From Spirochaetales bacterium (lineage in GTDB: Bacteria; Spirochaetota; Spirochaetia; UBA9216), in contig JAEKNX010000020.1 in assembly GCA_016839055.1 (NCBI GenBank), forward strand, positions 1 through 64,000: a stretch of DNA of 64,000 nucleotides, given 5' to 3'. Position 1 is the first letter of the stretch, and each line of letters starts with the position of its first letter. The position numbers and the translations under genes were made by a program. This document shows positions 1 to 64,000 of the stretch, one piece after another. The notes beneath the pieces are model-generated. The model worked only from the letters and a program-made list of their open reading frames with translations. It had not been told where the DNA came from and made no database searches.

Positions 1-39
1 AAAGTTTCTTCGTTCTTCTTCGGTATACTGTGTATTCAT
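1..39 (-). CDS. N-terminal fragment of an unidentified leftward gene
   Basis: Reading leftwards, an ATG at 39-37 opens a frame that stays open to the window edge and encodes MNTQYTEEERRNF. A GGAGTG Shine-Dalgarno lies four bases before the ATG, which is the main reason to call it a gene. Thirteen residues are too few to name a family. It is divergent from the large gene at 381. Confidence 0.5.
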   Translation of the reverse strand, partial: MNTQYTEEERRNF

Positions 40-380
40 GTTTCACTCCAATATTCCGGAGTTTATCAGTTATCAGATTTCAGCGGCAGGTGCGGTTGTT
101 TTGACGGTTACATAAAAAACGTTAAATCTTCAAAATGGAAGTAAGCAAAGTGACTTTCAAACACTCTTTTTTTGTGTTATTTAAAACTACAAAAACAATG
201 AATAAATGCCGACATTAAAAGGAATATACTTTCTGAAACAAGTCTTGAAAGTTGCTATATTAATACAACAAGACTACTTTTAATTATTGTTTTGGACTAT
301 ATTCATTGGGATACGGAAGCCGTTGGCGCTGATAACCGCTGACTTGAGTTTTTTGTTATCACGGGAGAATTAAAAGTTTA
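40..380. other. Intergenic region between divergent genes
   Basis: This AT-rich stretch of 341 bases separates two divergent genes, so promoters for both should lie here. I could not find a convincing -35/-10 pair on either strand. Short imperfect inverted repeats occur (GTCTTG near 243 with CAAGAC near 271; TGATAAC near 331 with GTTATCA near 355) but neither has a terminator T-run. No additional ORF or RNA gene is recognisable. Confidence 0.4.
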
Positions 381-3300
381 ATGAAATCCGGCCTTAAAAT
401 CGCGCTCAGTCTACTTGTTAGCATAGTACTCTTTGCAGCGTTTATAATCATATCATTCTCAGGGCTTTTTGATTACATTGAAACAACATTTTACCATTCT
501 CGTGTGAAAGAGGTTAAAGAGGCTGAATCAAGGGGAATCACGGCCTCTATTGACGAGTTTCATCGTGAAAATATTGATTCATTCCGGATGATCTACGATA
601 ATATATTTCTCTCAAGAAATTTCCTACCTAATATCAGCCAGGAAGATATTTTTAATACTGACAATTTATTCGCATCGATAAAAAAAGAAACGCCGGGACT
701 CCTTTTTACACGATTAATTGATTTGCAGTCTAATATACACTTCAGTACTCTCGAAGATGACTTAAAAGAAAGCAGCAGATTCAGGAAAGTTTATTATCAT
801 TATGATCTTGAAAAAGAAGGAATTGACTTATTATCCGGAATAAATGATTTGCAGAATTCGGGATTGATAAGGTTAGACCCCGATAACAATAGGATATTAT
901 ATTTTTTCCCAATATTTGATAATTTGGATATTTTAAAGGGTATTGCAGTATTTTATGTATCTGAAAAGGAAATGTTTCAGTATCTTGTAAAGAATTCGGT
1001 TCTCGAAATAGGCAGGAATATTCAGTTAATTAAAAATGGTTATCTGATAGATTTTGTCCTTGAATCGGAGACTGTACTATCGGAAATACAAAAGAAATTT
1101 GATGAGGAAATAGAAGATAGCTTTCTTTTACCAATAAAGGAAGATGCACAGAATCTGTATATTTTCTGTACTATATCTGAATATGGAAATTATTCAGGAT
1201 TAAGGGTAAACGCTGAGGAGTTCATTCTTTCTAGTGGACTTAAATATCTGCTTATAGCATCATTCGGAATTACTTTGTTTTTGATAGTATTTCTCATGTT
1301 CAATCTTAGACAGGACTCTGAAATTGTGCTTATTGAACGTGTTAAGACCCTGCAGGTTAATTTTCTAAAAGAGTATATAAACAAGAAAGATGAACTGAAT
1401 TGGATTACAGTTAAAGAGAATATCGAACTTAACAAGAGCCTTATCAATAAAGAAATAAAGAAAGGTCTTGGTAAGGCCGTAAAAAATGAAAAATATGATG
1501 ATATGCTTGATAAAAACTGGGATGAAATACTCGAGATTCTCAGTGAAAAGACAAAGACAGAACCAAGCAGGCAGATTGAACTATCTAATATTGAAAAAAT
1601 CATTCAGAACGCAATCTCTCAGGGAAATTTTGTTATAAAGCAGGAAGCGTCAACGGGCCAGAATGCTCACGCCGTCAAAGAAGAAACTGAACAGCGCGCC
1701 GCGGTAAAAGTGCATACTGATGAAAAAATTGAAGCTGAAGATGGATCTTCTACCGAATTTCTTGAAGAGGAATCTCCTTCGGAGCATGAATCTCCTTCGG
1801 AGCTTGTCGAAGAACTTGAGGAACTTGAAGAACTTGAAGAACTTGAAGAACTTGAGGAACTTGAGGAAGAATCTCCTGCGGAGCTTGAATCTCCTGTGGA
1901 GCTTGAATCTCCTGCGGAGCTTGAATCTCCTGTGGAGCTTGAATCTCCTGTGGAGCTTGAATCTCCTGCGGAGCTTTTAGAAGAACTTGAAGAACTCGAA
2001 GAACTCGAAGAACTCGAAGAACTCGAAGAACTCGAAGAACTCGAAGAACTCGAAGAACTCGAAGAACTCGAAGAAGAATCTCCTGCGGAGCTTGAATCTC
2101 CTTCGGAGCTTGAATCTCCTTCGGAGCTTGAATCTCCTTCGGAGCTTGAATCTCCTTCGGAGCTTTTAGAGGAACTCGAAGAACTTGAAGAAGAATCTCC
2201 TTCGGAGCTTGAATCTCCTTCGGAGATTTTAGAAGAAGTAGAGCAGCTTGAGGAACTCGAAGAACTTGAAGAACTCGAAGAACTTGAAGAAGAATCTTCT
2301 GCGGAGCCTGAGGACGAATTTCCTTCGGATCTTGAAGAACTTGAAGAAGAATCTCCTACGGAGCTTGAAGAACTCGAAGACGTTTCATTTTCGGAGATGG
2401 GTGTAGATCTTACGATGAAATCCTCACCCGAGGAAAAACCTGCTATAGAAATAGATTATCTATTTGTTAAGGAATTTGATGAAAAGGAAATAATCAGTAT
2501 TGAAGATGAAGTTGGATATATAACAGTAGATGAATCCAGCCTTCAGGAGAAACTGAGGACGTTATATCCAAATATCAATATTTTAGAATGTGAACCATTG
2601 ATTCTTGAAGAAATTTTTGAAGATGAAAATGTAGAAGGTGATATAGCTGTATTCGACGATGATCTTGATGTAGAAGAAGATGCTGAAGATGTTGAGGAGC
2701 TTGAAGGGCTTGAAGACGAATCTCCTACGGAGCTTGAAGAGCTTGAAGAGCTTGAAGAGCTTGAAGAGCTTGAAGGGCTTGAGGACGAATCTTCTACGGA
2801 GCTTGAAGGGCTTGAGGACGAATCTCCTACGGAGCTTGAATCTCCTTCGGAGCTTTACGAAGAACTTGAAGAACTTGAAGAACTTGAAGAAGAATCTTCT
2901 ACGGAGCTTGAAGAGCTTGAAGAAGAATCTCCTTCCGAGCTTGAATCTCCTTTGGAGCTTTTGGAAGAACTTGAAGAACTCGAAGAAGAATCTCCTTTGG
3001 AGCTTGAATCCCCTACGGGGATTTTGGAGGAACTTGTAGCGGAAGTAGCGACGCGACCTGGGTTAGAATCAATAATAGAAAGCATAGTAAGTGATATGGA
3101 ACTCACTGAAGAGGTAGAGGAACTGGAGCGATACATCGAAGATTCAGGTGAGATAGATGTCATTATTGAAGTTGATAATATAATAAGTGACAGCAAGACG
3201 ACTAATTACTACACAAAGTATAATTATAATATTGATTATAGGGCTGTTAAAGAAGGGCGGATAACTAATTTTGGAGAATTGGAAGAAGAGAGAGATAAGT

Positions 3301-4199
3301 CTGGGGAAAACAGGGATTTAACTGAAATTGGAGAATCGGCAAAAACTGGAAGCAGAGACAGTCAGATTGTTACCGATTCACTATATGACGTGGAGAGGGA
3401 AGTTCTTAGTCCCGCGGAAAGAGATTTTCTTAACGCGATAAGTGTCGGTAAAAAAGATGTAATTTATTTATTGCCGATTACGGAGTTGGTCGGTGAGGAA
3501 GAAAGCGTCTTAAAAGACAGTATCCGTGAAGATGACGGGGTTTTCTATATTAGTGAAGATGTAATAAGTAAATCTGGCGCTAAGGATGATGATTTTAAAT
3601 CACTTGTAGATTCCGTTCTTGGAAAGAAAGTCTTTGAAAAAAGTGAAATTGATTCTATTTTTTCTGATCGGGAAGTTAACCTACTTGATTTAAATCCAAA
3701 TTTACCTGATAAACCTGATATACCGGAATCGGAAGAAGAGACAGGGAAACCACTTCTGACGGAAAACGGCTTTGATTATGATTTATATTTGGATAATTTT
3801 AATACGAATATAACAGGTATTTCAAAATCTCTTTTGAGATTTTCACAAAAAATGAATGCACTGTGCGCAGCCATAATTACAACACAGGGTAATAAAGTCA
3901 AGGTTGAATATTCGGTAGGAATGGATTCAAAGAGTAGGAATCTGTTGTCTTTTAAGATGGATGAACCCTTTTATACTAGAATCCTGCATAAAAAAGCATT
4001 TCTTTTTATAAAAGGACCGGAATCGGGAATAGACGATATTGATAAACGCATTAAGAAGGAGGACAGGATACATTTTAATGGTTATTTATATGTACCGATC
4101 ATGTTCAGAAAGCAGGAAGCCTATCTCTTTGCCGGATTAAAGTCCTCAGGAAGAGAGATTGATGACTATATAGAGGTATTAACAAAAGAACTTGCTTGA
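381..4199 (+). CDS. Membrane protein with long acidic tandem repeats
   Basis: Unrecognised 1272-residue protein. A membrane segment at about residues 7-27 is followed by about 260 probably extracytoplasmic residues and a second membrane segment at about 287-308, an arrangement like bacterial sensor proteins. A charged stretch follows, then two blocks (about 459-670 and 768-884) of E-L-E and E-S-P-x-E-L tandem repeats, so acidic that they must be extended or coiled. The last 130 residues (from about 1140) look like a compact alpha/beta domain, possibly GAF-like, but this is a guess from texture only. The ATG is preceded by GGGAG at a rather long spacing of 13. It ends at the promoter of rny; the TGA stop overlaps that -35 box. 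No enzyme motif was seen. It may be a structural or sensory scaffold. Confidence 0.85.
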   Translation: MKSGLKIALSLLVSIVLFAAFIIISFSGLFDYIETTFYHSRVKEVKEAESRGITASIDEFHRENIDSFRMIYDNIFLSRNFLPNISQEDIFNTDNLFASIKKETPGLLFTRLIDLQSNIHFSTLEDDLKESSRFRKVYYHYDLEKEGIDLLSGINDLQNSGLIRLDPDNNRILYFFPIFDNLDILKGIAVFYVSEKEMFQYLVKNSVLEIGRNIQLIKNGYLIDFVLESETVLSEIQKKFDEEIEDSFLLPIKEDAQNLYIFCTISEYGNYSGLRVNAEEFILSSGLKYLLIASFGITLFLIVFLMFNLRQDSEIVLIERVKTLQVNFLKEYINKKDELNWITVKENIELNKSLINKEIKKGLGKAVKNEKYDDMLDKNWDEILEILSEKTKTEPSRQIELSNIEKIIQNAISQGNFVIKQEASTGQNAHAVKEETEQRAAVKVHTDEKIEAEDGSSTEFLEEESPSEHESPSELVEELEELEELEELEELEELEEESPAELESPVELESPAELESPVELESPVELESPAELLEELEELEELEELEELEELEELEELEELEELEEESPAELESPSELESPSELESPSELESPSELLEELEELEEESPSELESPSEILEEVEQLEELEELEELEELEEESSAEPEDEFPSDLEELEEESPTELEELEDVSFSEMGVDLTMKSSPEEKPAIEIDYLFVKEFDEKEIISIEDEVGYITVDESSLQEKLRTLYPNINILECEPLILEEIFEDENVEGDIAVFDDDLDVEEDAEDVEELEGLEDESPTELEELEELEELEELEGLEDESSTELEGLEDESPTELESPSELYEELEELEELEEESSTELEELEEESPSELESPLELLEELEELEEESPLELESPTGILEELVAEVATRPGLESIIESIVSDMELTEEVEELERYIEDSGEIDVIIEVDNIISDSKTTNYYTKYNYNIDYRAVKEGRITNFGELEEERDKSGENRDLTEIGESAKTGSRDSQIVTDSLYDVEREVLSPAERDFLNAISVGKKDVIYLLPITELVGEEESVLKDSIREDDGVFYISEDVISKSGAKDDDFKSLVDSVLGKKVFEKSEIDSIFSDREVNLLDLNPNLPDKPDIPESEEETGKPLLTENGFDYDLYLDNFNTNITGISKSLLRFSQKMNALCAAIITTQGNKVKVEYSVGMDSKSRNLLSFKMDEPFYTRILHKKAFLFIKGPESGIDDIDKRIKKEDRIHFNGYLYVPIMFRKQEAYLFAGLKSSGREIDDYIEVLTKELA
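1755..2390 (+). repeat. Coding tandem repeats, block 1 (E-L-E and E-S-P-x-E-L)
   Basis: Two interleaved tandem units lie within the 381-4199 gene. One is 9 bp, mostly GAACTCGAA or GAACTTGAA, encoding E-L-E. The other is 18 bp, like TCTCCTTCGGAGCTTGAA, encoding S-P-S-E-L-E. The longest pure 9-bp run is about 1981-2070 with roughly ten units, and is immediately followed by five 18-bp units. All unit lengths are multiples of three, so gain or loss of a unit keeps the frame. Confidence 0.95.
2685..3027 (+). repeat. Coding tandem repeats, block 2
   Basis: A second, more degenerate block of the same two units lies in the same gene, separated from block 1 by about 300 bases of non-repetitive sequence. 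Here the 9-bp unit is mostly GAGCTTGAA and is mixed with E-G-L-E-D and E-S-S-T-E-L variants. The codon variants differ from those of block 1, which suggests that each block expanded locally. Confidence 0.92.
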
Positions 4200-4224
4200 C
4201 CAATGGAAATTCTTTAAATATAAT
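4196..4224 (+). promoter_or_regulatory. Sigma70-type promoter for rny
   Basis: TTGACC at 4196-4201 and a perfect TATAAT at 4219-4224 are separated by exactly 17 bases. The -35 box overlaps the stop codon of the preceding gene. The predicted transcript has a leader of about 30 bases carrying GGAGG before the rny ATG. Confidence 0.8.
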
Positions 4225-4259
4225 TGGTTGAGTTAGTTAGACTATAATGGAGGAAGATT

Positions 4260-5789
4260 ATGCTTGATATTAAGTTGATAATTCTTCCTCTCGTGGGAAT
4301 TGTTCTAGGTTGGATTATTAGATGGCTTTATGCCAGATTTCAGTTATCTTCATCGGAGCAGAAAGCTGCACGTTTGAATCAAGACGCCGTTAAAGAGGCG
4401 GAAGCCAAAAAACGTGAGTTAGTGCTTGAAACGAAGGATCAACTGCTTAAAGAAAGAGCTCAGCAGGAAAGAGAGCTGAGAGAGAGAAGAAATGAGATTC
4501 AGAGACTTGAAAGAAGGTCATTACAGAGAGAAGAAAATCTAGACAAAAAAGCAGCAGCACAGGAAAACCAAGAACGTGCGATTGTAGGACGAGAGGACAA
4601 ATTAAAAGAAAGAGAAATAAATTTAGACGACCAAGAGTCTAAATGGAAGGCGGAACTCGAAAAAATTGCCCGAATCACTACTGATGAGGCAAAAGATTTA
4701 ATTATTAAATCAATGGAGAGTGAAGCAAAAAGGGATGCTTTGGTTCTGGTTAACAAAATAGAACAGGAAGCCCAGAAAGATGCCGACAAGAAGGCGAGAA
4801 GTATCATCATGGGGACAATTCAGAGACTGGCGACAGAAGTCAGCTCGGATGTAACCATAACTTCAGTGAACCTGCCGAATGATGAAATGAAGGGCAGGAT
4901 TATCGGAAGAGAAGGACGTAATATTCGATCGCTTGAAACGCTAACTGGAGTCGATATTATTATTGATGATACTCCGGAAGCGGTAGTAATCTCATGCTTT
5001 GATCCGGTAAGAAAAGAGATCGCCAGAGTTGCTCTTGAGAGACTTATATCAGATGGACGGATACATCCGGCCCGGATTGAGGAAGTTGTAAACAAGGTTA
5101 CTAAGGAAATCAATCAGACTATCATCGAAGAGGGTGAAAAAGTTGTTTTCGACCTGGGTATGCATAATATCCAACAGGAAGGAATTAAGGCTCTTGGCCG
5201 GCTGCGGTATAGGACAAGTTACGCACAGAATGTTCTTGACCATTCAAAGGAAGTAGCCGTTCTTGCCGGAATGATTGCCGCAGAGATCGGCGCGGACCGT
5301 GAGATTGCAAAGCGAGCTGCTCTTCTTCATGATATTGGAAAGGGTATTGAGAGTGAAGGTGACGAGAACCATGCTGAGCTAGGCGCGAGTCTGGCAAAGA
5401 AGATGGGTGAAGATCCTAGAGTTGTTAATGCAATAATTGCGCATCATAATGATGTAGAACCAACAACAATAGAAGCGGTCATTGTTCAGGTAGCTGACGC
5501 CATTTCGGCTTCCAGGCCGGGAGCGAGACGTGAAACTCTCAACAATTATATTAAGAGACTTGAAAATCTTGAGAATATAGCTGAAGATTTTGAAGGTGTA
5601 TCAAAGGCGTTTGCAATTCAGGCAGGGCGCGAACTTCGCATAATGGTAAATAATGAATCCGTAAATGATGAGGATGCTAAGATACTTGCGAAGGACATTG
5701 CTAAAAGAATTGAAGACGAACTAAGATACCCCGGACGTATAAAAGTAACAATTATCAGAGAGACAAGAGTTACTGAATATGCCAGATAA
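4260..5789 (+). CDS. rny: Ribonuclease Y
   Basis: Endoribonuclease that initiates mRNA decay; in Bacillus it is membrane-anchored and works with the Ric proteins. The 509 residues match the family's usual length. Domains in order: an N-terminal membrane anchor (about 5-25), a long charged coiled coil to about 185, a KH RNA-binding domain with a GRIIGREGRN loop at about 211-220, and an HD domain with the catalytic pair at H357-D358 in LLHDIGKG. The ATG has GGAGG seven bases upstream (TGGAGGAAGATT then ATG). It has its own strong promoter and is followed after 18 bases by a YmdB-like gene, the same order seen in many bacteria. A ricT gene lies at 39323. Confidence 0.97.
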   Translation: MLDIKLIILPLVGIVLGWIIRWLYARFQLSSSEQKAARLNQDAVKEAEAKKRELVLETKDQLLKERAQQERELRERRNEIQRLERRSLQREENLDKKAAAQENQERAIVGREDKLKEREINLDDQESKWKAELEKIARITTDEAKDLIIKSMESEAKRDALVLVNKIEQEAQKDADKKARSIIMGTIQRLATEVSSDVTITSVNLPNDEMKGRIIGREGRNIRSLETLTGVDIIIDDTPEAVVISCFDPVRKEIARVALERLISDGRIHPARIEEVVNKVTKEINQTIIEEGEKVVFDLGMHNIQQEGIKALGRLRYRTSYAQNVLDHSKEVAVLAGMIAAEIGADREIAKRAALLHDIGKGIESEGDENHAELGASLAKKMGEDPRVVNAIIAHHNDVEPTTIEAVIVQVADAISASRPGARRETLNNYIKRLENLENIAEDFEGVSKAFAIQAGRELRIMVNNESVNDEDAKILAKDIAKRIEDELRYPGRIKVTIIRETRVTEYAR

Positions 5790-5807
5790 AGTTATTAAGA
5801 GGGCTTG

Positions 5808-6599
5808 ATGGCAGACACTATTAATGCTCTGCTGCTCGGTGATGTCGTTGGACAACCGGGCTGCAGGGCTATTTTTATCGGTTTAAAGAAACTAATCAAA
5901 GACCATAAGGCTGACGTAGTTATTGTGAACGGCGAAAACGCGGCAGATGGGTTCGGGATTACTCCCGAGAATGCGAAGATGATGTTCTCCAGCGGAGTCG
6001 ATGTAATTACTTCGGGAAATCATATTTGGCAGAAGAAAGAGATCTATCCAATGCTTGAGTCCTGTGCTGAGCTTCTGCGACCTGAGAACTATCCTAATGA
6101 AGCTCCCGGTCATGGCAGCTGTGTGGTTACAAAGAAAGGCGTTAATATTGCCGTATTGAATCTACAGGGCAGGGTTGATATGCAAAACCTCGATTGTCCG
6201 TTTAAGACAGCCAAAGAAATCGTCAGAAAGCTTAGAAAAGACACGAAAATCATTATTGTAGATTTTCACGCAGAGAATGTCGAAGAAAAAGAGGCACTTG
6301 CTCTATATCTTGACGGACAGGTGAGCTCGGTAACCGGCACGCATACACATGTTCAGACCGGTGACCAGCGGATTCTTGAGAAGGGGACAGCATACATGTC
6401 GGACCTAGGCATGATTGGCCCGGCCCCGGGAGTCATCGGCTCTCAGAAAGAAACAGCAATCAGAAGGCAGCAGACACAGATGCCTTTAAAGATGGAGATA
6501 GAAGATCTTCCGGCGGATTTTCACGGACTCCTTCTAACGATAGATAAAAAAACGGGTAAAACTCTATCTACAATGCTTATAAATCAGAAAAGCATCTGA
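5808..6599 (+). CDS. YmdB-like metallophosphoesterase (TIGR00282 family)
   Basis: Calcineurin-like phosphoesterase of the YmdB/TIGR00282 family, whose characterised members hydrolyse 2',3'-cyclic nucleotides. The metal-binding motifs are visible: LLGDVVGQPG near the N-terminus, NGENAADGFG, GNHIW, a DFHAE segment and GTHTHVQT. The 263-residue length is typical. I chose ATG 5808 because AAGAGGG lies just upstream; a TTG at 5805 would add one residue. It sits 18 bases after rny and 4 bases before tlyA, so the three are probably cotranscribed. In Bacillus ymdB also lies next to rny, which supports an RNA-related role. Confidence 0.9.
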   Translation: MADTINALLLGDVVGQPGCRAIFIGLKKLIKDHKADVVIVNGENAADGFGITPENAKMMFSSGVDVITSGNHIWQKKEIYPMLESCAELLRPENYPNEAPGHGSCVVTKKGVNIAVLNLQGRVDMQNLDCPFKTAKEIVRKLRKDTKIIIVDFHAENVEEKEALALYLDGQVSSVTGTHTHVQTGDQRILEKGTAYMSDLGMIGPAPGVIGSQKETAIRRQQTQMPLKMEIEDLPADFHGLLLTIDKKTGKTLSTMLINQKSI

Positions 6600-6603
6600 C
6601 TAG

Positions 6604-7386
6604 ATGAAGGGTAAAAAACTTCCGATTATAAAAGTGCTCACCGAGAAGTTTTATGAATATACGGAGAAGGAATTCTACGCAATGATAATGTGCGGAGAAG
6701 TCTCGGTGGACGGCGAGACAATAAGAAGTTCTCAGCAGAAGGTCGACCCTGAAAAAGAGATTGTTTTCAGGAGAAGGCGTTTTGTATCCCGTGGAGGTGA
6801 TAAGCTTGATTTCGCACTTGCGAAATGGGACATTCAGGCTGAGGGCAGGGTTGTCCTCGATGCCGGAGCCTCTACAGGAGGCTTCACGGACTGTCTCCTG
6901 CGCCGTGGCGCCCTTCGGGTACACTCAGTTGATGTTGGCTTCAACCAGCTTGATTACAACCTGCGTACTGACCCTCGGGTCAATGTCCTTGAGAAGACTA
7001 ATATTATGTCAATAAGCGTTCTTGAGCCACCGCCTCATTTTGCCGTGGCCGATCTGTCCTTCAGATCGATAACGGGCGCCGCTTCATTAATACTGAAGCT
7101 GACTACTCAAAATCTGCTCATTGCGCTTGTGAAACCGCAGTTTGAACTAGTTCAGGATGATGACTTTGATGGAATTATCCGTGACAAGGCAGTGCTGGAA
7201 TCCGTGGTAAGAGACACGGCCCGGAGGCTCGGAGATGATGGCATCAAAGTTGAAGCTGTCCTCGAGTCTCCAATTAAAGGGCAGAAGGGTAACACTGAGT
7301 ATCTTTTCAGGCTAAGCCAGGGGGAATCCGGCAGTAACACTGACAACATCCTCTTCTTGGATACCTTTTTCAATAATCAATTTTAA
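6604..7386 (+). CDS. tlyA: TlyA-family rRNA methyltransferase / haemolysin-like protein
   Basis: Putative S-adenosylmethionine-dependent 2'-O-ribose rRNA methyltransferase. Residues about 3-65 form an S4 RNA-binding domain, followed by an FtsJ-like Rossmann domain with the SAM loop DAGASTGGFTD at about 85-95, the acidic VADLSF segment and KPQFE. The 260-residue length fits. TlyA of mycobacteria methylates both rRNAs; 'haemolysin' is a historical name from Brachyspira and mycobacteria. It follows the phosphoesterase by four bases and its last 17 bases overlap the convergent pentapeptide gene. Confidence 0.92.
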   Translation: MKGKKLPIIKVLTEKFYEYTEKEFYAMIMCGEVSVDGETIRSSQQKVDPEKEIVFRRRRFVSRGGDKLDFALAKWDIQAEGRVVLDAGASTGGFTDCLLRRGALRVHSVDVGFNQLDYNLRTDPRVNVLEKTNIMSISVLEPPPHFAVADLSFRSITGAASLILKLTTQNLLIALVKPQFELVQDDDFDGIIRDKAVLESVVRDTARRLGDDGIKVEAVLESPIKGQKGNTEYLFRLSQGESGSNTDNILFLDTFFNNQF

Positions 7387-7948
7387 TATTAAGAAAAGCA
7401 AGAAATGACTGAGCCTCAGGAAGAGTGAACCGTGCATTTTTAATCCTGTTGCTAACCGGGTCTATTGAGTATCCCTCAGCCTTTCTAAAGTCGGCTTTCT
7501 CGAGATTGCAATCGCTGAAAGTGACTTTTTTAAAGCTGGTACCGGAAAAGTCCGCCATCCTGAAATCTACTCTCATGAAGTCACAGTCTTTAAGTTTACA
7601 TCCGTTTATTTTGATTTTCTGAAGCTTTTTTTCAGAAATAAAGACATTGTCGAGTATTGAATCGGAAAATTCGAAATTCAAAAGGAAATCATTACAGGTT
7701 GTGAAGTTGATTCCCATGAGTCTGCATTTTTTAAAGACGACATCGTTAAAAGTCGTCTCATTAACCTTAGTCAAAACGAAAGAGCATTTACCGAAGGCGC
7801 AGCTAGTAAAAACTATACCGGTAAACGCCATATTCTCGAAGGAGCAGGACGTGAACTCACACTCTTCGAATGACATGTTAGTGAGCTCATGGGTGCTGAA
7901 ATCTATATTTTCATAGTGCTGCTGGTAATTAATATCGAGTAATACCAT
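7370..7948 (-). CDS. Pentapeptide-repeat protein
   Basis: A 192-residue protein built almost entirely of pentapeptide-like steps with F, L or M at every fifth position (for example FEECEF, FENMAF, FKKCRL, CDFMRVDF, ADFSGTSF). Such proteins fold as a right-handed quadrilateral beta helix; functions vary and cannot be read from sequence. There is no signal peptide, so it is probably cytoplasmic. GGGAG precedes the ATG by six bases. It follows the GerMN gene by nine bases and is likely cotranscribed with it. Its end overlaps tlyA convergently. Confidence 0.85.
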   Translation of the reverse strand: MVLLDINYQQHYENIDFSTHELTNMSFEECEFTSCSFENMAFTGIVFTSCAFGKCSFVLTKVNETTFNDVVFKKCRLMGINFTTCNDFLLNFEFSDSILDNVFISEKKLQKIKINGCKLKDCDFMRVDFRMADFSGTSFKKVTFSDCNLEKADFRKAEGYSIDPVSNRIKNARFTLPEAQSFLAFLNIKIDY

Positions 7949-7957
7949 GATGTCTCC

Positions 7958-8746
7958 CTAAAAGTCTGCCCTGGTAAGCGGTTTTCCAATAAAAACACCT
8001 TCCGAGCCCATGTAGTCGTTTACAGCGCCTTCTATCAGTATCTGGACGGAATTGATGTTGGCAAATTCTGTTGTTGTGTAGACAATCTGTTTCAACTGCG
8101 CGTTATAACCTTCAATCCCGAAGGAATTAAATCTGAAACCGTCCGAGAAGTTGAGATAAGCTGTACCATCTTTTACCGCTACTGAAAGCAGTTTTGTCTG
8201 CTCCGGAATAAGCGATATAAGACCTAGATTAAGCTCCGAACCGGAAAGGCCGTCAAGCAGAGCATTGATGGTTTCAGTGAGAGGAGAATCAACATAGTAA
8301 ACCGGACGAACCTTCTCTTTCAGGCTGATGCCTCCGTTGTCATCGACAACGATGAAAAATAGCTTCGACCTTCTTATCTTTTGCGGTCTCTCGGGTGTTT
8401 CCACAGGTGCCGCAGTCTCTACATTTTCAAGAGTGACTTCCAGGGCAATTATATTCTCATTAGTATTTTTGACTGGTTCTGGAGGAGTCTCGGGCTGATC
8501 GGCCGCTGTTTGTTCAACTATATCTATGCTCTCTACATCGGGAGTTGTCTCTGTTTCCTTCTGAAGATCGACTCGTTCAACCTCAGGTTCTATCTTATTA
8601 GATTGAATAAATTCAATAAAACCGGTTTCATCAAGAACGTCCTGGATTGTTTCCCGATTAAATAGAAATATTACAAGAATAAGCAGTATTAGCGCTACCC
8701 AAAAAAGGCAGCCGATGGATGATTTATTTTTATTTCTACGTGTCAT
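7958..8746 (-). CDS. GerMN-domain membrane-anchored protein
   Basis: A 262-residue protein with a basic N-terminus, one membrane segment at about 13-28, a low-complexity Glu/Thr/Pro linker to about 120, and a C-terminal GerMN-like domain (about 130-255). The domain shows SPLTETINALLDG, LISLIPEQTKLLSVAVKDGTAYLNFSDGF in pieces, and a final SVQILIEG strand. GerMN domains occur in spore germination GerM but also in non-sporing bacteria as envelope modules; no enzymatic role is established. First gene of a two-gene leftward unit. Confidence 0.85.
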   Translation of the reverse strand: MTRRNKNKSSIGCLFWVALILLILVIFLFNRETIQDVLDETGFIEFIQSNKIEPEVERVDLQKETETTPDVESIDIVEQTAADQPETPPEPVKNTNENIIALEVTLENVETAAPVETPERPQKIRRSKLFFIVVDDNGGISLKEKVRPVYYVDSPLTETINALLDGLSGSELNLGLISLIPEQTKLLSVAVKDGTAYLNFSDGFRFNSFGIEGYNAQLKQIVYTTTEFANINSVQILIEGAVNDYMGSEGVFIGKPLTRADF

Positions 8747-8889
8747 ACAAACCTGATTATCGGCATTTAAAATCGTGTTTTAAGGTGATTTTTTGAACAT
8801 CTGTCGATTCTATTTGAAAGTAGGGTTAAATCATCTGAGGAAAAGATGCCGGATTGATCTTATATAAATTTCAGGAAAGCAAAAGAGCT

Positions 8890-9045
8890 GACAGCAATTC
8901 TGAATTTGACTGCAATTCGCCCGAATGTCGGCCCTTGCTGACCCCAACGCCATCAGACTAGGGTTCGGAAGTCCTCAATTTTTCTCAGGCGGCACCGGGG
9001 CCCCAGCGGCGGCATACAAAGGCAGCCAAATTCAGAACTACTGAC
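8890..9045. repeat. 156-bp element bounded by imperfect 24-bp inverted repeats
   Basis: The left arm 8890-8913 and right arm 9022-9045 pair at 20 of 24 positions, including an uninterrupted TTCTGAATTTG/CAAATTCAGAA core. The interior is GC-rich and contains smaller palindromes such as ATTCGCCCGAAT at 8915-8926. This could be a miniature non-autonomous mobile element or a structured non-coding RNA. No target-site duplication is obvious. Confidence 0.6.
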
Positions 9046-9173
9046 GTCCCGGAAGCGGAAATTAGAACTTTTCAACACGTGGAAAAGAGGAATGATTAAG
9101 ACATATAGACATTTTAAAGATTATTCAGGGGCTTCCGGAGGTTAAAATTAGAATTGAAGAGCCGTAGGATGAT

Positions 9174-9202
9174 TTGACGGTGAGAACAAAATGATTTATA
9201 GT
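9174..9202 (+). promoter_or_regulatory. ptsI promoter placing the start at the 5' end
   Basis: TTGACG (9174-9179) and TATAGT (9197-9202) are spaced by 17 bases. Only nine bases separate the -10 box from the ATG at 9212 and no Shine-Dalgarno is present, so the mRNA is predicted to be leaderless. Confidence 0.7.
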
Positions 9203-9211
9203 TAACACATT

Positions 9212-10957
9212 ATGAAAAAATTCCAGGGAATATCTGCCTCTCAAGGTATAGTAATAGGAAAGGTTTTTTTCTACCTCGATGAATATCTACGGGTTCCTGA
9301 ATATGAGGTAAGTCCGGAAGAGGTTGAGAATGAAATAGAACGGTTCGATGTTGCCGTCTTAAAGACCCGTGATGAACTCGTACAGCTCAAGAAGTCTCTG
9401 ACAAAGGATGGGGGCATTACGGAGACAGGTATTGTTGATGCTCACATCATGATGCTTGAAGATCCTGAATTGGCCAGACAGATTAAAAAGCGGGTCAAAG
9501 AAGAACTGAATAATGTCGAATGGGCTCTTCATGAGACGGTGAAGAGCTATATAGAGATTCTTAAGATGTCTTCTGATGAATATCTTAAGGAACGCACATA
9601 TGATATCCGTGATGTGGCCAAAAGACTACTAGGTAATCTTTTATATAAATCCCGGATCAGTCTGAACTCTTTGAGCGAAGAGGTCATAATAGTCGCACAT
9701 GAACTTCTGCCTTCCGATGCTCTTACGATGGATAAGCGGATGGTAAAGGGGATCGCGACTGATGCCGGAGGCAAGACGTCGCATACCGCTATTCTTGCAA
9801 GAGCGTTTGAAATTCCCGCAGTCCTGGGTCTTAGCCATATAACCGCCGAAGTCCGGAACGGTGACCAGATTATTGTTGACGGAACTTCCGGAATAGTAAT
9901 TATTAAACCGGATCAGGAAGTACTTGAAAGCTATGAGCGGAAACTGAAGCAATGGCAGAAAAAGGAAGTTGAGTTTCTAAACCTGAATATGCTCGCGGCA
10001 GAGACGCGGGACGGTAAGAAGATACTCCTTAAAGCAAATATTGAGGTACCTGAAGAGACGGAATCGGTTCTTTCTCATGGTGCAGACGGCATCGGGCTCT
10101 ATCGTTCAGAGTTCTTTTTCATTCAGCCTGGTAAGCTCGCGACTGAAGAGGATCAGTATCAGGCATACAGCCGCGTGCTTGCATCAATGGAAAACAAGTC
10201 GGTTACAATCAGAACCATTGATCTCGGCGGAGATAAGATGATGCCTGGAACGGCTTATTTTCAAGAATCCAATCCAATTCTGGGTTGGAGATCTATCAGA
10301 TTCTGTATGACCAGGAAGGATATTTTTAGAACCCAAATCCGGGCGCTCTTGCGTGCGTCAGTACATGGCAATTTGAGGATTATGTTTCCTATGATATCTG
10401 GAGTAGAAGAGCTGGATCAGGTCCTTGATTTTTATAATGAGGTCCGAACCGAATGTGATGACGAAGGTTTAAAGTTTGATCATAATATACCGCTGGGTAT
10501 AATGATTGAGGTTCCGTCTGCTGCCCTGACAGCCGACATTCTTGCAAGAAAAGTGAAGTTTTTCTCTATTGGAACAAATGACTTAATACAATATACTATC
10601 GCTGTTGACAGAGGGAATGAAAGGGTCGCGTATCTTTATGAGCCATTACACCCTGGTGTCCTTAGACTGCTTAGAACAATAATTGAGGGAGCGCATTCAG
10701 AGAGCATACCTGTTGCAATGTGCGGAGAGATGGCAGGTGATCCATATATGGCAGTAATCCTGCTGGGGCTTGGGCTGGATGTATTCAGTATGAGCTCCTT
10801 TAGTATCCCCGAGATTAAAAACATTATACGATCTGTATCAATGGCCCAGGCCGAAGAACTCGTAGGGACAATTTTTGAGATGAAATCCTACAAGGAAATA
10901 GATCGATTCGTAAAAGGATGGATGAATGAGCGATTTGAATATCTCAAACAGCAATAA
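9212..10957 (+). CDS. ptsI: Phosphoenolpyruvate-protein phosphotransferase (PTS enzyme I)
   Basis: Transfers phosphate from phosphoenolpyruvate to HPr at the head of the sugar phosphotransferase system. The 581-residue length is standard. The N-terminal EI domain covers about 3-125, the swivelling phosphohistidine domain contains GGKTSHTAILAR with the active H191, and the C-terminal PEP-binding barrel (about 255-545) carries IGLYRSEF, TIRTIDLGGDK, SIGTNDLIQYT and the AMCGEMAGDP loop with C504. The translation start is predicted to be leaderless. No HPr or enzyme II gene lies in the window, so it may serve regulation as well as uptake. The 3' end overlaps der by 32 bases. Confidence 0.97.
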   Translation: MKKFQGISASQGIVIGKVFFYLDEYLRVPEYEVSPEEVENEIERFDVAVLKTRDELVQLKKSLTKDGGITETGIVDAHIMMLEDPELARQIKKRVKEELNNVEWALHETVKSYIEILKMSSDEYLKERTYDIRDVAKRLLGNLLYKSRISLNSLSEEVIIVAHELLPSDALTMDKRMVKGIATDAGGKTSHTAILARAFEIPAVLGLSHITAEVRNGDQIIVDGTSGIVIIKPDQEVLESYERKLKQWQKKEVEFLNLNMLAAETRDGKKILLKANIEVPEETESVLSHGADGIGLYRSEFFFIQPGKLATEEDQYQAYSRVLASMENKSVTIRTIDLGGDKMMPGTAYFQESNPILGWRSIRFCMTRKDIFRTQIRALLRASVHGNLRIMFPMISGVEELDQVLDFYNEVRTECDDEGLKFDHNIPLGIMIEVPSAALTADILARKVKFFSIGTNDLIQYTIAVDRGNERVAYLYEPLHPGVLRLLRTIIEGAHSESIPVAMCGEMAGDPYMAVILLGLGLDVFSMSSFSIPEIKNIIRSVSMAQAEELVGTIFEMKSYKEIDRFVKGWMNERFEYLKQQ

Positions 10958-12263
10958 GATACCTATGGTCGCTATTGCCGGCCGGCCGAATGTCGGGAAA
11001 TCGACACTATTTAATAGAATTATAAGATTCAGGAAGGCTATAACAGATCCTACCCCGGGAGTAACCCGAGATCCCGTTGAGGAAATCACGGAAATTGAAG
11101 GGAAGTTAGTTAAATTTATTGACACCGGGGGATATAAGCTTGAACATGAAGCGCTTGATGACCTTGTAGTAAAAAGAAGCCTTGAGGTTGTCGCGGAAGC
11201 AGATCTCGTCGTTCTTGTGCTCGAAGTGAAGGAGCTTACAGCGGAGGACCAGACATTTATCGAAGAGCTGCGTCCTTATTCTGATAAACTGATGGTGGTT
11301 ATTAATAAGGTTGACGGCCCGGAAAAAGAAAATGAAATCTGGAATTTCTATTCACTCGGATTTGATAAGGTTTATCCCGTTTCAGCTTCACATGGATACG
11401 GCTATGGTGATTTTATTGAAGCGGTTTATGAGAGAGTGAAGCATATTGGTTCAGACGATACAGAAAAGGAGGTTTCGGCAGATATTAGTATATCAATACT
11501 CGGAAAGCCGAATACCGGTAAGTCAACCTTGATAAATATCCTTACAAATAGCGAGGCTTCAATTGTCTCCGACATTCCGGGAACAACCCGCGATATTGTG
11601 GAGGGAAGCTTCGTTTTTGGAGAACATAAATTTAAGGTCCTCGATACTGCGGGAATTAGAAGGAAAAAGAAGGTTCATGAGTCGGTCGAGTATTACTCAG
11701 TTAACCGTGCCATTAAAAGCATAGATGAGTCCGATGTTGTTCTGCTGTTGATTGACTCCATTGAAGGCCTCTCGGATCAGGATAAGAAGATTGCTCATTT
11801 AATAGTTAAAAAGGGCAAGGGTGTAATAATCGTTCTCAATAAATGGGACCTACAGGCAGATGTTCCGAATGCTTTCGAGGCAGTGTCCGACAGGGTCAAG
11901 TTTCTTTTTCCGATATTGAACTTTGCGCCGATAATTCCGCTTTCGGCTTTGAAGAATGAAGGGATTGAAGAACTCCTTAAGACAATAGTAAAAGTAAATA
12001 CTCAGCTGCATAAACGAGTTGAAACTTCCGCCCTGAACAGCCATCTTGCCGACTGGGTAGAGGAGCATGAGGCGCCTCGTTCTACGAAGGGAAGATATAA
12101 AATAAAATATATGACTCAGGCCAGCGCAAACCCCGTCAAATTTGTTCTTTTTATAAATAACAAGAAGGGTTTTCCCGAGTCTTATGAAAGGTACATCCTG
12201 AGGATGATTCGTGCCGATTTCGGACTGTCGTCTATTCCGATTAATATGGATTTCAGAGACTAA
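10926..12263 (+). CDS. der: Ribosome-assembly GTPase Der (EngA)
   Basis: Essential double GTPase for 50S subunit maturation. The first G domain begins with GRPNVGKST at about 19-27, the second with GKPNTGKST at about 194-202; DTAG motifs and NKVD/NKWD base-specificity motifs follow each, and a KH-like domain ends the protein (about 355-445). Length 445 is typical. I kept the ATG at 10926, which overlaps ptsI and has AAAGGATGG upstream; the only close alternative (ATG 10965) has no ribosome-binding site and would trim the first strand. Confidence 0.97.
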   Translation: MSDLNISNSNKIPMVAIAGRPNVGKSTLFNRIIRFRKAITDPTPGVTRDPVEEITEIEGKLVKFIDTGGYKLEHEALDDLVVKRSLEVVAEADLVVLVLEVKELTAEDQTFIEELRPYSDKLMVVINKVDGPEKENEIWNFYSLGFDKVYPVSASHGYGYGDFIEAVYERVKHIGSDDTEKEVSADISISILGKPNTGKSTLINILTNSEASIVSDIPGTTRDIVEGSFVFGEHKFKVLDTAGIRRKKKVHESVEYYSVNRAIKSIDESDVVLLLIDSIEGLSDQDKKIAHLIVKKGKGVIIVLNKWDLQADVPNAFEAVSDRVKFLFPILNFAPIIPLSALKNEGIEELLKTIVKVNTQLHKRVETSALNSHLADWVEEHEAPRSTKGRYKIKYMTQASANPVKFVLFINNKKGFPESYERYILRMIRADFGLSSIPINMDFRD

Positions 12264-12278
12264 GGCGGATATACGCCT

Positions 12279-12599
12279 GTGGATCTGTTTTCCATCGGAG
12301 AAATATGCAGACTCCTGGGCGTAAAGCCCCACGTTCTCCGATACTGGGAGCAGGAATTCGAGCTTGTTGATCCGCGAAAAGATCGGAATGGCAAAAGGCA
12401 GTATTCCAGAAACGATCTTAATAATATTTTTCGAATAAAGCATCTGCTTCATGAAGAGAAGTATACTATTGAGGGAGCCAAGAGACGGTTGTGGAATGAG
12501 TTCTCTCAGGATAGTGTCGATGCTAAGGCCACCGTTCAGGCGCTGCGGGAAACATTGGTTAATCTGTCACTGAAGATTGATGAAATGAAAAAAATGTGA
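12279..12599 (+). CDS. MerR-type DNA-binding regulator
   Basis: A 106-residue protein with an N-terminal winged-helix of the MerR type (FSIGEICRLLGVKPHVLRYW at residues 4-23, then the wing with QYSRNDLNNIFRIKHLL) followed by a short helical tail. There is no ligand-binding or cysteine-rich domain, so the inducer cannot be inferred. GTG start with AAGGCGG about ten bases upstream. It follows der by 15 bases and precedes a secreted protein by 13, suggesting cotranscription with essential GTPase der; the target promoter is unknown. Confidence 0.88.
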   Translation: MDLFSIGEICRLLGVKPHVLRYWEQEFELVDPRKDRNGKRQYSRNDLNNIFRIKHLLHEEKYTIEGAKRRLWNEFSQDSVDAKATVQALRETLVNLSLKIDEMKKM

Positions 12600-12612
12600 C
12601 GATAGTAATAAG

Positions 12613-13914
12613 GTGAGACGAAGAATTTTTTATTCATTACTTATAATATTTATTCTATCTGCCGGTTCCTCATGGGGGCGGCAGAATTATAATTTTATTG
12701 AAAATGATGAGACTCGTAGGATGATGCGTGAACTCGTAACTGCCCCCACAAGCGATGTGCTAGCTGCTGAGGAGAGGACAATAAGTCAGCTTACCGATGG
12801 CGCGCGAATCAATTTTAGAATAAAAGAGCAGAATGATAGTTTTTATCTTCTTTTTATCAATGAGAAGAACGGACATTTCCCGATTTATAGTCGGGGTTCC
12901 TATATTATTAAGAGAAGCCTTGAAACCGGGAAATTTATCCAGATAAAGATATTTCTGAATGATGTTGACGACTGTTATACGCGAATCTATCCAATGAATG
13001 ATCGTGCAGTAATGGAAATTGTCCTGTATGGAAAGACGATATATTCCGACATAAACCTTCCGTTTAGTTTTGCCGACGCGCTTACCGGGCCTTTTTCCGA
13101 TGTTATTGAAGCTACAGATGGAATGGTCAGCTGGGATCTTATTATACCCGATTCAAACTATAATATATACGCCATAAAAAAATCCATGACGGATGAAATA
13201 AGGAGACTTCTGCCGCAGCTGCATGATTCCGATGACGGAGCTATGGATGCCGACGGCAGCTATGTCTATATCGATGATCTGGAACCACAGATAGAGAGAG
13301 GGTTCAACTGTTCCGGTTTTGTAAAGTGGATTGCAGATGGTATTTACTGGAGCAGCACAGGCGAATATATGAGCATTGCAGCCTTGAAACAGAAAAACCT
13401 TGATGAGAGGGGGAACCGCTGGAGTGTTCCGCATGAGGAGGATCGAGATCCGTATTTCGGGCTCGACTGGACCAGGAACATCGCATTTACCCTTCAGAAT
13501 GCCCGGCGTAGTGGAAGCGGAAAATACAGAGACAACGACGTGAGATGGGCCCCCTGGTCCGAGTATGTCGAAAATGTAGGCTTTCCAATCGAGGACCTGA
13601 AGCTCCTGATGTATTATCTGGCCGTCAACAACCCGTCTGATATTTACCTTGCTTCGGTCAATATCCCGTGGGGAACAAGGCCGGTTCTTCGTCAGCATGT
13701 TCATACCGCCGTTCTTTTCCCCGTTCTTGGTGAAGAAACAGGGTTTCAGGATATTATAATGGAGCGAAACCGGGAATCAGATGCAGATGCTCTATCAGGG
13801 CGTTATCCCGGGGCCCATGTCCACCTTGTTCGGCTACGTCTCGATTCAGGATACCATCTGCCCGATCTAGAGGAAATCCAGGGGATTGGCAACGAAAACT
13901 TCTTCCGCCGCTGA
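12613..13914 (+). CDS. Exported protein with NlpC/P60-like Cys-His motifs
   Basis: A 433-residue protein with a signal peptide (about 1-22). The segment FNCSGFVKWIADG with C233 resembles the catalytic-cysteine motif of NlpC/P60 papain-like peptidases, and a HVHTAVLF strand containing H362 and H364 could supply the histidine. This is inference from motifs only; the approximately 230 residues before the cysteine are unlike the usual domain. A peptidoglycan or envelope role would fit its export. GTG start without a clear Shine-Dalgarno, coupled to the regulator gene 13 bases upstream. Confidence 0.75.
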   Translation: MRRRIFYSLLIIFILSAGSSWGRQNYNFIENDETRRMMRELVTAPTSDVLAAEERTISQLTDGARINFRIKEQNDSFYLLFINEKNGHFPIYSRGSYIIKRSLETGKFIQIKIFLNDVDDCYTRIYPMNDRAVMEIVLYGKTIYSDINLPFSFADALTGPFSDVIEATDGMVSWDLIIPDSNYNIYAIKKSMTDEIRRLLPQLHDSDDGAMDADGSYVYIDDLEPQIERGFNCSGFVKWIADGIYWSSTGEYMSIAALKQKNLDERGNRWSVPHEEDRDPYFGLDWTRNIAFTLQNARRSGSGKYRDNDVRWAPWSEYVENVGFPIEDLKLLMYYLAVNNPSDIYLASVNIPWGTRPVLRQHVHTAVLFPVLGEETGFQDIIMERNRESDADALSGRYPGAHVHLVRLRLDSGYHLPDLEEIQGIGNENFFRR

Positions 13915-14004
13915 TGAGAATCTAAAACTCGAATTTAAACCTGCATATTCAACAGAACTCATTATTGAAACTATACAGCTGATAATACAATGATATCATT
14001 TTAA

Positions 14005-14155
14005 ATAAATGTTGAATTGAAACCTATGAAGGTACCGCGTCAATTTGCTCCCTGCAAGGCTGAGCGGCACCGAAGTCCGGAGTATGTAAGACTGTGTTTA
14101 TATATCTTCAATTAAAAACTAAGTAATATAAATGTTGAATTTAAAGCGACGAAGG
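14005..14155. repeat. Imperfect direct repeat upstream of the TPR gene
   Basis: ATAAATGTTGAATT occurs exactly at 14005-14018 and again at 14128-14141, 123 bases apart. Similarity continues after it (AAA, then GAAGGTA at 14028-14034 and 14151-14157). Only the downstream copy continues into a TATAAC -10-like box. The spacer holds a GC-richer patch (14036-14092). Confidence 0.55.
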
Positions 14156-14161
14156 TATAAC
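14135..14161 (+). promoter_or_regulatory. Possible promoter of the TPR/Ton-like cluster
   Basis: TTGAAT (14135-14140) and TATAAC (14156-14161) are separated by 15 bases, shorter than ideal. The ATG follows the -10 box by 11 bases with no evident Shine-Dalgarno. Moderate support only. Confidence 0.4.
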
Positions 14162-14172
14162 CTTTCAGAGAT

Positions 14173-17049
14173 ATGAAAAGATTTTTTCTTTTATTAGTAT
14201 TTTTCACAGTAATTGTTTTTTCCGGCTTTGCCGGGGAGAGGGAACTCTTTTTCGAGGCGGAGGGCCGATTCCGAGGTGGGAATTATAATGCAGCCCTCGA
14301 TTTATATGGAAGACTAATCAGTGAGAACCAGATTTCCAGATATGTTCCGGATTCACAGTTCAGGAGCGCTGTCTGTTTGTATCAGCTCGGTAGATTAGAC
14401 GATGCTTTAAATCTGTTTTCGAAGATAAGGAAACACTATCCTTCTACCGCATATTTTGATCTTGTCCCATTCTGGCAGGGCAGGATAGCGCTTGAGTTTG
14501 AAGATTATGAGACTGCGGCCGTTTATCTTGACGAGTATATCAGGGGGAATGATGTTTCCCTTGCGTCAGAAGCGTACCTTTACCGGGCCATGTGCTATAA
14601 CAAGCTCGAGCGGTATGAGGATGCGGCTTTTTCACTAGAACTGCTTCTTCAGCGGGATGATTTCTCTGATGACGGCTATGTTACGGCTTTGCTGTGCTCC
14701 CTGTATCTGAAAGCGCAGAAATATGATGAGATAATAGCTGTGGCCGGGGCAGCGGAAAATGATCTTTTGTCCCCCGGGAACAGGAATCAGATTAGTCTTT
14801 ACCTTGCTGAAGCGCATTATATGAACGGAAATATCGATCTATCCGAGAAGCTCTATACCGAGTTGATCAGAATCGATGATCCGAAGCTGAGCGCTGCCTG
14901 GCAGAGGCTGTTTACTATTTACAGAAAGCAGGGGAAGGAAGAGGAGCTATCAAAGCTTCTTATGGAGGCCGAGGGTTCTCTGAAAAATCGGGCTGACATC
15001 CTTCAGGATTTCAGGATGAGGGTTGGTATAGCTTCATATAATTCCGGTGATCATGATACCGCCGAGAGTTATTTCCTGAAAATCTGGGATACCTCCAAAC
15101 CATCGGCAATTGACGGCCTTGTTCCTCTTTACTTCTCGAAGATCCTTGAGGCGAAGGGGAATTCCAAACGCGCGGTCGACCTTCTTGAGATATATCTTTT
15201 CGAGTCTGTTGACCGCCGGGCCGAGATTCTTGTTAGGCTGGCCTCTCTCTATACAAAGAAGGCTGACTGGGGCAGGGCGGAAAACCGTCTTGATGAATAT
15301 TTTAGAGAATTTAGTGAAAATAAACTTTTTCCCGAAGCCGCTTACTTGAAGGCTTATAACAGCTATAAGACCGGAAGGTGGGAGGAAGCGCTTGAATGGG
15401 TTTCAAGAGCTTACTCATCAGACAGTAAGGGCGAGCGTACAGCTTCCCTGCTGCGGCTCGAGTCAACTCTGCTGAAAAAAACCGGAGATTATTCCCGCTC
15501 TGCGGACAAGCTGGTAAGATATCTTGAGCTTCAGCCAAACGACACTGCGGCCGGACTAGATTTACTAAGGCTGCGTTTCTTAATGAAAGACTGGGAGACT
15601 ATTCTTGTCGAAGCCCTCAAGTTTAAATGGAAGGAAGAAGTAAAGCAGGAAGAGGGTTCGGCCTACATTCTGAGTAGTTATATGAGCGGATTATCGGCTA
15701 TCGCGATAGGCGACTATAACCGTGCCGTTAATGAGCTCGCTCTTATAAGTAGAATAAAATCTGAGGCCGCAGATCTGTCTGATATTTACCCATTTACCCT
15801 CTACTATGTCGGCTGGGCCTATTACCGCACTGCCGATTATAAAAATGCGGTTTTGTCCTTCGATGAACTGCTTACGGAATTTACGGAATCTGATTCAGTA
15901 AGGGACGCATCCTATCTTGCCGGATGGAGTGAGTATCTGCTGGGCAATTATGAAAGTTCCGCAAGGTATTTTCTCAAGTCTTCCCAATACTCAGGAAATG
16001 ATGAAAAAGGAAGATTCATGTATGCCAAGAATCTTACCGCTCTTGAGCACTACAGGGAAGCTGTGGAAATATTTGCCGACATATCACGTGATAGTGATTC
16101 ACCGCTTGCTGATGACGCTCTTTTTGAAAAGGCCGGTCTCTATGCGCTGATGGGTGATTATGAGCAGGCATCAAGCGTCTATGAGTATCTTCACCGTCAG
16201 TACGGCGGAAAACTAGCCGAAGAGGGCTACTTCCGGAGGGGTGAACTTTATTATTCTGCCGAAGATTATAAGGCAGCTGCGGGTGCGTTTTATGAGTTTA
16301 GGCGCTATTATCCCGGTAGCGCACTTTTTGACGCCGCCCTTTACTGGGGCGGAATGTCTCTCTTTAACAGCGGAGAAGGTTATGGCGCCGCTCTTTTGTG
16401 GGAAAACATTATTGATGATTTTAAAGAGTCTATTTTCCGGGCTCCGGCCATGATAAAGACCGCGGCGGTCTATTCGGCCACCGGTGATTACTCCTCGGCC
16501 TTGAGTATTTATGAGATGTGCAGGCTCGAGTATCCCGGAACCGACAGGTCTGCCCAGGCATCTTATGAATCTGAAAAACTCAGGCTTCTTTTAAGCGGTC
16601 TGTCTGAGAAGGAAGCCGAGTTGAATGTGATTATTACCCGTGAGGGCGGGGCTGGAAGTCCTGAAGGCCGCCGGGCTATGGTCGACCTTTCGGCTCTCTA
16701 CATCTCTATGGGTGGCTCTGATTTGAAACCGGCACTCTCAATGCTTAGGCAGGTTGTCGAACATTCCGCCGATGATCCCGCGGCAGCTTCTGATGCTCAA
16801 TATTATATCGGTGAGTATTATTTCAGACAGAATAATTTCCAGGAAGCGGTAAAAGCCTTCCTTGTTTCGGCCGGAATAAACCCTTCAGACAGGGATTCGT
16901 CCGCCAGAGCAATATTCAGGGCAGCCGAGACGGCCGTGATTGCGGGCAGCAGAACTGATGCCTTGGAGTTGATAAAGCGGCTTGAGGACTTTTATCCAGA
17001 ATCGGAATGGGCAGATGAAGCCCGCAAGCTTCTGAAGGAAGGCGAATAA
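14173..17049 (+). CDS. Large periplasmic tetratricopeptide-repeat protein
   Basis: A 958-residue protein with a signal peptide (about 1-20) followed by TPR-type helical hairpins along nearly its whole length, recognisable from repeated patterns such as YDLA-type steps: YNAALDLYGRL, YETAAVYLDEYI, YEDAAFSLELLL, YKNAVLSFDELL, YKAAAGAFYEF. TPR solenoids are protein-binding scaffolds. It opens a tight cluster with an outer-membrane candidate, ExbB, ExbD and TonB-like proteins. By analogy with CpoB/YbgF of the Tol system it could be a periplasmic partner of the energised complex; that is inference. Its TAA overlaps the next ATG by one base. Confidence 0.88.
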   Translation: MKRFFLLLVFFTVIVFSGFAGERELFFEAEGRFRGGNYNAALDLYGRLISENQISRYVPDSQFRSAVCLYQLGRLDDALNLFSKIRKHYPSTAYFDLVPFWQGRIALEFEDYETAAVYLDEYIRGNDVSLASEAYLYRAMCYNKLERYEDAAFSLELLLQRDDFSDDGYVTALLCSLYLKAQKYDEIIAVAGAAENDLLSPGNRNQISLYLAEAHYMNGNIDLSEKLYTELIRIDDPKLSAAWQRLFTIYRKQGKEEELSKLLMEAEGSLKNRADILQDFRMRVGIASYNSGDHDTAESYFLKIWDTSKPSAIDGLVPLYFSKILEAKGNSKRAVDLLEIYLFESVDRRAEILVRLASLYTKKADWGRAENRLDEYFREFSENKLFPEAAYLKAYNSYKTGRWEEALEWVSRAYSSDSKGERTASLLRLESTLLKKTGDYSRSADKLVRYLELQPNDTAAGLDLLRLRFLMKDWETILVEALKFKWKEEVKQEEGSAYILSSYMSGLSAIAIGDYNRAVNELALISRIKSEAADLSDIYPFTLYYVGWAYYRTADYKNAVLSFDELLTEFTESDSVRDASYLAGWSEYLLGNYESSARYFLKSSQYSGNDEKGRFMYAKNLTALEHYREAVEIFADISRDSDSPLADDALFEKAGLYALMGDYEQASSVYEYLHRQYGGKLAEEGYFRRGELYYSAEDYKAAAGAFYEFRRYYPGSALFDAALYWGGMSLFNSGEGYGAALLWENIIDDFKESIFRAPAMIKTAAVYSATGDYSSALSIYEMCRLEYPGTDRSAQASYESEKLRLLLSGLSEKEAELNVIITREGGAGSPEGRRAMVDLSALYISMGGSDLKPALSMLRQVVEHSADDPAAASDAQYYIGEYYFRQNNFQEAVKAFLVSAGINPSDRDSSARAIFRAAETAVIAGSRTDALELIKRLEDFYPESEWADEARKLLKEGE

Positions 17050-18731
17050 TGCTGATCAAAAAATCAATAATTGCAGCTGCACTTTTTTTCCTTTTGTTTT
17101 CAGCTGTAACTTTTGCTGAGGAGAAGAGCTCCAATGCCCCTGTCACCGGACCTGCCGAGCCGGAGAATACCGAAATTATTCTGCCTCCGATGTATCTGGA
17201 AATCGAAGACCTGAGTGTCGAAGATATTAACGCGGTAATTCCCGATGAGGATTCTATCTATCTTTCGGCCGTCGAGATGCCGCTCCCTGAGCCGGGAGAT
17301 ATGAAAATCCCGGCCGAAGTCTTTGCGCTTTCCGGTCCCGGCATTCCGGATGCCCATGTGGATGGTGAAACAGGAGGCAGATCTTTTTTCAGTGAGGGCA
17401 CAATAGGCGCCGGTACATCATACAACATTACTGGTGATATTAATTTATACCGAATTGGTGAACTGCCTGATTTCCGGCTGAGATACTACCATAATGGTTA
17501 TGACGGATTTGCCGGACAGAATACGGGAGAAGGTTTTTCATACAGAGAAGAGCTGATTGAAGCCGAGATGAATTACAGCGAAGAAGGTTTTTCTTCCGAT
17601 TTTTATGTTGAAAATAATGAGATTGAGAACGGCCTTCAGGGCCTTGCCGACTATTTTTCAATGACCCACCGTCTTACTGAGCTGGAAGCCGGCCTCGGCT
17701 GGATGCTTACAGACAATCTCGAACTGACTGCCGATGTCGACGGATCGGCTTCGGGAATGGTTCTCAGCGCCTCAAGTCCGCTGGAAAGCAGTGTCTTTAC
17801 ACTTCAACCGAAGGCCGGACTCTGGGTAGGGGATGAGAATCTACGTGTCGGGCTTGACCTGAGGTATGATCTTGAAGGCTCCTTTCCTATCGCCGGGCAG
17901 GCGGGGCTGGCGCAAGCCGCGCAGCTGCTCGGCGCCGATCTGGGTTTTAACGCAGTACTATCTGAGGAGTTTAAATTTAACCTGGAAGCGGGAGTCCTGT
18001 GGAAGGATTATACCGAGCTGTACTTCCCATTTGCGCTCTCCGTCTCTGGTATAATCGACGGGAACCTGGATTATGCTTTAAGCGGCGGTTATGAGGCTGG
18101 AAGGCAATACTATAAAGATCTATGGAAGGACTATCCTTTTGCCTCAGCGCCTGCTGACTCCGCGGTACTCGAAGAACTGCCTCTTACTCATGGATGGTTC
18201 GGGGAAGGAAGTCTCGGCTGGAATATTCTTGAGAATTTCATCGTGCGGAGCTCGGTTTCATTTTCGAACCTGACCGATGCGCTGATGCCTGGAACCTCTA
18301 CTCTGACCGGACTGGGCAGTGTCACCACTCATGATCGAATTTGTCTTGATGCCGACGCGGAATTCTATTTCCGGCTCTCTGATGGTTTTGCAATGACGGC
18401 AGGCTGGGAGGGGCAGCTTCTTGACCAGATTGATTTTTTTCTACCCAGACACAAGATATATGCCGATCTTGAGTTAAACTCCGATGATGGAAATATGGGA
18501 TTGATTGCAGGTTCGGAATTTCGATTTTATGATGACTCGCAAAGCTGGTATGTAAATGACTGGCTTCCCGTTTTGAGACTCGAGGGCTATCTGCGGTTTT
18601 CAGACAGCTTTATGCTCTCGGTTTTCGCTGAAGATCTTGCCTCGGGGCTCTTGAGCTCGGGGCGTAATTATTGGAACGGATATTTTGATCGGGGATTATT
18701 CTTGCAGATTAAGACTAAGATATCTCTTTAG
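17049..18731 (+). CDS. Putative outer-membrane beta-barrel protein
   Basis: Unnamed 560-residue exported protein. A signal peptide (about 1-23) is followed by a Pro/Glu-rich segment to about 100 and then alternating polar/hydrophobic strands rich in Gly, Tyr and Phe (FRLRYYHNGYDGF, AEMNYSEEGFSSDFYVE, LRVGLDLRYDLEGSF, FYFRLSDGFAMTAGW), ending in LFLQIKTKISL. This texture suggests a transmembrane beta-barrel. There is no TonB-dependent-receptor plug signature. The ATG overlaps the stop of the TPR gene (TAATG), so translation is coupled. It could be the outer-membrane client of the following ExbB/ExbD/TonB proteins. Confidence 0.7.
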   Translation: MLIKKSIIAAALFFLLFSAVTFAEEKSSNAPVTGPAEPENTEIILPPMYLEIEDLSVEDINAVIPDEDSIYLSAVEMPLPEPGDMKIPAEVFALSGPGIPDAHVDGETGGRSFFSEGTIGAGTSYNITGDINLYRIGELPDFRLRYYHNGYDGFAGQNTGEGFSYREELIEAEMNYSEEGFSSDFYVENNEIENGLQGLADYFSMTHRLTELEAGLGWMLTDNLELTADVDGSASGMVLSASSPLESSVFTLQPKAGLWVGDENLRVGLDLRYDLEGSFPIAGQAGLAQAAQLLGADLGFNAVLSEEFKFNLEAGVLWKDYTELYFPFALSVSGIIDGNLDYALSGGYEAGRQYYKDLWKDYPFASAPADSAVLEELPLTHGWFGEGSLGWNILENFIVRSSVSFSNLTDALMPGTSTLTGLGSVTTHDRICLDADAEFYFRLSDGFAMTAGWEGQLLDQIDFFLPRHKIYADLELNSDDGNMGLIAGSEFRFYDDSQSWYVNDWLPVLRLEGYLRFSDSFMLSVFAEDLASGLLSSGRNYWNGYFDRGLFLQIKTKISL

Positions 18732-18862
18732 GAGGAATGATAAAAAGCATCCATGCTTTTTATCATTTTGAAGTTTGAACGTTTGCGTTCAAACTTCACT
18801 CCCAACTATCTGCCATCGGTGCTGCTGTGCAGCCCTGGCAGAAATTTTGTAGGAGGAATGAT
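18729..18862. repeat. Hairpin-rich insertion between direct repeats TAGGAGGAATGAT
   Basis: The 13-base sequence TAGGAGGAATGAT, which is stop codon plus Shine-Dalgarno plus start, occurs at 18729-18741 and again at 18850-18862. Between them are two strong hairpins: AATGATAAAAAGCAT (18736-18750) with its exact complement at 18753-18767, and GAAGTTTGAACG (18770-18781) with its exact complement at 18786-18797 around a TTTG loop. A third weaker stem pairs CTGCCA (18810-18815) with TGGCAG (18836-18841). Confidence 0.85.
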
Positions 18863-19478
18863 GTTTGCTATTATAGAAAAAGGCGGGATCGTGATGATCT
18901 TCATCCTGTTGTTGTCTGTTGTTGCTGCTGTGATTATTATAGAAAGGCTGCTGTTTTTTAGAAGAATAAGAGGTGATGAGGAAAAGATGATCGCTAACCT
19001 CAGGGGAGCGCTGGATCAAAATCATTTTTATGAAGCTATTGCCATATGTGAAAGTGATCCGACTCCGATGTCGAATTTAATGAAGGTCGGAATTGAGCAT
19101 AGGTTTTACTCACAGGCTGAAATTAAGGAAGCAATAATGGGGGCGGCTAATATGGAAGTCCCCCGGCTTGAAAAGCATATTTCGGTGCTGGGTACAATTG
19201 CCCATATTGCGCCCCTTCTCGGACTTCTGGGAACTGTAACGGGAAATATCAAAGCTTTCGGAATTCTAGGCACGGCCGGGGCTATTGGAGATCCAGGCCT
19301 TCTTGCCTCCGGAATATCAGAAGCGCTGCTGACCACTGCCGCTGGGCTCATTGTTTCTATACCCGCGACGGTCTTCTACAATCATCTCGCCTCGAGAGTA
19401 AATCACATAATTTTGCGGATGGAGAACAGTGTCAATGAACTTGTACTCCTCCTGAAAGGAAAGGATAATGTTTTTTAA
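18861..19478 (+). CDS. MotA/TolQ/ExbB-family proton channel protein
   Basis: Inner-membrane proton-channel subunit of the ExbB/TolQ family, 205 residues. Three membrane segments are visible: about 10-28 (IVMIFILLLSVVAAVIII), about 110-130 (IAHIAPLLGLLGTVTGNI), and about 155-175 (ALLTTAAGLIVSIPATVFYN), with the conserved small-residue GLLGTV motif. An upstream frame extends to 18753 but runs through a hairpin region; I chose ATG 18861, four bases after AGGAGG, which gives the usual N-terminus. The next gene (ExbD) overlaps by 11 bases. Confidence 0.93.
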   Translation: MFAIIEKGGIVMIFILLLSVVAAVIIIERLLFFRRIRGDEEKMIANLRGALDQNHFYEAIAICESDPTPMSNLMKVGIEHRFYSQAEIKEAIMGAANMEVPRLEKHISVLGTIAHIAPLLGLLGTVTGNIKAFGILGTAGAIGDPGLLASGISEALLTTAAGLIVSIPATVFYNHLASRVNHIILRMENSVNELVLLLKGKDNVF

Positions 19479-19881
19479 GAGGAGATTAACTACTTCGGTA
19501 AAGGCTGATATGGTACCCATGATCGATGTTGTATTTCAGCTTGTAATCTTCTTCATGGTCTCTAGTACTTTTATCCAAACTCCCGGAATTTCAATCGTGC
19601 TGCCTGAATCTTCCACGACTGAATCGGTAACAATGACACGAATGGTTATTACGGTAGTCTCTGAGGACGAGTTGTATCTTAATAAGGATGTCTATAACCT
19701 CAGCGGTATTGGAACGGCTCTCGCGGAGTTTTCCGATGAAGAAAAACAGGAACTGAGCGCCGTTATTATAGAGGGTGACCAGGAAGTCTCGTATGAACTG
19801 CTGGTGAAAGTTTTGGATTTACTCAGAATTAACCGTTTTAAAGGGGTGAATTTAAGGATGAGGACAGCGGAAGAAACATGA
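19468..19881 (+). CDS. ExbD/TolR-family protein
   Basis: A 137-residue partner of the ExbB-like protein. One membrane segment (about 16-36, VPMIDVVFQLVIFFMV) carries the conserved proton-carrying aspartate D20. The remaining residues form the periplasmic ExbD domain. ATG overlaps the exbB end by 11 bases with AAAGGA upstream, and its stop overlaps the tonB start. Together with its neighbours it should convert proton-motive force into motion of the TonB-like protein. Confidence 0.93.
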   Translation: MFFKRRLTTSVKADMVPMIDVVFQLVIFFMVSSTFIQTPGISIVLPESSTTESVTMTRMVITVVSEDELYLNKDVYNLSGIGTALAEFSDEEKQELSAVIIEGDQEVSYELLVKVLDLLRINRFKGVNLRMRTAEET

Positions 19882-20906
19882 CAGATGACAGAAAACGGTT
19901 TCTGTTCAGCATTGCTTTCGCGCTCATACTTCATCTTGCAGTGTTGATCCTGATCGGTTTAAACAGTTTTAATTACGAGATTCCCAAAGATTACGGTCCG
20001 CTGCTTGTTGAGATTACTCCGCCGATCAGGGAAATAATTGAAGAACAAGCTATAAAAGTCCCTGTGGCAGAAACCATTAAGGAGCATCAGGATCCTCAGC
20101 CTGCACCCGCGCCTTCGGTAGTCATTCAGAAGCCGGCCGTTTCGAAATCACAGACTGTGCCCTCGGCCAGCGTTCCCGTGAAACCAGCTGACAGGGCGGA
20201 GCCTCGTCCTGCGGTGGCCTCTTATTCGCGTTCTGAGCCGGATGAAGACTTTATTGCCGCCCTTAAAAACCGTTCTGCCGGAACTGAGGGGGTAGATGCA
20301 AGGGCATTGTTCGGGGATGAGACGGTTCCGTCCTCAACCGACAGGCCGGATGCGTTTCAGGCCTCCGGGCAGGCCTCGTCATCGGAGGTCGTTCTCTCTG
20401 ACCTCCCCGCCGCCCGGGAAGAGGACTACCGAACCAATGTTAAAACTTCGTCCGAATCAAGGGTGCCGTCAGTTCTTGAGAAAGATGTTTTAAGTTCCCT
20501 CGACGCGAGTCTTTCTGCCGGTGCTGATGCCCCGTCCGCGGCGAAGACGGGACCCTATTCTACAGTCTCGGCAACCGAAACATCCGCATTTTCCGGCACC
20601 TCTCCACTTATTACTTTTGAGAACCAGGACGCTCAAAGAGAACTCGCAAAATGGGCGCATCCTGAAATACCTGATGAGATCAGGGAGGAAGGAGCGAGAA
20701 GGTATACCGTTGTAATAGACTTCCTCGTCGATGCCGACGGGCTGGTAAGTTCTCTGATGCTCAGAAAACCGTCTGGAAAGGCCGAGATAGACGCGGCGGT
20801 TCAGTCGGCTCTCAGAACCTGGGTGTTCGAACAGGCCGTCTCAAATGATTCAGACAGCCGTAAAAAGATTCCTGCAACACTTACATATGTTATTGAAATT
20901 AAGTAG
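19878..20906 (+). CDS. TonB-like energy transducer
   Basis: A 342-residue protein with one N-terminal membrane helix (about 10-29), a long Pro/Ala/Ser-rich periplasmic spacer (about 40-240) and a C-terminal TonB domain (about 250-342) with YTVVIDFLVDADGLVSS, KPSGKAEIDAAVQSALRTW and a final TYVIEIK strand. It has the usual architecture but a spacer longer than in E. coli TonB. Translationally coupled to ExbD by an ATGA overlap. No TonB-dependent receptor gene was recognised in the window, so its outer-membrane partner is unknown; the barrel candidate at 17049 is the nearest one. Confidence 0.88.
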   Translation: MTDDRKRFLFSIAFALILHLAVLILIGLNSFNYEIPKDYGPLLVEITPPIREIIEEQAIKVPVAETIKEHQDPQPAPAPSVVIQKPAVSKSQTVPSASVPVKPADRAEPRPAVASYSRSEPDEDFIAALKNRSAGTEGVDARALFGDETVPSSTDRPDAFQASGQASSSEVVLSDLPAAREEDYRTNVKTSSESRVPSVLEKDVLSSLDASLSAGADAPSAAKTGPYSTVSATETSAFSGTSPLITFENQDAQRELAKWAHPEIPDEIREEGARRYTVVIDFLVDADGLVSSLMLRKPSGKAEIDAAVQSALRTWVFEQAVSNDSDSRKKIPATLTYVIEIK

Positions 20907-20915
20907 AATACCCGC

Positions 20916-21569
20916 ATGGAAATCAAAGGGATAGGTTTTGACATCGACGGGACATTATACAGCAACTGCTTTATGTATCTATGTACAATACCGTCATTTA
21001 TTAAGCACCCCCGTCTGGTCTGGCATTTCGGCAGGGTTCGTGCGGACATCAGGGAAATCCGGCCGGTAGAAAACTACCGGAGGCTGCAGGCAGGACTCAT
21101 CGCCGGTTCGATTGGAAGGCCCGAGATTGAAATCCGGGCCAGAGTCGAAAAGCATCTCTATGAGGACTGGGAAAAATCATTCAGGATTATAAAACCGTTC
21201 AGCGGGATAGGGGAGGGACTCCTCGAACTGCGGTCAAAGGGCTATAAGCTTGGGGTTATGTCTGATTTTCCGGTCCAGAACAAATTGAAGTATCTTGGTC
21301 TTGAAGACTGGGACTGTTCATTCACCTCGGAGAGTACGGGTTATCTGAAGCCTCATCCGGAACCCTTCCTCGAACTCGCGCGCCGGATGGGGCTGTCTCC
21401 TGAAGAGATTCTTTATGTCGGCAATTCATACAGCAAGGATATCATCGGAGCCGCAGATGTCGGGATGAAGACCGCCCATTTTGCCCCATCCGTCCGCGCC
21501 GGAAGCATTGCTGATTTTACGTTCAGAAAATATCCTGATTTATTTAAGTATATCCTGAATAAGGACTGA
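20916..21569 (+). CDS. HAD-superfamily hydrolase
   Basis: Probable phosphatase of the haloacid-dehalogenase superfamily, 217 residues. Motif I is DIDGTLY with nucleophile D9 and acid/base D11; motif II is the VMSDF segment; motif III/IV are the lysine in GYLKPHPEPF and the acidic GNSYSKDIIGA. A helical cap lies between motifs I and II. Substrate unknown. It starts nine bases after the TonB-like gene without an obvious Shine-Dalgarno, so it is probably cotranscribed with the Ton-like cluster. Confidence 0.88.
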   Translation: MEIKGIGFDIDGTLYSNCFMYLCTIPSFIKHPRLVWHFGRVRADIREIRPVENYRRLQAGLIAGSIGRPEIEIRARVEKHLYEDWEKSFRIIKPFSGIGEGLLELRSKGYKLGVMSDFPVQNKLKYLGLEDWDCSFTSESTGYLKPHPEPFLELARRMGLSPEEILYVGNSYSKDIIGAADVGMKTAHFAPSVRAGSIADFTFRKYPDLFKYILNKD

Positions 21570-21734
21570 TTATCTGGCAGATCCTGTCACGCCGGCTCGG
21601 CGGCAATTTCTCATTAAGATAGGAAGGCGAAACCCTGTATAGCCTAACCTTCACCTCTAACTTCCGAAAAAATATTGACAATAATCACGATCTGGTAGAA
21701 GATGTTATTTAGGGGTTCTGTACTCAACACCCCC

Positions 21735-21765
21735 GGAGGGATGTATAGCAGTAACTGGGGGGGCT
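21735..21765 (+). promoter_or_regulatory. G7 tract and possible decoy start before the coiled-coil gene
   Basis: A GGAGGG at 21735-21740 abuts an ATG (21741) that opens a short out-of-frame reading frame. A run of seven G (21757-21763) lies just before the real ATG at 21766. CCCCC (21730-21734) can pair with the G-run. Removing one G would join the short frame to the long gene and add eight residues. Confidence 0.45.
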
Positions 21766-24700
21766 ATGTTATTCTCAATTGGAAATATAATAACGTTATT
21801 AATAGTATTAATTATACTAGCACTTTATAGGCAGCTGGATAGAAATAATCGTTCACTTGATAAGGTCAGACGATACACTGAAAAAGTGACTTCCGATATA
21901 GAAGTCTTTGTAGATCAGAAAACTCAGGACATGAAAAATCTTGCAATCGAGATTGATGTACATCAGAAAACCGGAAAAGAGGTTCTCAAGCGTGTTTCGG
22001 CAATTGAGGAAGGGATATCTACCCGTGCCGAGGACATTTATTCGATTAATGATCGTATTAACAAATATGATACGGCAATAAATGAACTCGTCGGTATGAC
22101 CGGAAAGGTTGATGAGAATCTTCAGCGGCTTCATCAGGAATCTGAATTTGTAGACAAGGTTGGGCGTCGGCTTAAAGATGTCCAGGGAAGGATTGTCCAG
22201 TTAGAAAAAAGTATTCCGGCCCTAAGCGCTGAGTTTGCAGTTAAAAATGAGAAGGAGTTCGAGAAGCTCAGGATTGAACTGATGTCCGGAGTTGAACGTC
22301 AGGCGGCAGCCGTGATAGATAATGTCTCTGCCAGTGCTGATCGGGTTGATGAATTTACTGAGCACCTAAACTCCCTCGAAGCCCGGCGAGATTCTGCTGC
22401 GTCCGAGACTATGGAGCTGGTAAGGCGGAAGCTTGATTCTGTCGTTGTGAAGGCTGATGAGCAGCTGAAGCAGCTTAATTCTGATTTTTCCATCAGCCTT
22501 GATTCTGTCCTCGCGTCAGCGGATAAGAAAAAGGACGAACTTAAATCTCAGCTTGACAATTCCGAGCATCGTTTTAGATTACATATTACAGAAATTGGCG
22601 ACGCTCTAAATGATAAACTCGTAGCCTTCCGGGACAGTATAAACAATCTCGAAGAAACCTATCAGCAGAATCTGAAAGAAGCGGCTGAGAACGCGAAGAT
22701 ACTCGAAGATGATGTATTTGACAGCCTGAAAAACTACATAGAAGAGCGGTCAAGGGCAACGAGGAAACAGCTTGATTCCGCCCTCGAAGAACTTAAGAAA
22801 TCTACAGTTGAATATAGTAAGGGTCTAAATGCTTCATTCGGTGAAAGTCAATCGGAAATAACTGTCTGGAGAACCAGACTCAGTAAGGATCTCGATGACG
22901 GAAGTCTCGATCTTCGGAACCGTCTTGACGATTTCGAAAAAGGAATGACGCAGCGTCTATCCGCGCTGGCTCCCGAGACAGATGCCAGGCTCGAGAAGAT
23001 AGAGGATAATTATGAGAGGATGATCACCGACTCCTCAGAGCGCCTCAATACAAAGTTTGAAACAAGATTTAAAGATCTTGATGTGTCTATTGAGACTTTC
23101 CGGGAACATCAGCAGCAGACGCTGGCGGAAATCACCGAGAGCGCCGATAAGGCCGTGAGTGAGAATCGGACTGAAGTTTTTAAACGAATAGATGATATGA
23201 TTGCCGTCGTAAATGATAAAGAGACTCAATTGTCTGAGTTTGAGGAAAATCTTGCATATAAACTGACTAGAATTGAAGAAATAACCGCCGATATCGATCT
23301 TCTTGAAAACAATCTGAAGCAGATGGTGGACAGATCGGTTGATGAGGTTAATGGAAACTTCGAAGACATTAAGGTCGAGATGACCGCCCGATGGCAGCGC
23401 AGCAGTGACGGTCTGAATGATGATATACATTCAGACCGGCAGATCATGGCCGAACTGGAAGCGGAGCTTGATACCCTGAAGGCCACAGCCTGTACGAATG
23501 TATCGGCCAGACTCAAAGATTTTGAGGATGGATTTTTTGATGATCTGAAGGATAAAAGCGGGCTGATGAAGAAGCAGCTTGAGCAGTGGGAGCAGTCGGT
23601 TGATCAGAGGCTGATCCTGCTAACCGAAACTTCAGTTAGCTCACGTAAAGAGCTCGAGGGCAGCTATAATGACGAGCTTAACCTGAAGGTTGTCGGGCTA
23701 AGGGAAAAGACTTCGGAAGAGTTCATGAAGTATGAACAGCAGGTCGAGGGATATCACGGAATAGTAAAAGAAAAACTCGGAATGATCGACGCTTCCATAG
23801 AGAAGACGAAGGCTGAGGTTCAGTCTCAGGTTGTTGAAGCGAATGCGGAGCTTGAGAGTCATTTTCAGTCCGAGCTTGATAAGACGAAGGTCTCGATTGA
23901 GACCGAGATTGGACGATTTAGCCGTGAAGCCGACATTGCTCTGCGAGAAATTGAAGAGCACGTAACGAGTGATCGAACGAGAATTCAGGGCCTGCTTGAA
24001 GTTCAGACGAATGAGCTGGAGCTGTGGCAGTCCAGACTGCGCCAGCAGCTGACAGAAACCGAGAATGGAGTACAGGAACATTATTCGGGCATGAAGTCCG
24101 AAGCCGCAGATCGTATGGCGGAAATACGTGAAGCCATGGCTAATCAGCGCAGTGATTTTGACAGCCTGACCGGGGATGTCCAGCGCCGAAGCAGGGAGCT
24201 TCAGAATGATCTTGAACAACAGCTCAAGGATTTTGAAGTCAAATCTGATGAAATTATTGATGGGTTCACGCTTGCTAATAAGAGAATGTATGAAAAACTT
24301 GATGAGCAGAACCGTGAATTGTCATTTACACTTTCCGAAATTGATAAACAGCAGAAAACATTCATTGCTCAGACAAGGATTTTTGATCGTGCCGATTCGA
24401 TGAAGGAAGCTCTTGAGACTGGAGTTGGTGAACTGAAATCCGAAGTAATCAGGGTAACGGTGCAGGCAAATGAAATAAGAGATGCTGAGAAGAAATTCCT
24501 GGCAATACGGAAGCAGGCCGAAGATATTTCTTCTAAGATGGCAAAATTTGCCTCCGATAAACGTAAGATTGAAGAGCTTGAGGATGATTTCAAGAGGCTG
24601 ATGAGCATCTCCCAATCAGTTGATATAAAGCTTAATCAGGTTACAGCGGCGGATGACGGCCTGCAGCTTATTCAGGCAAGGCTGAAGGAATTGGACGGAT

Positions 24701-25248
24701 TGCAGAAAGAAGTCGAAGGCCGTTATGAGAGACTTCAGAAAAAGGAAATTATCGTTGATTCTACAATTAATGGAGTGGACAGGAGTTTTAAGCAGCTTAA
24801 TGAACTTGATCATTTAATTTCGGTGATCGAGGATCGCAGTACGCCTTTGACAAACAGACTCGATGAGCTTACCCGGAGAATTGACTTTCTCTCTAAAAAT
24901 AAAAAGCAGATAGATACGGCAATCAGCCATATTGAAGTATTAGATACCACCCTCCTTGATCTTGAAGACAGGATAGACCGAATGCAGAAGGCCCGTGAGT
25001 GGCTTGCCGGAACTGAAACAAGGCTTGAAGAAGTTAATAAACAGGCTCAGGAGCAGGTCCGTCTCCTGGGCACCCTTGTTAAAGACTCGAACAGCAAGGC
25101 GAAAAGCAGCGGAGCTCCTCCGATGGAAATCAGGGATGTGGTTATAAAACTTGCTCATCAGGGCTGGACTGTGGAGCAGATAGCGCGCTCTACGAAGCTG
25201 GCAAGGGGAGAAGTTGAACTAATACTGGAACTTCAGCCTAAAAAGTAG
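21766..25248 (+). CDS. Giant coiled-coil protein (SpiroCoCo type)
   Basis: A 1160-residue protein that is nearly all heptad-repeat coiled coil. An N-terminal membrane segment (about 4-22) is followed by about 1080 residues of charged helix, and the last 40 residues form a small helix-turn-helix-like module (VVIKLAHQGWTVEQIARSTK). This architecture matches a protein type that I know only from spirochaetes; its function is not established, although a cytoskeletal or periplasmic-filament-related tether is plausible. Start chosen at ATG 21766 because the membrane segment follows directly. The only purine-rich stretch upstream is the G7 tract. Separate from the Ton-like cluster by about 200 bases. 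Confidence 0.9.
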   Translation: MLFSIGNIITLLIVLIILALYRQLDRNNRSLDKVRRYTEKVTSDIEVFVDQKTQDMKNLAIEIDVHQKTGKEVLKRVSAIEEGISTRAEDIYSINDRINKYDTAINELVGMTGKVDENLQRLHQESEFVDKVGRRLKDVQGRIVQLEKSIPALSAEFAVKNEKEFEKLRIELMSGVERQAAAVIDNVSASADRVDEFTEHLNSLEARRDSAASETMELVRRKLDSVVVKADEQLKQLNSDFSISLDSVLASADKKKDELKSQLDNSEHRFRLHITEIGDALNDKLVAFRDSINNLEETYQQNLKEAAENAKILEDDVFDSLKNYIEERSRATRKQLDSALEELKKSTVEYSKGLNASFGESQSEITVWRTRLSKDLDDGSLDLRNRLDDFEKGMTQRLSALAPETDARLEKIEDNYERMITDSSERLNTKFETRFKDLDVSIETFREHQQQTLAEITESADKAVSENRTEVFKRIDDMIAVVNDKETQLSEFEENLAYKLTRIEEITADIDLLENNLKQMVDRSVDEVNGNFEDIKVEMTARWQRSSDGLNDDIHSDRQIMAELEAELDTLKATACTNVSARLKDFEDGFFDDLKDKSGLMKKQLEQWEQSVDQRLILLTETSVSSRKELEGSYNDELNLKVVGLREKTSEEFMKYEQQVEGYHGIVKEKLGMIDASIEKTKAEVQSQVVEANAELESHFQSELDKTKVSIETEIGRFSREADIALREIEEHVTSDRTRIQGLLEVQTNELELWQSRLRQQLTETENGVQEHYSGMKSEAADRMAEIREAMANQRSDFDSLTGDVQRRSRELQNDLEQQLKDFEVKSDEIIDGFTLANKRMYEKLDEQNRELSFTLSEIDKQQKTFIAQTRIFDRADSMKEALETGVGELKSEVIRVTVQANEIRDAEKKFLAIRKQAEDISSKMAKFASDKRKIEELEDDFKRLMSISQSVDIKLNQVTAADDGLQLIQARLKELDGLQKEVEGRYERLQKKEIIVDSTINGVDRSFKQLNELDHLISVIEDRSTPLTNRLDELTRRIDFLSKNKKQIDTAISHIEVLDTTLLDLEDRIDRMQKAREWLAGTETRLEEVNKQAQEQVRLLGTLVKDSNSKAKSSGAPPMEIRDVVIKLAHQGWTVEQIARSTKLARGEVELILELQPKK

Positions 25249-25277
25249 TTGACGCTTCAAGACAACGTTATTATTTT
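25249..25277 (+). promoter_or_regulatory. Candidate grpE-dnaK promoter
   Basis: TTGACG (25249-25254) is followed after 17 bases by TATTTT (25272-25277). No CIRCE operator (TTAGCACTC spaced from GAGTGCTAA) is visible between the previous gene and grpE. Confidence 0.5.
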
Positions 25278-25355
25278 ATACGCAAGGAACTAAAAAGATT
25301 TAATTCTCTCTCGTAAAAAGATTGAGGAAGATCATCTGTACTTATAGAGGAATTT

Positions 25356-25997
25356 ATGGCAGAAGAAATAGAGGCTAAGGAAACCGAGCAGCCAGTGGCT
25401 CCGGAATCTTCCGAAGCGGCTCCGGATGAGGTCGTGTCCGAAGCCGATAAGGCTGAGACAAAAAAGAAAAAAGAATCGAAAGCGGACAGGGAAAAGAAAA
25501 AACTTCAGAATAAAATAGAGAAGCTTGAAAAGGCTTTGGATGAGTCGAAGGCTGAAGTTGATGAATTAAGAGATAAATATCTTCGAAAACAGGCTGATTT
25601 CGATAATTTTCGGAAGAGAATGCTTAGAGAAAAAGAAGACTCAATTAAATTTGCAAATACATCTTTGTTGATGGATATAATCAATGTTATTGATGATTTT
25701 GAACGAGCGCTTCAGTCATCGGAAGAATCAAGTGATTTCGGTGCATTTCATTCCGGTATCGAGATGATTGAAAAGCAGATGATCAGCATGCTTGAAACAA
25801 ACTGGGGATTGAAGCGTTTTGACTGCGCCGGCGAACCGTTCGACCCTGAGAAGCACGAGGCACTGCTTATGGAAGAGTCTGATGAATATGATGTTCAGAC
25901 TGTTATGGAAGATTTCATGAAAGGTTATATCCTTCATGACAGAGTAATAAGACATGCAAAGGTAAAGGTAAGTAAACCTATGCCTTTGACTGAATAA
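25356..25997 (+). CDS. grpE: Nucleotide exchange factor GrpE
   Basis: Exchange factor that releases ADP from DnaK. Length 213. An acidic/lysine-rich N-terminus (about 1-50), a long dimerisation coiled coil (about 50-95) with DKYLRKQADFDNFRKRM, and a C-terminal beta domain with the signature FDPEKHEALL and VIRHAKVKV. GAGGAATTT precedes the ATG. It lies 27 bases before dnaK. Note the absence of hrcA upstream, which is often the first gene of this operon. Confidence 0.96.
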   Translation: MAEEIEAKETEQPVAPESSEAAPDEVVSEADKAETKKKKESKADREKKKLQNKIEKLEKALDESKAEVDELRDKYLRKQADFDNFRKRMLREKEDSIKFANTSLLMDIINVIDDFERALQSSEESSDFGAFHSGIEMIEKQMISMLETNWGLKRFDCAGEPFDPEKHEALLMEESDEYDVQTVMEDFMKGYILHDRVIRHAKVKVSKPMPLTE

Positions 25998-26024
25998 GAT
26001 AACAACCTAGAAAGGAGAACTAAT

Positions 26025-27956
26025 ATGGGAAGAATTATCGGTATTGACCTTGGAACCACAAACTCATGTGTTGCGGTTATGGAGGGTGGCGAACCAGTCG
26101 TTATCCAGAACTCCGAAGGTCAGCGGACAACACCGTCGATCGTAGCTTTTACTGACAAGGAAGAACGACTTGTTGGACAGCCGGCGAAGAATCAGATGGT
26201 TACAAACCCTGAGAATACAATATTCTCGATTAAACGGTTTATGGGAAGAAAATACTCCGAGGTTCCGTCAGAATTACAGATGGTGCCTTATAATATAGTA
26301 GAAGGTGCGGGCGGCGATCTTAGAGTTGACTCGAGAGGCAAACATTTTTCTCCGCCGGAGATTTCGGCCGCGATTCTTCAGAAGATGAAGAAAACTGCTG
26401 AGGATTACCTCGGTGAGGCAGTAACCGAAGCCGTAATTACAGTACCTGCGTATTTTAATGACGCTCAGCGGCAGGCAACAAAAGATGCCGGAAAGATCGC
26501 CGGACTTGATGTGAAGCGTATTGTTAATGAGCCCACAGCGGCATCGTTGGCATATGGTCTTGTTCGTGAAAATAAGGAGGAAAAAATCGCTGTTTATGAC
26601 CTAGGCGGCGGAACCTTCGATATTTCAATTTTAGAGCTGGGCGACGGTGTTTTTGAGGTAAAATCTACTAATGGTGATTCTCACCTCGGCGGGGACAACT
26701 TCGACCAGGCCGTCATAGACTGGCTTGTAGGCAGTTTTAAAAAGGATCAGTCCATAGACCTGTCCAAGGACAAGATGGCGCTGCAGAGGCTCAGAGAGGC
26801 CGCAGAGAAGGCAAAAATAGAACTGTCAGCAAGACAGAGCACTGATATAAATCTACCGTTCATTACGGCTGATGCCTCAGGGCCCAAGCACTTGCAGTAC
26901 AACCTCACCAGAGCCCAGTTTGAGCAGATGTGCTCGGATCTTATTGAGAGGACAAGGCAGCCCTGTTTGAACGCCATCAAGGATGCCGGACTTTCGGCTT
27001 CCGAAATTGATGAGGTAATTCTGGTCGGAGGATCGACCCGAATTCCCGCAGTGCAGGAAATTGTAAAAAAGATTTTCGGGAAAGAGCCTAGCAAGGGTGT
27101 TAACCCTGATGAAGTTGTTGCCATGGGCGCGGCTATTCAGGGCGGTATTCTCGGCGGAGATGTCAAGGATGTTCTTCTTCTTGATGTAACACCGCTTTCA
27201 CTCGGAATTGAAACTCTCGGTGGCGTATCGACCAAGCTTATTGAAAGAAATACAACAATTCCGACGAGAAAGAGTCAGGTCTTCTCTACTGCGGCTGATA
27301 ACCAGACTGCTGTTTCGATCCATGTTCTCCAGGGTGAGCGTGAGATGGCCGCGCAGAACAGAACCCTCGGTAATTTTGATCTAGTAGGTATTCCTCCGGC
27401 ACCAAGGGGTGTTCCCCAGGTTGAGGTTGCCTTTGACATTGATGCAAATGGTATTGTTCATGTTTCAGCAAAGGATCTTGGAACCGGAAAGGAACAGAAG
27501 ATCAGGATCGAATCATCCTCAGGACTCTCGGAGAGCGAGATTGAGAAGATGGTGAAAGAGGCTGAAATAAACGCCGAAGCTGACAAAAAAGAGCGTGAGA
27601 ATGCTGAAGTGAAAAATGAGGCTGAGACTTTAGGATATGCGACTGAAAAATCACTGAAAGATTATGGTGATAAGGTTTCCGAAGAAGAGCGACAGAAAAT
27701 TCAGACTGCAGTCGATGAACTTAGATCAGCAATTTCGGCGAATGATGTAGAGCAGATGAAGGCCAAGATAGAAACTGTCAAAGAAGCGGCACACAAGCTT
27801 GCCGAAGAGATTTACAAGGACGCCGGAGCTAAGGCGCAGGAAGGCGGTTCGGGTGCCGAAGATGGACATGATCGGCCCGAGGAGGAGTCTCCCAGGAGCG
27901 GAAGTGTCGATGACGTTGATTTTGAAGTAGTAGATGATGAGGACGGAAAGAAGTAA
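26025..27956 (+). CDS. dnaK: Chaperone DnaK (Hsp70)
   Basis: ATP-dependent chaperone of 643 residues. The nucleotide-binding domain opens with [13 protein letters not shown] (about 5-17), includes [13 protein letters not shown] and [10 protein letters not shown], and is followed by the [10 protein letters not shown] linker and the substrate-binding domain; the C-terminus ends in an acidic DDEDGKK tail. AAAGGAGA lies upstream of the ATG. It is in a run with grpE and is separated from dnaJ by 160 bases holding two hairpins. Confidence 0.98.
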
Positions 27957-27971
27957 GTGTAGCAGTTCCGG

Positions 27972-27999
27972 AGCAGGCGTTTTTAAAGGAACGCCTGCT
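27972..27999. terminator. Hairpin after dnaK
   Basis: AGCAGGCGTT (27972-27981) pairs exactly with AACGCCTGCT (27990-27999) across an 8-base loop. There is no following T-run, so it may act as an RNA-stabilising 3' end or weak terminator. Confidence 0.6.
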
Positions 28000-28028
28000 T
28001 AGTTAAGCTTTAAAATTATCTGACCAAT

Positions 28029-28072
28029 AAAGGCACAGAACCGCTACTTCAGTAGAAGGTACTGTGCCTTTT
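28029..28072 (+). terminator. Hairpin with short T-run between dnaK and dnaJ
   Basis: AAAGGCACAG (28029-28038) pairs exactly with CTGTGCCTTT (28062-28071), followed by T. The inner segment contains a second small stem (CTACT/AGTAG). A partial terminator here would lower dnaJ relative to dnaK. Confidence 0.6.
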
Positions 28073-28116
28073 GTGATAAACTGTTGCATGATTAATTTAC
28101 TTGAAAGGTGTTGAAG

Positions 28117-29253
28117 TTGGCAAAAAGAGATTATTATGAAGTCCTTGGGGTAGAAAAAAACTCAAGTAAAGACGAAATAAAGAAGGCATATAGAAAACTC
28201 GCTATTAAATATCATCCTGATAAAAATGCGGGGGATGCCGAGGCTGAAGAAAAATTCAAGGAAGCAACAGAAGCTTATGAAGTTCTCAGCAACGATAAAA
28301 AGAAGCAGGCCTATGACCAGTTCGGATTTGCCGGCGTAGACGGAATGAACAGCCCAGGCGGCGGACATGACTACTCCACGGTATTCAGGGACTTCGAGGA
28401 CATCTTCGGCGACATGGGTGGGGTTTTTGACTCATTTTTCGGCGGCGGTGGCGGCGGAGGCGGCGGCCGAAGACGCGGGCAGGGCGGAGTCTCCAGGGGA
28501 TCTGATCTCAGATACAATCTGGAAATATCTTTTATAGAGGCCGTATTCGGGACAAATGCTGAGGTGAGTTATACCAGGGATATTCTCTGTAAAACCTGCA
28601 GCGGTTCTGGCGCGGCATCTGGGACCAGTCGGAAAGTCTGTCCGACCTGCAGCGGAACAGGACAGGTCAGGCGTAATTCGGGTTTCTTTTCGATTGCCTC
28701 CCCCTGTCATACATGCAGCGGAGAGGGGCATATCATTGAAGATCCCTGTACTGCCTGTCATGGAAGCGGATTATCCCGCAAACAGCAGAAGATAAAGGTG
28801 ACAATCCCGGCCGGCATTGAAAACGGAAAACGCATTGCCATTCCCGGGCAAGGTGATTCCGGTCCCAATGGCGGGCGTACCGGTGATCTCTATGTTTATA
28901 TAAAGATTCAGCCGCATAAATACTTTGAGCGGGATGGCAATAACGTTTACTGCGCCCTGCCTATTTCATTTACTCAGGCGGCCCTTGGATCTGATGTCTT
29001 TGTCCAGAATCTTGAGGACAAGAAGATTAAACTTAAAATACCACCGGGAACACAGACAGGCAAAATGCTCAGGCTCAAGAATGAAGGTATACCTTATCTT
29101 CAGGGAAAGGGTCGGAAGGGTGATATGTACATTAAAATAATCGTAAAAACTCCAAGCCGGGTTAATCCTCAGGCTAAGGAGCTGCTTAAGCAGTTTGCTT
29201 CAATACAGGGAGAGGATAGTAGTCCGGAACCTATTTCGCTGTCGGATTTATAA
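28117..29253 (+). CDS. dnaJ: Co-chaperone DnaJ (Hsp40)
   Basis: Stimulates DnaK ATPase and delivers substrates. From the chosen TTG the protein has 378 residues and the canonical [12 protein letters not shown] start; a GTG at 28108 would add three residues. The J domain (about 1-70) has HPD in KYHPDKN. A glycine-rich linker with eight or more consecutive Gly follows (about 105-125). Four zinc-finger motifs are intact: [33 protein letters not shown]-terminal substrate domains complete it. AAAGGTG lies six bases before the TTG. Confidence 0.96.
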
Positions 29254-29357
29254 GGCCGGTAGCCTGTATATAACCGTTGTAAATCCTTTTTTGAACTGTA
29301 AGTGACGTGTGTTTTATTCCGATAATGAAATATATAAATCTAAAGTAAGGAAATAAA

Positions 29358-29777
29358 ATGCGCAGATTATTTTGTATTGTAGTATTGCTGACAGTAATAT
29401 TTATCCCTTTATCCGCCCAGGACGGCGGTGATGATACAAACGGTGACGGACGCCCCGACAGATGGATTAGGTCTACCGGCGGCGTGATAGAGGAAATCGG
29501 GATTGATCGTGATTATGACGGGACGGTCGATTATCTGACAAAATATGACCAAGAGTTCAGGAAAATTGAAGAGCAGCTCGATTTCAACTACGACGGCCAG
29601 ATGGATGACTTTTACTATTATAAGGCGGAGAAGATGTATCGGCGTGAGATAGATACAAATTTTGACGGAAAGGTTGATATTTGGGTTTATCTGGACGGTA
29701 TTTATATTCAAAAATATGAGAAAGATACAGATTTTGACGGTAAAATAGATCTTACGGAAGATTATACTAAGGAATAG
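29358..29777 (+). CDS. Small exported protein with repeated calcium-loop motifs
   Basis: A 139-residue protein with a signal peptide (about 1-20) and five repeats of a D-x-[ND]-x-D-G-x-x-D loop: DTNGDGRPD, DRDYDGTVD, DFNYDGQMD, DTNFDGKVD and DTDFDGKID. Such loops are typical of EF-hand-like, dockerin or thrombospondin type-3 calcium-binding repeats. No other domain is present. AAGGAAA precedes the ATG. It sits three bases before rlmB, yet the function is unrelated. Calcium binding is inferred from the loops. Confidence 0.85.
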   Translation: MRRLFCIVVLLTVIFIPLSAQDGGDDTNGDGRPDRWIRSTGGVIEEIGIDRDYDGTVDYLTKYDQEFRKIEEQLDFNYDGQMDDFYYYKAEKMYRREIDTNFDGKVDIWVYLDGIYIQKYEKDTDFDGKIDLTEDYTKE

Positions 29778-29780
29778 GAA

Positions 29781-30560
29781 TTGGAAAAGATTATTACCGG
29801 TCTGCACGGAATAGAAGAGGCGCTTAAAGCGGGAAACAGCAGCGGAGTGCTCTATATATCCAGAAAGAATGCCAGGATAAATGAAATCCGGAGCGCGGCC
29901 GAGAAGGCCGGCGTCACTGTTACCAATATTCCGCCGGCCGAGATGAATAAACGTTACGGCCAGGATAACCGCGGAGTTGTCCTGAAAATATATGAAAGCG
30001 GCTCTAAGGGCAGCCTGTCTGCCTCCGGAGACGGGGCAAGAGGAGAGAGGGCTCTCTCCGACGCGGGCTTGAGTTTTGAGCAGAAAGTCGACGCGCTCAC
30101 CGTGGAAAACGCGTTGATCGTTATTCTTGACGGTGTGACAGACCCTCATAATTACGGGGCAATACTACGGAGCGCCGATCAGCTTGGTGTTGACCTTGTT
30201 GTAAGCCGTGCGAGGCGCGCGGTTTCAGAGAGTGATACCGTGGCAAGAACCTCGGCCGGCGCCGTTAACTACGTGGATACAGTGGTAGTAAATAATCTCG
30301 GAAGGGCTGTGGATTATCTGAAGAAGAACAGGTTCTGGGTTTATGGGGCAGATATGAACGGCAGCCTTCTTTGGGATACCAATCTCGCCGGACGGACGGT
30401 CATAGTGATGGGAAGCGAGGGGAAGGGGGTATCCCGCCTTGTTGCCGAGAAATGTGACGGGATTATTAGGATTCCGTCCCTTGGTAGGATTGATTCGCTG
30501 AATGTGTCGGTTGCGGCCGGAGTCATCATGTATGAAGTGCGGCGCCAGCAGAAGGGATAA
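29781..30560 (+). CDS. rlmB: 23S rRNA 2'-O-methyltransferase RlmB (SpoU/TrmH family)
   Basis: Probably methylates the ribose of a conserved guanosine in 23S rRNA. Length 259. An N-terminal substrate-binding domain (about 1-75) and a linker precede the SpoU catalytic knot with DGVTDPHNYGAILRSAD, VVMGSEGKG and SLNVSVAAGVIMYE motifs (about 118-255). The exact target (RlmB versus another TrmH family member) is not provable by sequence reading. TTG start with AGGAA four bases upstream. Confidence 0.88.
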   Translation: MEKIITGLHGIEEALKAGNSSGVLYISRKNARINEIRSAAEKAGVTVTNIPPAEMNKRYGQDNRGVVLKIYESGSKGSLSASGDGARGERALSDAGLSFEQKVDALTVENALIVILDGVTDPHNYGAILRSADQLGVDLVVSRARRAVSESDTVARTSAGAVNYVDTVVVNNLGRAVDYLKKNRFWVYGADMNGSLLWDTNLAGRTVIVMGSEGKGVSRLVAEKCDGIIRIPSLGRIDSLNVSVAAGVIMYEVRRQQKG

Positions 30561-30588
30561 AAAAACAGCCTCGCGGCTGTTTTTTTTA
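30559..30588. terminator. Bidirectional terminator between rlmB and purE
   Basis: AACAGCC (30564-30570) pairs with GGCTGTT (30575-30581) around a TCGC loop. It has an A-run on the left and T-run on the right, so it can end transcription of both convergent genes. It overlaps the purE stop region. Confidence 0.9.
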
Positions 30589-30990
30589 TTTTGTTGTGTT
30601 TATTATCCGCTCGGATAGATAGACGGAGTTTAGAACTCCCTGTTTGCCAATTCCCATTGTTGCGCAGGGGATGCCCTTAGGCAGCTGCAGGATGGAAAGC
30701 AGGGCATCAATACCTGAAAGATGTCCTGATACAAGCGGAATACCGAGAACCGGTTTCTTCACCATTGCGGAAACTACTCCAGGCAGTGCCGCCGATAAGC
30801 CGGCTGCGGTTATTATGACGCTGTAGTTTTCTTCTTCTTTTTTAAGGAAGTCGGTCAGTTCCGGAAGATTTCGATGGGCTGAGTATACGACGAGGTCGAA
30901 GCTCATACCAATCTCGCCTGCCAGCGTGAGCCCCGGTTCTATTTGGCAGCGGTCTGATTCTGATCCGATTATAAATAATAAATCTTTCAT
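30586..30990 (-). CDS. purE: Short PurE (N5-CAIR mutase family)
   Basis: Purine-pathway enzyme that forms CAIR. Only 134 residues, compared with about 160-170 in most bacterial PurE; about 30 C-terminal residues are missing. The GSESD phosphate loop, SAHR motif, VLGIPL, SGIDALLSILQLPKG and GIGKQG resemble class I PurE. However, the usual AAHLPG motif is replaced by SAALPG, losing a histidine that is conserved in class I. No purK was seen in the window. It ends the leftward pur operon, 11 bases after purD. Confidence 0.85.
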   Translation of the reverse strand: MKDLLFIIGSESDRCQIEPGLTLAGEIGMSFDLVVYSAHRNLPELTDFLKKEEENYSVIITAAGLSAALPGVVSAMVKKPVLGIPLVSGHLSGIDALLSILQLPKGIPCATMGIGKQGVLNSVYLSERIINTTK

Positions 30991-31001
30991 CCTATTCCTC
31001 T

Positions 31002-32261
31002 TTACTGATCGTTTGTAATGAATTTACGACCAATATCCTTTCTGTACCAAGAGCCCTCGAAGGTTACGCCCTTCACGGCCTCATATGCCCTGGCGTTTGC
31101 CTTAAGGGTGTTAGGTCCTATTCCAACACAGGTGAAACATCGTCCGCCGCCTGTTGCTACTCGGTTGTTTTCAATTTCAGTAGTAGAAGCGTGGAATATG
31201 AGGGCATCTTTCTCAGGATATGAAGGGATGGGTTTAACCGGCAGACCTACTTGATATTCACCGGGATATCCGCCGCTTGCAATTACTACTCCGAGAGCTG
31301 AATTGTTGGAAATGCGGATGTTGTATTCATCGAGGCCGCCGTTTAGTACCGCATCGACAATGTTTCCCATGTCTGAATCTATCAGCGGAATGAGCACCTG
31401 TGCTTCCGGATCTCCGAACCTTACATTGTATTCTAGAAGCTTGGGTCCGTCTGAAGTCATCATCAGGCCGAAGTAGAGAATGCCCGCATAATTGAGTTTA
31501 TCTTTTTCCATACCCTTGAAGGTCGGTATTATAATTTTCTTTTCTATCTCTGTTAACATTGCGGAATTGATGATGGGAACCGGACATATTGCTCCCATGC
31601 CTCCGGTGTTTGGGCCGGTATCATCATTTCCGGCGCGCTTGAAATCGGCGCATACGGGAAGAATTTTGTAATTTTTCCCATCGGAGATTGTGAATATTGA
31701 AATCTCATATCCTTCAAGGCATTCCTCAACAAGGAGGGGGCCGTTTTTTAAGATGTCAAGGCCGAATGTTGTAAGCTCATCAATATCAGATGACACAAGA
31801 ACGCCCTTTCCCGCTGCCAGCCCGTCATCTTTAATGACCACTGTGCCTTTTATCGAATTTATATGTTTCAGGAATTTGTCAGGATTGCTGAACTGGTGAG
31901 CCTCTGCGGTTGGAATTTTATAGCTCTTCATGAAATTCTTTGAGAAGATTTTACTTCCCTCAAGTCTTGCCGCTGCTTTATGAGGACCAATTACCGGGAT
32001 GCCGGCTTTTTTGAGTTCATCGACAATTCCGGCGGCAAGCGGAGCTTCAGGGCCGACGAAGACGTGGGAAATATCATATTCCCTGCAGGCTTTTATGACC
32101 TGTTCGGGGTTTTCCGGATCTACGTCCGGGAGATTGACGCCAAGCTCACCTGTTCCCCCATTGCCGGGAGCGATGAATAATCCGGTGATTCGTTTACTTT
32201 TTGAATATTTCCAGGTGACAGCGTGCTCTCTGGCTCCGGATCCAAGAATTAGAACTTTCAA
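31002..32261 (-). CDS. purD: Phosphoribosylamine-glycine ligase
   Basis: ATP-grasp enzyme joining glycine to phosphoribosylamine in purine synthesis. Length 419 is standard. Visible motifs: GSGAREHA at the N-terminus, FVGPEAPLAAG, the ATP-grasp loop KDDGLAAGKGV, and RFGDPEAQVLIP with the metal ligands. AGGAGGG precedes the ATG. Third-from-last position in the leftward purFMNDE cluster. Confidence 0.97.
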   Translation of the reverse strand: MKVLILGSGAREHAVTWKYSKSKRITGLFIAPGNGGTGELGVNLPDVDPENPEQVIKACREYDISHVFVGPEAPLAAGIVDELKKAGIPVIGPHKAAARLEGSKIFSKNFMKSYKIPTAEAHQFSNPDKFLKHINSIKGTVVIKDDGLAAGKGVLVSSDIDELTTFGLDILKNGPLLVEECLEGYEISIFTISDGKNYKILPVCADFKRAGNDDTGPNTGGMGAICPVPIINSAMLTEIEKKIIIPTFKGMEKDKLNYAGILYFGLMMTSDGPKLLEYNVRFGDPEAQVLIPLIDSDMGNIVDAVLNGGLDEYNIRISNNSALGVVIASGGYPGEYQVGLPVKPIPSYPEKDALIFHASTTEIENNRVATGGGRCFTCVGIGPNTLKANARAYEAVKGVTFEGSWYRKDIGRKFITNDQ

Positions 32262-32303
32262 AAAAACCCTCCTAAGACGTGACTGATAATTAGTATTTAA
32301 AAT

Positions 32304-32867
32304 TTATGGGATTGAGTTGAGAATCTCCAGTAGTACCGCTGGATACCAGATGTGCTCCAAATCATGAATTCTTGATTCAATCTCTTCAAGAGTTTCATCT
32401 CCTTGTCTGATGAATGACTTTTGCATGATTACAGGGCCAGTGTCAAGGCCGTAGTCAATATGGTGAATGGTGATGCCGAGTTCCTCGTCGGTGGAGTTAA
32501 AGCTTTCCTGGATTCCCTGAGTACCGGGATATTTGGGCAGCAGCGACGGGTGAATGTTGAGGATCCTGGACTCATAGAGGTCAATAAGGGCCGGGGAGAG
32601 AAGCCGCATGAAGCCTGCCAGCGCAATGAGTTCAACTTTCTCTTTCTTGAGTACCGCACCAATTTCTTCTTCAACTACTGATCTGGGGCGGCCCATGTAG
32701 TTTACGTAGTAGGCGGGGATCCCGAGTTTTCCAGCCTTCTCGAAGACCAGGGCCTCTCTTCGGTCACAGATCATGCAGGCTAGAGTATGATCACTCTCAG
32801 CTAACTTTTCGGCAATTGCTTTGAAATTCGAGCCGTTGCCTGAAGATAGCACCGCAAGTCTATGCAT
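32304..32867 (-). CDS. purN: Phosphoribosylglycinamide formyltransferase
   Basis: Folate-dependent GAR transformylase of 187 residues. The N-terminal SGNGSNFKAI loop, the catalytic HPSLLPKYPGTQGI motif with asparagine and histidine, and the TIHHIDYGLDTGPVI segment containing the conserved aspartate are present. Its start overlaps the end of purM by eight bases, giving translational coupling. Confidence 0.96.
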   Translation of the reverse strand: MHRLAVLSSGNGSNFKAIAEKLAESDHTLACMICDRREALVFEKAGKLGIPAYYVNYMGRPRSVVEEEIGAVLKKEKVELIALAGFMRLLSPALIDLYESRILNIHPSLLPKYPGTQGIQESFNSTDEELGITIHHIDYGLDTGPVIMQKSFIRQGDETLEEIESRIHDLEHIWYPAVLLEILNSIP

Positions 32868-33822
32868 TCTTCAGTCTTCCTATTTCGAGAATCCTGATAT
32901 CTGCGGCGGCTGCGGCCTTAATAACGATGTCTGCATCATTTTTAGGGACAATCATAGCAATTCCGATTCCCATATTGAAGACTCTACGCATCTCCGTCTC
33001 GGCAATTTTGCCTTTTTTCATTATTACATCGAAAATTTCCGGTACTTCCCAGTTATAGTCGAACTCAGCACGGATGTTTTCCGGAAGAACCCGGCTTGTG
33101 TTGCCCTCCAGCCCTCCGCCGGTTATATGGGCGGCTGCAAGAACTTTTCCGGTAGCGATAAGCTTCTTTAATGCCTTTACGTATATTATCGTGGGGGTAA
33201 GCAGCATTTTCATGAGGCTCTCGTCATTTTCAGGGATGATCTTCCTGGCTAGTGAGAGGCCGTTGGAATGTATGCCTGAAGAAGGCAGGGCCATGATTAC
33301 GTCTCCAGGGCTCACGGACTCTTTCCTCGGGAGCATCTCGGATTTTTCGACGATTCCAACGCAGAATCCCGCCAGATCGAAGTCGTCCCCCTTGTACATA
33401 TCCGGCATCTCGGCGGTTTCGCCTCCGGCCAGGATGCATTCGGCCTGCTCGCAGCCGTTGACAATTCCCTTTATGACTTCCTTCATTATCTCCTCGTTAA
33501 GGCTTCCACAACCAATGTAGTCAAGGAAGCTGAGGGGCCAGGCTCCGCATACGGCCAGATCGTTTACACACATAGCTGTGAGATCGATGCCGAGAGTGTC
33601 GAATTTTTTAAGTTTCTGAGCCACGAGGAGTTTCGTTCCGACACCGTCTGTAGCCGATAGCATGACAGGTCTTTTAAAACCTGTCATATCGAGTTCGACT
33701 CCGCCGGCGAATCCGCCAATTGAGTTTGAGACGGCATCGGACTTCAGTGAAGAAATGTAGCCCGCAAAACGGTCACCTTTTTCAATGTCGACTCCCGCTT
33801 CAGAATAAGATTTGATATCCAA
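32860..33822 (-). CDS. purM: Phosphoribosylformylglycinamidine cyclo-ligase
   Basis: AIR synthetase, 320 residues from the chosen start. The ATDGVGTKLLVA motif, GGETAEMPD and HITGGGLEGN mark the PurM/AIRS family. I chose TTG at 33822 (giving MDIKSYSEAGVDI) because AAGGAG lies seven bases upstream. An ATG at 33864 would add 14 residues but falls inside the hairpin of a terminator-like structure and has no ribosome-binding site. Confidence 0.94.
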   Translation of the reverse strand: MDIKSYSEAGVDIEKGDRFAGYISSLKSDAVSNSIGGFAGGVELDMTGFKRPVMLSATDGVGTKLLVAQKLKKFDTLGIDLTAMCVNDLAVCGAWPLSFLDYIGCGSLNEEIMKEVIKGIVNGCEQAECILAGGETAEMPDMYKGDDFDLAGFCVGIVEKSEMLPRKESVSPGDVIMALPSSGIHSNGLSLARKIIPENDESLMKMLLTPTIIYVKALKKLIATGKVLAAAHITGGGLEGNTSRVLPENIRAEFDYNWEVPEIFDVIMKKGKIAETEMRRVFNMGIGIAMIVPKNDADIVIKAAAAADIRILEIGRLKNA

Positions 33823-33837
33823 AACAATTCTCCTTGT

Positions 33838-33874
33838 TAAAAAAAAAGAAGTACCCGCACTCATGCGGGGGTAC
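33838..33874 (-). terminator. Terminator-like hairpin between purF and purM
   Basis: On the minus strand GTACCCCCGCA pairs with TGCGGGTAC (a two-base bulge) around a TGAG loop, followed by TTC and a run of nine T. It lies between the purF stop and the purM Shine-Dalgarno. It could reduce or condition transcription of purMNDE relative to purF. Confidence 0.75.
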
Positions 33875-33883
33875 TCTGAAAGA

Positions 33884-35281
33884 TTAAAGATTCACGCCGG
33901 TATCTATCGGATAATCTCCGCAGAAGCAGGCATAGCAGTACTGTTCGTCATTCCCGACACATTCCTTCAGTTTCTCGATCGGTAGAAACATGACTGTGTC
34001 CGCCCCAATATACTCGGCAATCTGCTCGGGTGACATCCGGTTTGAGATCAGCTCATCCCTGGTCGGGATGTCAATGCCGAAGAAGCAGGGCCATTTCAGC
34101 TCCGGTGAAGAAAGCCTCAGGTGGACCTCGGCGGCACCTGCCTCCTTCAGCAGCTTGACCAGGATGCGGCTTGTAGTTCCGCGGATAAGAGAGTCGTCTA
34201 TCAGGATGATTTTCTTCCCTTCGACTGTTTCCCTTATCGGATGCAGTTTCATTCTTACCGCGAGTTCCCTCTGAGCCGTTGTCGGCATAATGAACGAACG
34301 TCCGGCATAGTGGTTACGGGTCAAGCCGTGATCGAACGGAATTCCGGAGGCTTCCGCGTAACCTATTGCTGCGTTGTTTCCTGAGTCCGGCACAGGTACG
34401 ACTATGTCGCCCCTGACAGGATCGCAGTCCCAAAGGGCCGCTCCCATTCTTTTTCTCGTGCCGTGCACCGATTCATCAAATACCTTGGAGTCGGGTCTTG
34501 CGAAATAGATAAGTTCGAATATGCACTGACTGATCCGGGCCGAGGGGGTCAGAAAACTACTTCGTTGGCCGTCCTTGTCAACTATGATAATTTCACCCGG
34601 TTTGACTTGACGGTAATTTGTAATGTTGAGAGTCTCGAGGGCGCAGGTTTCAGACGCGGCGGAAACCAGGCCGTCTTTTTCTCCAATATAAAGGGGTCTG
34701 AATCCCATCGGATCTCTGACTACAATAAGACTATCATCGTGCACTAGAACCATGCTGAAGGCGCCTTCTAGTCTATTGAGGGTTTCAATCAAGGCGGAAT
34801 GAAAGTCCTTCTGCCGGCTGAGCGCAATCATGTGCAGAATCAGCTCGGTGTCCGATGTGGACTGAAAAATCGAGCCTGCCTTCGTGAGTTCCGCATGCAG
34901 CTGGGGGGCATTTGATATGTTACCGTTATGCGCGAGAGCAATCTCTCCCTTATTGCAGGTTACTGCTATTGGCTGCGCGTTTTCCAGCCTATTTCCGCCC
35001 CTTGTTGAATATCTGACATGTCCTATGCCCGTATTGGTCAGTCTTTCTATCTGAAGATACCGAGACAATACGCTTGACACCATGCCTAGATCTTTATAGG
35101 TCACGGTTTTGCCATCTTTTCTATAGGAAATACCGGCACTTTCCTGTCCGCGATGCTGAAGTGAGAATAGGCTGTAAAACAGCTTTTCCGGAATATTCGC
35201 AGGGTCGGCGGAATAAAAACCCGCAACTCCGCAGTGATGTTTGAGACTGTCGTTTGTATGATCCACGATAAAATTTATCAA
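33884..35281 (-). CDS. purF: Amidophosphoribosyltransferase
   Basis: First committed enzyme of purine synthesis, 465 residues. The N-terminal glutamine amidohydrolase domain needs processing to expose the cysteine in HHCGVAGFY (C17 from the TTG at 35281); a GTG five codons later would shorten the propeptide. GHVRYSTRG and AHNGNISN belong to the glutaminase, and the PRPP-binding loop IILIDDSLIRGTTS to the transferase domain. First gene of the leftward purFMNDE cluster. The upstream 77 bases carry no convincing promoter. Confidence 0.96.
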   Translation of the reverse strand: MINFIVDHTNDSLKHHCGVAGFYSADPANIPEKLFYSLFSLQHRGQESAGISYRKDGKTVTYKDLGMVSSVLSRYLQIERLTNTGIGHVRYSTRGGNRLENAQPIAVTCNKGEIALAHNGNISNAPQLHAELTKAGSIFQSTSDTELILHMIALSRQKDFHSALIETLNRLEGAFSMVLVHDDSLIVVRDPMGFRPLYIGEKDGLVSAASETCALETLNITNYRQVKPGEIIIVDKDGQRSSFLTPSARISQCIFELIYFARPDSKVFDESVHGTRKRMGAALWDCDPVRGDIVVPVPDSGNNAAIGYAEASGIPFDHGLTRNHYAGRSFIMPTTAQRELAVRMKLHPIRETVEGKKIILIDDSLIRGTTSRILVKLLKEAGAAEVHLRLSSPELKWPCFFGIDIPTRDELISNRMSPEQIAEYIGADTVMFLPIEKLKECVGNDEQYCYACFCGDYPIDTGVNL

Positions 35282-35358
35282 AACAAGCGGGCTGTGTAAA
35301 GTGAATTGAACCGAAATTTTGACTATAAAGGCAGGAAAGGTGTTTTTATGGCCTGATC

Positions 35359-36348
35359 TCAGAGGAGACGGCGGAATATTTCATTGTAATCATTGAAGTC
35401 GGCCGCATGTACGATTTTATTCCGTAGTTCCGCGGCACCGGCGGTTCCTTTTGTGTAGGAGCATAGATGCTTTTTCATCTCCCTGCATGCCCTCTCTTCG
35501 CCGTGAAAAGCGATGGCGGCCTTGAGGTGTCTGAAGGCTAGCCTAATGCGCTCATCGTCTTCCGGAGGGAGGGCGGGGGTTCCGGTTGTAAGGAGACTGG
35601 CTGTTTGCTCGAAGATCCATGGGTTTCCGAGGGCTCCGCGGGAAAACATCAGGCCGTCACAGCCGGTTTTTTCGAACATTTCGAGGGCGGCTTCGGGGCT
35701 GAAGAGATCTCCCGACCCGATTACCGGAACCGAAACGGCTTCTTTTAGTCTTTTGAGAAGGTTCCAGTCGGCCTTGCCGGAATATCCCTGCGATCTCGTT
35801 CTTGAATGAAGAGTGACCATCGATGCGCCGGCGTCAATTGCGCTCTGGGCTGCTTCGATGAAATTCAGGCTGCTGCTGTCCCAGCCCGAGCGAATCTTGA
35901 CAGATACCGCTGTCTGCGCGCCTGCATCTTTTATTCCTGAGACGAGAGCACTTACGACTGCGCTTAGTCTGCCCGTGTCCCTCATCAGTGCCGAGCCGGC
36001 GCCGTTTTTAACGACCTTCGGCACCGGGCATCCGCAGTTGAGATCTATTACGTCTGGTTTGAACCTGAGTACTTCGGCAACCGAATCCCGGGCAATCTCA
36101 GGATCGGCCGTGAATACCTGGATCGCGAAATACTTCTCGTTTTTTTCCTTCTGCATCAGGTTTAGTGTTTTATCCCCGTTTCTGATTATGCCGTCACAGG
36201 AGACCATCTCGGTGAATGCCATAGAGGCGCCGAGATCGATACAGATGCTGCGAAAGGGGGCATCGGAGAAACCCGCGATAGGTGCTAAAAAAAGATTGCC
36301 CGGAATTGTTACTCCGGGCAATTTAATATCATGATAATAATTATTCAT
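35359..36348 (-). CDS. dusB: tRNA-dihydrouridine synthase (DusB type)
   Basis: FMN-dependent reductase that makes dihydrouridine in tRNA. Length 329. Signature segments: LAPIAGFSDAPFR, FTEMVSCDG, NCGCPVPKVVKNGAG with the likely catalytic C107, VTLHSRTRSQGYSG and GSGDLFSPEAA. It begins 11 bases downstream of tatD and lacks an obvious Shine-Dalgarno, so translation is probably coupled. Confidence 0.93.
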   Translation of the reverse strand: MNNYYHDIKLPGVTIPGNLFLAPIAGFSDAPFRSICIDLGASMAFTEMVSCDGIIRNGDKTLNLMQKEKNEKYFAIQVFTADPEIARDSVAEVLRFKPDVIDLNCGCPVPKVVKNGAGSALMRDTGRLSAVVSALVSGIKDAGAQTAVSVKIRSGWDSSSLNFIEAAQSAIDAGASMVTLHSRTRSQGYSGKADWNLLKRLKEAVSVPVIGSGDLFSPEAALEMFEKTGCDGLMFSRGALGNPWIFEQTASLLTTGTPALPPEDDERIRLAFRHLKAAIAFHGEERACREMKKHLCSYTKGTAGAAELRNKIVHAADFNDYNEIFRRLL

Positions 36349-36359
36349 TTATAAGTTTA

Positions 36360-37133
36360 TCAGTCGCTTATTCCGAAGAAGGTCATTGAGTTCTGGTAGA
36401 GAATCTCGGTGATTTCTTCGATCGGCATATCCCTGAGTTCCGCTAGGAACTCAGCTGTCGCATGAAGATAGGAGGGTTTATTTCTTTTTCCTCTGTAGGC
36501 AGAAGGAACCATGAAAGGACTCTCCGACTCGATCAGCATACGCTCTATGGGCATGTTCTTTGCTGTCTCATGGAGGTTTCTGGCATTCCTATAGGTTACG
36601 TTTCCGGCGAAGGAAATATACAGGTTTAATTCTAGAGCCTTTTTCGCATATTCCCAGTCTTCGGAATAACAGTGAAGAATACCGCCGCGTGGGGGGTTCT
36701 TCTCACTGAGAATGCTCAGGACATCTTCCCCTGCTTCTCTGTTGTGAATGATTACAGGCTTATCAAGTTTCTCAGCAAGTTCAAGCTGTCTGATAAACAG
36801 TTCCACCTGGGAATCTCTGTTGCCAAATTTTCTATAATAATCCAGACCAATCTCGCCTACGGCGACAACTCGCTTCATTTTCGTGCCTTCGATGATTTTC
36901 ATCTCCCAATCTAAGCCCGGGTTCTGAACTTCTGAAGGAGAAACGCCGATACTATGATATATATGAGTAGCGGTTTCGAGATTGGAATAAACATAGTTAA
37001 AGTCGGAAAGGCTGTTGCAGATGCTGATAATATGATCAACGTCAGCCTGACGGGCTTCCTGCCCTATAATAAGTTGTTCTATAGGATCTTCATGAATAAG
37101 ACCTATATGTGCATGAGTATCGAAAAGTTTCAT
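36360..37133 (-). CDS. TatD-family metal-dependent hydrolase
   Basis: TIM-barrel metallohydrolase of 257 residues, a family with DNase or D-aminoacyl-tRNA deacylase activities. Metal ligands are visible in DTHAHIGL (H7, H9), GEIGLDYYR, VIIHNREA and the IESESPF segment near the C-terminus (usual ESDSP). Length is typical. AGGAA lies before the ATG. It forms a leftward pair with dusB. Confidence 0.93.
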   Translation of the reverse strand: MKLFDTHAHIGLIHEDPIEQLIIGQEARQADVDHIISICNSLSDFNYVYSNLETATHIYHSIGVSPSEVQNPGLDWEMKIIEGTKMKRVVAVGEIGLDYYRKFGNRDSQVELFIRQLELAEKLDKPVIIHNREAGEDVLSILSEKNPPRGGILHCYSEDWEYAKKALELNLYISFAGNVTYRNARNLHETAKNMPIERMLIESESPFMVPSAYRGKRNKPSYLHATAEFLAELRDMPIEEITEILYQNSMTFFGISD

Positions 37134-37299
37134 AAGAATTCCTGCTTATTTAGTGGTTTGTTAAGACCCTTTCTTAAAATGATATCTCTAAAATTAGCAC
37201 GTAGACTACTTAGCGTCAATATTAATCTGAGAAATGTTTTTATCTATATTCTCTTGCTATGGAAGGGAATATCCAATATAATAGCCGAAGGAGTGGGTT

Positions 37300-38313
37300 T
37301 TGTCAGCTGAGCGTTATAAAAAATTTGAAAATAAATTTATTGAAGATACCGGAAGATTTTTCAAGAAGATTGGAACGGGAATTGCCCGGAGTCTAGGAAT
37401 CTTTTTTAACGGTGGACGTCAGAAATTTACTATAATGCTTGTTCCTCATTCTGAGAAAAAAGTTGTTAATTTCAGGATATCCGTTTTTTCACTCGTGTTT
37501 ATTTTTATCATCGCAATCGGAATCTTGGCCTCGTTTTTCATCTATACTACAAAATTATCGGGTGTAGCTCATCAGCTTGTGGAAAAGAGTTCTGATCTTG
37601 ATAAATCGGAAGGCAATCTTGATCTTCTCCTTGATCAGGTGTCGGAGCTTAAGAGGGTTTCGAGGAATTTTGAAATATCTCTTGATAAGGCAATGGATAC
37701 CCTGAATATCAATACGGACAGCGAGCTTCAGGCCAGCGTGGCCGATGGTGACTTTTCATCACTTATCTCCGCAAATGAGACTGAAGCCGGTGTTATGCGC
37801 GAAATAAGCGATCTTAAAAATTTGTCTGCATATCTGGAAGATTCAGTGAAATCTTTTAGTAAAATAACCGAATTGATTATTTCGCAGGGTGATCTGCTCG
37901 TTGAGATGCCGACCCTCTGGCCTGTTGAGGGGGGAGACGGTAGAATAACCAATTATTTCGGCCCGGCTGAACACCCTTTCACCCATAACTGGTATCTGCA
38001 CAAGGGGATAGATATTGGTTACGGTTACGGAAAGCCTATCCTGGCTGCGGCGAACGGAAAGGTTGTTGAAAAAAAGAATGAACCGCTTGGATTTGGAAAT
38101 TTTATAGTAATTAGACATAATTATGGTTTTATTACAAAATACGCACATATGAATGACGTTTACGTAGATGAAGGTGATATCGTTACCCAGGGCCAGATAG
38201 TCGGAGCAATGGGCAGCACCGGACTTTCAACAGGTCCTCATCTGCATTTTGAAGTACGGATAGGATCTCAGGTTGTCGACCCTGAGAAATTTCTGAACGT
38301 TAGAAAACGATAA
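37300..38313 (+). CDS. Membrane-anchored M23 peptidase (LytM type)
   Basis: Predicted peptidoglycan endopeptidase of 337 residues. A cytoplasmic N-terminus (about 1-60), a membrane segment (about 66-88), a coiled coil (about 95-195) and a C-terminal M23 domain (about 225-335). The zinc ligands are present in HKGIDIGYG and HLHFEV. TTG start with AGGAG six bases upstream. It directly precedes a bactofilin gene, the association seen in other spirochaetes, Helicobacter and Proteobacteria, where bactofilin localises such enzymes to set cell shape. Confidence 0.94.
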   Translation: MSAERYKKFENKFIEDTGRFFKKIGTGIARSLGIFFNGGRQKFTIMLVPHSEKKVVNFRISVFSLVFIFIIAIGILASFFIYTTKLSGVAHQLVEKSSDLDKSEGNLDLLLDQVSELKRVSRNFEISLDKAMDTLNINTDSELQASVADGDFSSLISANETEAGVMREISDLKNLSAYLEDSVKSFSKITELIISQGDLLVEMPTLWPVEGGDGRITNYFGPAEHPFTHNWYLHKGIDIGYGYGKPILAAANGKVVEKKNEPLGFGNFIVIRHNYGFITKYAHMNDVYVDEGDIVTQGQIVGAMGSTGLSTGPHLHFEVRIGSQVVDPEKFLNVRKR

Positions 38314-38353
38314 ATTAAAGTGAATTGGAACTTAAAAAACTGGGGATTCTATA

Positions 38354-38821
38354 ATGAGTAATTACCTGTCAGAAGATGGAACGTTTATAAATTCTCTTAT
38401 TGGCGAAGGTACTGTCTTTAAGGGAGATCTATCTTTAAATGGTCTGCTGCGCATAGATGGAGATTTTTCCGGGACTGTAAAGACTGACGGGAAAGTTCTT
38501 ATCGGTAAGAACGGGCGCGCTGAAGCAACTGTAATTGCAGGAACCGTTGTTGTCGGCGGAGTGCTTAAGGGGAACATCAATGCGTCGGAAAAGGTTGTGA
38601 TTCTTTCAACCGGAATGCTGATAGGTAATATTACTGCCCCCAGACTTTTGGTCGAGGATGGAGTTCTTTTAAACGGCAGTTGCAATATAGTTCCTAAGAC
38701 CACTTCTCGGGTGGAATTAGAATCTGTTCCTGAGCCGGATATTGCTACAAGACGCAGCTTCTTTTTCTCCTTATCAAATAAGGAGAAAAAAATGGAGACA
38801 GCCTCTTCGTGGAAAGAATAG
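38354..38821 (+). CDS. Bactofilin (polymer-forming cytoskeletal protein), copy 1
   Basis: A 155-residue bactofilin. The core (about 10-115) has the parallel beta-helix pattern with short hydrophobic steps: LIGEGTVFKGDLSLNGLLRIDG, GKVLIGKNGRAEATVIAGTV in segments, and a variable charged tail. Bactofilins polymerise without nucleotide. Directly follows the M23 peptidase and overlaps the YaaR gene by 13 bases. Confidence 0.94.
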   Translation: MSNYLSEDGTFINSLIGEGTVFKGDLSLNGLLRIDGDFSGTVKTDGKVLIGKNGRAEATVIAGTVVVGGVLKGNINASEKVVILSTGMLIGNITAPRLLVEDGVLLNGSCNIVPKTTSRVELESVPEPDIATRRSFFFSLSNKEKKMETASSWKE

Positions 38822-39309
38822 ATTCTCTTGGATCGAGAAACAGATACAGAAAATCAGACAAAGATAAAAATAAAGTAGATAAAGGCCAATCTTCACCGGG
38901 AATATTTCAAAGTTATGTAGAATCAGAAACGCTCACCGCTAATGCTGTAAGAGGTATCGAGGCGTTTGATGAAGATTCAGATCTTGAGGATCTGCTCGAT
39001 GATGTTCATCAGCAGGGAGAAAGGCTTATCAATGATCCTTCTTTTTCTTCGATTGACAGTTATAAACAGTCGGTAAGAAACTTCATTCACTATGTTCTAA
39101 AGCAGGCAGTCAGGGTTGAATCGATTGAAGGCGCTAAATTTAACAGGTTTAAGCCTTCCAATAAGCAGAAGAGGTATACCCTCATCAGTGTTATTGATGA
39201 TAAACTCGACAAACTTGCTGCGGGAATTTTGTTGAACCAGGGCAGACAGTTGAATCTGCTTGCTAAGGTTGAGGAAATAAACGGACTTCTCGTCGATTTG
39301 ACTAGTTAG
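38809..39309 (+). CDS. YaaR family protein (DUF327)
   Basis: A 166-residue predominantly helical protein matching the YaaR/DUF327 pattern: a disordered basic N-terminus, then IDSYKQSVRNFIHYVLKQA and a C-terminal KVEEINGLLVDLT. Function unknown. In Bacillus yaaR lies near yaaT (ricT), and here too the next gene is ricT. GTG start overlapping the bactofilin stop. Confidence 0.88.
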   Translation: MERIDSLGSRNRYRKSDKDKNKVDKGQSSPGIFQSYVESETLTANAVRGIEAFDEDSDLEDLLDDVHQQGERLINDPSFSSIDSYKQSVRNFIHYVLKQAVRVESIEGAKFNRFKPSNKQKRYTLISVIDDKLDKLAAGILLNQGRQLNLLAKVEEINGLLVDLTS

Positions 39310-39322
39310 GAGGAATATTAGT

Positions 39323-40186
39323 ATGGAAAACAGCTGTGCACAGGCTGCTGTGAATATGTATAGAGTTAAAATTCTTCATTCCAGTGAAACTCATCTTTGT
39401 GAAATAAAGAATGAGGGTATATCAGTCGATGACTGGGTGATGGTGACCAGCAGATATGGTAAAGATATGGCCAAGGTTCTCGGCAGTGTATGCTGCGGGG
39501 AGAGTAAGAACGAGGGTGAGAAGCAGAGTTTTATCAGGCTTGCTACCGAAGAAGATATCGAATTATTTAATAAGAACCTAGAGAAGGAAAAAGAGGCAGT
39601 AAGGGTTTGCCGCGAGAAGGTCGCGTCTCACAAACTGGACATGAAGCTGGTTTCGGCGCATTATCTGCCGGAGGAATCGAAGATTCTCTTCTTTTTTACG
39701 GCGGATGCAAGAGTCGATTTTCGATCACTCGTTAAGGATTTGGTTACAATTTTCAAGATGAGAATAGAACTCAGGCAGATTGGAGTTCGTGATGAGTCTA
39801 GGGTTCTGGGCGGTATAGCAGTTTGTGGTCGTCAATACTGCTGCCATAACATTACCGACAGGCTTCAGTCGGTATCCATTAAAATGGCGAAGGAGCAGAA
39901 TCTTTCTCTGAATTCCATGAAAATATCAGGACCTTGCGGAAGACTTCTCTGTTGTCTTTCTTATGAATACGACTTCTATAAGGAAGAAAAGCGTCGTGTA
40001 CCGTCGGAAGGCAGCAGGTTGAAGATAGCAGATGCCACCTTTAAGGTCTGTGACGTTAACATTCAATCTCGGAGAGTAATCCTGATGGGTGAGGACGGCA
40101 GGAAGGTCGATACCAATGCGTCAAAATTTTCCAGGGACGGTGATAGCGGGCCCTGGATATTTACAGGCAGCCTCGAAGACGAGTAG
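39323..40186 (+). CDS. ricT: RicT (YaaT) PSP1-domain protein
   Basis: Member of the Ric/Y complex family, which in Bacillus subtilis carries iron-sulphur clusters and directs RNase Y specificity. Length 287. The PSP1 core includes FRSLVKDLVTIFKMRIELRQ, the CGRQYCCH motif (C168, C173, C174) and SGPCGRLLCCLSYE (C205, C210, C211), the conserved cysteines of the family. TAGGAGG lies before the ATG. RicA and RicF partners were not seen in the window. An rny gene lies at 4260. Confidence 0.94.
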   Translation: MENSCAQAAVNMYRVKILHSSETHLCEIKNEGISVDDWVMVTSRYGKDMAKVLGSVCCGESKNEGEKQSFIRLATEEDIELFNKNLEKEKEAVRVCREKVASHKLDMKLVSAHYLPEESKILFFFTADARVDFRSLVKDLVTIFKMRIELRQIGVRDESRVLGGIAVCGRQYCCHNITDRLQSVSIKMAKEQNLSLNSMKISGPCGRLLCCLSYEYDFYKEEKRRVPSEGSRLKIADATFKVCDVNIQSRRVILMGEDGRKVDTNASKFSRDGDSGPWIFTGSLEDE

Positions 40187-40231
40187 GTGGGCGGCCCACC
40201 CTTGCTATGTTTGAGTTTGATGATATAAACA

Positions 40232-40260
40232 TTGACTTAAACAGGATTTTTTGGTAGATT
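40232..40260 (+). promoter_or_regulatory. Promoter of the zinc-ribbon protein gene
   Basis: TTGACT (40232-40237) and TAGATT (40255-40260) with a 17-base spacer. The start codon lies 42 bases after the -10 box, with GAAGGAG as Shine-Dalgarno. Confidence 0.65.
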
Positions 40261-40302
40261 ACTTTTCATTGAATTGTAAATAATTAATTGAAGGAGTTTC
40301 CA

Positions 40303-40476
40303 ATGGCACAAGTAAGTAAGAATGCGCGTACGGGCTCAACTACACATAAACTCGTTTGTTCATGCGGCGGTGACGTTAAAATGAGAGCCGTTTTTAATAA
40401 TGGTAAGTTGAGAAATGTTGCTGTATGCGAAAAATGCAACAGAAGAGAAAGAAGACCTAAAGACTTTGATTTATAG
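40303..40476 (+). CDS. Small zinc-ribbon protein
   Basis: A 57-residue basic protein with four cysteines in a C-x-C ... C-x2-C arrangement (C19, C21, C42, C45; VCSCGG and CEKCNRR), the spacing of a zinc ribbon. Start chosen at ATG 40303 because GAAGGAG precedes it; an upstream ATG at 40288 has no such site. Basic, short and zinc-binding is typical of ribosomal or RNA-binding proteins, but it does not match L33, L31 or L36 that I know. It has its own good promoter. Confidence 0.85.
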   Translation: MAQVSKNARTGSTTHKLVCSCGGDVKMRAVFNNGKLRNVAVCEKCNRRERRPKDFDL

Positions 40477-40518
40477 GGTTTTAATTCTTCAATTAAAGGG
40501 CTGCCGTTAATAATCGAG

Positions 40519-40545
40519 ACTGATAAATCAATATACTTTATCAGT
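40519..40545. terminator. Inverted repeat between convergent genes
   Basis: ACTGATAAA (40519-40527) pairs exactly with TTTATCAGT (40537-40545) around a 9-base loop. The right arm includes the stop codon of the leftward acyltransferase gene. No strong T-run follows on either side, so termination is possible but unproven. Confidence 0.5.
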
Positions 40546-41332
40546 ATGGTTTATAATGGTGGCCTTTTGACGTTTTTGGAACCTTCCTTTCTTCTTCACG
40601 CCAGGCTGAGAGTTGTTTTTCGATGTCTTCATAAGCTTTGTCAAGAATATCTCGAATCTCTTTTTTTGTTTCGGGAGCTTCGTGTACTCTGAGAATTTTT
40701 ACTTGATAATTAAAATCCTTCATATTTTCAATGAGTCCTTTCACGTCACCGACTCTCCAGCCGCCTTCTATGGCTGCCGTGACTACGGGGAGCGTGTTGG
40801 TGCTAAGCATTTTTCTGACCGCACCGAGATGAAATGGGCCGAGGTTTCCGTCTCTGGATCTGGTTCCTTCCGGGAAGACTACCGGGCAGTATCCGTTTTT
40901 TGATTTCAGGGCTACTCGTTCAAGGGTTTTTAGTGTGTCGGCGGCATTGCCGTGGCGGTCTATTCTCCCGTGCTGTTGAATTCTCAACATAATTGAGACC
41001 ATCGGAACTCTTCTAAACAAGCTGTCTTTGGCACAGAATCTGAGCTCGTGATTCGGGAATGACCAGATTAAAAGCGGGATATCCTGTATGCTTTGATGAT
41101 TGGCTACAAGCAGGAATGTTTCGGGGAGCGCCAGTTCTTTTGGTCTTTCGAAGTGGATGTGAACATTAACAAGGAAGGCGGTAAAACTGAAAAGAAGATT
41201 GCATATTCTGTGAAATTGTATGTCCACCCATTTTTCAATACTTTTTCTGCTGAAAATGTATTTAATACGAATCAGAATGTCCCAGAAAACAAAAATGGTT
41301 AGAGTTAATAATGCTAAAAATATCGTGTTCAA
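40541..41332 (-). CDS. 1-acyl-sn-glycerol-3-phosphate acyltransferase family protein
   Basis: Membrane-associated acyltransferase of phospholipid synthesis, 263 residues. An N-terminal membrane segment (about 3-20), the catalytic NHQSIQD box (H-x4-D), and the substrate motif FPEGTRSRDG are present. The lysophosphatidate specificity is inferred from the family. TTG start with CGGAG upstream. It is divergent from rpsT and convergent with the zinc-ribbon gene. Confidence 0.9.
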   Translation of the reverse strand: MNTIFLALLTLTIFVFWDILIRIKYIFSRKSIEKWVDIQFHRICNLLFSFTAFLVNVHIHFERPKELALPETFLLVANHQSIQDIPLLIWSFPNHELRFCAKDSLFRRVPMVSIMLRIQQHGRIDRHGNAADTLKTLERVALKSKNGYCPVVFPEGTRSRDGNLGPFHLGAVRKMLSTNTLPVVTAAIEGGWRVGDVKGLIENMKDFNYQVKILRVHEAPETKKEIRDILDKAYEDIEKQLSAWREEERKVPKTSKGHHYKPY

Positions 41333-41395
41333 ATTTCTATCTCCGCTATTAATTTAACAAATAAAGCAATCGTTTTCAAGATATACGATATATAC

Positions 41396-41424
41396 TTGAC
41401 TATAAAGGATTTATCTGTTAATTT
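41396..41424 (+). promoter_or_regulatory. Promoter of rpsT
   Basis: TTGACT (41396-41401) and TAATTT (41419-41424) with a 17-base spacer. The start codon lies about 150 bases further on, leaving a long leader where S20 could regulate its own translation. No known leader motif was recognised. Confidence 0.6.
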
Positions 41425-41576
41425 GTCTCACTGTCAAGGGTTTAGCATTAATGAGGGATTTAGTGATCTCAGGTTATATGCACAGACTTCTTGAAAACTT
41501 AATTTGAAATTAAATTTTGAAAATGAATCATTTTCGAAATTTGTAACGTTGTAAACGAAATATTCGGAGGAATACA

Positions 41577-41846
41577 TTGCCAGGAAAAGATTCGGCGGCA
41601 AAGCGCCATAGACAAAGTGAAAAAAGACGCATAAATAACAGAGTTGCAAAAAGCAAAGTAAGAACAATTACAAAGAATTTCATGCTTGCTGTGAAGACAG
41701 GTGATAAGGAATCCGCTGAAGTAAAATTCATGGAAATGACAAAACTTATGGACACTGCTTCAGGAAAAGGCGTTTACCATAAGAATACGGTTGCCAGAAA
41801 GAAATCCAGAATGAACAGGCTTCTGAATTCACTCTCTGCAGAATAA
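41577..41846 (+). CDS. rpsT: 30S ribosomal protein S20
   Basis: Primary 16S rRNA-binding protein of 89 residues, lysine- and arginine-rich with long helices (DSAAKRHRQSEKRRINNR, KNTVARKKSRMNRLL). TTG start with CGGAGGA six bases upstream; the unusual start codon is itself a feature of S20 genes in several bacteria. Followed by an HU gene after 33 bases. Confidence 0.97.
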   Translation: MPGKDSAAKRHRQSEKRRINNRVAKSKVRTITKNFMLAVKTGDKESAEVKFMEMTKLMDTASGKGVYHKNTVARKKSRMNRLLNSLSAE

Positions 41847-41879
41847 GACTGATACTGATAAACATATAGGGGATTGCTT

Positions 41880-42185
41880 GTGAGCCAAATTAAACTCACA
41901 AAAGCTGAAATTATTGAGAATATACACGAGAGAGTAGAGCTGAACAGAAAAGATGTTCATGCTGTAATCGACGAGTTATTTGAAGAACTGAAGCAGGCGC
42001 TTGAGGATGATAAGATAGTTGAGCTTCGTGGTTTCGGAACCTTCGAGATACGTACCCGAAAGGGAAGAGAGAAGGCACGGAATCCCAAGACAGGTGAGAT
42101 TGTCCCCGTCAAAGCCCATGGAGTGGCAGTATTCAGACCAGGAAAAGAGCTAAAGACACTCGCGTGGCCTCTAAGAAATGAGTGA
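41880..42185 (+). CDS. HU/IHF family DNA-binding protein
   Basis: Histone-like protein of 101 residues. LTKAEIIENI at the N-terminus, the GFGTFEIRTRKGREKARNPKTGE beta-arm (read in pieces) and the VAVFRPGKELK end mark the family. I chose GTG 41880 (GGGGA about seven bases upstream); a TTG at 41874 would add two residues. A strongly conserved R-N-P arm intercalates DNA. The end overlaps lnt by eight bases. Confidence 0.94.
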   Translation: MSQIKLTKAEIIENIHERVELNRKDVHAVIDELFEELKQALEDDKIVELRGFGTFEIRTRKGREKARNPKTGEIVPVKAHGVAVFRPGKELKTLAWPLRNE

Positions 42186-43806
42186 AGGTGTTTTGGTGAA
42201 ACAGGGCAGGATAAGCCTGAAACAGGGTCTTAAAGAAATCGGCCTGCTCTGTCTTTCCGCTGTCATTTTCACACTGTCCTTTCCCTCCATCCTGAGTGAA
42301 TGGGGGCTTTTCCCGCTGGCGTTTATATCTCTGGTTCCTCTTTTTATTGTTATCAATTCTTGTACCTGGGTGAGAACTGCCGCCTACGGTATATTTTTCG
42401 GATATATTTCTTACGCCCTCTTTAATTATTGGTTATCGACATTTCATCCGCTGGCCATAGTAATAGTTCCGGTCATATATGCAAGTTATTTTTTGGTTCT
42501 CGTACCGCTATTAAAGCTGGCGGATAAAATTTTTCCCCGCTATGGTTTTCTGGTACAGGCAGGGCTTTGGCTATCCTATGAGTACCTGAGAACCCTCGGC
42601 TTCCTGGGGTATCCTTATGGAAACCTTGGTTATTCCCAGTATCTGTTCAGACCTTTTATTCAGATTTCGTCCGTAACCGGATTCTGGCTGATTTCGCTGA
42701 TGGTAGTTCTTCCGTCAGCATTTCTCGGGAGAGCGTTTAAGGGCGGCAGGAGTTGTTTTTTACCCTACATAAGGAAGAATAGGTTAGTTGTTTACGTTTA
42801 TGCGGCCGTGTTTACCGCGATTCTGATTTTTGGTTTTGCCGCGCAGTCGGATTTTTCTGATTCGCAGCAGATTAAGCTCGGGTTCGTTCAGCATAATGCG
42901 GATACCTGGAAGGGTGGAATAAGGCAGCATGAAGGCAATATGAACAAGATGATTAGTCTTAGTAAACGGGCTCTCGAGGAGGATCCGGATATTGATATGA
43001 TGATCTGGTCTGAAACATGTTTTGTTCCGGGAATTGATTGGCATACACGCTATAGAACTGATCCGGATCGGTATCGGATAGTTAAAGAACTAACAACCTT
43101 CCTTAAAACACAGGATATTCCATTCGTAATAGGAAATGATGATGGTCAGCTTGAGCCTGATGAGAACGGAGAGCTGAAAAGAGTCGAATACAATGCTGTT
43201 CTATTATATGATGGAGAATTGAAAGATACTTATAGAAAAACTCATCTAGTTCCTTTTACCGAAAGTTTTCCCTATCAGAAACAGATGCCGAGATTTTATC
43301 AGGCGCTTAAAGATCGTGATTACCACTGGTGGGAAAAAGGCACCGAATATACTGTATTCGATGCTGCCGGAGTGAAGTTCGGTACGCCGATATGTTATGA
43401 AGATGTGTTCGGTTATCTTTCTAGGGAATTTATAAACAATGGTGCCCAGATAATTGTTAATATGACCAATGATTCCTGGTCGGGCTCAATTCCCGCCGAG
43501 ATGCAGCATATGGCCATGGCGGTTTTTAGGGCTGTAGAAAACAAAAGAACTCTTGTTCGTGGGACAAATTCCGGCATAACATGTACTATAGAGCCTGACG
43601 GAGAGATTACTTCAATAATTGAACCCTTCACCGAGGACTACATGATAAGCAATGTGCCGATCTATGATGAGACAACAACGCTGTATACTCGATGGGGTGA
43701 CTGGTTTGCAGTGCTGAATCTCATTGTTACTCTATCTGTTTTATTCATTGGAGTAATTGTAAGAATTAGGTTCTATGCACTGCAAAATAGATTTGACAAT
43801 AGCTGA
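42178..43806 (+). CDS. lnt: Apolipoprotein N-acyltransferase
   Basis: Inner-membrane enzyme that adds the third acyl chain to lipoproteins. Length 542. Membrane segments at the N-terminal half (about 15-225) and at the end (about 510-530) flank a nitrilase-like domain with the catalytic triad E279 (WSETCF), K354 (YRKTHLVPF) and C406 (GTPICYEDVFG). ATG overlaps the HU stop. The response-regulator promoter lies within its last codons. Confidence 0.95.
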   Translation: MSEGVLVKQGRISLKQGLKEIGLLCLSAVIFTLSFPSILSEWGLFPLAFISLVPLFIVINSCTWVRTAAYGIFFGYISYALFNYWLSTFHPLAIVIVPVIYASYFLVLVPLLKLADKIFPRYGFLVQAGLWLSYEYLRTLGFLGYPYGNLGYSQYLFRPFIQISSVTGFWLISLMVVLPSAFLGRAFKGGRSCFLPYIRKNRLVVYVYAAVFTAILIFGFAAQSDFSDSQQIKLGFVQHNADTWKGGIRQHEGNMNKMISLSKRALEEDPDIDMMIWSETCFVPGIDWHTRYRTDPDRYRIVKELTTFLKTQDIPFVIGNDDGQLEPDENGELKRVEYNAVLLYDGELKDTYRKTHLVPFTESFPYQKQMPRFYQALKDRDYHWWEKGTEYTVFDAAGVKFGTPICYEDVFGYLSREFINNGAQIIVNMTNDSWSGSIPAEMQHMAMAVFRAVENKRTLVRGTNSGITCTIEPDGEITSIIEPFTEDYMISNVPIYDETTTLYTRWGDWFAVLNLIVTLSVLFIGVIVRIRFYALQNRFDNS

Positions 43807-43821
43807 TAAGTGTATCATTAT
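43793..43821 (+). promoter_or_regulatory. Promoter of the response-regulator operon
   Basis: TTGACA (43793-43798), 17-base spacer, CATTAT (43816-43821). The ATG at 43830 is only eight bases after the -10 box with no Shine-Dalgarno, so the transcript should be leaderless. The promoter overlaps the end of lnt. Confidence 0.65.
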
Positions 43822-43829
43822 TAATTTAT

Positions 43830-44567
43830 ATGGAAAAAACAAAAATTCTGATAGCAGATGATGAGCCCATTAATCTTGAATTTTTTGAAGTAACTCTCGG
43901 AAAGCTCGGGTTCGATGTATATAAAGCAGAAGATGGTTATACAACTCTTGAAATGGTAAAGGAAATAGTACCCGATCTGATTATTCTTGATAATATCATG
44001 CCGAATTTATCCGGATGGAAGGTTACCAGTCTCCTTAAAGAGAGTGAAGAATATAAAGAATACAGGGATATTCCTATCATAATGTTATCGGCTATGGACA
44101 AGGTTCGGGATAAGGTTGAAGGTTTTGAACTGGGAATAGAGGATTACATAACAGAGCCTTTCAATTTTTCAGAGGTTTATGCGCGGATAAGAGCCGTTCT
44201 TAAGAACAGGGTATTATCTAAGCAGGTAGTTGCCAGGGAAAAGAGGCTTGCCACAGTTGAGTCTCTTAATGAGTCTCTGCGATATTTCACGGCCCATTTA
44301 AGAGAGCCGATGGCTGAGCTCTATGAGATGAGTAATAGTGTCAACCAGGAAGACGATGGTGCTGTAAAGGCTCTGATTGAGAAGATTAAAAAAGAAAGTG
44401 AAGAAGCACTGGCGGCTCTTGATGGACTTGAAGAGGAAATCGGAGAGCTCGAAAAGACTCCTGATATAGATTTTCACGGCGGAGCGCTTAAGGATCTTGA
44501 AGAGAAGTTCAAAAAGAGGTATAAAGCCTTAAAAGAAGAAAATATCAATAAAGAGGCATCCGGTTGA
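43830..44567 (+). CDS. Response regulator with atypical receiver
   Basis: A 245-residue protein: receiver domain (about 1-125) and a helical, charged C-terminal region (about 130-245) without DNA-binding or enzymatic motifs. The receiver has D10, D11 and phosphoacceptor D54 (IILDNIMP) and S87, but the near-invariant lysine of the KPF motif is E109 (ITEPF). That change usually disturbs phosphorylation-driven activation. No sensor kinase is adjacent. Overlaps the next gene by four bases, and is followed by a bactofilin. Confidence 0.9.
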   Translation: MEKTKILIADDEPINLEFFEVTLGKLGFDVYKAEDGYTTLEMVKEIVPDLIILDNIMPNLSGWKVTSLLKESEEYKEYRDIPIIMLSAMDKVRDKVEGFELGIEDYITEPFNFSEVYARIRAVLKNRVLSKQVVAREKRLATVESLNESLRYFTAHLREPMAELYEMSNSVNQEDDGAVKALIEKIKKESEEALAALDGLEEEIGELEKTPDIDFHGGALKDLEEKFKKRYKALKEENINKEASG

Positions 44568-44785
44568 TTACCGAAGAAAAGAAAAAGGTTCTACAGTATT
44601 TTTCGGAAGGACGGAAGAGTTACAAGCTGATGGATTTTAAATCAGCGAAGAATTTTTTCGAGGAAGCATTAAAGGTTGATTCGGAAGATGGTCCCTCAAT
44701 GGTTTATCTGGCTAGATGCAGACATTATCTTGATAATCCGCCTGCTGAAGATTGGGACGGCGTTTTTGTTATGACAACTAAGTAA
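44564..44785 (+). CDS. Small TPR-like protein
   Basis: A 73-residue protein with one or two TPR-type helices (YFSEGRKSYKLMDFKSAKNFFEEAL) and a C-terminal DWDGVFVMTTK. That ending resembles the tail of TPR-linked adenylate cyclases, so it may be a stand-alone interaction module. TTG start overlaps the regulator stop (TTGA). It may link the regulator to the downstream bactofilin; that is inference. Confidence 0.75.
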   Translation: MITEEKKKVLQYFSEGRKSYKLMDFKSAKNFFEEALKVDSEDGPSMVYLARCRHYLDNPPAEDWDGVFVMTTK

Positions 44786-44800
44786 ATTGAGTGGTGAATA

Positions 44801-45214
44801 ATGGGCAAAAAAGCAGATTTTTCAAAATATGATAAAGTAGAAACTACATTACAGCAGGGTACTATGCTTGACGGGGTTCTGCGGTTTGGAAAACCATTAA
44901 AAATAAGCGGCGTTTTTGTAGGTGAGATAGAATCCGAGACACTTCTGATTGTTGACAGCGGTGCTGAGGTGAGGGCGAACGTAAACGCGAGGGTAGTTAT
45001 AATAAGCGGAAGAGTTACCGGAAATATTACGGCTACCGATAGAATTGAAATTCTCTCGGGTGGGTGCGTGAAAGGAAATTTGAAGGCTGCGAGGGTAAAA
45101 ATTGCCGACAATGTAGAATTCGAAGGCAGATGTCGGATGATTAAGGATCCTGAAACAATTGATATTTTCTCGGCACGTGTTGAAAAACTTAAAGAAATTG
45201 CGCAGACTATCTAA
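44801..45214 (+). CDS. Bactofilin, copy 2
   Basis: A 137-residue bactofilin with the beta-helix core visible in GTMLDGVLRFGKPLKISGVF, SGRVTGNITATDRIEIL and KVEFEGRC-like steps. It differs from copy 1 at 38354 in its tails, and is linked to a response regulator instead of a peptidase. Two bactofilins in one genome often have distinct locations. Confidence 0.92.
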   Translation: MGKKADFSKYDKVETTLQQGTMLDGVLRFGKPLKISGVFVGEIESETLLIVDSGAEVRANVNARVVIISGRVTGNITATDRIEILSGGCVKGNLKAARVKIADNVEFEGRCRMIKDPETIDIFSARVEKLKEIAQTI

Positions 45215-45368
45215 TCTATTTTTAAAACCAACTATGTAATTTTACTGATAATATGTACTTGATTTATGTTTTGTGTGATCAGTATTTTTTTATTTTTTTA
45301 TCCTGAGTGTGTGTGGAGTTTTTCAACAGTATACAATGATGCAGAATAGGCTGTATGTTGTGCAAAAT

Positions 45369-45402
45369 ACTTCCAAAGACCCTGGGTCTTTAGACTGGAA
45401 GT
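45369..45402. repeat. Nested inverted repeat upstream of the rho promoter
   Basis: Outer arms ACTTCCA (45369-45375) and TGGAAGT (45396-45402), inner arms AAAGAC (45375-45380) and GTCTTT (45386-45391). The element lies 42 bases before the -35 box, so a protein-binding site or hairpin end are both possible. Confidence 0.7.
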
Positions 45403-45443
45403 CACGGTACCTATAAAAATAACCGATTTTAATGGGTGCCTCC

Positions 45444-45472
45444 TTGACAATAAAATAATGTATAATTATAGT
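45444..45472 (+). promoter_or_regulatory. Promoter of rho
   Basis: Consensus TTGACA (45444-45449), 17-base spacer, TATAGT (45467-45472). It resembles the ptsI promoter in its -10 sequence. Confidence 0.75.
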
Positions 45473-45573
45473 GTTAGTATTCTAGAAACTTGTTAAAGTT
45501 ATCGATTGCCCTCATGTTTTAATAATACTGAAATACCAATTCAACTGGAATAAATAATCTTACTGGAGATTTT

Positions 45574-47343
45574 ATGGCAATTATGCGAAAGAAGCAAACA
45601 GCCTCTGACTCAATTGATTCAGATACTGTCATGACTTCAGATGAACCTCAGCAGGAGCTGAATCTTGATGAACAGAGTTCTGACTCCGCGGAAATTCCAA
45701 GCGAACCGGAAATGACGGTGGAAAATGCTGAAACTAATGTACCTGTGAGTTCCTATACAGAGGAGAAGCAGGAAGAACCGGCTATTGCCGGCCCCCCCCC
45801 TAACCGTGGAGATGACAATTCCGATGAGGCCTTTAGAAAAAAAAGACCGAAAAAGAAGAAGGTGAGGGTCGAAATAGTAAAGACTGAAGAGGCTGATGAA
45901 TCAGTTCTTGAGAGAACTAAAGTTGGTTCTCCTTCAGCCTTGGATGAACGATCTGCCGAAATGAAGATTAATACTGACAATGACAGAAAACCGACGACTA
46001 AACCCTATAATAAGAAAAGCTATACAAGGTACAAGAAGAACGAAGATGTTTCCGCTTCTGATGGGGATAAACTCAGTATCAATGATTTAACCCGAATGAA
46101 TATGCAGGAGCTTCGTGAAGCTGCCGGCACATTCAGCATTTCCAGTGAAGAGCTGATGTCCATGAAGAAGCAGGAAATAATCTTTTCCATTCTGAAAGGT
46201 CACACTGTCAACGGCGGACTAATTTACGCTTACGGCTCACTTGAAATACTTCCCGACGGATACGGATTCCTGCGTTCACCGCAGAACTCCTATCTTCCGG
46301 GTTCGGATGATATATATATATCGCCGTCTCAGATTAGATTATTCAATCTTAGAACCGGTGATACAGTAGGAGGTCAGATTAGGCCTCCTAAAGAAGGCGA
46401 ACGCTTCTTTGCTATGCTCAGGGTTGAAAATGTCAACTTCAATGATCCTCAGGAAGCTCAGACCCGAATTCCCTTTGACAACCTGACCCCGCTTTATCCG
46501 GAAGAAAGACTGAATATGGAGATAAAGACCGATAATATCTCCACGAGGATGATAAACCTGTTCTGTCCGATTGGAAAGGGACAGCGTGGACTCATTGTTT
46601 CACCGCCGAGAACTGGTAAAACTGTTCTTCTTCAGCAGATTGCCAACGCGATAACAACTAATCATCCTGAGGTTTTTCTGATGGTACTTCTCATCGACGA
46701 ACGGCCGGAAGAGGTTACCGACATGAGACGGAGTGTGAATGGTGAAGTTATTGCATCTACCTTTGATGAACAGGCCACAAGACACGTTCAGGTGGCCGAG
46801 ATGGTGCTTGAGAAGGCTAAGAGGCTTGTAGAGCACAAAAAGGACGTTGTTATCCTGCTTGACTCTATTACGAGGCTTGCGAGGGCGTATAACCAGACTG
46901 TCCCGACCTCTGGTAAAATTCTCTCAGGTGGTGTCGACTCAAATGCTCTTCATAAGCCAAAGAGGTTCTTCGGTGCCGCAAGAAATGTTGAACAGGGCGG
47001 AAGTCTGACTATTGTCGCGACAGCGCTGATTGATACCGGAAGCCGGATGGATGAGGTTATCTTCGAAGAGTTCAAGGGAACCGGTAATATGGAAATTAAC
47101 CTTGATCGAAAGATGGCCGACCGAAGATTGTATCCCGCGATAAATATTAAGAAGTCTGGAACAAGAAAAGAAGATCTGCTTCTGACTGAAGAAGAACTCG
47201 GGAAGATGTGGGTCCTCAGGAAGGTTATTAATCCAATGGATGATATGGAGATAACCGAGCTGATGATTGACAAAATGCGAAAAACAAAGAATAATGAGGC
47301 GTTCCTGAGATCGATGAATACCTCAGGTGTAAGTATAGACTAA
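45574..47343 (+). CDS. rho: Transcription termination factor Rho with N-terminal extension
   Basis: Hexameric RNA-dependent ATPase that ends transcription. Length 589, about 170 longer than E. coli Rho. The extension (about 1-160) is polar and charged, and contains a run of nine C in the DNA. Then a Rho_N helical domain (about 165-205), a cold-shock RNA-binding domain (GYGFLRSP, about 225-290) and the RecA-like ATPase with SPPRTGKTV at about 343-351 and [14 protein letters not shown]-terminal insertions are known in Rho from high-GC Gram-positives and others, where they can add RNA binding. TGGAG lies before the ATG. Confidence 0.96.
45792..45800 (+). repeat. C9 homopolymer inside rho
   Basis: Nine consecutive C in the extension coding for a proline run (AGPPPN). 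A slip of one base would frameshift and truncate Rho. It is the longest G/C homopolymer that I noticed in the window. Confidence 0.85.
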
Positions 47344-47383
47344 TAAAGATAATAGGCATGAATGCCATAACGGAGGTCCGATA

Positions 47384-47599
47384 ATGAAGAAAGATATACA
47401 TCCCAACTATGAAATGACCAAGATCAAGTGTGCTTGTGGAAATGTTGTTGAAACAAGAGCTACTGTTAACAATATAGAAATTGAAATTTGCTCAAAATGT
47501 CATCCCTTCTTCACTGGTAAACAGAAGCTTGTTGATACAGCAGGAAGAGTCGAGCGGTTTAACAGAAAATACGGCATTAAGGCTGAAGAACAGCTTTAA
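47384..47599 (+). CDS. rpmE: 50S ribosomal protein L31 (zinc-binding type)
   Basis: A 71-residue L31 with [10 protein letters not shown] at the start, CACGN (CxC) and [12 protein letters not shown], so the four cysteines needed for zinc are present. GGAGG precedes the ATG. It follows rho closely, an order common in bacteria. Confidence 0.97.
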
Positions 47600-47618
47600 T
47601 TCAGCGCTTGATAATCAA

Positions 47619-47652
47619 GAAGACTCTTCTTTTGAAGGGTCTTTTTTTTTTA
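47619..47652 (+). terminator. Rho-independent terminator after rpmE
   Basis: AAGACTCTTC and GAAGGGTCTT pair around a TTTT loop (one G-T pair) and are followed by a run of ten or more T. Confidence 0.92.
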
Positions 47653-47653
47653 T

Positions 47654-47682
47654 TTGCATATATTCATTATATCTTTTAATAT
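47654..47682 (+). promoter_or_regulatory. Promoter of the galactokinase-family gene
   Basis: TTGCAT (47654-47659), 17-base spacer, TAATAT (47677-47682). The ATG at 47691 lies eight bases after the -10 box and lacks a Shine-Dalgarno, so the mRNA should be leaderless. Confidence 0.6.
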
Positions 47683-47690
47683 GAATCAGA

Positions 47691-48851
47691 ATGGAAGCAA
47701 TAATCATCTCCCACATGAGGGAATATGGCATCAAACCAGAAGTCATCACGTCGGCCCCCGGGATTCTAAATCTTATGGGCGAGCACACAGATTATAATGA
47801 GGGTTGTGTTATTCAGACAACCATCAATCGCTCCGTACAGGTAGCTGTATCGGTGCGTAAAGATAATTCACTCCGTTTCTATCTTGCCGATTCCGATGAA
47901 AAAAAAAGAACAACAGTTCCTAATCTTAAATACAAGAGAGAGGACAGGTGGGCCAATTACACGAAGGGTGTACTTTTTGAACTTGTGAACATGGGGTATC
48001 CTGTTAAGGGTATAGATGTTACAATATCGGGAAATATCGTGCCGGGAATAGGACTTGGCGCTTCAGCGGCGCTTGAGGTAGCATTTACTACGGCAGTTAA
48101 GCAGCTCTTCGGCTTTGATCTGTCGGACAGTCAGCTTATTCAGGCCGCCTCTTATGCAGAATCAACATTTATAGGCCGGAATACTGAAATTACCGATCAG
48201 TTTGTATCCACCATCGGGCGAAAGGATAAGGCTGTCTTTCTTGATTTGCGTAGTCTTGATTTCGAATATCTCCCTCTCGATCTGGATGATCTGGATATTG
48301 TTATTATTAATTCCAATGTCCCTGGTACTGAGGCAGTACGGGAAGATGAGCTTCTCGAGCGGAAGGCGCAGTGTGCCGACTGCGTCGATTACCTGAGTAA
48401 AAAAAGACCAGGACGAAGTCTCCGTGATTATACAATTGATGATATAACCGGCGGGATGGGCCTCCTTCCCGAGCAGATACGACGAATTTGCAGTCATGTT
48501 ATCGGAGAAACACAGCGTTCGATCGACGCGAAGGCTGCAATTAAGGCCGGAGCTTTCGATGTTTTCGGCCGGATGATGAATCGTTCACACGAAAGTCTCC
48601 GGGATAATTATGAAGTATCTTGCCCTGAGCTCGACTGGCTTGTTAAGCGGTCACAGGAGATGGACGGAGTTCTCGGCTCGAGGATGACCGGAGGCGGTTT
48701 CGGCGGCTGTACAGTTTCTCTTATTGAATCTCAGGTCCTTGACAATTATATAAAAAGATTACAAGAATATGAGCATATATTTGGGTTTGAACTGGAAGTT
48801 TTTGTCTGTGAGCCCTCTGATGGAGTGAAAATACTCTTTCCGGAAATGTAA
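47691..48851 (+). CDS. Galactokinase-family GHMP kinase
   Basis: A 386-residue GHMP-superfamily sugar kinase. The signatures are APGILNLMGEHTDYNEG (galactokinase-type N-terminal motif), GLGASAALEVAFTTA (ATP phosphate loop) and SRMTGGGFGGC near the C-terminus. Length and motifs agree with galactokinase, but some residues of the usual N-terminal motif (RVNLIGEH) differ, so another sugar such as N-acetylgalactosamine or arabinose is possible. No galE, galT or uptake genes lie nearby. Confidence 0.85.
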   Translation: MEAIIISHMREYGIKPEVITSAPGILNLMGEHTDYNEGCVIQTTINRSVQVAVSVRKDNSLRFYLADSDEKKRTTVPNLKYKREDRWANYTKGVLFELVNMGYPVKGIDVTISGNIVPGIGLGASAALEVAFTTAVKQLFGFDLSDSQLIQAASYAESTFIGRNTEITDQFVSTIGRKDKAVFLDLRSLDFEYLPLDLDDLDIVIINSNVPGTEAVREDELLERKAQCADCVDYLSKKRPGRSLRDYTIDDITGGMGLLPEQIRRICSHVIGETQRSIDAKAAIKAGAFDVFGRMMNRSHESLRDNYEVSCPELDWLVKRSQEMDGVLGSRMTGGGFGGCTVSLIESQVLDNYIKRLQEYEHIFGFELEVFVCEPSDGVKILFPEM

Positions 48852-49008
48852 GGGTAATCTCCGGCATATTAAGAAGCCAAGATGGTATTTTCACAGATTA
48901 TTAGGCATGAAATTATATAGTTTCTTTTTTGACTGTCTGATAATTTTGAAAATACAAGGGCCTACTCGTAAACAACCGGGCTGCGAAGCAGTCATAATTG
49001 AGGAAACA

Positions 49009-49749
49009 ATGCGAATTTTGCTTACTAACGACGACGGAATTAAGAGTCCGGGGCTTGATGCCCTGAGACAATCTCTAAATATGCATGATGTCTGGGTTGT
49101 TGCTCCCAAGACTGAACAGAGCGGCAAGAGCCATTCTGTAACACTTTTTGAGCCTGTCTGCTATGAGCAGCTTGACGAGCAGGTATTCTCATGTTCGGGA
49201 AGTCCCGCGGACTGTGTCCTGTACTCGTACCGTGGAGCCCTTCCTGTGAAGCCTGACATCGTAATCTCGGGGATAAATATAGGACCGAATCTCGGCACGG
49301 ATCTTATCTATTCGGGAACGGCCGCCGCCGCCAGACAGGCCGCGCTGATGGGATATCCCGGAGTTGCCGTCTCAATGAGCAGTTTCGCCGCTCCGTTTCA
49401 CTTTGGAACCACAGCCGATTTTATCGCTGACAATCTCGAACTGCTGCTTGAATTATGGCATTTGGATCATTTTATCAATATAAATACTCCGAATGTACCT
49501 GAGTTCACTGAGGGGGTTCGTATAACGGGGCTCTCGAGAAGGATGTACTCTGATGAGGTCGTTCGTTTTGACGCTCCGCGCGGGGGAACCTATTTCTTCC
49601 TCGAGGGAGGGCTTATCGCCAATACCGAGGACGGAACCGATTCTGAATGTGTAGCATCAGGTGCTATATCGGTCTCTCCCGTATTCCTTCATCCTCAGAA
49701 CAGGCTTGAAGAGAAAATTTACCATGACGCGGAGTTTAAGTTACGATAA
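49009..49749 (+). CDS. surE: 5'/3'-nucleotidase SurE
   Basis: Metal-dependent phosphatase of stationary-phase survival, 246 residues from the chosen ATG. The metal ligands are in LLTNDDGIKSPG (N7, D8, D9), and SGSPADCV and ISGINIGPNLGTD follow. The open frame reaches back to 48907, but the ATG at 49009 has GAGGA four bases upstream and gives the canonical start. It overlaps the following TPR gene by one base. Confidence 0.95.
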   Translation: MRILLTNDDGIKSPGLDALRQSLNMHDVWVVAPKTEQSGKSHSVTLFEPVCYEQLDEQVFSCSGSPADCVLYSYRGALPVKPDIVISGINIGPNLGTDLIYSGTAAAARQAALMGYPGVAVSMSSFAAPFHFGTTADFIADNLELLLELWHLDHFININTPNVPEFTEGVRITGLSRRMYSDEVVRFDAPRGGTYFFLEGGLIANTEDGTDSECVASGAISVSPVFLHPQNRLEEKIYHDAEFKLR

Positions 49750-50447
49750 TGGCTGACAGATTTCTGGAAGGCAGACAGCTTTATAAGCTCGGAAAATACA
49801 GACAGGCTCTATCTGAGTTTCTCAAAGTCAGTGATGAACCGATGGATAATCCAGATCTCTCCTATTATCTCGGATTATGTTATTCGAAAATTGAAGAATG
49901 GGATGACGCCCTGCTTTATCTCGAACAGGTTGTAAACAGCCATGACGACATCCTCCGAATTTATCAGAGCCGCATGATTCTCAGTTATATCTATACAATC
50001 ACCGGAAGAATTAAACTAGCCGAATTTGAACTCAATAAACTCATCGAAGAAGGATTTGAGTCCCCGCAAGTTTATTCAAATTACAGTTACATATATTTTG
50101 AATCGGGTAAGGTCGATAAGAGCGTGGAATTCCTGTATAAGGCGCTTGCTCTTGACCCTGATAATTCAAACGCACTCAACTCGATTGGGTACATTCTTGC
50201 CGACAAGGCACTTGATATAGAAAAGGCTTTGGATTTCTGTAAAAAAGCAGTCAAGGAAAAGCCCGAGAATCCGTCTTACCTTGATTCTCTGGGCTGGGCA
50301 TTTTTCAGAGCCGGCCGCAATGATGAGGCCAGGCATTATTTAAAACGCGCTTTTGAGCTGTCAAATAATAAGATAATCGCCGCCCACCTGCGATCTGTTC
50401 TTGATGAAATAGATCGGATAAATAAAATAAAACTCGATATGATGTAA
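49749..50447 (+). CDS. TPR protein
   Basis: A 232-residue protein with about five TPRs (YKLGKYRQALSEFLKV, YLGLCYSKIEEWDDALLYLEQ, YSNYSYIYFESGKVDKSVEFLYKALALDP, and further). No signal peptide is evident, so cytoplasmic. ATG overlaps the surE stop (TAATG). Terminator follows. Confidence 0.86.
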   Translation: MADRFLEGRQLYKLGKYRQALSEFLKVSDEPMDNPDLSYYLGLCYSKIEEWDDALLYLEQVVNSHDDILRIYQSRMILSYIYTITGRIKLAEFELNKLIEEGFESPQVYSNYSYIYFESGKVDKSVEFLYKALALDPDNSNALNSIGYILADKALDIEKALDFCKKAVKEKPENPSYLDSLGWAFFRAGRNDEARHYLKRAFELSNNKIIAAHLRSVLDEIDRINKIKLDMM

Positions 50448-50452
50448 GATCA

Positions 50453-50488
50453 CCGGGCCCTGAAGGGGCCGGCTTTCTCTCTGTTTTT
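50453..50488 (+). terminator. Terminator after the surE-TPR pair
   Basis: CCGGGCCC (50453-50460) pairs with GGGGCCGG (50465-50472) around TGAA, with one mismatch. A CT-rich tail and six T follow at 50484-50489. Confidence 0.75.
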
Positions 50489-50578
50489 TCCTAAGGAAAA
50501 GTTGTTTTTTTCGTTTATTTTTTAATTATTTCCTAATAATCTACCTGATATTGTCGAAATTTATATATGGAGACTAAA

Positions 50579-50743
50579 ATGCATGTAGAAAATACAGGTT
50601 TTAACAGTATTAAGGCTTCAAATAGTATGAAAAGAAGCAGCGCTGTCATAAATGCAGAAGTTATTAAAACTATTCTGTTTCTTGGTATTCGCTCAGAGCT
50701 TCCTGCATCTGAAAATAAGAGAAAGGTAGATATATTTATCTAA
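50579..50743 (+). CDS. 54-residue hypothetical protein
   Basis: A small ORF of 54 codons beginning MHVENTGFNSIKASNS with a well-placed GGAG six bases before the ATG and ending TAA. There are no cysteines; a short hydrophobic run (TILFLGI) is followed by a basic end. I do not recognise it. It lies between a terminator and the GTG of an exported protein, and is expressed from an unseen promoter upstream if real. Confidence 0.55.
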   Translation: MHVENTGFNSIKASNSMKRSSAVINAEVIKTILFLGIRSELPASENKRKVDIFI

Positions 50744-50749
50744 CCGTTG

Positions 50750-50755
50750 TATACT
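50750..50755 (+). promoter_or_regulatory. -10 box for the NHL/vWA gene
   Basis: TATACT lies seven bases before the GTG at 50763. The expected -35 position (50727-50732, TAGATA) is poor. No Shine-Dalgarno is present, so a leaderless message is possible. Confidence 0.35.
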
Positions 50756-50762
50756 TTGCGTT

Positions 50763-52817
50763 GTGAAAACAGCCAAAACGATCAAGACATCGAAGATTCT
50801 TTTTATAATATTACTTGCCGCCTGCTTTACTGGAAACCTTCATTCACAGGATAAAATAGACCTCGACAAGCTCAGTGCTGAAGACGAATTCAAATGGGGC
50901 GTCAAAGCCTACCATCGGGGACTTTTCAACGAGTCCGCCCGTGCCTTTGAGAAAGCTTTATCATACAAGCCCGTTAGTCCTGCGATCCAGGAATGGCTCG
51001 GGCTGAGCTGGTACCGTTCAGGTTACACTGATGCCGCCATAAAGCAATGGGAGGCCATCAGGAAGGCCGGAGCTGCTGATTCCCTCCTGGTAAACAGGCT
51101 TGAGATTCTCAAATACCAGACTGGGGTTGTTGATCAGACTGTGCAATCGGGAAGGTTCCTGCCGGCAATGGAGCTTGAGGGAGTGCTTGAGACCTATACG
51201 CTCTTTAAAAGACCATCATCTATCTTTCCAGGTCACAACGGCGGATTCCTAATAACCGCTTTCGGCACTAACGAGATTCTCAGTTTCAACGCGAACGGCG
51301 CAGTAACTGCCCGCATTAACGGCGGGCTCGAAGGATTCAATCATCCCTTCGATCTTGAACTCGGAGAAAACGGATATCTTTACGTGACTGAGTTCCAGGG
51401 TGACCGGATTACAAGGTGTACGACCGCCGGGCGGGAAATCCTGCGCTTCGGTGAAACAGGCAGGGGCGAGCAGCAGCTCCTGGGGCCGCAGTTTCTTGCG
51501 ATAGACGAGAAAGGTTTTGTATATGTCAGTGATACCGGTAACCGGAAAATTGTAAAATTTGACGAGGACGGAAACTTTATTCTGGCCTTTGGGAAGAAGA
51601 ATTATAATTTCAGCGGCTTTATAATGCCTACCGGAATTGAGTGTCTCGACGGCTTTGTCTATGTAGCCGATGCCGTAAGGGCGGATATTTCCGTCTTTGA
51701 TTACAGCGGGAACTATATTACATCACTTGCGGCGGGTCAGCTGAACGCTCCCGAAGGAATATCCGTTATCAGTAACAATCTCCTTCTTATTGCTGATACA
51801 GATAGGATAGTAAGTTTTAATATCGACGCTGACGAGGTCCGTCTGATATCTGATCTTGATGGAAAAGGAAAGAAGATAACCCAGGCAGCCATTGATTCAA
51901 ACGGAAATCTAATTGCCTCCGATTTTGATTTAAACCGAATAACGGTGCTTACCGAACTGTCTAATATGTATGCAGGACTTTTCGTTCAGGTGGATAGGAT
52001 TGACGCCTCAGGTTTTCCCAAGATTGTTGCTGATATACGTGTTCAGGATCGGACAGGTGATCCCTTTGTAGGGCTGTCTCCTAATAATTTCGTCGTGACA
52101 GAGAACAGTTTTCCGGTTGGAGATGTAAAACTTGTTTATAACGGAAACACCAACAGAACACTCGAGACCGTTGTTCTTATCGATGCTGATGTCGGAATGA
52201 AAAAATACAGCCCAGACGTGATAAAGGCTGTCAACTCATTGATAGGTTCTTTCTCAGGCAGCGGAGGGCTCTCTCTGGTCTCTGCCGGCGGTAATCCTGT
52301 CACAGAGGCTGTTTTATCCGAAGGTGAACAAAAATTTATATCTGCGGCATCCGACACTGATCTGTATTCAGAAGAAGGCCGCTTTGATCTCGGCCTCCGG
52401 CATGCCGCTTCCGAACTTGTAGGCAGGCGCGGACGGAAGACGGTTGTATTTCTGACGGACGGAACGGCGAGAACGGCATCATTTGATAATTATCATCCGG
52501 TGGAGCTTGCCGGTTATCTTAAGAATAACGGCATCAGATTTTACTGCGTAAATGTATCTAATGAGACTAAAATATCGGAAGAGCTGCTTTTTATCTGTGA
52601 AGAAACCGGCGGTGATACAATGGATCTCTATCAGCCTGAGGGGCTAAGCAGGCTCTCGGACGAGCTCTTCAAAAAGGCTGACGGAAGTTACGCCCTTGTC
52701 TATAATTCGGTAAATAGTAATCTTTCAGCCGATGATTTTATTCCCATGGAGATTGAAGCATTTCTCTATAACCGCAGCGGCAGAGAAGCCTCCGGTTATT
52801 ATAAACCCGGAAGATAG
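50763..52817 (+). CDS. Exported TPR-NHL-vWA protein
   Basis: A 684-residue protein. A signal peptide (about 1-27) is followed by TPR helices (about 40-110), NHL-type beta-propeller repeats (about 130-400: GGFLITAFGTNEILSFNANG, GYLYVTEFQGDRITR, GFVYVSDTGNRKIVKFDEDG), and a von Willebrand A-like domain (about 440-650: TVVLIDADVGMKKYS, GRRGRKTVVFLTDG). The metal-ion-dependent adhesion site normally has D-x-S-x-S; here it is D-A-D-V-G, so metal binding is doubtful. Envelope binding or scaffolding is a plausible role. GTG start. Confidence 0.85.
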   Translation: MKTAKTIKTSKILFIILLAACFTGNLHSQDKIDLDKLSAEDEFKWGVKAYHRGLFNESARAFEKALSYKPVSPAIQEWLGLSWYRSGYTDAAIKQWEAIRKAGAADSLLVNRLEILKYQTGVVDQTVQSGRFLPAMELEGVLETYTLFKRPSSIFPGHNGGFLITAFGTNEILSFNANGAVTARINGGLEGFNHPFDLELGENGYLYVTEFQGDRITRCTTAGREILRFGETGRGEQQLLGPQFLAIDEKGFVYVSDTGNRKIVKFDEDGNFILAFGKKNYNFSGFIMPTGIECLDGFVYVADAVRADISVFDYSGNYITSLAAGQLNAPEGISVISNNLLLIADTDRIVSFNIDADEVRLISDLDGKGKKITQAAIDSNGNLIASDFDLNRITVLTELSNMYAGLFVQVDRIDASGFPKIVADIRVQDRTGDPFVGLSPNNFVVTENSFPVGDVKLVYNGNTNRTLETVVLIDADVGMKKYSPDVIKAVNSLIGSFSGSGGLSLVSAGGNPVTEAVLSEGEQKFISAASDTDLYSEEGRFDLGLRHAASELVGRRGRKTVVFLTDGTARTASFDNYHPVELAGYLKNNGIRFYCVNVSNETKISEELLFICEETGGDTMDLYQPEGLSRLSDELFKKADGSYALVYNSVNSNLSADDFIPMEIEAFLYNRSGREASGYYKPGR

Positions 52818-52819
52818 CG

Positions 52820-53137
52820 ATGGAATCAGTAAAAAAATGGTGGGACTCCATCTGCCTTGAATGCGGACAATGTTGTTGTGAAAAATATCCCTACAAACGC
52901 ACGAAAAAGGAAACGAGAAGGATTCCCGGGAGCCTTTCGGTTAACCGGAGATTTTTCATTGATTTCACGCGGCCGTGTTCCTATCTTGATATAGAAGAAG
53001 GCCGGTGTATGGTTTATGAAAACCGTTTCACGGTTTTTAATATCTGTATTCCGATGACAATTTTTCATGCCCTTTTTGCAGATTATCTGCCCCCGGACTG
53101 CGGTTACGTGAAGAAATTCCGCTTCTGGCTGAGATAA
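52820..53137 (+). CDS. YkgJ-type cysteine-cluster protein
   Basis: A 105-residue protein with the arrangement CLECGQCCC near the start, then FTRPCSYLDIEEGRCMVYENR and CIPM, the pattern of the YkgJ/CxxCxxCC family that probably binds iron or zinc. Starts two bases after the preceding gene ends. Confidence 0.85.
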   Translation: MESVKKWWDSICLECGQCCCEKYPYKRTKKETRRIPGSLSVNRRFFIDFTRPCSYLDIEEGRCMVYENRFTVFNICIPMTIFHALFADYLPPDCGYVKKFRFWLR

Positions 53138-53216
53138 ATAATTCTGATTTTATTGATATATGAATCTCTCTGGAGTATATTCATCATTGATAAACATTTC
53201 CGGAGTACTTTACTAA

Positions 53217-54026
53217 ATGAACATAAAGAAAAAAACAATCATAGCAGCCGCCGTTTTATTATTTCTTCACAATAATTTATTTTGTCAATCTATTTCGGAA
53301 GGCGAAAAAACATACTCGGAAGATGCATTCAGGCTTTCATTTGAAGTAGATCTACCTGTCCTCGCCGGTGGAGCCGCCCTTTTTATAACAGAGTTTTTAG
53401 TAAGCCCGGTTAGCGGCCAACAGCAAAGCATTGATGATTTATTTTTTCTTGATAGAATTAGCATAAATCCATACAATTCAGTGCTCGATTCCGCCTGTGA
53501 GTATCTGCTGGGAGCATCATTACTGCTGCCAGCATTGACTCTTGTTAATGCGGATTTTGACGCGCTGTTAGAGGTCGGCTTGATGTTTGTTGAGACAATG
53601 CTGCTGACTTATTCAGCCAAGGATTTACTCAAGGATTGGGTTCCGCGTTACAGGCCCTATACTTACCTAGCCGCTCCTGTTGATGATGATTATATGAATA
53701 GTTTTCCTTCGGGGCATACTGCCGCGCTTTTTGCAATCAGCGGATTTACCTCCTATGTCTTCTGTGAAATGTATCCTGGCTCAGGCTGGAACCTTCCGGT
53801 TGTTATCGGAAGCTATTCTCTCGCCGCGACAACAGGAATTCTCAGGGTGGCATCCGGGAATCATTTTGTCACCGATGTCCTCGCGGGTGCCATTATGGGA
53901 ACAATTTTCGGAATTGGCGTTCCAATGCTTCATAGTCTCGATCTTAAGGAGCAGACAGGAATATCGGTCAGCGGCGAATTGGGGAGCGTTCCTCATCTAA
54001 CTGTGTCCTGTCAGGTGAAGGTTTAA
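53217..54026 (+). CDS. PAP2-superfamily membrane phosphatase
   Basis: A 269-residue protein with a signal peptide (about 1-23), membrane segments and the three PAP2 motifs: KDWVPRYRPY, PSGHTAALFA and NHFVTDVLAG. Substrates of the family include phosphatidic acid and undecaprenyl pyrophosphate. It overlaps no neighbour; the next gene starts immediately after its stop. Confidence 0.9.
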   Translation: MNIKKKTIIAAAVLLFLHNNLFCQSISEGEKTYSEDAFRLSFEVDLPVLAGGAALFITEFLVSPVSGQQQSIDDLFFLDRISINPYNSVLDSACEYLLGASLLLPALTLVNADFDALLEVGLMFVETMLLTYSAKDLLKDWVPRYRPYTYLAAPVDDDYMNSFPSGHTAALFAISGFTSYVFCEMYPGSGWNLPVVIGSYSLAATTGILRVASGNHFVTDVLAGAIMGTIFGIGVPMLHSLDLKEQTGISVSGELGSVPHLTVSCQVKV

Positions 54027-54860
54027 ATGAAAGTTAAAAGATTGTCAGGGGTTTTTATTTTCATCTGTTTATCGACAGGACTTCATGCCGAAGCTCATCC
54101 GGCAAGCCTTGAACTGCTAGGCGGGCTTAATGCGGATGCACTGGAGAGCCTCGAGCGTAATGATCATATTTTTAGATATGACGAGGAGAACTCCGGTATT
54201 CAGTATTTTCCTGAAACCCAAGGTTTCGGCAGCCTCGAGACAATGCACCAAAATTTGAAGCCTGAGGTGATGGTGGAGGCCCTATATCGACTGCCATATC
54301 CGGAAGGTTTCGATCCTGACTCTGAAGAAATACTGGATATAGTATATGATCTTAGTCATAGGGTAAGCTTGATTTCCGGTGTTAAGTATTTTTCTGTAAG
54401 AAAGCAGGACCATGAAGTTCTTTTTACCGATGTGTATAGGGTAAATAATCTGGATGAGCATAAAAGAATGGGAGATCCTCTTCCCGGCAGTCAGTCTCCG
54501 GGTGAATCAATTTATCTTCACATGAAAGAGAATGCCCTCGGAAGCGGATATTACCGGATGGATTATCAGAGAGAACAAAATAGCCTGTCTATAATGATAA
54601 CGAATGAAACAGACCTGGGGTTTATAATTCCGGCTGTTTCGGTTGAGGATATGATTATTTACCTGAACCTTATTCCCTGCAGCGATTCGATTCTAATTTA
54701 CGGTTATTGCGGAGTTGTGCTTCAGAATGATCCAATAGTGCGTCTTTTGCTTGATCCATACTATGCCTTCTACCGGAGGATGACGGCTATGGAAACCTGG
54801 CTGTATAACAGTCTGCACGATACTGACCGGCTGCCTCCTTTGATGGATCCTTTGCCCTGA
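54027..54860 (+). CDS. Exported protein of unknown function
   Basis: A 277-residue protein with a signal peptide (about 1-22). The mature part has no motif that I can name with confidence; it resembles an uncharacterised spirochaete family (possibly DUF6675). It ends in an extended hydrophobic-basic strand and a MDPLP tail. Adjacent to the PAP2 gene with zero spacing, so cotranscribed. Confidence 0.75.
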   Translation: MKVKRLSGVFIFICLSTGLHAEAHPASLELLGGLNADALESLERNDHIFRYDEENSGIQYFPETQGFGSLETMHQNLKPEVMVEALYRLPYPEGFDPDSEEILDIVYDLSHRVSLISGVKYFSVRKQDHEVLFTDVYRVNNLDEHKRMGDPLPGSQSPGESIYLHMKENALGSGYYRMDYQREQNSLSIMITNETDLGFIIPAVSVEDMIIYLNLIPCSDSILIYGYCGVVLQNDPIVRLLLDPYYAFYRRMTAMETWLYNSLHDTDRLPPLMDPLP

Positions 54861-54940
54861 TGTTGTCGGAAACATAATCGGTGATTTGCTTAAACATTTA
54901 ATAAAATAACCTATTTTAGTGCACAATTGTTCAGAAACAC

Positions 54941-54970
54941 TTGACTGTTATAGTCAAAATTTCTTATTCT
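54941..54970 (+). promoter_or_regulatory. pckG promoter with overlapping palindrome
   Basis: TTGACT (54941-54946) and TATTCT (54965-54970, spacer 18; TTATTC is an alternative at spacer 17). TTGACT is the left half of a perfect palindrome TTGACT-5-AGTCAA (54941-54957), which overlaps the -35 box and could bind a repressor. Confidence 0.6.
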
Positions 54971-55030
54971 TAACAGAGTTATATCATTAAAAAATATACT
55001 TGTGAGTAATAAATTTTATAGGAGTATAAG

Positions 55031-56995
55031 ATGTTAGAGTTAAAGAAAGGTGTAGATATTCTTTTAGCCGTCGGCGGTGTGGCAAATATTGCTGATGCTA
55101 AAGCGCTTTTTAAATCCAAGCTGGATGCTTCCAATCTCGCGAAAATCAATACAATTAAGAATGAAGAGGCCCTTCTCAAGATTGCGAACGCAATTTCGAT
55201 GTGTGAACCCGACAATGTTTTTATTATCAGTGATAAAAAAGAAGATGCTGCCTATGTAAAGCAGCAGAGTCTCAAAAGAGGCGAAGAAAGAAATCTTGCG
55301 ATAAAAGGCCATACAATTCACTTCGATCTTCCTGAAGATCAGGGACGACTTGTAAACCAGACTTTTTATATTGTAAATGAAGACGAGGATATCAGCTCAA
55401 TCGCGAAAAAAGAACTTAGGGCAGATTCTCATTCATATATCAAAGAAAACATGAAAGGCATAATGCACGGTCTTGATATGTATGTTGCATTCCTGAACCG
55501 TGGTCCGGTAGGCGCAAAAGCAGCTGTTCCCGCCCTCATGATTACATCATCAACCTATGTACAGACTTCAGGCGACCTTCTTTATAGAAATGTTTTTTCT
55601 GCTTTTGACAGTGAAGTGGAAAGGTGCGGAACATTTTTTACTAATGTCCACAGTCAGGGCACAGGTAGATCTGAAGATGTAGCAAAAGCAAGAATTTATA
55701 TGGATAGAAGCTGGCAGACCTGTTACTCAACTTTCTGCACCTATGCAGGAAATACCCTTCTTCTCAAGAAGGGAAACCACAGATTTGCAGTTGATCGTGC
55801 TACCTATTTCAAGGTTGAAGAAGAGCTCTCAGAGCACATGTTCATCACCGGGATGACGGGACCTGGTGGGCGAAAGACCTATTTTGCAGGGGCTGCCCCA
55901 TCAGGCTGTGGAAAGACAACTACCGCGATGGTAGGAACTGACTTTATAGGAGATGACCTTGCCCAGATTTGGATTGATGATGCCAGCGGAACAGTTAGGG
56001 CTATTAATCCTGAAGCAGGAATTTTCGGTATTGTAGCCGATGTTAATCAAGAGGGTGATCCTTTCCTGATGAAGCGTCTGCGTCATGAGGGAACAACGGT
56101 GATCTTCTCAAACGTACTTATCGATGAAAATGATAAACCACGTTGGACCGGAGATGGTGACGAGGCTCCCACAAAGGGAGTAAACTTCCAGGGTGAATGG
56201 TTTGCCGGGAAGAAGACTGCCGACGGGAAAGATATTCTTATATCACACCCCAATTCAAGATGTACTTTAAGTTGTGAGGCTATCGAGATTTATAATTCCG
56301 AAGCAGCAGAGAGTGCAGATGGTGTTCATATCAAGGTTGTTTCATATTCTGGACGTGATTCCGATACAATGCCTCCTGTCTGGGTTGCTAAATCAATGGA
56401 CGCCGGTGTTGCAATAGGCGCTTCAATTGTTTCGGCCGCAACAGCCACCGAAGTAGGCGCAACAGGCGTCAGCAGGCAGCCATGGGCAAATGCCCCCTTC
56501 ATTCCCGGCGCGCTCGGTGATTATATGGATGCCCAGTTCAAATTTTTTAATTCAGGAAAGATTAAAGACAAACCCATCATGGCTGGTCTTAATTACTTTC
56601 TTACCGAAGGTGCCAGAGGCGGAGAAGGTAAGAAACTCCTGGGTGAAAAGAAGGATGTAAAGGTATGGCTTGGTTGGCTTGAACTCAGGGCTAATGGTGA
56701 TGTTGATGCAATTGAGACTCCGATTGGGTTTATTCCTCTGTATGAGGATCTTAAGAAGCTCTTTGATGGAATTAACAAGCCATATCCGAAAGATCTCTAT
56801 GACAGACAGTTCTCCTTTTACCTTGATAACATCATCTCAAGACTCAATCTTCAGGATGCGGCCTTCGCGAAGGATGAACGCGTTCCCGAGAAAATTTTCA
56901 AGATTTACGCAGCACAGAAGACTGAACTTGTTGCACTCAGAGATAAATACGGCTCAATTGTGAGCGTTAAGCAGCTTGCGGAAGCAGCAAAATAA
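55031..56995 (+). CDS. pckG: Phosphoenolpyruvate carboxykinase (GTP type)
   Basis: Interconverts oxaloacetate and PEP using GTP. Length 654. The P-loop is APSGCGKTTTA at about 288-299, the form found in the GTP family, unlike the ATP-type GLSGTGKTT; kinase motif 2 is DFIGDDLAQ, followed by INPEAGIFG and the NAPFIPGAL segment. TAGGAG lies seven bases before the ATG. Terminator follows. In fermentative spirochaetes this enzyme may work in the CO2-fixing direction, producing oxaloacetate. Confidence 0.92.
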   Translation: MLELKKGVDILLAVGGVANIADAKALFKSKLDASNLAKINTIKNEEALLKIANAISMCEPDNVFIISDKKEDAAYVKQQSLKRGEERNLAIKGHTIHFDLPEDQGRLVNQTFYIVNEDEDISSIAKKELRADSHSYIKENMKGIMHGLDMYVAFLNRGPVGAKAAVPALMITSSTYVQTSGDLLYRNVFSAFDSEVERCGTFFTNVHSQGTGRSEDVAKARIYMDRSWQTCYSTFCTYAGNTLLLKKGNHRFAVDRATYFKVEEELSEHMFITGMTGPGGRKTYFAGAAPSGCGKTTTAMVGTDFIGDDLAQIWIDDASGTVRAINPEAGIFGIVADVNQEGDPFLMKRLRHEGTTVIFSNVLIDENDKPRWTGDGDEAPTKGVNFQGEWFAGKKTADGKDILISHPNSRCTLSCEAIEIYNSEAAESADGVHIKVVSYSGRDSDTMPPVWVAKSMDAGVAIGASIVSAATATEVGATGVSRQPWANAPFIPGALGDYMDAQFKFFNSGKIKDKPIMAGLNYFLTEGARGGEGKKLLGEKKDVKVWLGWLELRANGDVDAIETPIGFIPLYEDLKKLFDGINKPYPKDLYDRQFSFYLDNIISRLNLQDAAFAKDERVPEKIFKIYAAQKTELVALRDKYGSIVSVKQLAEAAK

Positions 56996-57026
56996 ATACC
57001 GGATTCAACAAAATTTTAGTTTACAG

Positions 57027-57058
57027 AGGCCGTGCCGGAAGACACGGCCTTTTTTTTT
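57027..57058 (+). terminator. Rho-independent terminator after pckG
   Basis: AGGCCGTG (57027-57034) pairs with CACGGCCT (57043-57050) around an 8-base loop, followed by nine T. Confidence 0.93.
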
Positions 57059-57094
57059 ACTTTTATCAAGTAATTCATATCTTCACGGAAAACG

Positions 57095-57123
57095 TTGACG
57101 TATAACAAAAAGAAAGATATCAT
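57095..57123 (+). promoter_or_regulatory. Promoter of the chemoreceptor-like fusion gene
   Basis: TTGACG (57095-57100), 17-base spacer, TATCAT (57118-57123). An AAGGGATG Shine-Dalgarno region precedes the ATG at 57194, giving a leader of about 64 bases. Confidence 0.65.
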
Positions 57124-57193
57124 AATTTTAATATATTTTTAAATAAAAAATCCTATCGTCAAAATATAGAATAAAGCCAATAAGGGATGAATT

Positions 57194-58732
57194 ATGAGCG
57201 ACGTACTATTGAAGAATAAAGACGATTTAAAAAAAGCATCCGAGTTTAAAAATAATCTTAGTAGCAACTTCATCGAATTAAATCAAACTTTTCAGATTAT
57301 AATAATGTTTCAGAAGGAATATTTAAAATCTACCGCCGGAATACAGAACCTTATTAATTCATCATATTCAGATTTGAAAGCTGTAAATGGAAATGCTGAA
57401 GAAGTAGTGAATCTTGTTAACAAGTCGTCAAAAATAATTCATAATAATATCAATTCTTCAAAAAATAATATTACCGCAATGACAGGCGCCGCGGAATCGG
57501 TGGATAAGCTTGACGCGGGCTTTAACAACATTCAGAATGTTTTCACCGCATTGGCCGACTCGATAAAAACCATTGTTGAGCGGATAGATGTAATTGAGGA
57601 CATTTCGGAGCTTACAAACCTGCTTGCTCTTAATGCGGCCATTGAAGCCGCCAGAGCAGGGACGGCAGGCAAGGGGTTTCAGGTTGTCGCTAAAGAGATA
57701 AGGAACCTCGCGGACCGCAGCCGGACAAATACCAGCGATATTACAGTAATTCTCAATGCACTTAATAAGAAACTTTTCGATGCCAAGATTTTCCTTGGTG
57801 AATATGAAAGGCTTCAGGATGAAGTACTCGAGAATATCAGTACTACCAGTAGTAGTCTTGTAAGTTCAACCGATGAGCTGGAGAAGATCGATACCGAGAT
57901 CGGCTCAATAAACCGGCTTGTCGGAGAGCAGGCCCAGAGTACCTCATCATTGCTGTCATCGCTCGATGATGTCCACAGAACGAGTGAGTTTACAATAATG
58001 AACGCACCTTTCATTGACAAGGCAGTGGATGTCTATAAGAAATCAAATGATGTATGTCTGGCTGACCTCGAGAAGATGGGGCAGCTTTTCAGCAGATCTG
58101 AGCACAACTTATCCGGGGTCACCGAAACGACTACCGGACAGACTATTAAAATAGGCCATGATATAGCATATCCGCCATGGACCAGCATCAAGGACGGCAG
58201 GGCTTCCGGAATCAGTATAGAGCATACGGCAAAAATATTTAAAGGTTCCGATTATGAGCTTGATTTTGTAGGCGGGCAGTGGGCGGAACTCTATAATAGT
58301 TTGCTTAAGGGTGAGGTCGACTGCATTCTCAATGTAGGATGGCCTAATGAGTTCTTCGCGAATGAGCCGGTTGCCGCATCAAAACCCTATGAGAAATTTA
58401 AGATCAGAATTTTTTCAAAGGATCATACTGCCGTCCAGGCCTCTTCTTTCAGCGGAAAGAGGATTGCTGTACAGAAGGGCTCATTTGCCGGAGACATCGT
58501 TGCCAGTCTCGGGTGTGAACCCGTTGTTTTTGAGAATGATATTCAGGGAATGGTTCAGCTCCTGTGGGACAATGTTGACGGTATCGCGACTGAAGAGCGG
58601 GTAGGTAAGTATATCTCCGAGAATCTCTTCATGAACGCGATAAGGCCTGTTACAGAGGTTATTTCATCTCTGGACGTAGTTTATCTCATGCGTAAGGGTT
58701 CGGACGTCATCAGCGCCATTTTTGAGTCGTGA
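57194..58732 (+). CDS. Soluble chemoreceptor signalling domain fused to a solute-binding domain
   Basis: A 512-residue protein with an unusual order. The N-terminal half (about 1-290) is a helical methyl-accepting chemotaxis signalling domain with the hallmark [19 protein letters not shown] and [16 protein letters not shown]. The C-terminal half (about 315-510) is a type 3 solute-binding domain, with [20 protein letters not shown] and VDCILNVGW. No signal peptide or membrane segment is visible at either end, so the protein should be cytoplasmic. It could sense an intracellular amino acid and signal to CheA. Not adjacent to other che genes. Confidence 0.86.
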
Positions 58733-58759
58733 CCCAGGGTTTGATCGGATAGCTAAATT

Positions 58760-59383
58760 ATGAAAAGACTGTACTTCATCCGCCACGCCGAAAGTGAGGC
58801 AAATAAAAACCGGATACTCGCCAGCAGAATGCCTTTTTCGCTTACCAGGGAAGGGAAGGCGGACTCTCTTGAAATAGCCGCGGAGCTTAAGGAAATTACT
58901 GATATTGATCATATTATATCCTCACCTCTTAAGAGGGCTGTTGAGACGGCCGAATCGTTTAGTGAAGTCTTCGGTATCAATTTCCTGACAGACGACAGAA
59001 TTATCGAACAATATCTTGGTTTTTACTCTGGAATGAGCTACGACGAGGTGAAGCTGAACCCGGACTATCAGCAGGATCCTCTGAAACGATGGAACTGGGA
59101 GCCATCAGGCGGAGGCGAGTCTTATTCCATGATTGCAGGCAGGATCTGCAGTTTCCTTTCGGATGTAGAAAATACTCCGGGTTTGGACAGGGTGCTGATT
59201 GTGACCCATGCCGTTGCTCTCAGGCTCATTGTTGCGGCACTTGAAAACAGCCTTCCTGTCTACCCTAAGGCCTTTCCGAATAACGGTGAGATACTTACGG
59301 TAAACTTTTCCGGTCTTGGACGCAGGCATGAGATCGAATCAATGTTTCTTGGAAACAGCAGGAAATTCAATCATAACCCCTGA
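58760..59383 (+). CDS. Histidine-phosphatase-superfamily protein
   Basis: A 207-residue phosphatase or mutase-like protein with the RHAESEAN signature (H9), SSPLKRAVETAESF, and the second catalytic histidine in VTHAVALRLI. Substrate unknown; cobalamin-pathway CobC or phosphoglycerate mutase-type activities are possible. Starts 27 bases after the fusion gene. Confidence 0.88.
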   Translation: MKRLYFIRHAESEANKNRILASRMPFSLTREGKADSLEIAAELKEITDIDHIISSPLKRAVETAESFSEVFGINFLTDDRIIEQYLGFYSGMSYDEVKLNPDYQQDPLKRWNWEPSGGGESYSMIAGRICSFLSDVENTPGLDRVLIVTHAVALRLIVAALENSLPVYPKAFPNNGEILTVNFSGLGRRHEIESMFLGNSRKFNHNP

Positions 59384-59420
59384 AATTCATCCGGAAGCCG
59401 CAGAATGGGGGAAGTATCGG

Positions 59421-59445
59421 TCTTTATTCTATTTGAGAATAAAGA
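59421..59445. repeat. Perfect 10-bp inverted repeat
   Basis: TCTTTATTCT (59421-59430) pairs exactly with AGAATAAAGA (59436-59445) around ATTTG, in the intergenic gap before the methyltransferase. AT-rich; could be a hairpin or an operator site. Confidence 0.6.
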
Positions 59446-59568
59446 TAGATATGTTAAACTGTAGATAGTATGGATTTGTGGATGATATTTTCCGGCAGCC
59501 GTAAAACTTCAAAGCAAAGTTTTTAGTTTATAACATCAATAAGAAATCGTAAGCAGGAGAAGGATCTT

Positions 59569-60210
59569 ATGCGGACTCCAACGGATTGGGATAAATATTC
59601 GAGTAACCCCAATTCATTTTTTTCAAAATATTTTTTCTTGAATTTTGTAATTAAAGCCTATTCTGAACTGCTAGAAGTAGTTGATTTCGAGCATCCGATA
59701 GATATTCTGGAATTCGGATGCGGAACCGGCTATACCAACAAATGGCTATGTCAGAGGTTCAATGTTAAAAAACTCTCATTAATTGATCTGAATACTAGAA
59801 TGCTCAATGTTGCAAAGGGAACTCTATCGGAAGTTCAATGTGAAAAAGAGTTCATTAATATGGACTTTTTTAGCGTCGAAACTGATGAGAAGTACGATAT
59901 TGTTCATAGTCAGGGTGTTATCGAACATTTTGAAACTGAGAAGAGGATAGAACTTCTTAAGAAGCATTGTGACTCAACCAAACCCCAGGGTTACTGCATA
60001 ATCTATTTTCCAACACCTTCAAATCCGTACCGTTTCTTCAAAAAGGCCGCGGAAATTTTAGGTGTGTGGAAATTCACCGATGAGGTTCCACTTCGGAGCA
60101 CAGTCGTTGTCGATGAGATGAAATCTTTCGGTTTTACCCCTGTCAAATCAAATTTATTCTGGAGAAGTTTTCTCACTGAAGAGGGTGTGATATTCAAGAG
60201 AACAGTCTGA
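59569..60210 (+). CDS. Class I SAM-dependent methyltransferase
   Basis: A 213-residue methyltransferase. The SAM-binding motif ILEFGCGTGYTNKWL (about 47-61) and acidic motif ending strand 2 (LIDLN) are visible, with FINMDFF and HSQGVIEHF later. Substrate unknown. GGAGAAGGAT lies before the ATG. No neighbour suggests a pathway. Confidence 0.88.
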   Translation: MRTPTDWDKYSSNPNSFFSKYFFLNFVIKAYSELLEVVDFEHPIDILEFGCGTGYTNKWLCQRFNVKKLSLIDLNTRMLNVAKGTLSEVQCEKEFINMDFFSVETDEKYDIVHSQGVIEHFETEKRIELLKKHCDSTKPQGYCIIYFPTPSNPYRFFKKAAEILGVWKFTDEVPLRSTVVVDEMKSFGFTPVKSNLFWRSFLTEEGVIFKRTV

Positions 60211-60250
60211 GCAAAGCCTCTCTTCAGACTGGATCTTATTTTAACAGGAT

Positions 60251-60286
60251 AAAAAAAGGACCGCTTTTACAGCGGTCCCTTTTTTT
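60251..60286. terminator. Bidirectional terminator between methyltransferase and oadA-like genes
   Basis: GGACCGC (60258-60264) pairs with GCGGTCC (60272-60278), with seven A on the left and seven T on the right, so it can serve both convergent genes. Confidence 0.93.
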
Positions 60287-60298
60287 ATTCAGCTTAAA

Positions 60299-62032
60299 TT
60301 AGCTGATGATAGCTATTAGATCGCCCTTGAGAACGCTGTCTCCGGGTTTAACATCGATTGATGCTAGTGTTCCGGCTACTGTAGCGGGAATATCAAGTTC
60401 CATCTTCATTGATTCAACCACTACTACGGTTTCGCCGTAAGCTACAGCCTCACCTGCGTTTTTAATGACCCTGATAACTGTTCCCGGAAGCTGTGCTTCG
60501 AGTCTGGTTGCGCCGGCTGCTGCCGGCACTGGGGCCGCGGGAGCCGCTGCTACGGCGGGAGCAGCTGGAGCGGGAGCCGCGGGTGCTGGAGCGGGAGCCG
60601 CGGGTGCGGAAGCCGCTGGAGCTGCTGCATCGCTGTTTTTTCTAACCATGACGGTAGCATTGCCCAGTAGGTAGGTAATTCCCTTTTCCATACAGGTAGC
60701 CGCAATAAAAACATTCTCGTCGGTAACAGGAAGTCCGGCATCGGTTAAAAGTTTTGTCGCTGGAGTAATTCCCTTGGTCGGATCAGCATCATTAAGATCT
60801 ACTGCGGGAGTTGTTGTCGGCTCAAGACCCATTTTCTCACGACAGAGATCAATTATTTCCTGGTTCGGTTTAACAGGGGTTTTGCCAAAGTAGCCTAGAA
60901 CCATCTTTCCGTAACCTTCGGCAATCCTCGTCCAGGGACCGAAGAAGACGTTATTGAAAGCCTGCTGGAAGTAGAACTGGGAAACCGGGGTAACCGAGGT
61001 TCCGAATCCGCCCTTTTCTACAACTTCACCCATGGCCGCAATGACTTCAGGGAACCGGTGCAGGCAGTTGGTGTCACGCATCATCTGGGTATTAGCAGTC
61101 AAGGCTCCGCCGGGCATAGGTGAGAACGGAATAAGAGGCTCAACCCTCTCGGACTCCGGCGGCATAAAGTAGTCTTTCATGCAGTCCTTGAACACTTCTT
61201 CAGCCTTTATTACCTTATTAATATCAATACCGAGATCGTACTCGGTGCCTCTGAGGGCATGCCACATTGTAATTACGTCAGGCTGACATGTTCCGCCGCT
61301 CACTGGGGCCAGAGAGAGGTCAATCTGATCTGCTCCTGCATCGAGTGCAGCCTTATATCCAAGGACGGAGATTCCAGCTGTTTCATGGGAATGAAAAACA
61401 ATCCTGGTTTTCTTTCCGAGGACCTTTCTTGCTTTTTTAATAGTATCATAGACCTTGCTTGGAACGGCTGTGCCTGAAGCATCCTTGAAACATACAGATT
61501 CAAAGGGGATTCCGGCATTAAGAATGTCTTTGAGCACCTTGATGTAGAAATCAGAGGTGTGGGCGCCAGTGCATCCCGGAGGAAGTTCCATCAGGGTGAC
61601 ACAGACCTCGTGTCTGAGTCCTGCCTCATGAATAGCGCGGCCGCTGTCGATGAGGTTGTTAACATCATTGAGTGCGTCAAAGTTCCTGATTGTGGAAATA
61701 CCGTGTTTCTTGAACAACTTGGCATGGAGATTGATAATATCTCTCGGTTGTGAGTCGAGACCTACTACATTTATTCCTCTGGCGAGAGTCTGCAGGTCGG
61801 CATTCGGACCGGCGGCCTGTCTGAAAGCGTCCGTCATATCGAAGGCATTTTCATTACAATAGAAAAACAGGGACTGGAATCTGGCTCCGCCCCCCGCCTC
61901 GAAATGGGTCATCCCGGCATCCACACAGGCTTCAACTGCGGGTAGGAAATCAGGTGTGAAAACTCTGGCTCCGTAGGCAGATTGGAATCCGTCGCGAAAA
62001 GCGGTAACCATGAAATCTACTCGTTTTTTCAT
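60299..62032 (-). CDS. Biotin-dependent carboxyltransferase (OadA / pyruvate carboxylase B type)
   Basis: A 577-residue protein. The carboxyltransferase TIM-barrel (about 5-300) shows TAFRDGFQS, FEAGGGARFQ and HSHETAG (metal ligands), a conserved DUF-like PYC/OADA domain follows (about 310-470), then an Ala/Pro-rich linker, and the C-terminal biotinyl domain has VVESMKMELD with K543 as the biotin site. It is the alpha subunit of oxaloacetate decarboxylase, or the B subunit of a two-subunit pyruvate carboxylase. No partner (oadB, oadG or biotin carboxylase) lies in this window, so the reaction is open. Confidence 0.88.
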   Translation of the reverse strand: MKKRVDFMVTAFRDGFQSAYGARVFTPDFLPAVEACVDAGMTHFEAGGGARFQSLFFYCNENAFDMTDAFRQAAGPNADLQTLARGINVVGLDSQPRDIINLHAKLFKKHGISTIRNFDALNDVNNLIDSGRAIHEAGLRHEVCVTLMELPPGCTGAHTSDFYIKVLKDILNAGIPFESVCFKDASGTAVPSKVYDTIKKARKVLGKKTRIVFHSHETAGISVLGYKAALDAGADQIDLSLAPVSGGTCQPDVITMWHALRGTEYDLGIDINKVIKAEEVFKDCMKDYFMPPESERVEPLIPFSPMPGGALTANTQMMRDTNCLHRFPEVIAAMGEVVEKGGFGTSVTPVSQFYFQQAFNNVFFGPWTRIAEGYGKMVLGYFGKTPVKPNQEIIDLCREKMGLEPTTTPAVDLNDADPTKGITPATKLLTDAGLPVTDENVFIAATCMEKGITYLLGNATVMVRKNSDAAAPAASAPAAPAPAPAAPAPAAPAVAAAPAAPVPAAAGATRLEAQLPGTVIRVIKNAGEAVAYGETVVVVESMKMELDIPATVAGTLASIDVKPGDSVLKGDLIAIIS

Positions 62033-62117
62033 TTTCCCTTCCTTAATAATAAATCTTAATTAATTCAGTGCAGAATAACAAGAATTATATGAATAATCCG
62101 CACAAAAGTCCATTTTA

Positions 62118-62146
62118 AATATAGGAAATTAGGCAATTATTTACAA
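62118..62146 (-). promoter_or_regulatory. Promoter of the oadA-like gene
   Basis: On the minus strand TTGTAA (62146-62141) and TATATT (62123-62118) with a 17-base spacer. The start codon lies about 85 bases downstream, preceded by AAGGAAGGG. Confidence 0.6.
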
Positions 62147-62192
62147 GCGTCAGAATCGTCAAAAAATGACAAAACTTTCATGATAAAAGGTA

Positions 62193-62220
62193 GTGAAAAA
62201 GGTCTCAAATGCGCTATTAT
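62193..62220 (+). promoter_or_regulatory. Promoter of clpS
   Basis: GTGAAA (62193-62198) and TATTAT (62215-62220) with a 16-base spacer. The ATG at 62229 is eight bases after the -10 box and has no Shine-Dalgarno, which fits a leaderless start. Confidence 0.5.
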
Positions 62221-62228
62221 TTAAATAT

Positions 62229-62540
62229 ATGGCAGGAAAAATTAATACAGACAGTGCGGTACTTGATAAAACCAGACATAAGTTGAAATCTCCGGAGATG
62301 TATAAGGTGGTTCTCCTGAATGACCACTACACACCGATGGATTTTGTTGTTAATGTATTGCGGGATGTATTTCATAAAAATCCTGTTGAAGCGACAAAGA
62401 TAATGTTTGAAGTTCATAAAAAAGGAAAAGGTCTCGCGGGTGTCTATATATATGATATAGCGGCGACAAAGATCAAACAGGTTGATCAGTTGGCTAAAAT
62501 TGAAGAATATCCGCTGAAATGCACGATGGAGAAGGCTTGA
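62229..62540 (+). CDS. clpS: ClpS adaptor protein
   Basis: N-end-rule adaptor that delivers substrates to ClpA, 103 residues. The family core YKVVLLNDHYTPMDFVVNVL and GVYIYDIAATK is complete. The frame opens at GTG 62193, but the ATG at 62229 gives the usual N-terminus and sits eight bases after a TATTAT box. Followed after one base by clpA. Confidence 0.94.
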   Translation: MAGKINTDSAVLDKTRHKLKSPEMYKVVLLNDHYTPMDFVVNVLRDVFHKNPVEATKIMFEVHKKGKGLAGVYIYDIAATKIKQVDQLAKIEEYPLKCTMEKA

Positions 62541-62541
62541 A

Positions 62542-64000
62542 ATGGAAATTAGCGAAGATGTTCAGGGCATGCTGAATGCCGCTTATCTAGATGCAAGGGA
62601 ACGGAAGCATGAGTATATTACACCGGAGCATATCCTCTATGCCTCTCTTTACTTTGATTTTACCAGACAGATAATTTCTGCCTGCGGGGTAGAGCCTGAG
62701 GATCTTCGGCTCGAGCTTGAAGAGCATTTGAAATACAATATCCCCGTTTCGGACAGGGCTGAGCCAATTCAGACACTTGGTTTTCAGGATGTGATCGAGC
62801 GGGCAGTCATTCATACCGAATCATCGTCAAAAAAGATTCTGGATCTCGGCGATATTCTTGTATCGATCTTTGACGAGGAAAAATCCTTCGGGGCCTATTA
62901 TCTGAAGAAGGCCGGGCTTAACCGGCTTAATCTTCTCGAGAAAATTTCTCACGGAATTCTTGAGGAGGATGAAGACCTGCTTTTTGATTCTGAAGAACTG
63001 GAACCTGAGCACTCTTCCCTGGCATTTGAAGGAGAAGCTTCCAGCGGGGCTGAAACAACAGAGGCCGGCGCGCCTAAGAAGAATTTTCTTCAGACCTACA
63101 CCAGAGATCTTACAGCAGAAGCCGCGGCAGGGAATCTGCCGGCGTTCATCGGAAGGGAAAAGCTGATTCACCGGATGAGTGAGATTCTCTGCCGGAAATT
63201 GAAGAATAATCCGATTCTCGTTGGGGATCCGGGCACGGGGAAAACCGCGCTGGCAGAGGGCCTCGCCCAGATGATAACCTCAGACAAGGCTCCGGCCTTT
63301 CTCCGCGATTATAGGATCCTGTCACTGGATATGGGTTCGGTTGTGGCCGGTACCCGCTTCAGGGGCGATTTTGAAGAGCGGATTAAGAAAATTATCTCCG
63401 ATTTGGAGAAAATTGATAAGATCATCCTTTTTATTGATGAGATACATACAATAATCGGAGCCGGAGCGGTCTCCGGCGGCTCTCTCGACGCGGCCAACCT
63501 GCTTAAACCGGTGCTTGCCTCAGGGAAGATTCGCTGCATAGGTTCGACTACCCACGTCGAGTTCAAGAAGTTTTTTGAGAAGGAGCAGGCACTGCTGCGG
63601 CGCTTCCAGAAAATTGATGTCCCTGAAACGGAAAGGGAGGAGACCCTTCACATCCTGCGCGGACTGAAGCCTGAGTTTGAACTCCATCACGATGTTGTTT
63701 ATAGCGATGAGGCCCTTGAGGCTGCCGTCGATCTTTCAAAACAGTATATTAATGACCGCTTTCATCCCGACTCTGCAATTGATGTTATCGATGAAGCAGC
63801 CGCCTACATGCGGGTTCATTCCCAGCCGCCTTTTAAGATAGGTGTGCCCGAGATTGAGCTGATTGTGTCCAGAATTACGAATCTTCCAAAGAAGAGTGTC
63901 TCAAAAAGTGAGACCGACAGGCTTAAAGATCTTGGAAAGGAACTCGGCGAGGTTATCTACGGTCAGGAGGAGGCTCTCGACGCCATAGTCAGAGCCGTCA
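62542..64000 (+). CDS. clpA: ATP-dependent Clp protease ATPase subunit ClpA (cut by window end)
   Basis: AAA+ unfoldase that feeds ClpP; the window contains the first 486 codons. N-domain (about 1-145), then the first ATPase module with Walker A GDPGTGKTALA (about 227-237), Walker B ILFIDEIH, and the second module start IYGQEEAL just before the edge. GGAGAAGG precedes the ATG at 62542. It lies one base after clpS, the classic pairing that indicates ClpA and not ClpC. Confidence 0.95.
   Translation, partial: MEISEDVQGMLNAAYLDARERKHEYITPEHILYASLYFDFTRQIISACGVEPEDLRLELEEHLKYNIPVSDRAEPIQTLGFQDVIERAVIHTESSSKKILDLGDILVSIFDEEKSFGAYYLKKAGLNRLNLLEKISHGILEEDEDLLFDSEELEPEHSSLAFEGEASSGAETTEAGAPKKNFLQTYTRDLTAEAAAGNLPAFIGREKLIHRMSEILCRKLKNNPILVGDPGTGKTALAEGLAQMITSDKAPAFLRDYRILSLDMGSVVAGTRFRGDFEERIKKIISDLEKIDKIILFIDEIHTIIGAGAVSGGSLDAANLLKPVLASGKIRCIGSTTHVEFKKFFEKEQALLRRFQKIDVPETEREETLHILRGLKPEFELHHDVVYSDEALEAAVDLSKQYINDRFHPDSAIDVIDEAAAYMRVHSQPPFKIGVPEIELIVSRITNLPKKSVSKSETDRLKDLGKELGEVIYGQEEALDAIVRAV

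Follow-up and report, generated by a model that had tools for sequence, protein, structure and literature searches.

The open reading frame at 57194–58732 on the plus strand of the window, by which we mean the whole 64,000-nt stretch of spirochaete DNA analysed here, raises the question whether a chemoreceptor can carry a solute-binding domain behind its signalling domain and sense with it inside the cell. The ORF call, Pfam and homologues define it as the gene of a predicted soluble MCP-SBP3 receptor of 512 amino acids plus stop. An HMM search against Pfam placed MCPsignal (PF00015) at residues 109–260 (E 2e-30, 106.3 bits against a curated cut-off of 34.6), followed by SBP_bac_3 (PF00497) at residues 318–468 (E 2.8e-9, 37.2 bits against a curated cut-off of 26.4), and a PDB profile search was consistent with an MCP hairpin and an SBP3 domain in the two halves. 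The order proposed by an earlier sequence-only reading of this DNA, signalling region N-terminal and solute-binding domain C-terminal, is thereby borne out.

The same reading had seen no transmembrane helix or signal peptide. Membrane segments and leaders were judged by Kyte-Doolittle hydropathy (19-residue mean), and no hydrophobic segment, be it transmembrane or leader, was found in the window receptor, its highest 19-residue mean being 1.11. With the same script clear membrane segments were noted in 12 of 13 paralogous MCPs of this genome, and each of the remaining SBP3 genes examined there has a hydrophobic segment or leader. Direct reading of the sequence upstream of the start revealed a probable ribosome-binding site, AAGGGA, at 57182–57187 (+), 6 nt 5' of the ATG, and an in-frame TGA stop at 57188–57190 (+), two codons 5' of the ATG, which rules out an N-terminal extension with a signal peptide. 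The SBP_bac_3 fold and profile are thus present, but the protein is not an extracytoplasmic binding protein of the exported type. Because export signals are absent, we infer a cytoplasmic location, and the reversed domain order together with the SBP3 fold of the C-terminal half (see below) agrees with the cytoplasmic receptor that had been hypothesised.

Run at E ≤ 1e-25 against a sample of 395 genomes from the class Spirochaetia, a profile of the receptor's SBP domain gave matches in 42 of them, which belong to 15 families and to 26 of the 133 genera, with one copy per genome except for one genome with two. Six of seven sampled genomes of the order, including the window's own, carry the receptor, and close relatives (57–60% identity) come from three spirochaete genomes, one of them that of Candidatus Thalassospirochaeta sargassi. 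The two copies of the exceptional relative (L201 in G001:C41 and L200 in G001:C25) share 49% and 33% identity with the window protein, and the divergent one retains the cleft motifs. The architecture was checked in 32 distinct proteins, two of which are cut at contig ends: the signalling tip lies ahead of the SBP domain in all of them, and a credible membrane segment is lacking throughout, an N-terminal hydropathy peak in L171 being in our reading the product of an over-long start choice. MCPsignal was matched in 16 of 16 family members and SBP_bac_3 in 15 of 16 at E ≤ 0.001. In the phylum sample the E-value of the SBP profile falls from 1e-45 to 7.5e-16, the latter belonging to an ordinary lipoprotein-like SBP of 280 amino acids, and with this gap in scores the receptor's SBP subfamily was found solely in the MCP-SBP architecture. 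Genome contigs were scanned for this architecture with peptide patterns of close relatives; viral contigs, scanned with the full-length alignment, gave generic MCP matches only. A tree of the signalling domains together with the MCPs of the window's genome is compatible with the family having arisen just once (1 change, in 48% of bootstrap trees), several of its branches being long.

As the window is drawn from a 43-contig assembly, a wrong start, a missed membrane segment or a chance fusion by misassembly might be thought to have produced the unusual gene. We rejected such an artefact, whose probability we regard as negligible, on the grounds of the upstream stop, the shared architecture of more than 30 distinct homologues and the PEPCK-containing local gene order, which recurs in related genomes. 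Homologues with the same domain order had been looked for as a check on the earlier reading, and their existence excludes a fusion by assembly accident. With the same gene occurring across much of the class, the sequences argue for a real, conserved soluble chemoreceptor and not a one-off fusion.

From a 16-sequence alignment of the receptor family AlphaFold2 returned a model with a mean pLDDT of 84.5, which comprises two long antiparallel helices, a linker and a full two-lobed SBP3 fold. The N-terminal arm of the signalling coiled coil is modelled as a helix of residues 2–155 (57197–57658; this and all following features of the gene lie on the plus strand) and the C-terminal arm as a helix of residues 160–307 (57671–58114), while the hairpin tip that would contact the kinase and CheW (residues 134–176, 57593–57721) is the best-conserved stretch of the signalling half. 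A linker of 9 residues (308–316, 58115–58141; pLDDT <50 at 309–314) leads to the type-3 SBP domain of the periplasmic-binding-protein type II class, set by Pfam, PDB profile and Foldseek at residues 317–511 (58142–58726). Foldseek comparison of this half with the PDB yielded many type-3 SBPs at a probability of 1.00 and a target TM mostly of 0.6–0.7, the histidine-kinase sensor domain 3h7m being among the top matches. Both the type II binding-protein fold of the model and the Foldseek agreement support the view that the C-terminal half is an SBP3 domain and not another fold. Since the hairpin arms are nearly equal in length, the N-terminus and the SBP domain would both come to lie at the end distal to the kinase-binding tip, although the pTM of 0.61 makes the relative position of hairpin and SBP domain uncertain. 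The earlier description of the receptor as the reverse of a normal one therefore holds for the order in sequence but not for the geometry, as in the model the reversed order still puts the sensor domain at the usual end, where sensors normally are.

The antiparallel two-helix hairpin comes with a conserved tip that is kept in all 32 proteins and retains the residues that receptors such as Tsr have in common at the CheA/CheW interface. Mean column conservation amounts to 0.71 in the tip, 0.54–0.56 in the SBP domain and 0.36–0.41 in the stalk; judged by sequence, two parts are constrained, the kinase-contacting tip and the ligand cleft. The strict methylation-site consensus is absent in the window protein and in 27 of 32 family members, and the window receptor does not end in a CheR-type pentapeptide; the transmembrane MCP paralogues of the same genome show at least one methylation consensus in 12 of 12 cases and such a pentapeptide end in 8 of 12. 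With consensus sites and CheR-tethering pentapeptide both missing, standard adaptation is unlikely, and the receptor probably does not adapt through CheR/CheB methylation at standard sites. The lack of consensus sites lowers the claim to the label 'methyl-accepting' but not to the label 'chemoreceptor', as soluble receptors such as TlpD may be devoid of methylation sites. The receptor is an orphan, with no chemotaxis gene adjoining it. In the genome we counted 16 CheW-domain matches, several of them in CheA-size frames, and 37 MCPsignal matches. An MCP (L007) of the che cluster on contig 3 can be aligned without gaps to the signalling half of the window receptor over 204 residues, which may serve as a weak pointer to the receptor's CheA. 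This cluster (L202:1706-12629, G000:C3, about 132.7–143.6 kb) comprises, besides the aligned MCP, CheR-TPR, CheB, two CheW, a hybrid kinase and a CheA that carries a receiver domain, and has the look of a chemosensory system with an alternative function.

More than 20 residues of the SBP domain are invariant among the 32 proteins (H322, D323, Y326, P327, P328, W329, N380, G382, W383, P384, N385, Q427, S430, N448, T466 and others), mostly within cleft motifs, whose placement in the cleft was made by alignment and not from a bound structure. The first motif, HDIAYPPW (58157–58180), contains the six invariant positions from H322 to W329, and the second consists of NVGWPN (residues 380–385) and then F388 (58331–58357). 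The third, QKGS (58472–58483), includes Q427 and S430, and the fourth is the pair T466-E467 (58589–58594), position 467 being E in 25 and D in 7 of the 32 proteins.

An amino acid had been named in the sequence-only reading as a possible ligand, and the closest solved sequence relatives are indeed mostly amino-acid SBPs (AncQR, ArtJ, cystine, LAO), a closeness that partly reflects which SBP3s have structures. In binding proteins of the LAO/HisJ type Arg77 holds the ligand carboxylate and an Asp binds the amino group. By alignment, in LAO/HisJ numbering, Y326 corresponds to Tyr14, F388 to Arg77 and E467 to Asp161. The acid for the amino group is thus kept as E or D at position 467 in all 32 family members, but the carboxylate-binding Arg is absent at position 388 in all of them (F in 21, L in 10, I in 1), and no conserved basic residue was found across 385–390 in the 32 proteins. 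The suggestion of an amino acid is weakened by this replacement, the retained acid speaking in its favour, and we consider it unlikely that the domain binds an intracellular alpha-amino acid.

Loss of the pocket Arg would also be in line with an SBP domain that binds no small molecule at all and acts as a module for dimerisation, array packing or partner docking, the more so as signalling proteins are known to re-use binding-protein domains. The residues that are invariant throughout the class sit in the cleft motifs HDxxYPPW, NxGWPN, QxGS and T[ED], however, which mere packing would not require to be conserved, and such a role appears rather improbable to us. Nor do we give much weight to an enzyme, of which cyclohexadienyl dehydratase, itself derived from SBP3s, would be the precedent: the top profile matches include AncCDT-1 and cyclohexadienyl dehydratase (E 1.7e-18 and 7e-12) and the cleft holds an invariant His-Asp pair (H322 and D323), yet fusion with a signalling hairpin favours sensing, so that catalysis seems very improbable. 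We thus keep to a ligand-binding sensor whose predicted pocket is conserved but departs from the one seen in standard amino-acid binders. The aromatic side chains and acids combined in this pocket suggest that a cationic or aromatic metabolite would suit it better, and the ligand is probably one compound common to the family and probably no ordinary alpha-amino acid in the standard binding mode.

Neighbouring genes give no firm clue to this ligand, as their order is conserved just among close relatives. The receptor lies near genes for PEPCK, a histidine phosphatase, a methyltransferase and an OadA-like carboxylase subunit, and within the window's group PEPCK is kept upstream and the OadA-like gene downstream. 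The OadA-like subunit (60299–62032, minus strand), with an Ala/Pro-rich linker and a biotin domain, scores 276 bits against TIGR01108, far under the cut-off of 756.5, and may be a distinct carboxyltransferase. In three f15 relatives (L184:259-4064, L190:3-3117, L191:6722-7843) a thiamine-type ABC transporter is located upstream on the opposite strand, its binding protein matching TIGR01254 with E 1e-83 to 1e-92. No transporter of this type was seen near the receptor in the other families examined, and its proximity is a weak pointer to the ligand.

Taken together, we regard it as likely that the gene encodes a soluble chemoreceptor in which the SBP3 domain, by closing on a small cytoplasmic metabolite, alters the coiled coil and with it CheA activity, the ligand probably being other than an ordinary alpha-amino acid and standard methylation adaptation probably being absent. 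This proposal starts from the observed domain order, the lack of membrane segments, the predicted fold, the conservation pattern and the missing methylation consensus; to these we add, by inference, dimerisation, coupling to CheA, a cytoplasmic ligand and its chemistry. Two receptor chains would pair into the usual four-helix coiled coil, the tip of which would bind CheW and CheA, and the SBP3 domain would be held in the cytoplasm at the opposite end of the hairpin. Closure of the two lobes on the metabolite would then make the coiled coil pack differently and thereby change CheA activity, so that swimming, or another CheA output, would follow the internal state of the cell. That we are dealing with a spirochaete receptor family which extends across the class and has so far gone undescribed, and in which an intracellular SBP3 pocket re-tooled away from amino acids tunes chemotaxis to one metabolite, is put forward tentatively, with a chance slightly below even. 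If true, this would clearly exemplify how a 'periplasmic' binding-protein domain can serve chemotaxis as a built-in intracellular metabolite sensor. As the SBP half, with about 200 residues, is a soluble domain in its own right, simple binding screens can be used to look for its ligand, and MCP-SBP3 receptors could show, with no membrane involved, how closure of the flytrap acts on a receptor coiled coil.

Chemoreceptors with a C-terminal ligand-binding domain, which like the window receptor have their ligand domain after the signalling domain, are listed from Pfam and described as a poorly characterised subfamily in PMC7390727, which counts no fewer than 17 LBD types among them, most commonly CZB. 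The solved structure of H. pylori TlpD illustrates how a C-terminal sensor drives the hairpin and that receptors of this sort can do without methylation sites (PMC12871147). TlpD and other CZB receptors share with the window receptor a soluble nature, a hairpin followed by a C-terminal sensor and the absence of canonical methylation sites, and TlpD reads an internal cue (PMC12871147), as the window receptor probably does likewise. They differ in that the CZB sensor is a zinc-binding helical bundle and the window receptor's a two-lobed type-3 SBP, and in that TlpD has an N-terminal PAS domain where the model of the window receptor shows a continuous helix. In other bacteria cytoplasmic receptors form sandwiched arrays with the ligand domains presumed mid-array (PMC3964821), and the Pfam profiles of SBPs pick up sensor domains in cytosolic signalling proteins as well (PMC9602780).

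SBP3 histidine kinases of the BvgS type (3h7m; several are encoded in the same genome) likewise use SBP3 as a built-in sensor, but in the own-genome examples the SBP is N-terminal and exported, with a membrane helix before the output. A second membrane-free MCP of 283 amino acids is encoded in the same genome at L203:1513-2364 (within L203:1513-3143, G000:C33, about 334.0–335.6 kb) and adjoins a gene of the ODP-family beta-lactamase fold (PF19583, E 6e-71). This pair resembles the oxygen-sensing ODP/MCP pair of spirochaetes; such a soluble MCP is membrane-free like the window receptor, the sensor being apparently a separate protein there and fused here.

The literature searched, with partial coverage, yielded no account of an MCP that carries an SBP3 domain at its C-terminus. 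An uncommon receptor class, as had been suspected, is accordingly upheld for the combination of MCP and SBP3 but not for the position of the ligand domain, since C-terminal ligand domains are already described (PMC7390727; TlpD, PMC12871147). The best reading is probably, by analogy, a soluble chemoreceptor that reports a cytoplasmic metabolite and works like TlpD; a C-terminal sensor is its known part, the SBP3 Venus-flytrap in that place its new one.
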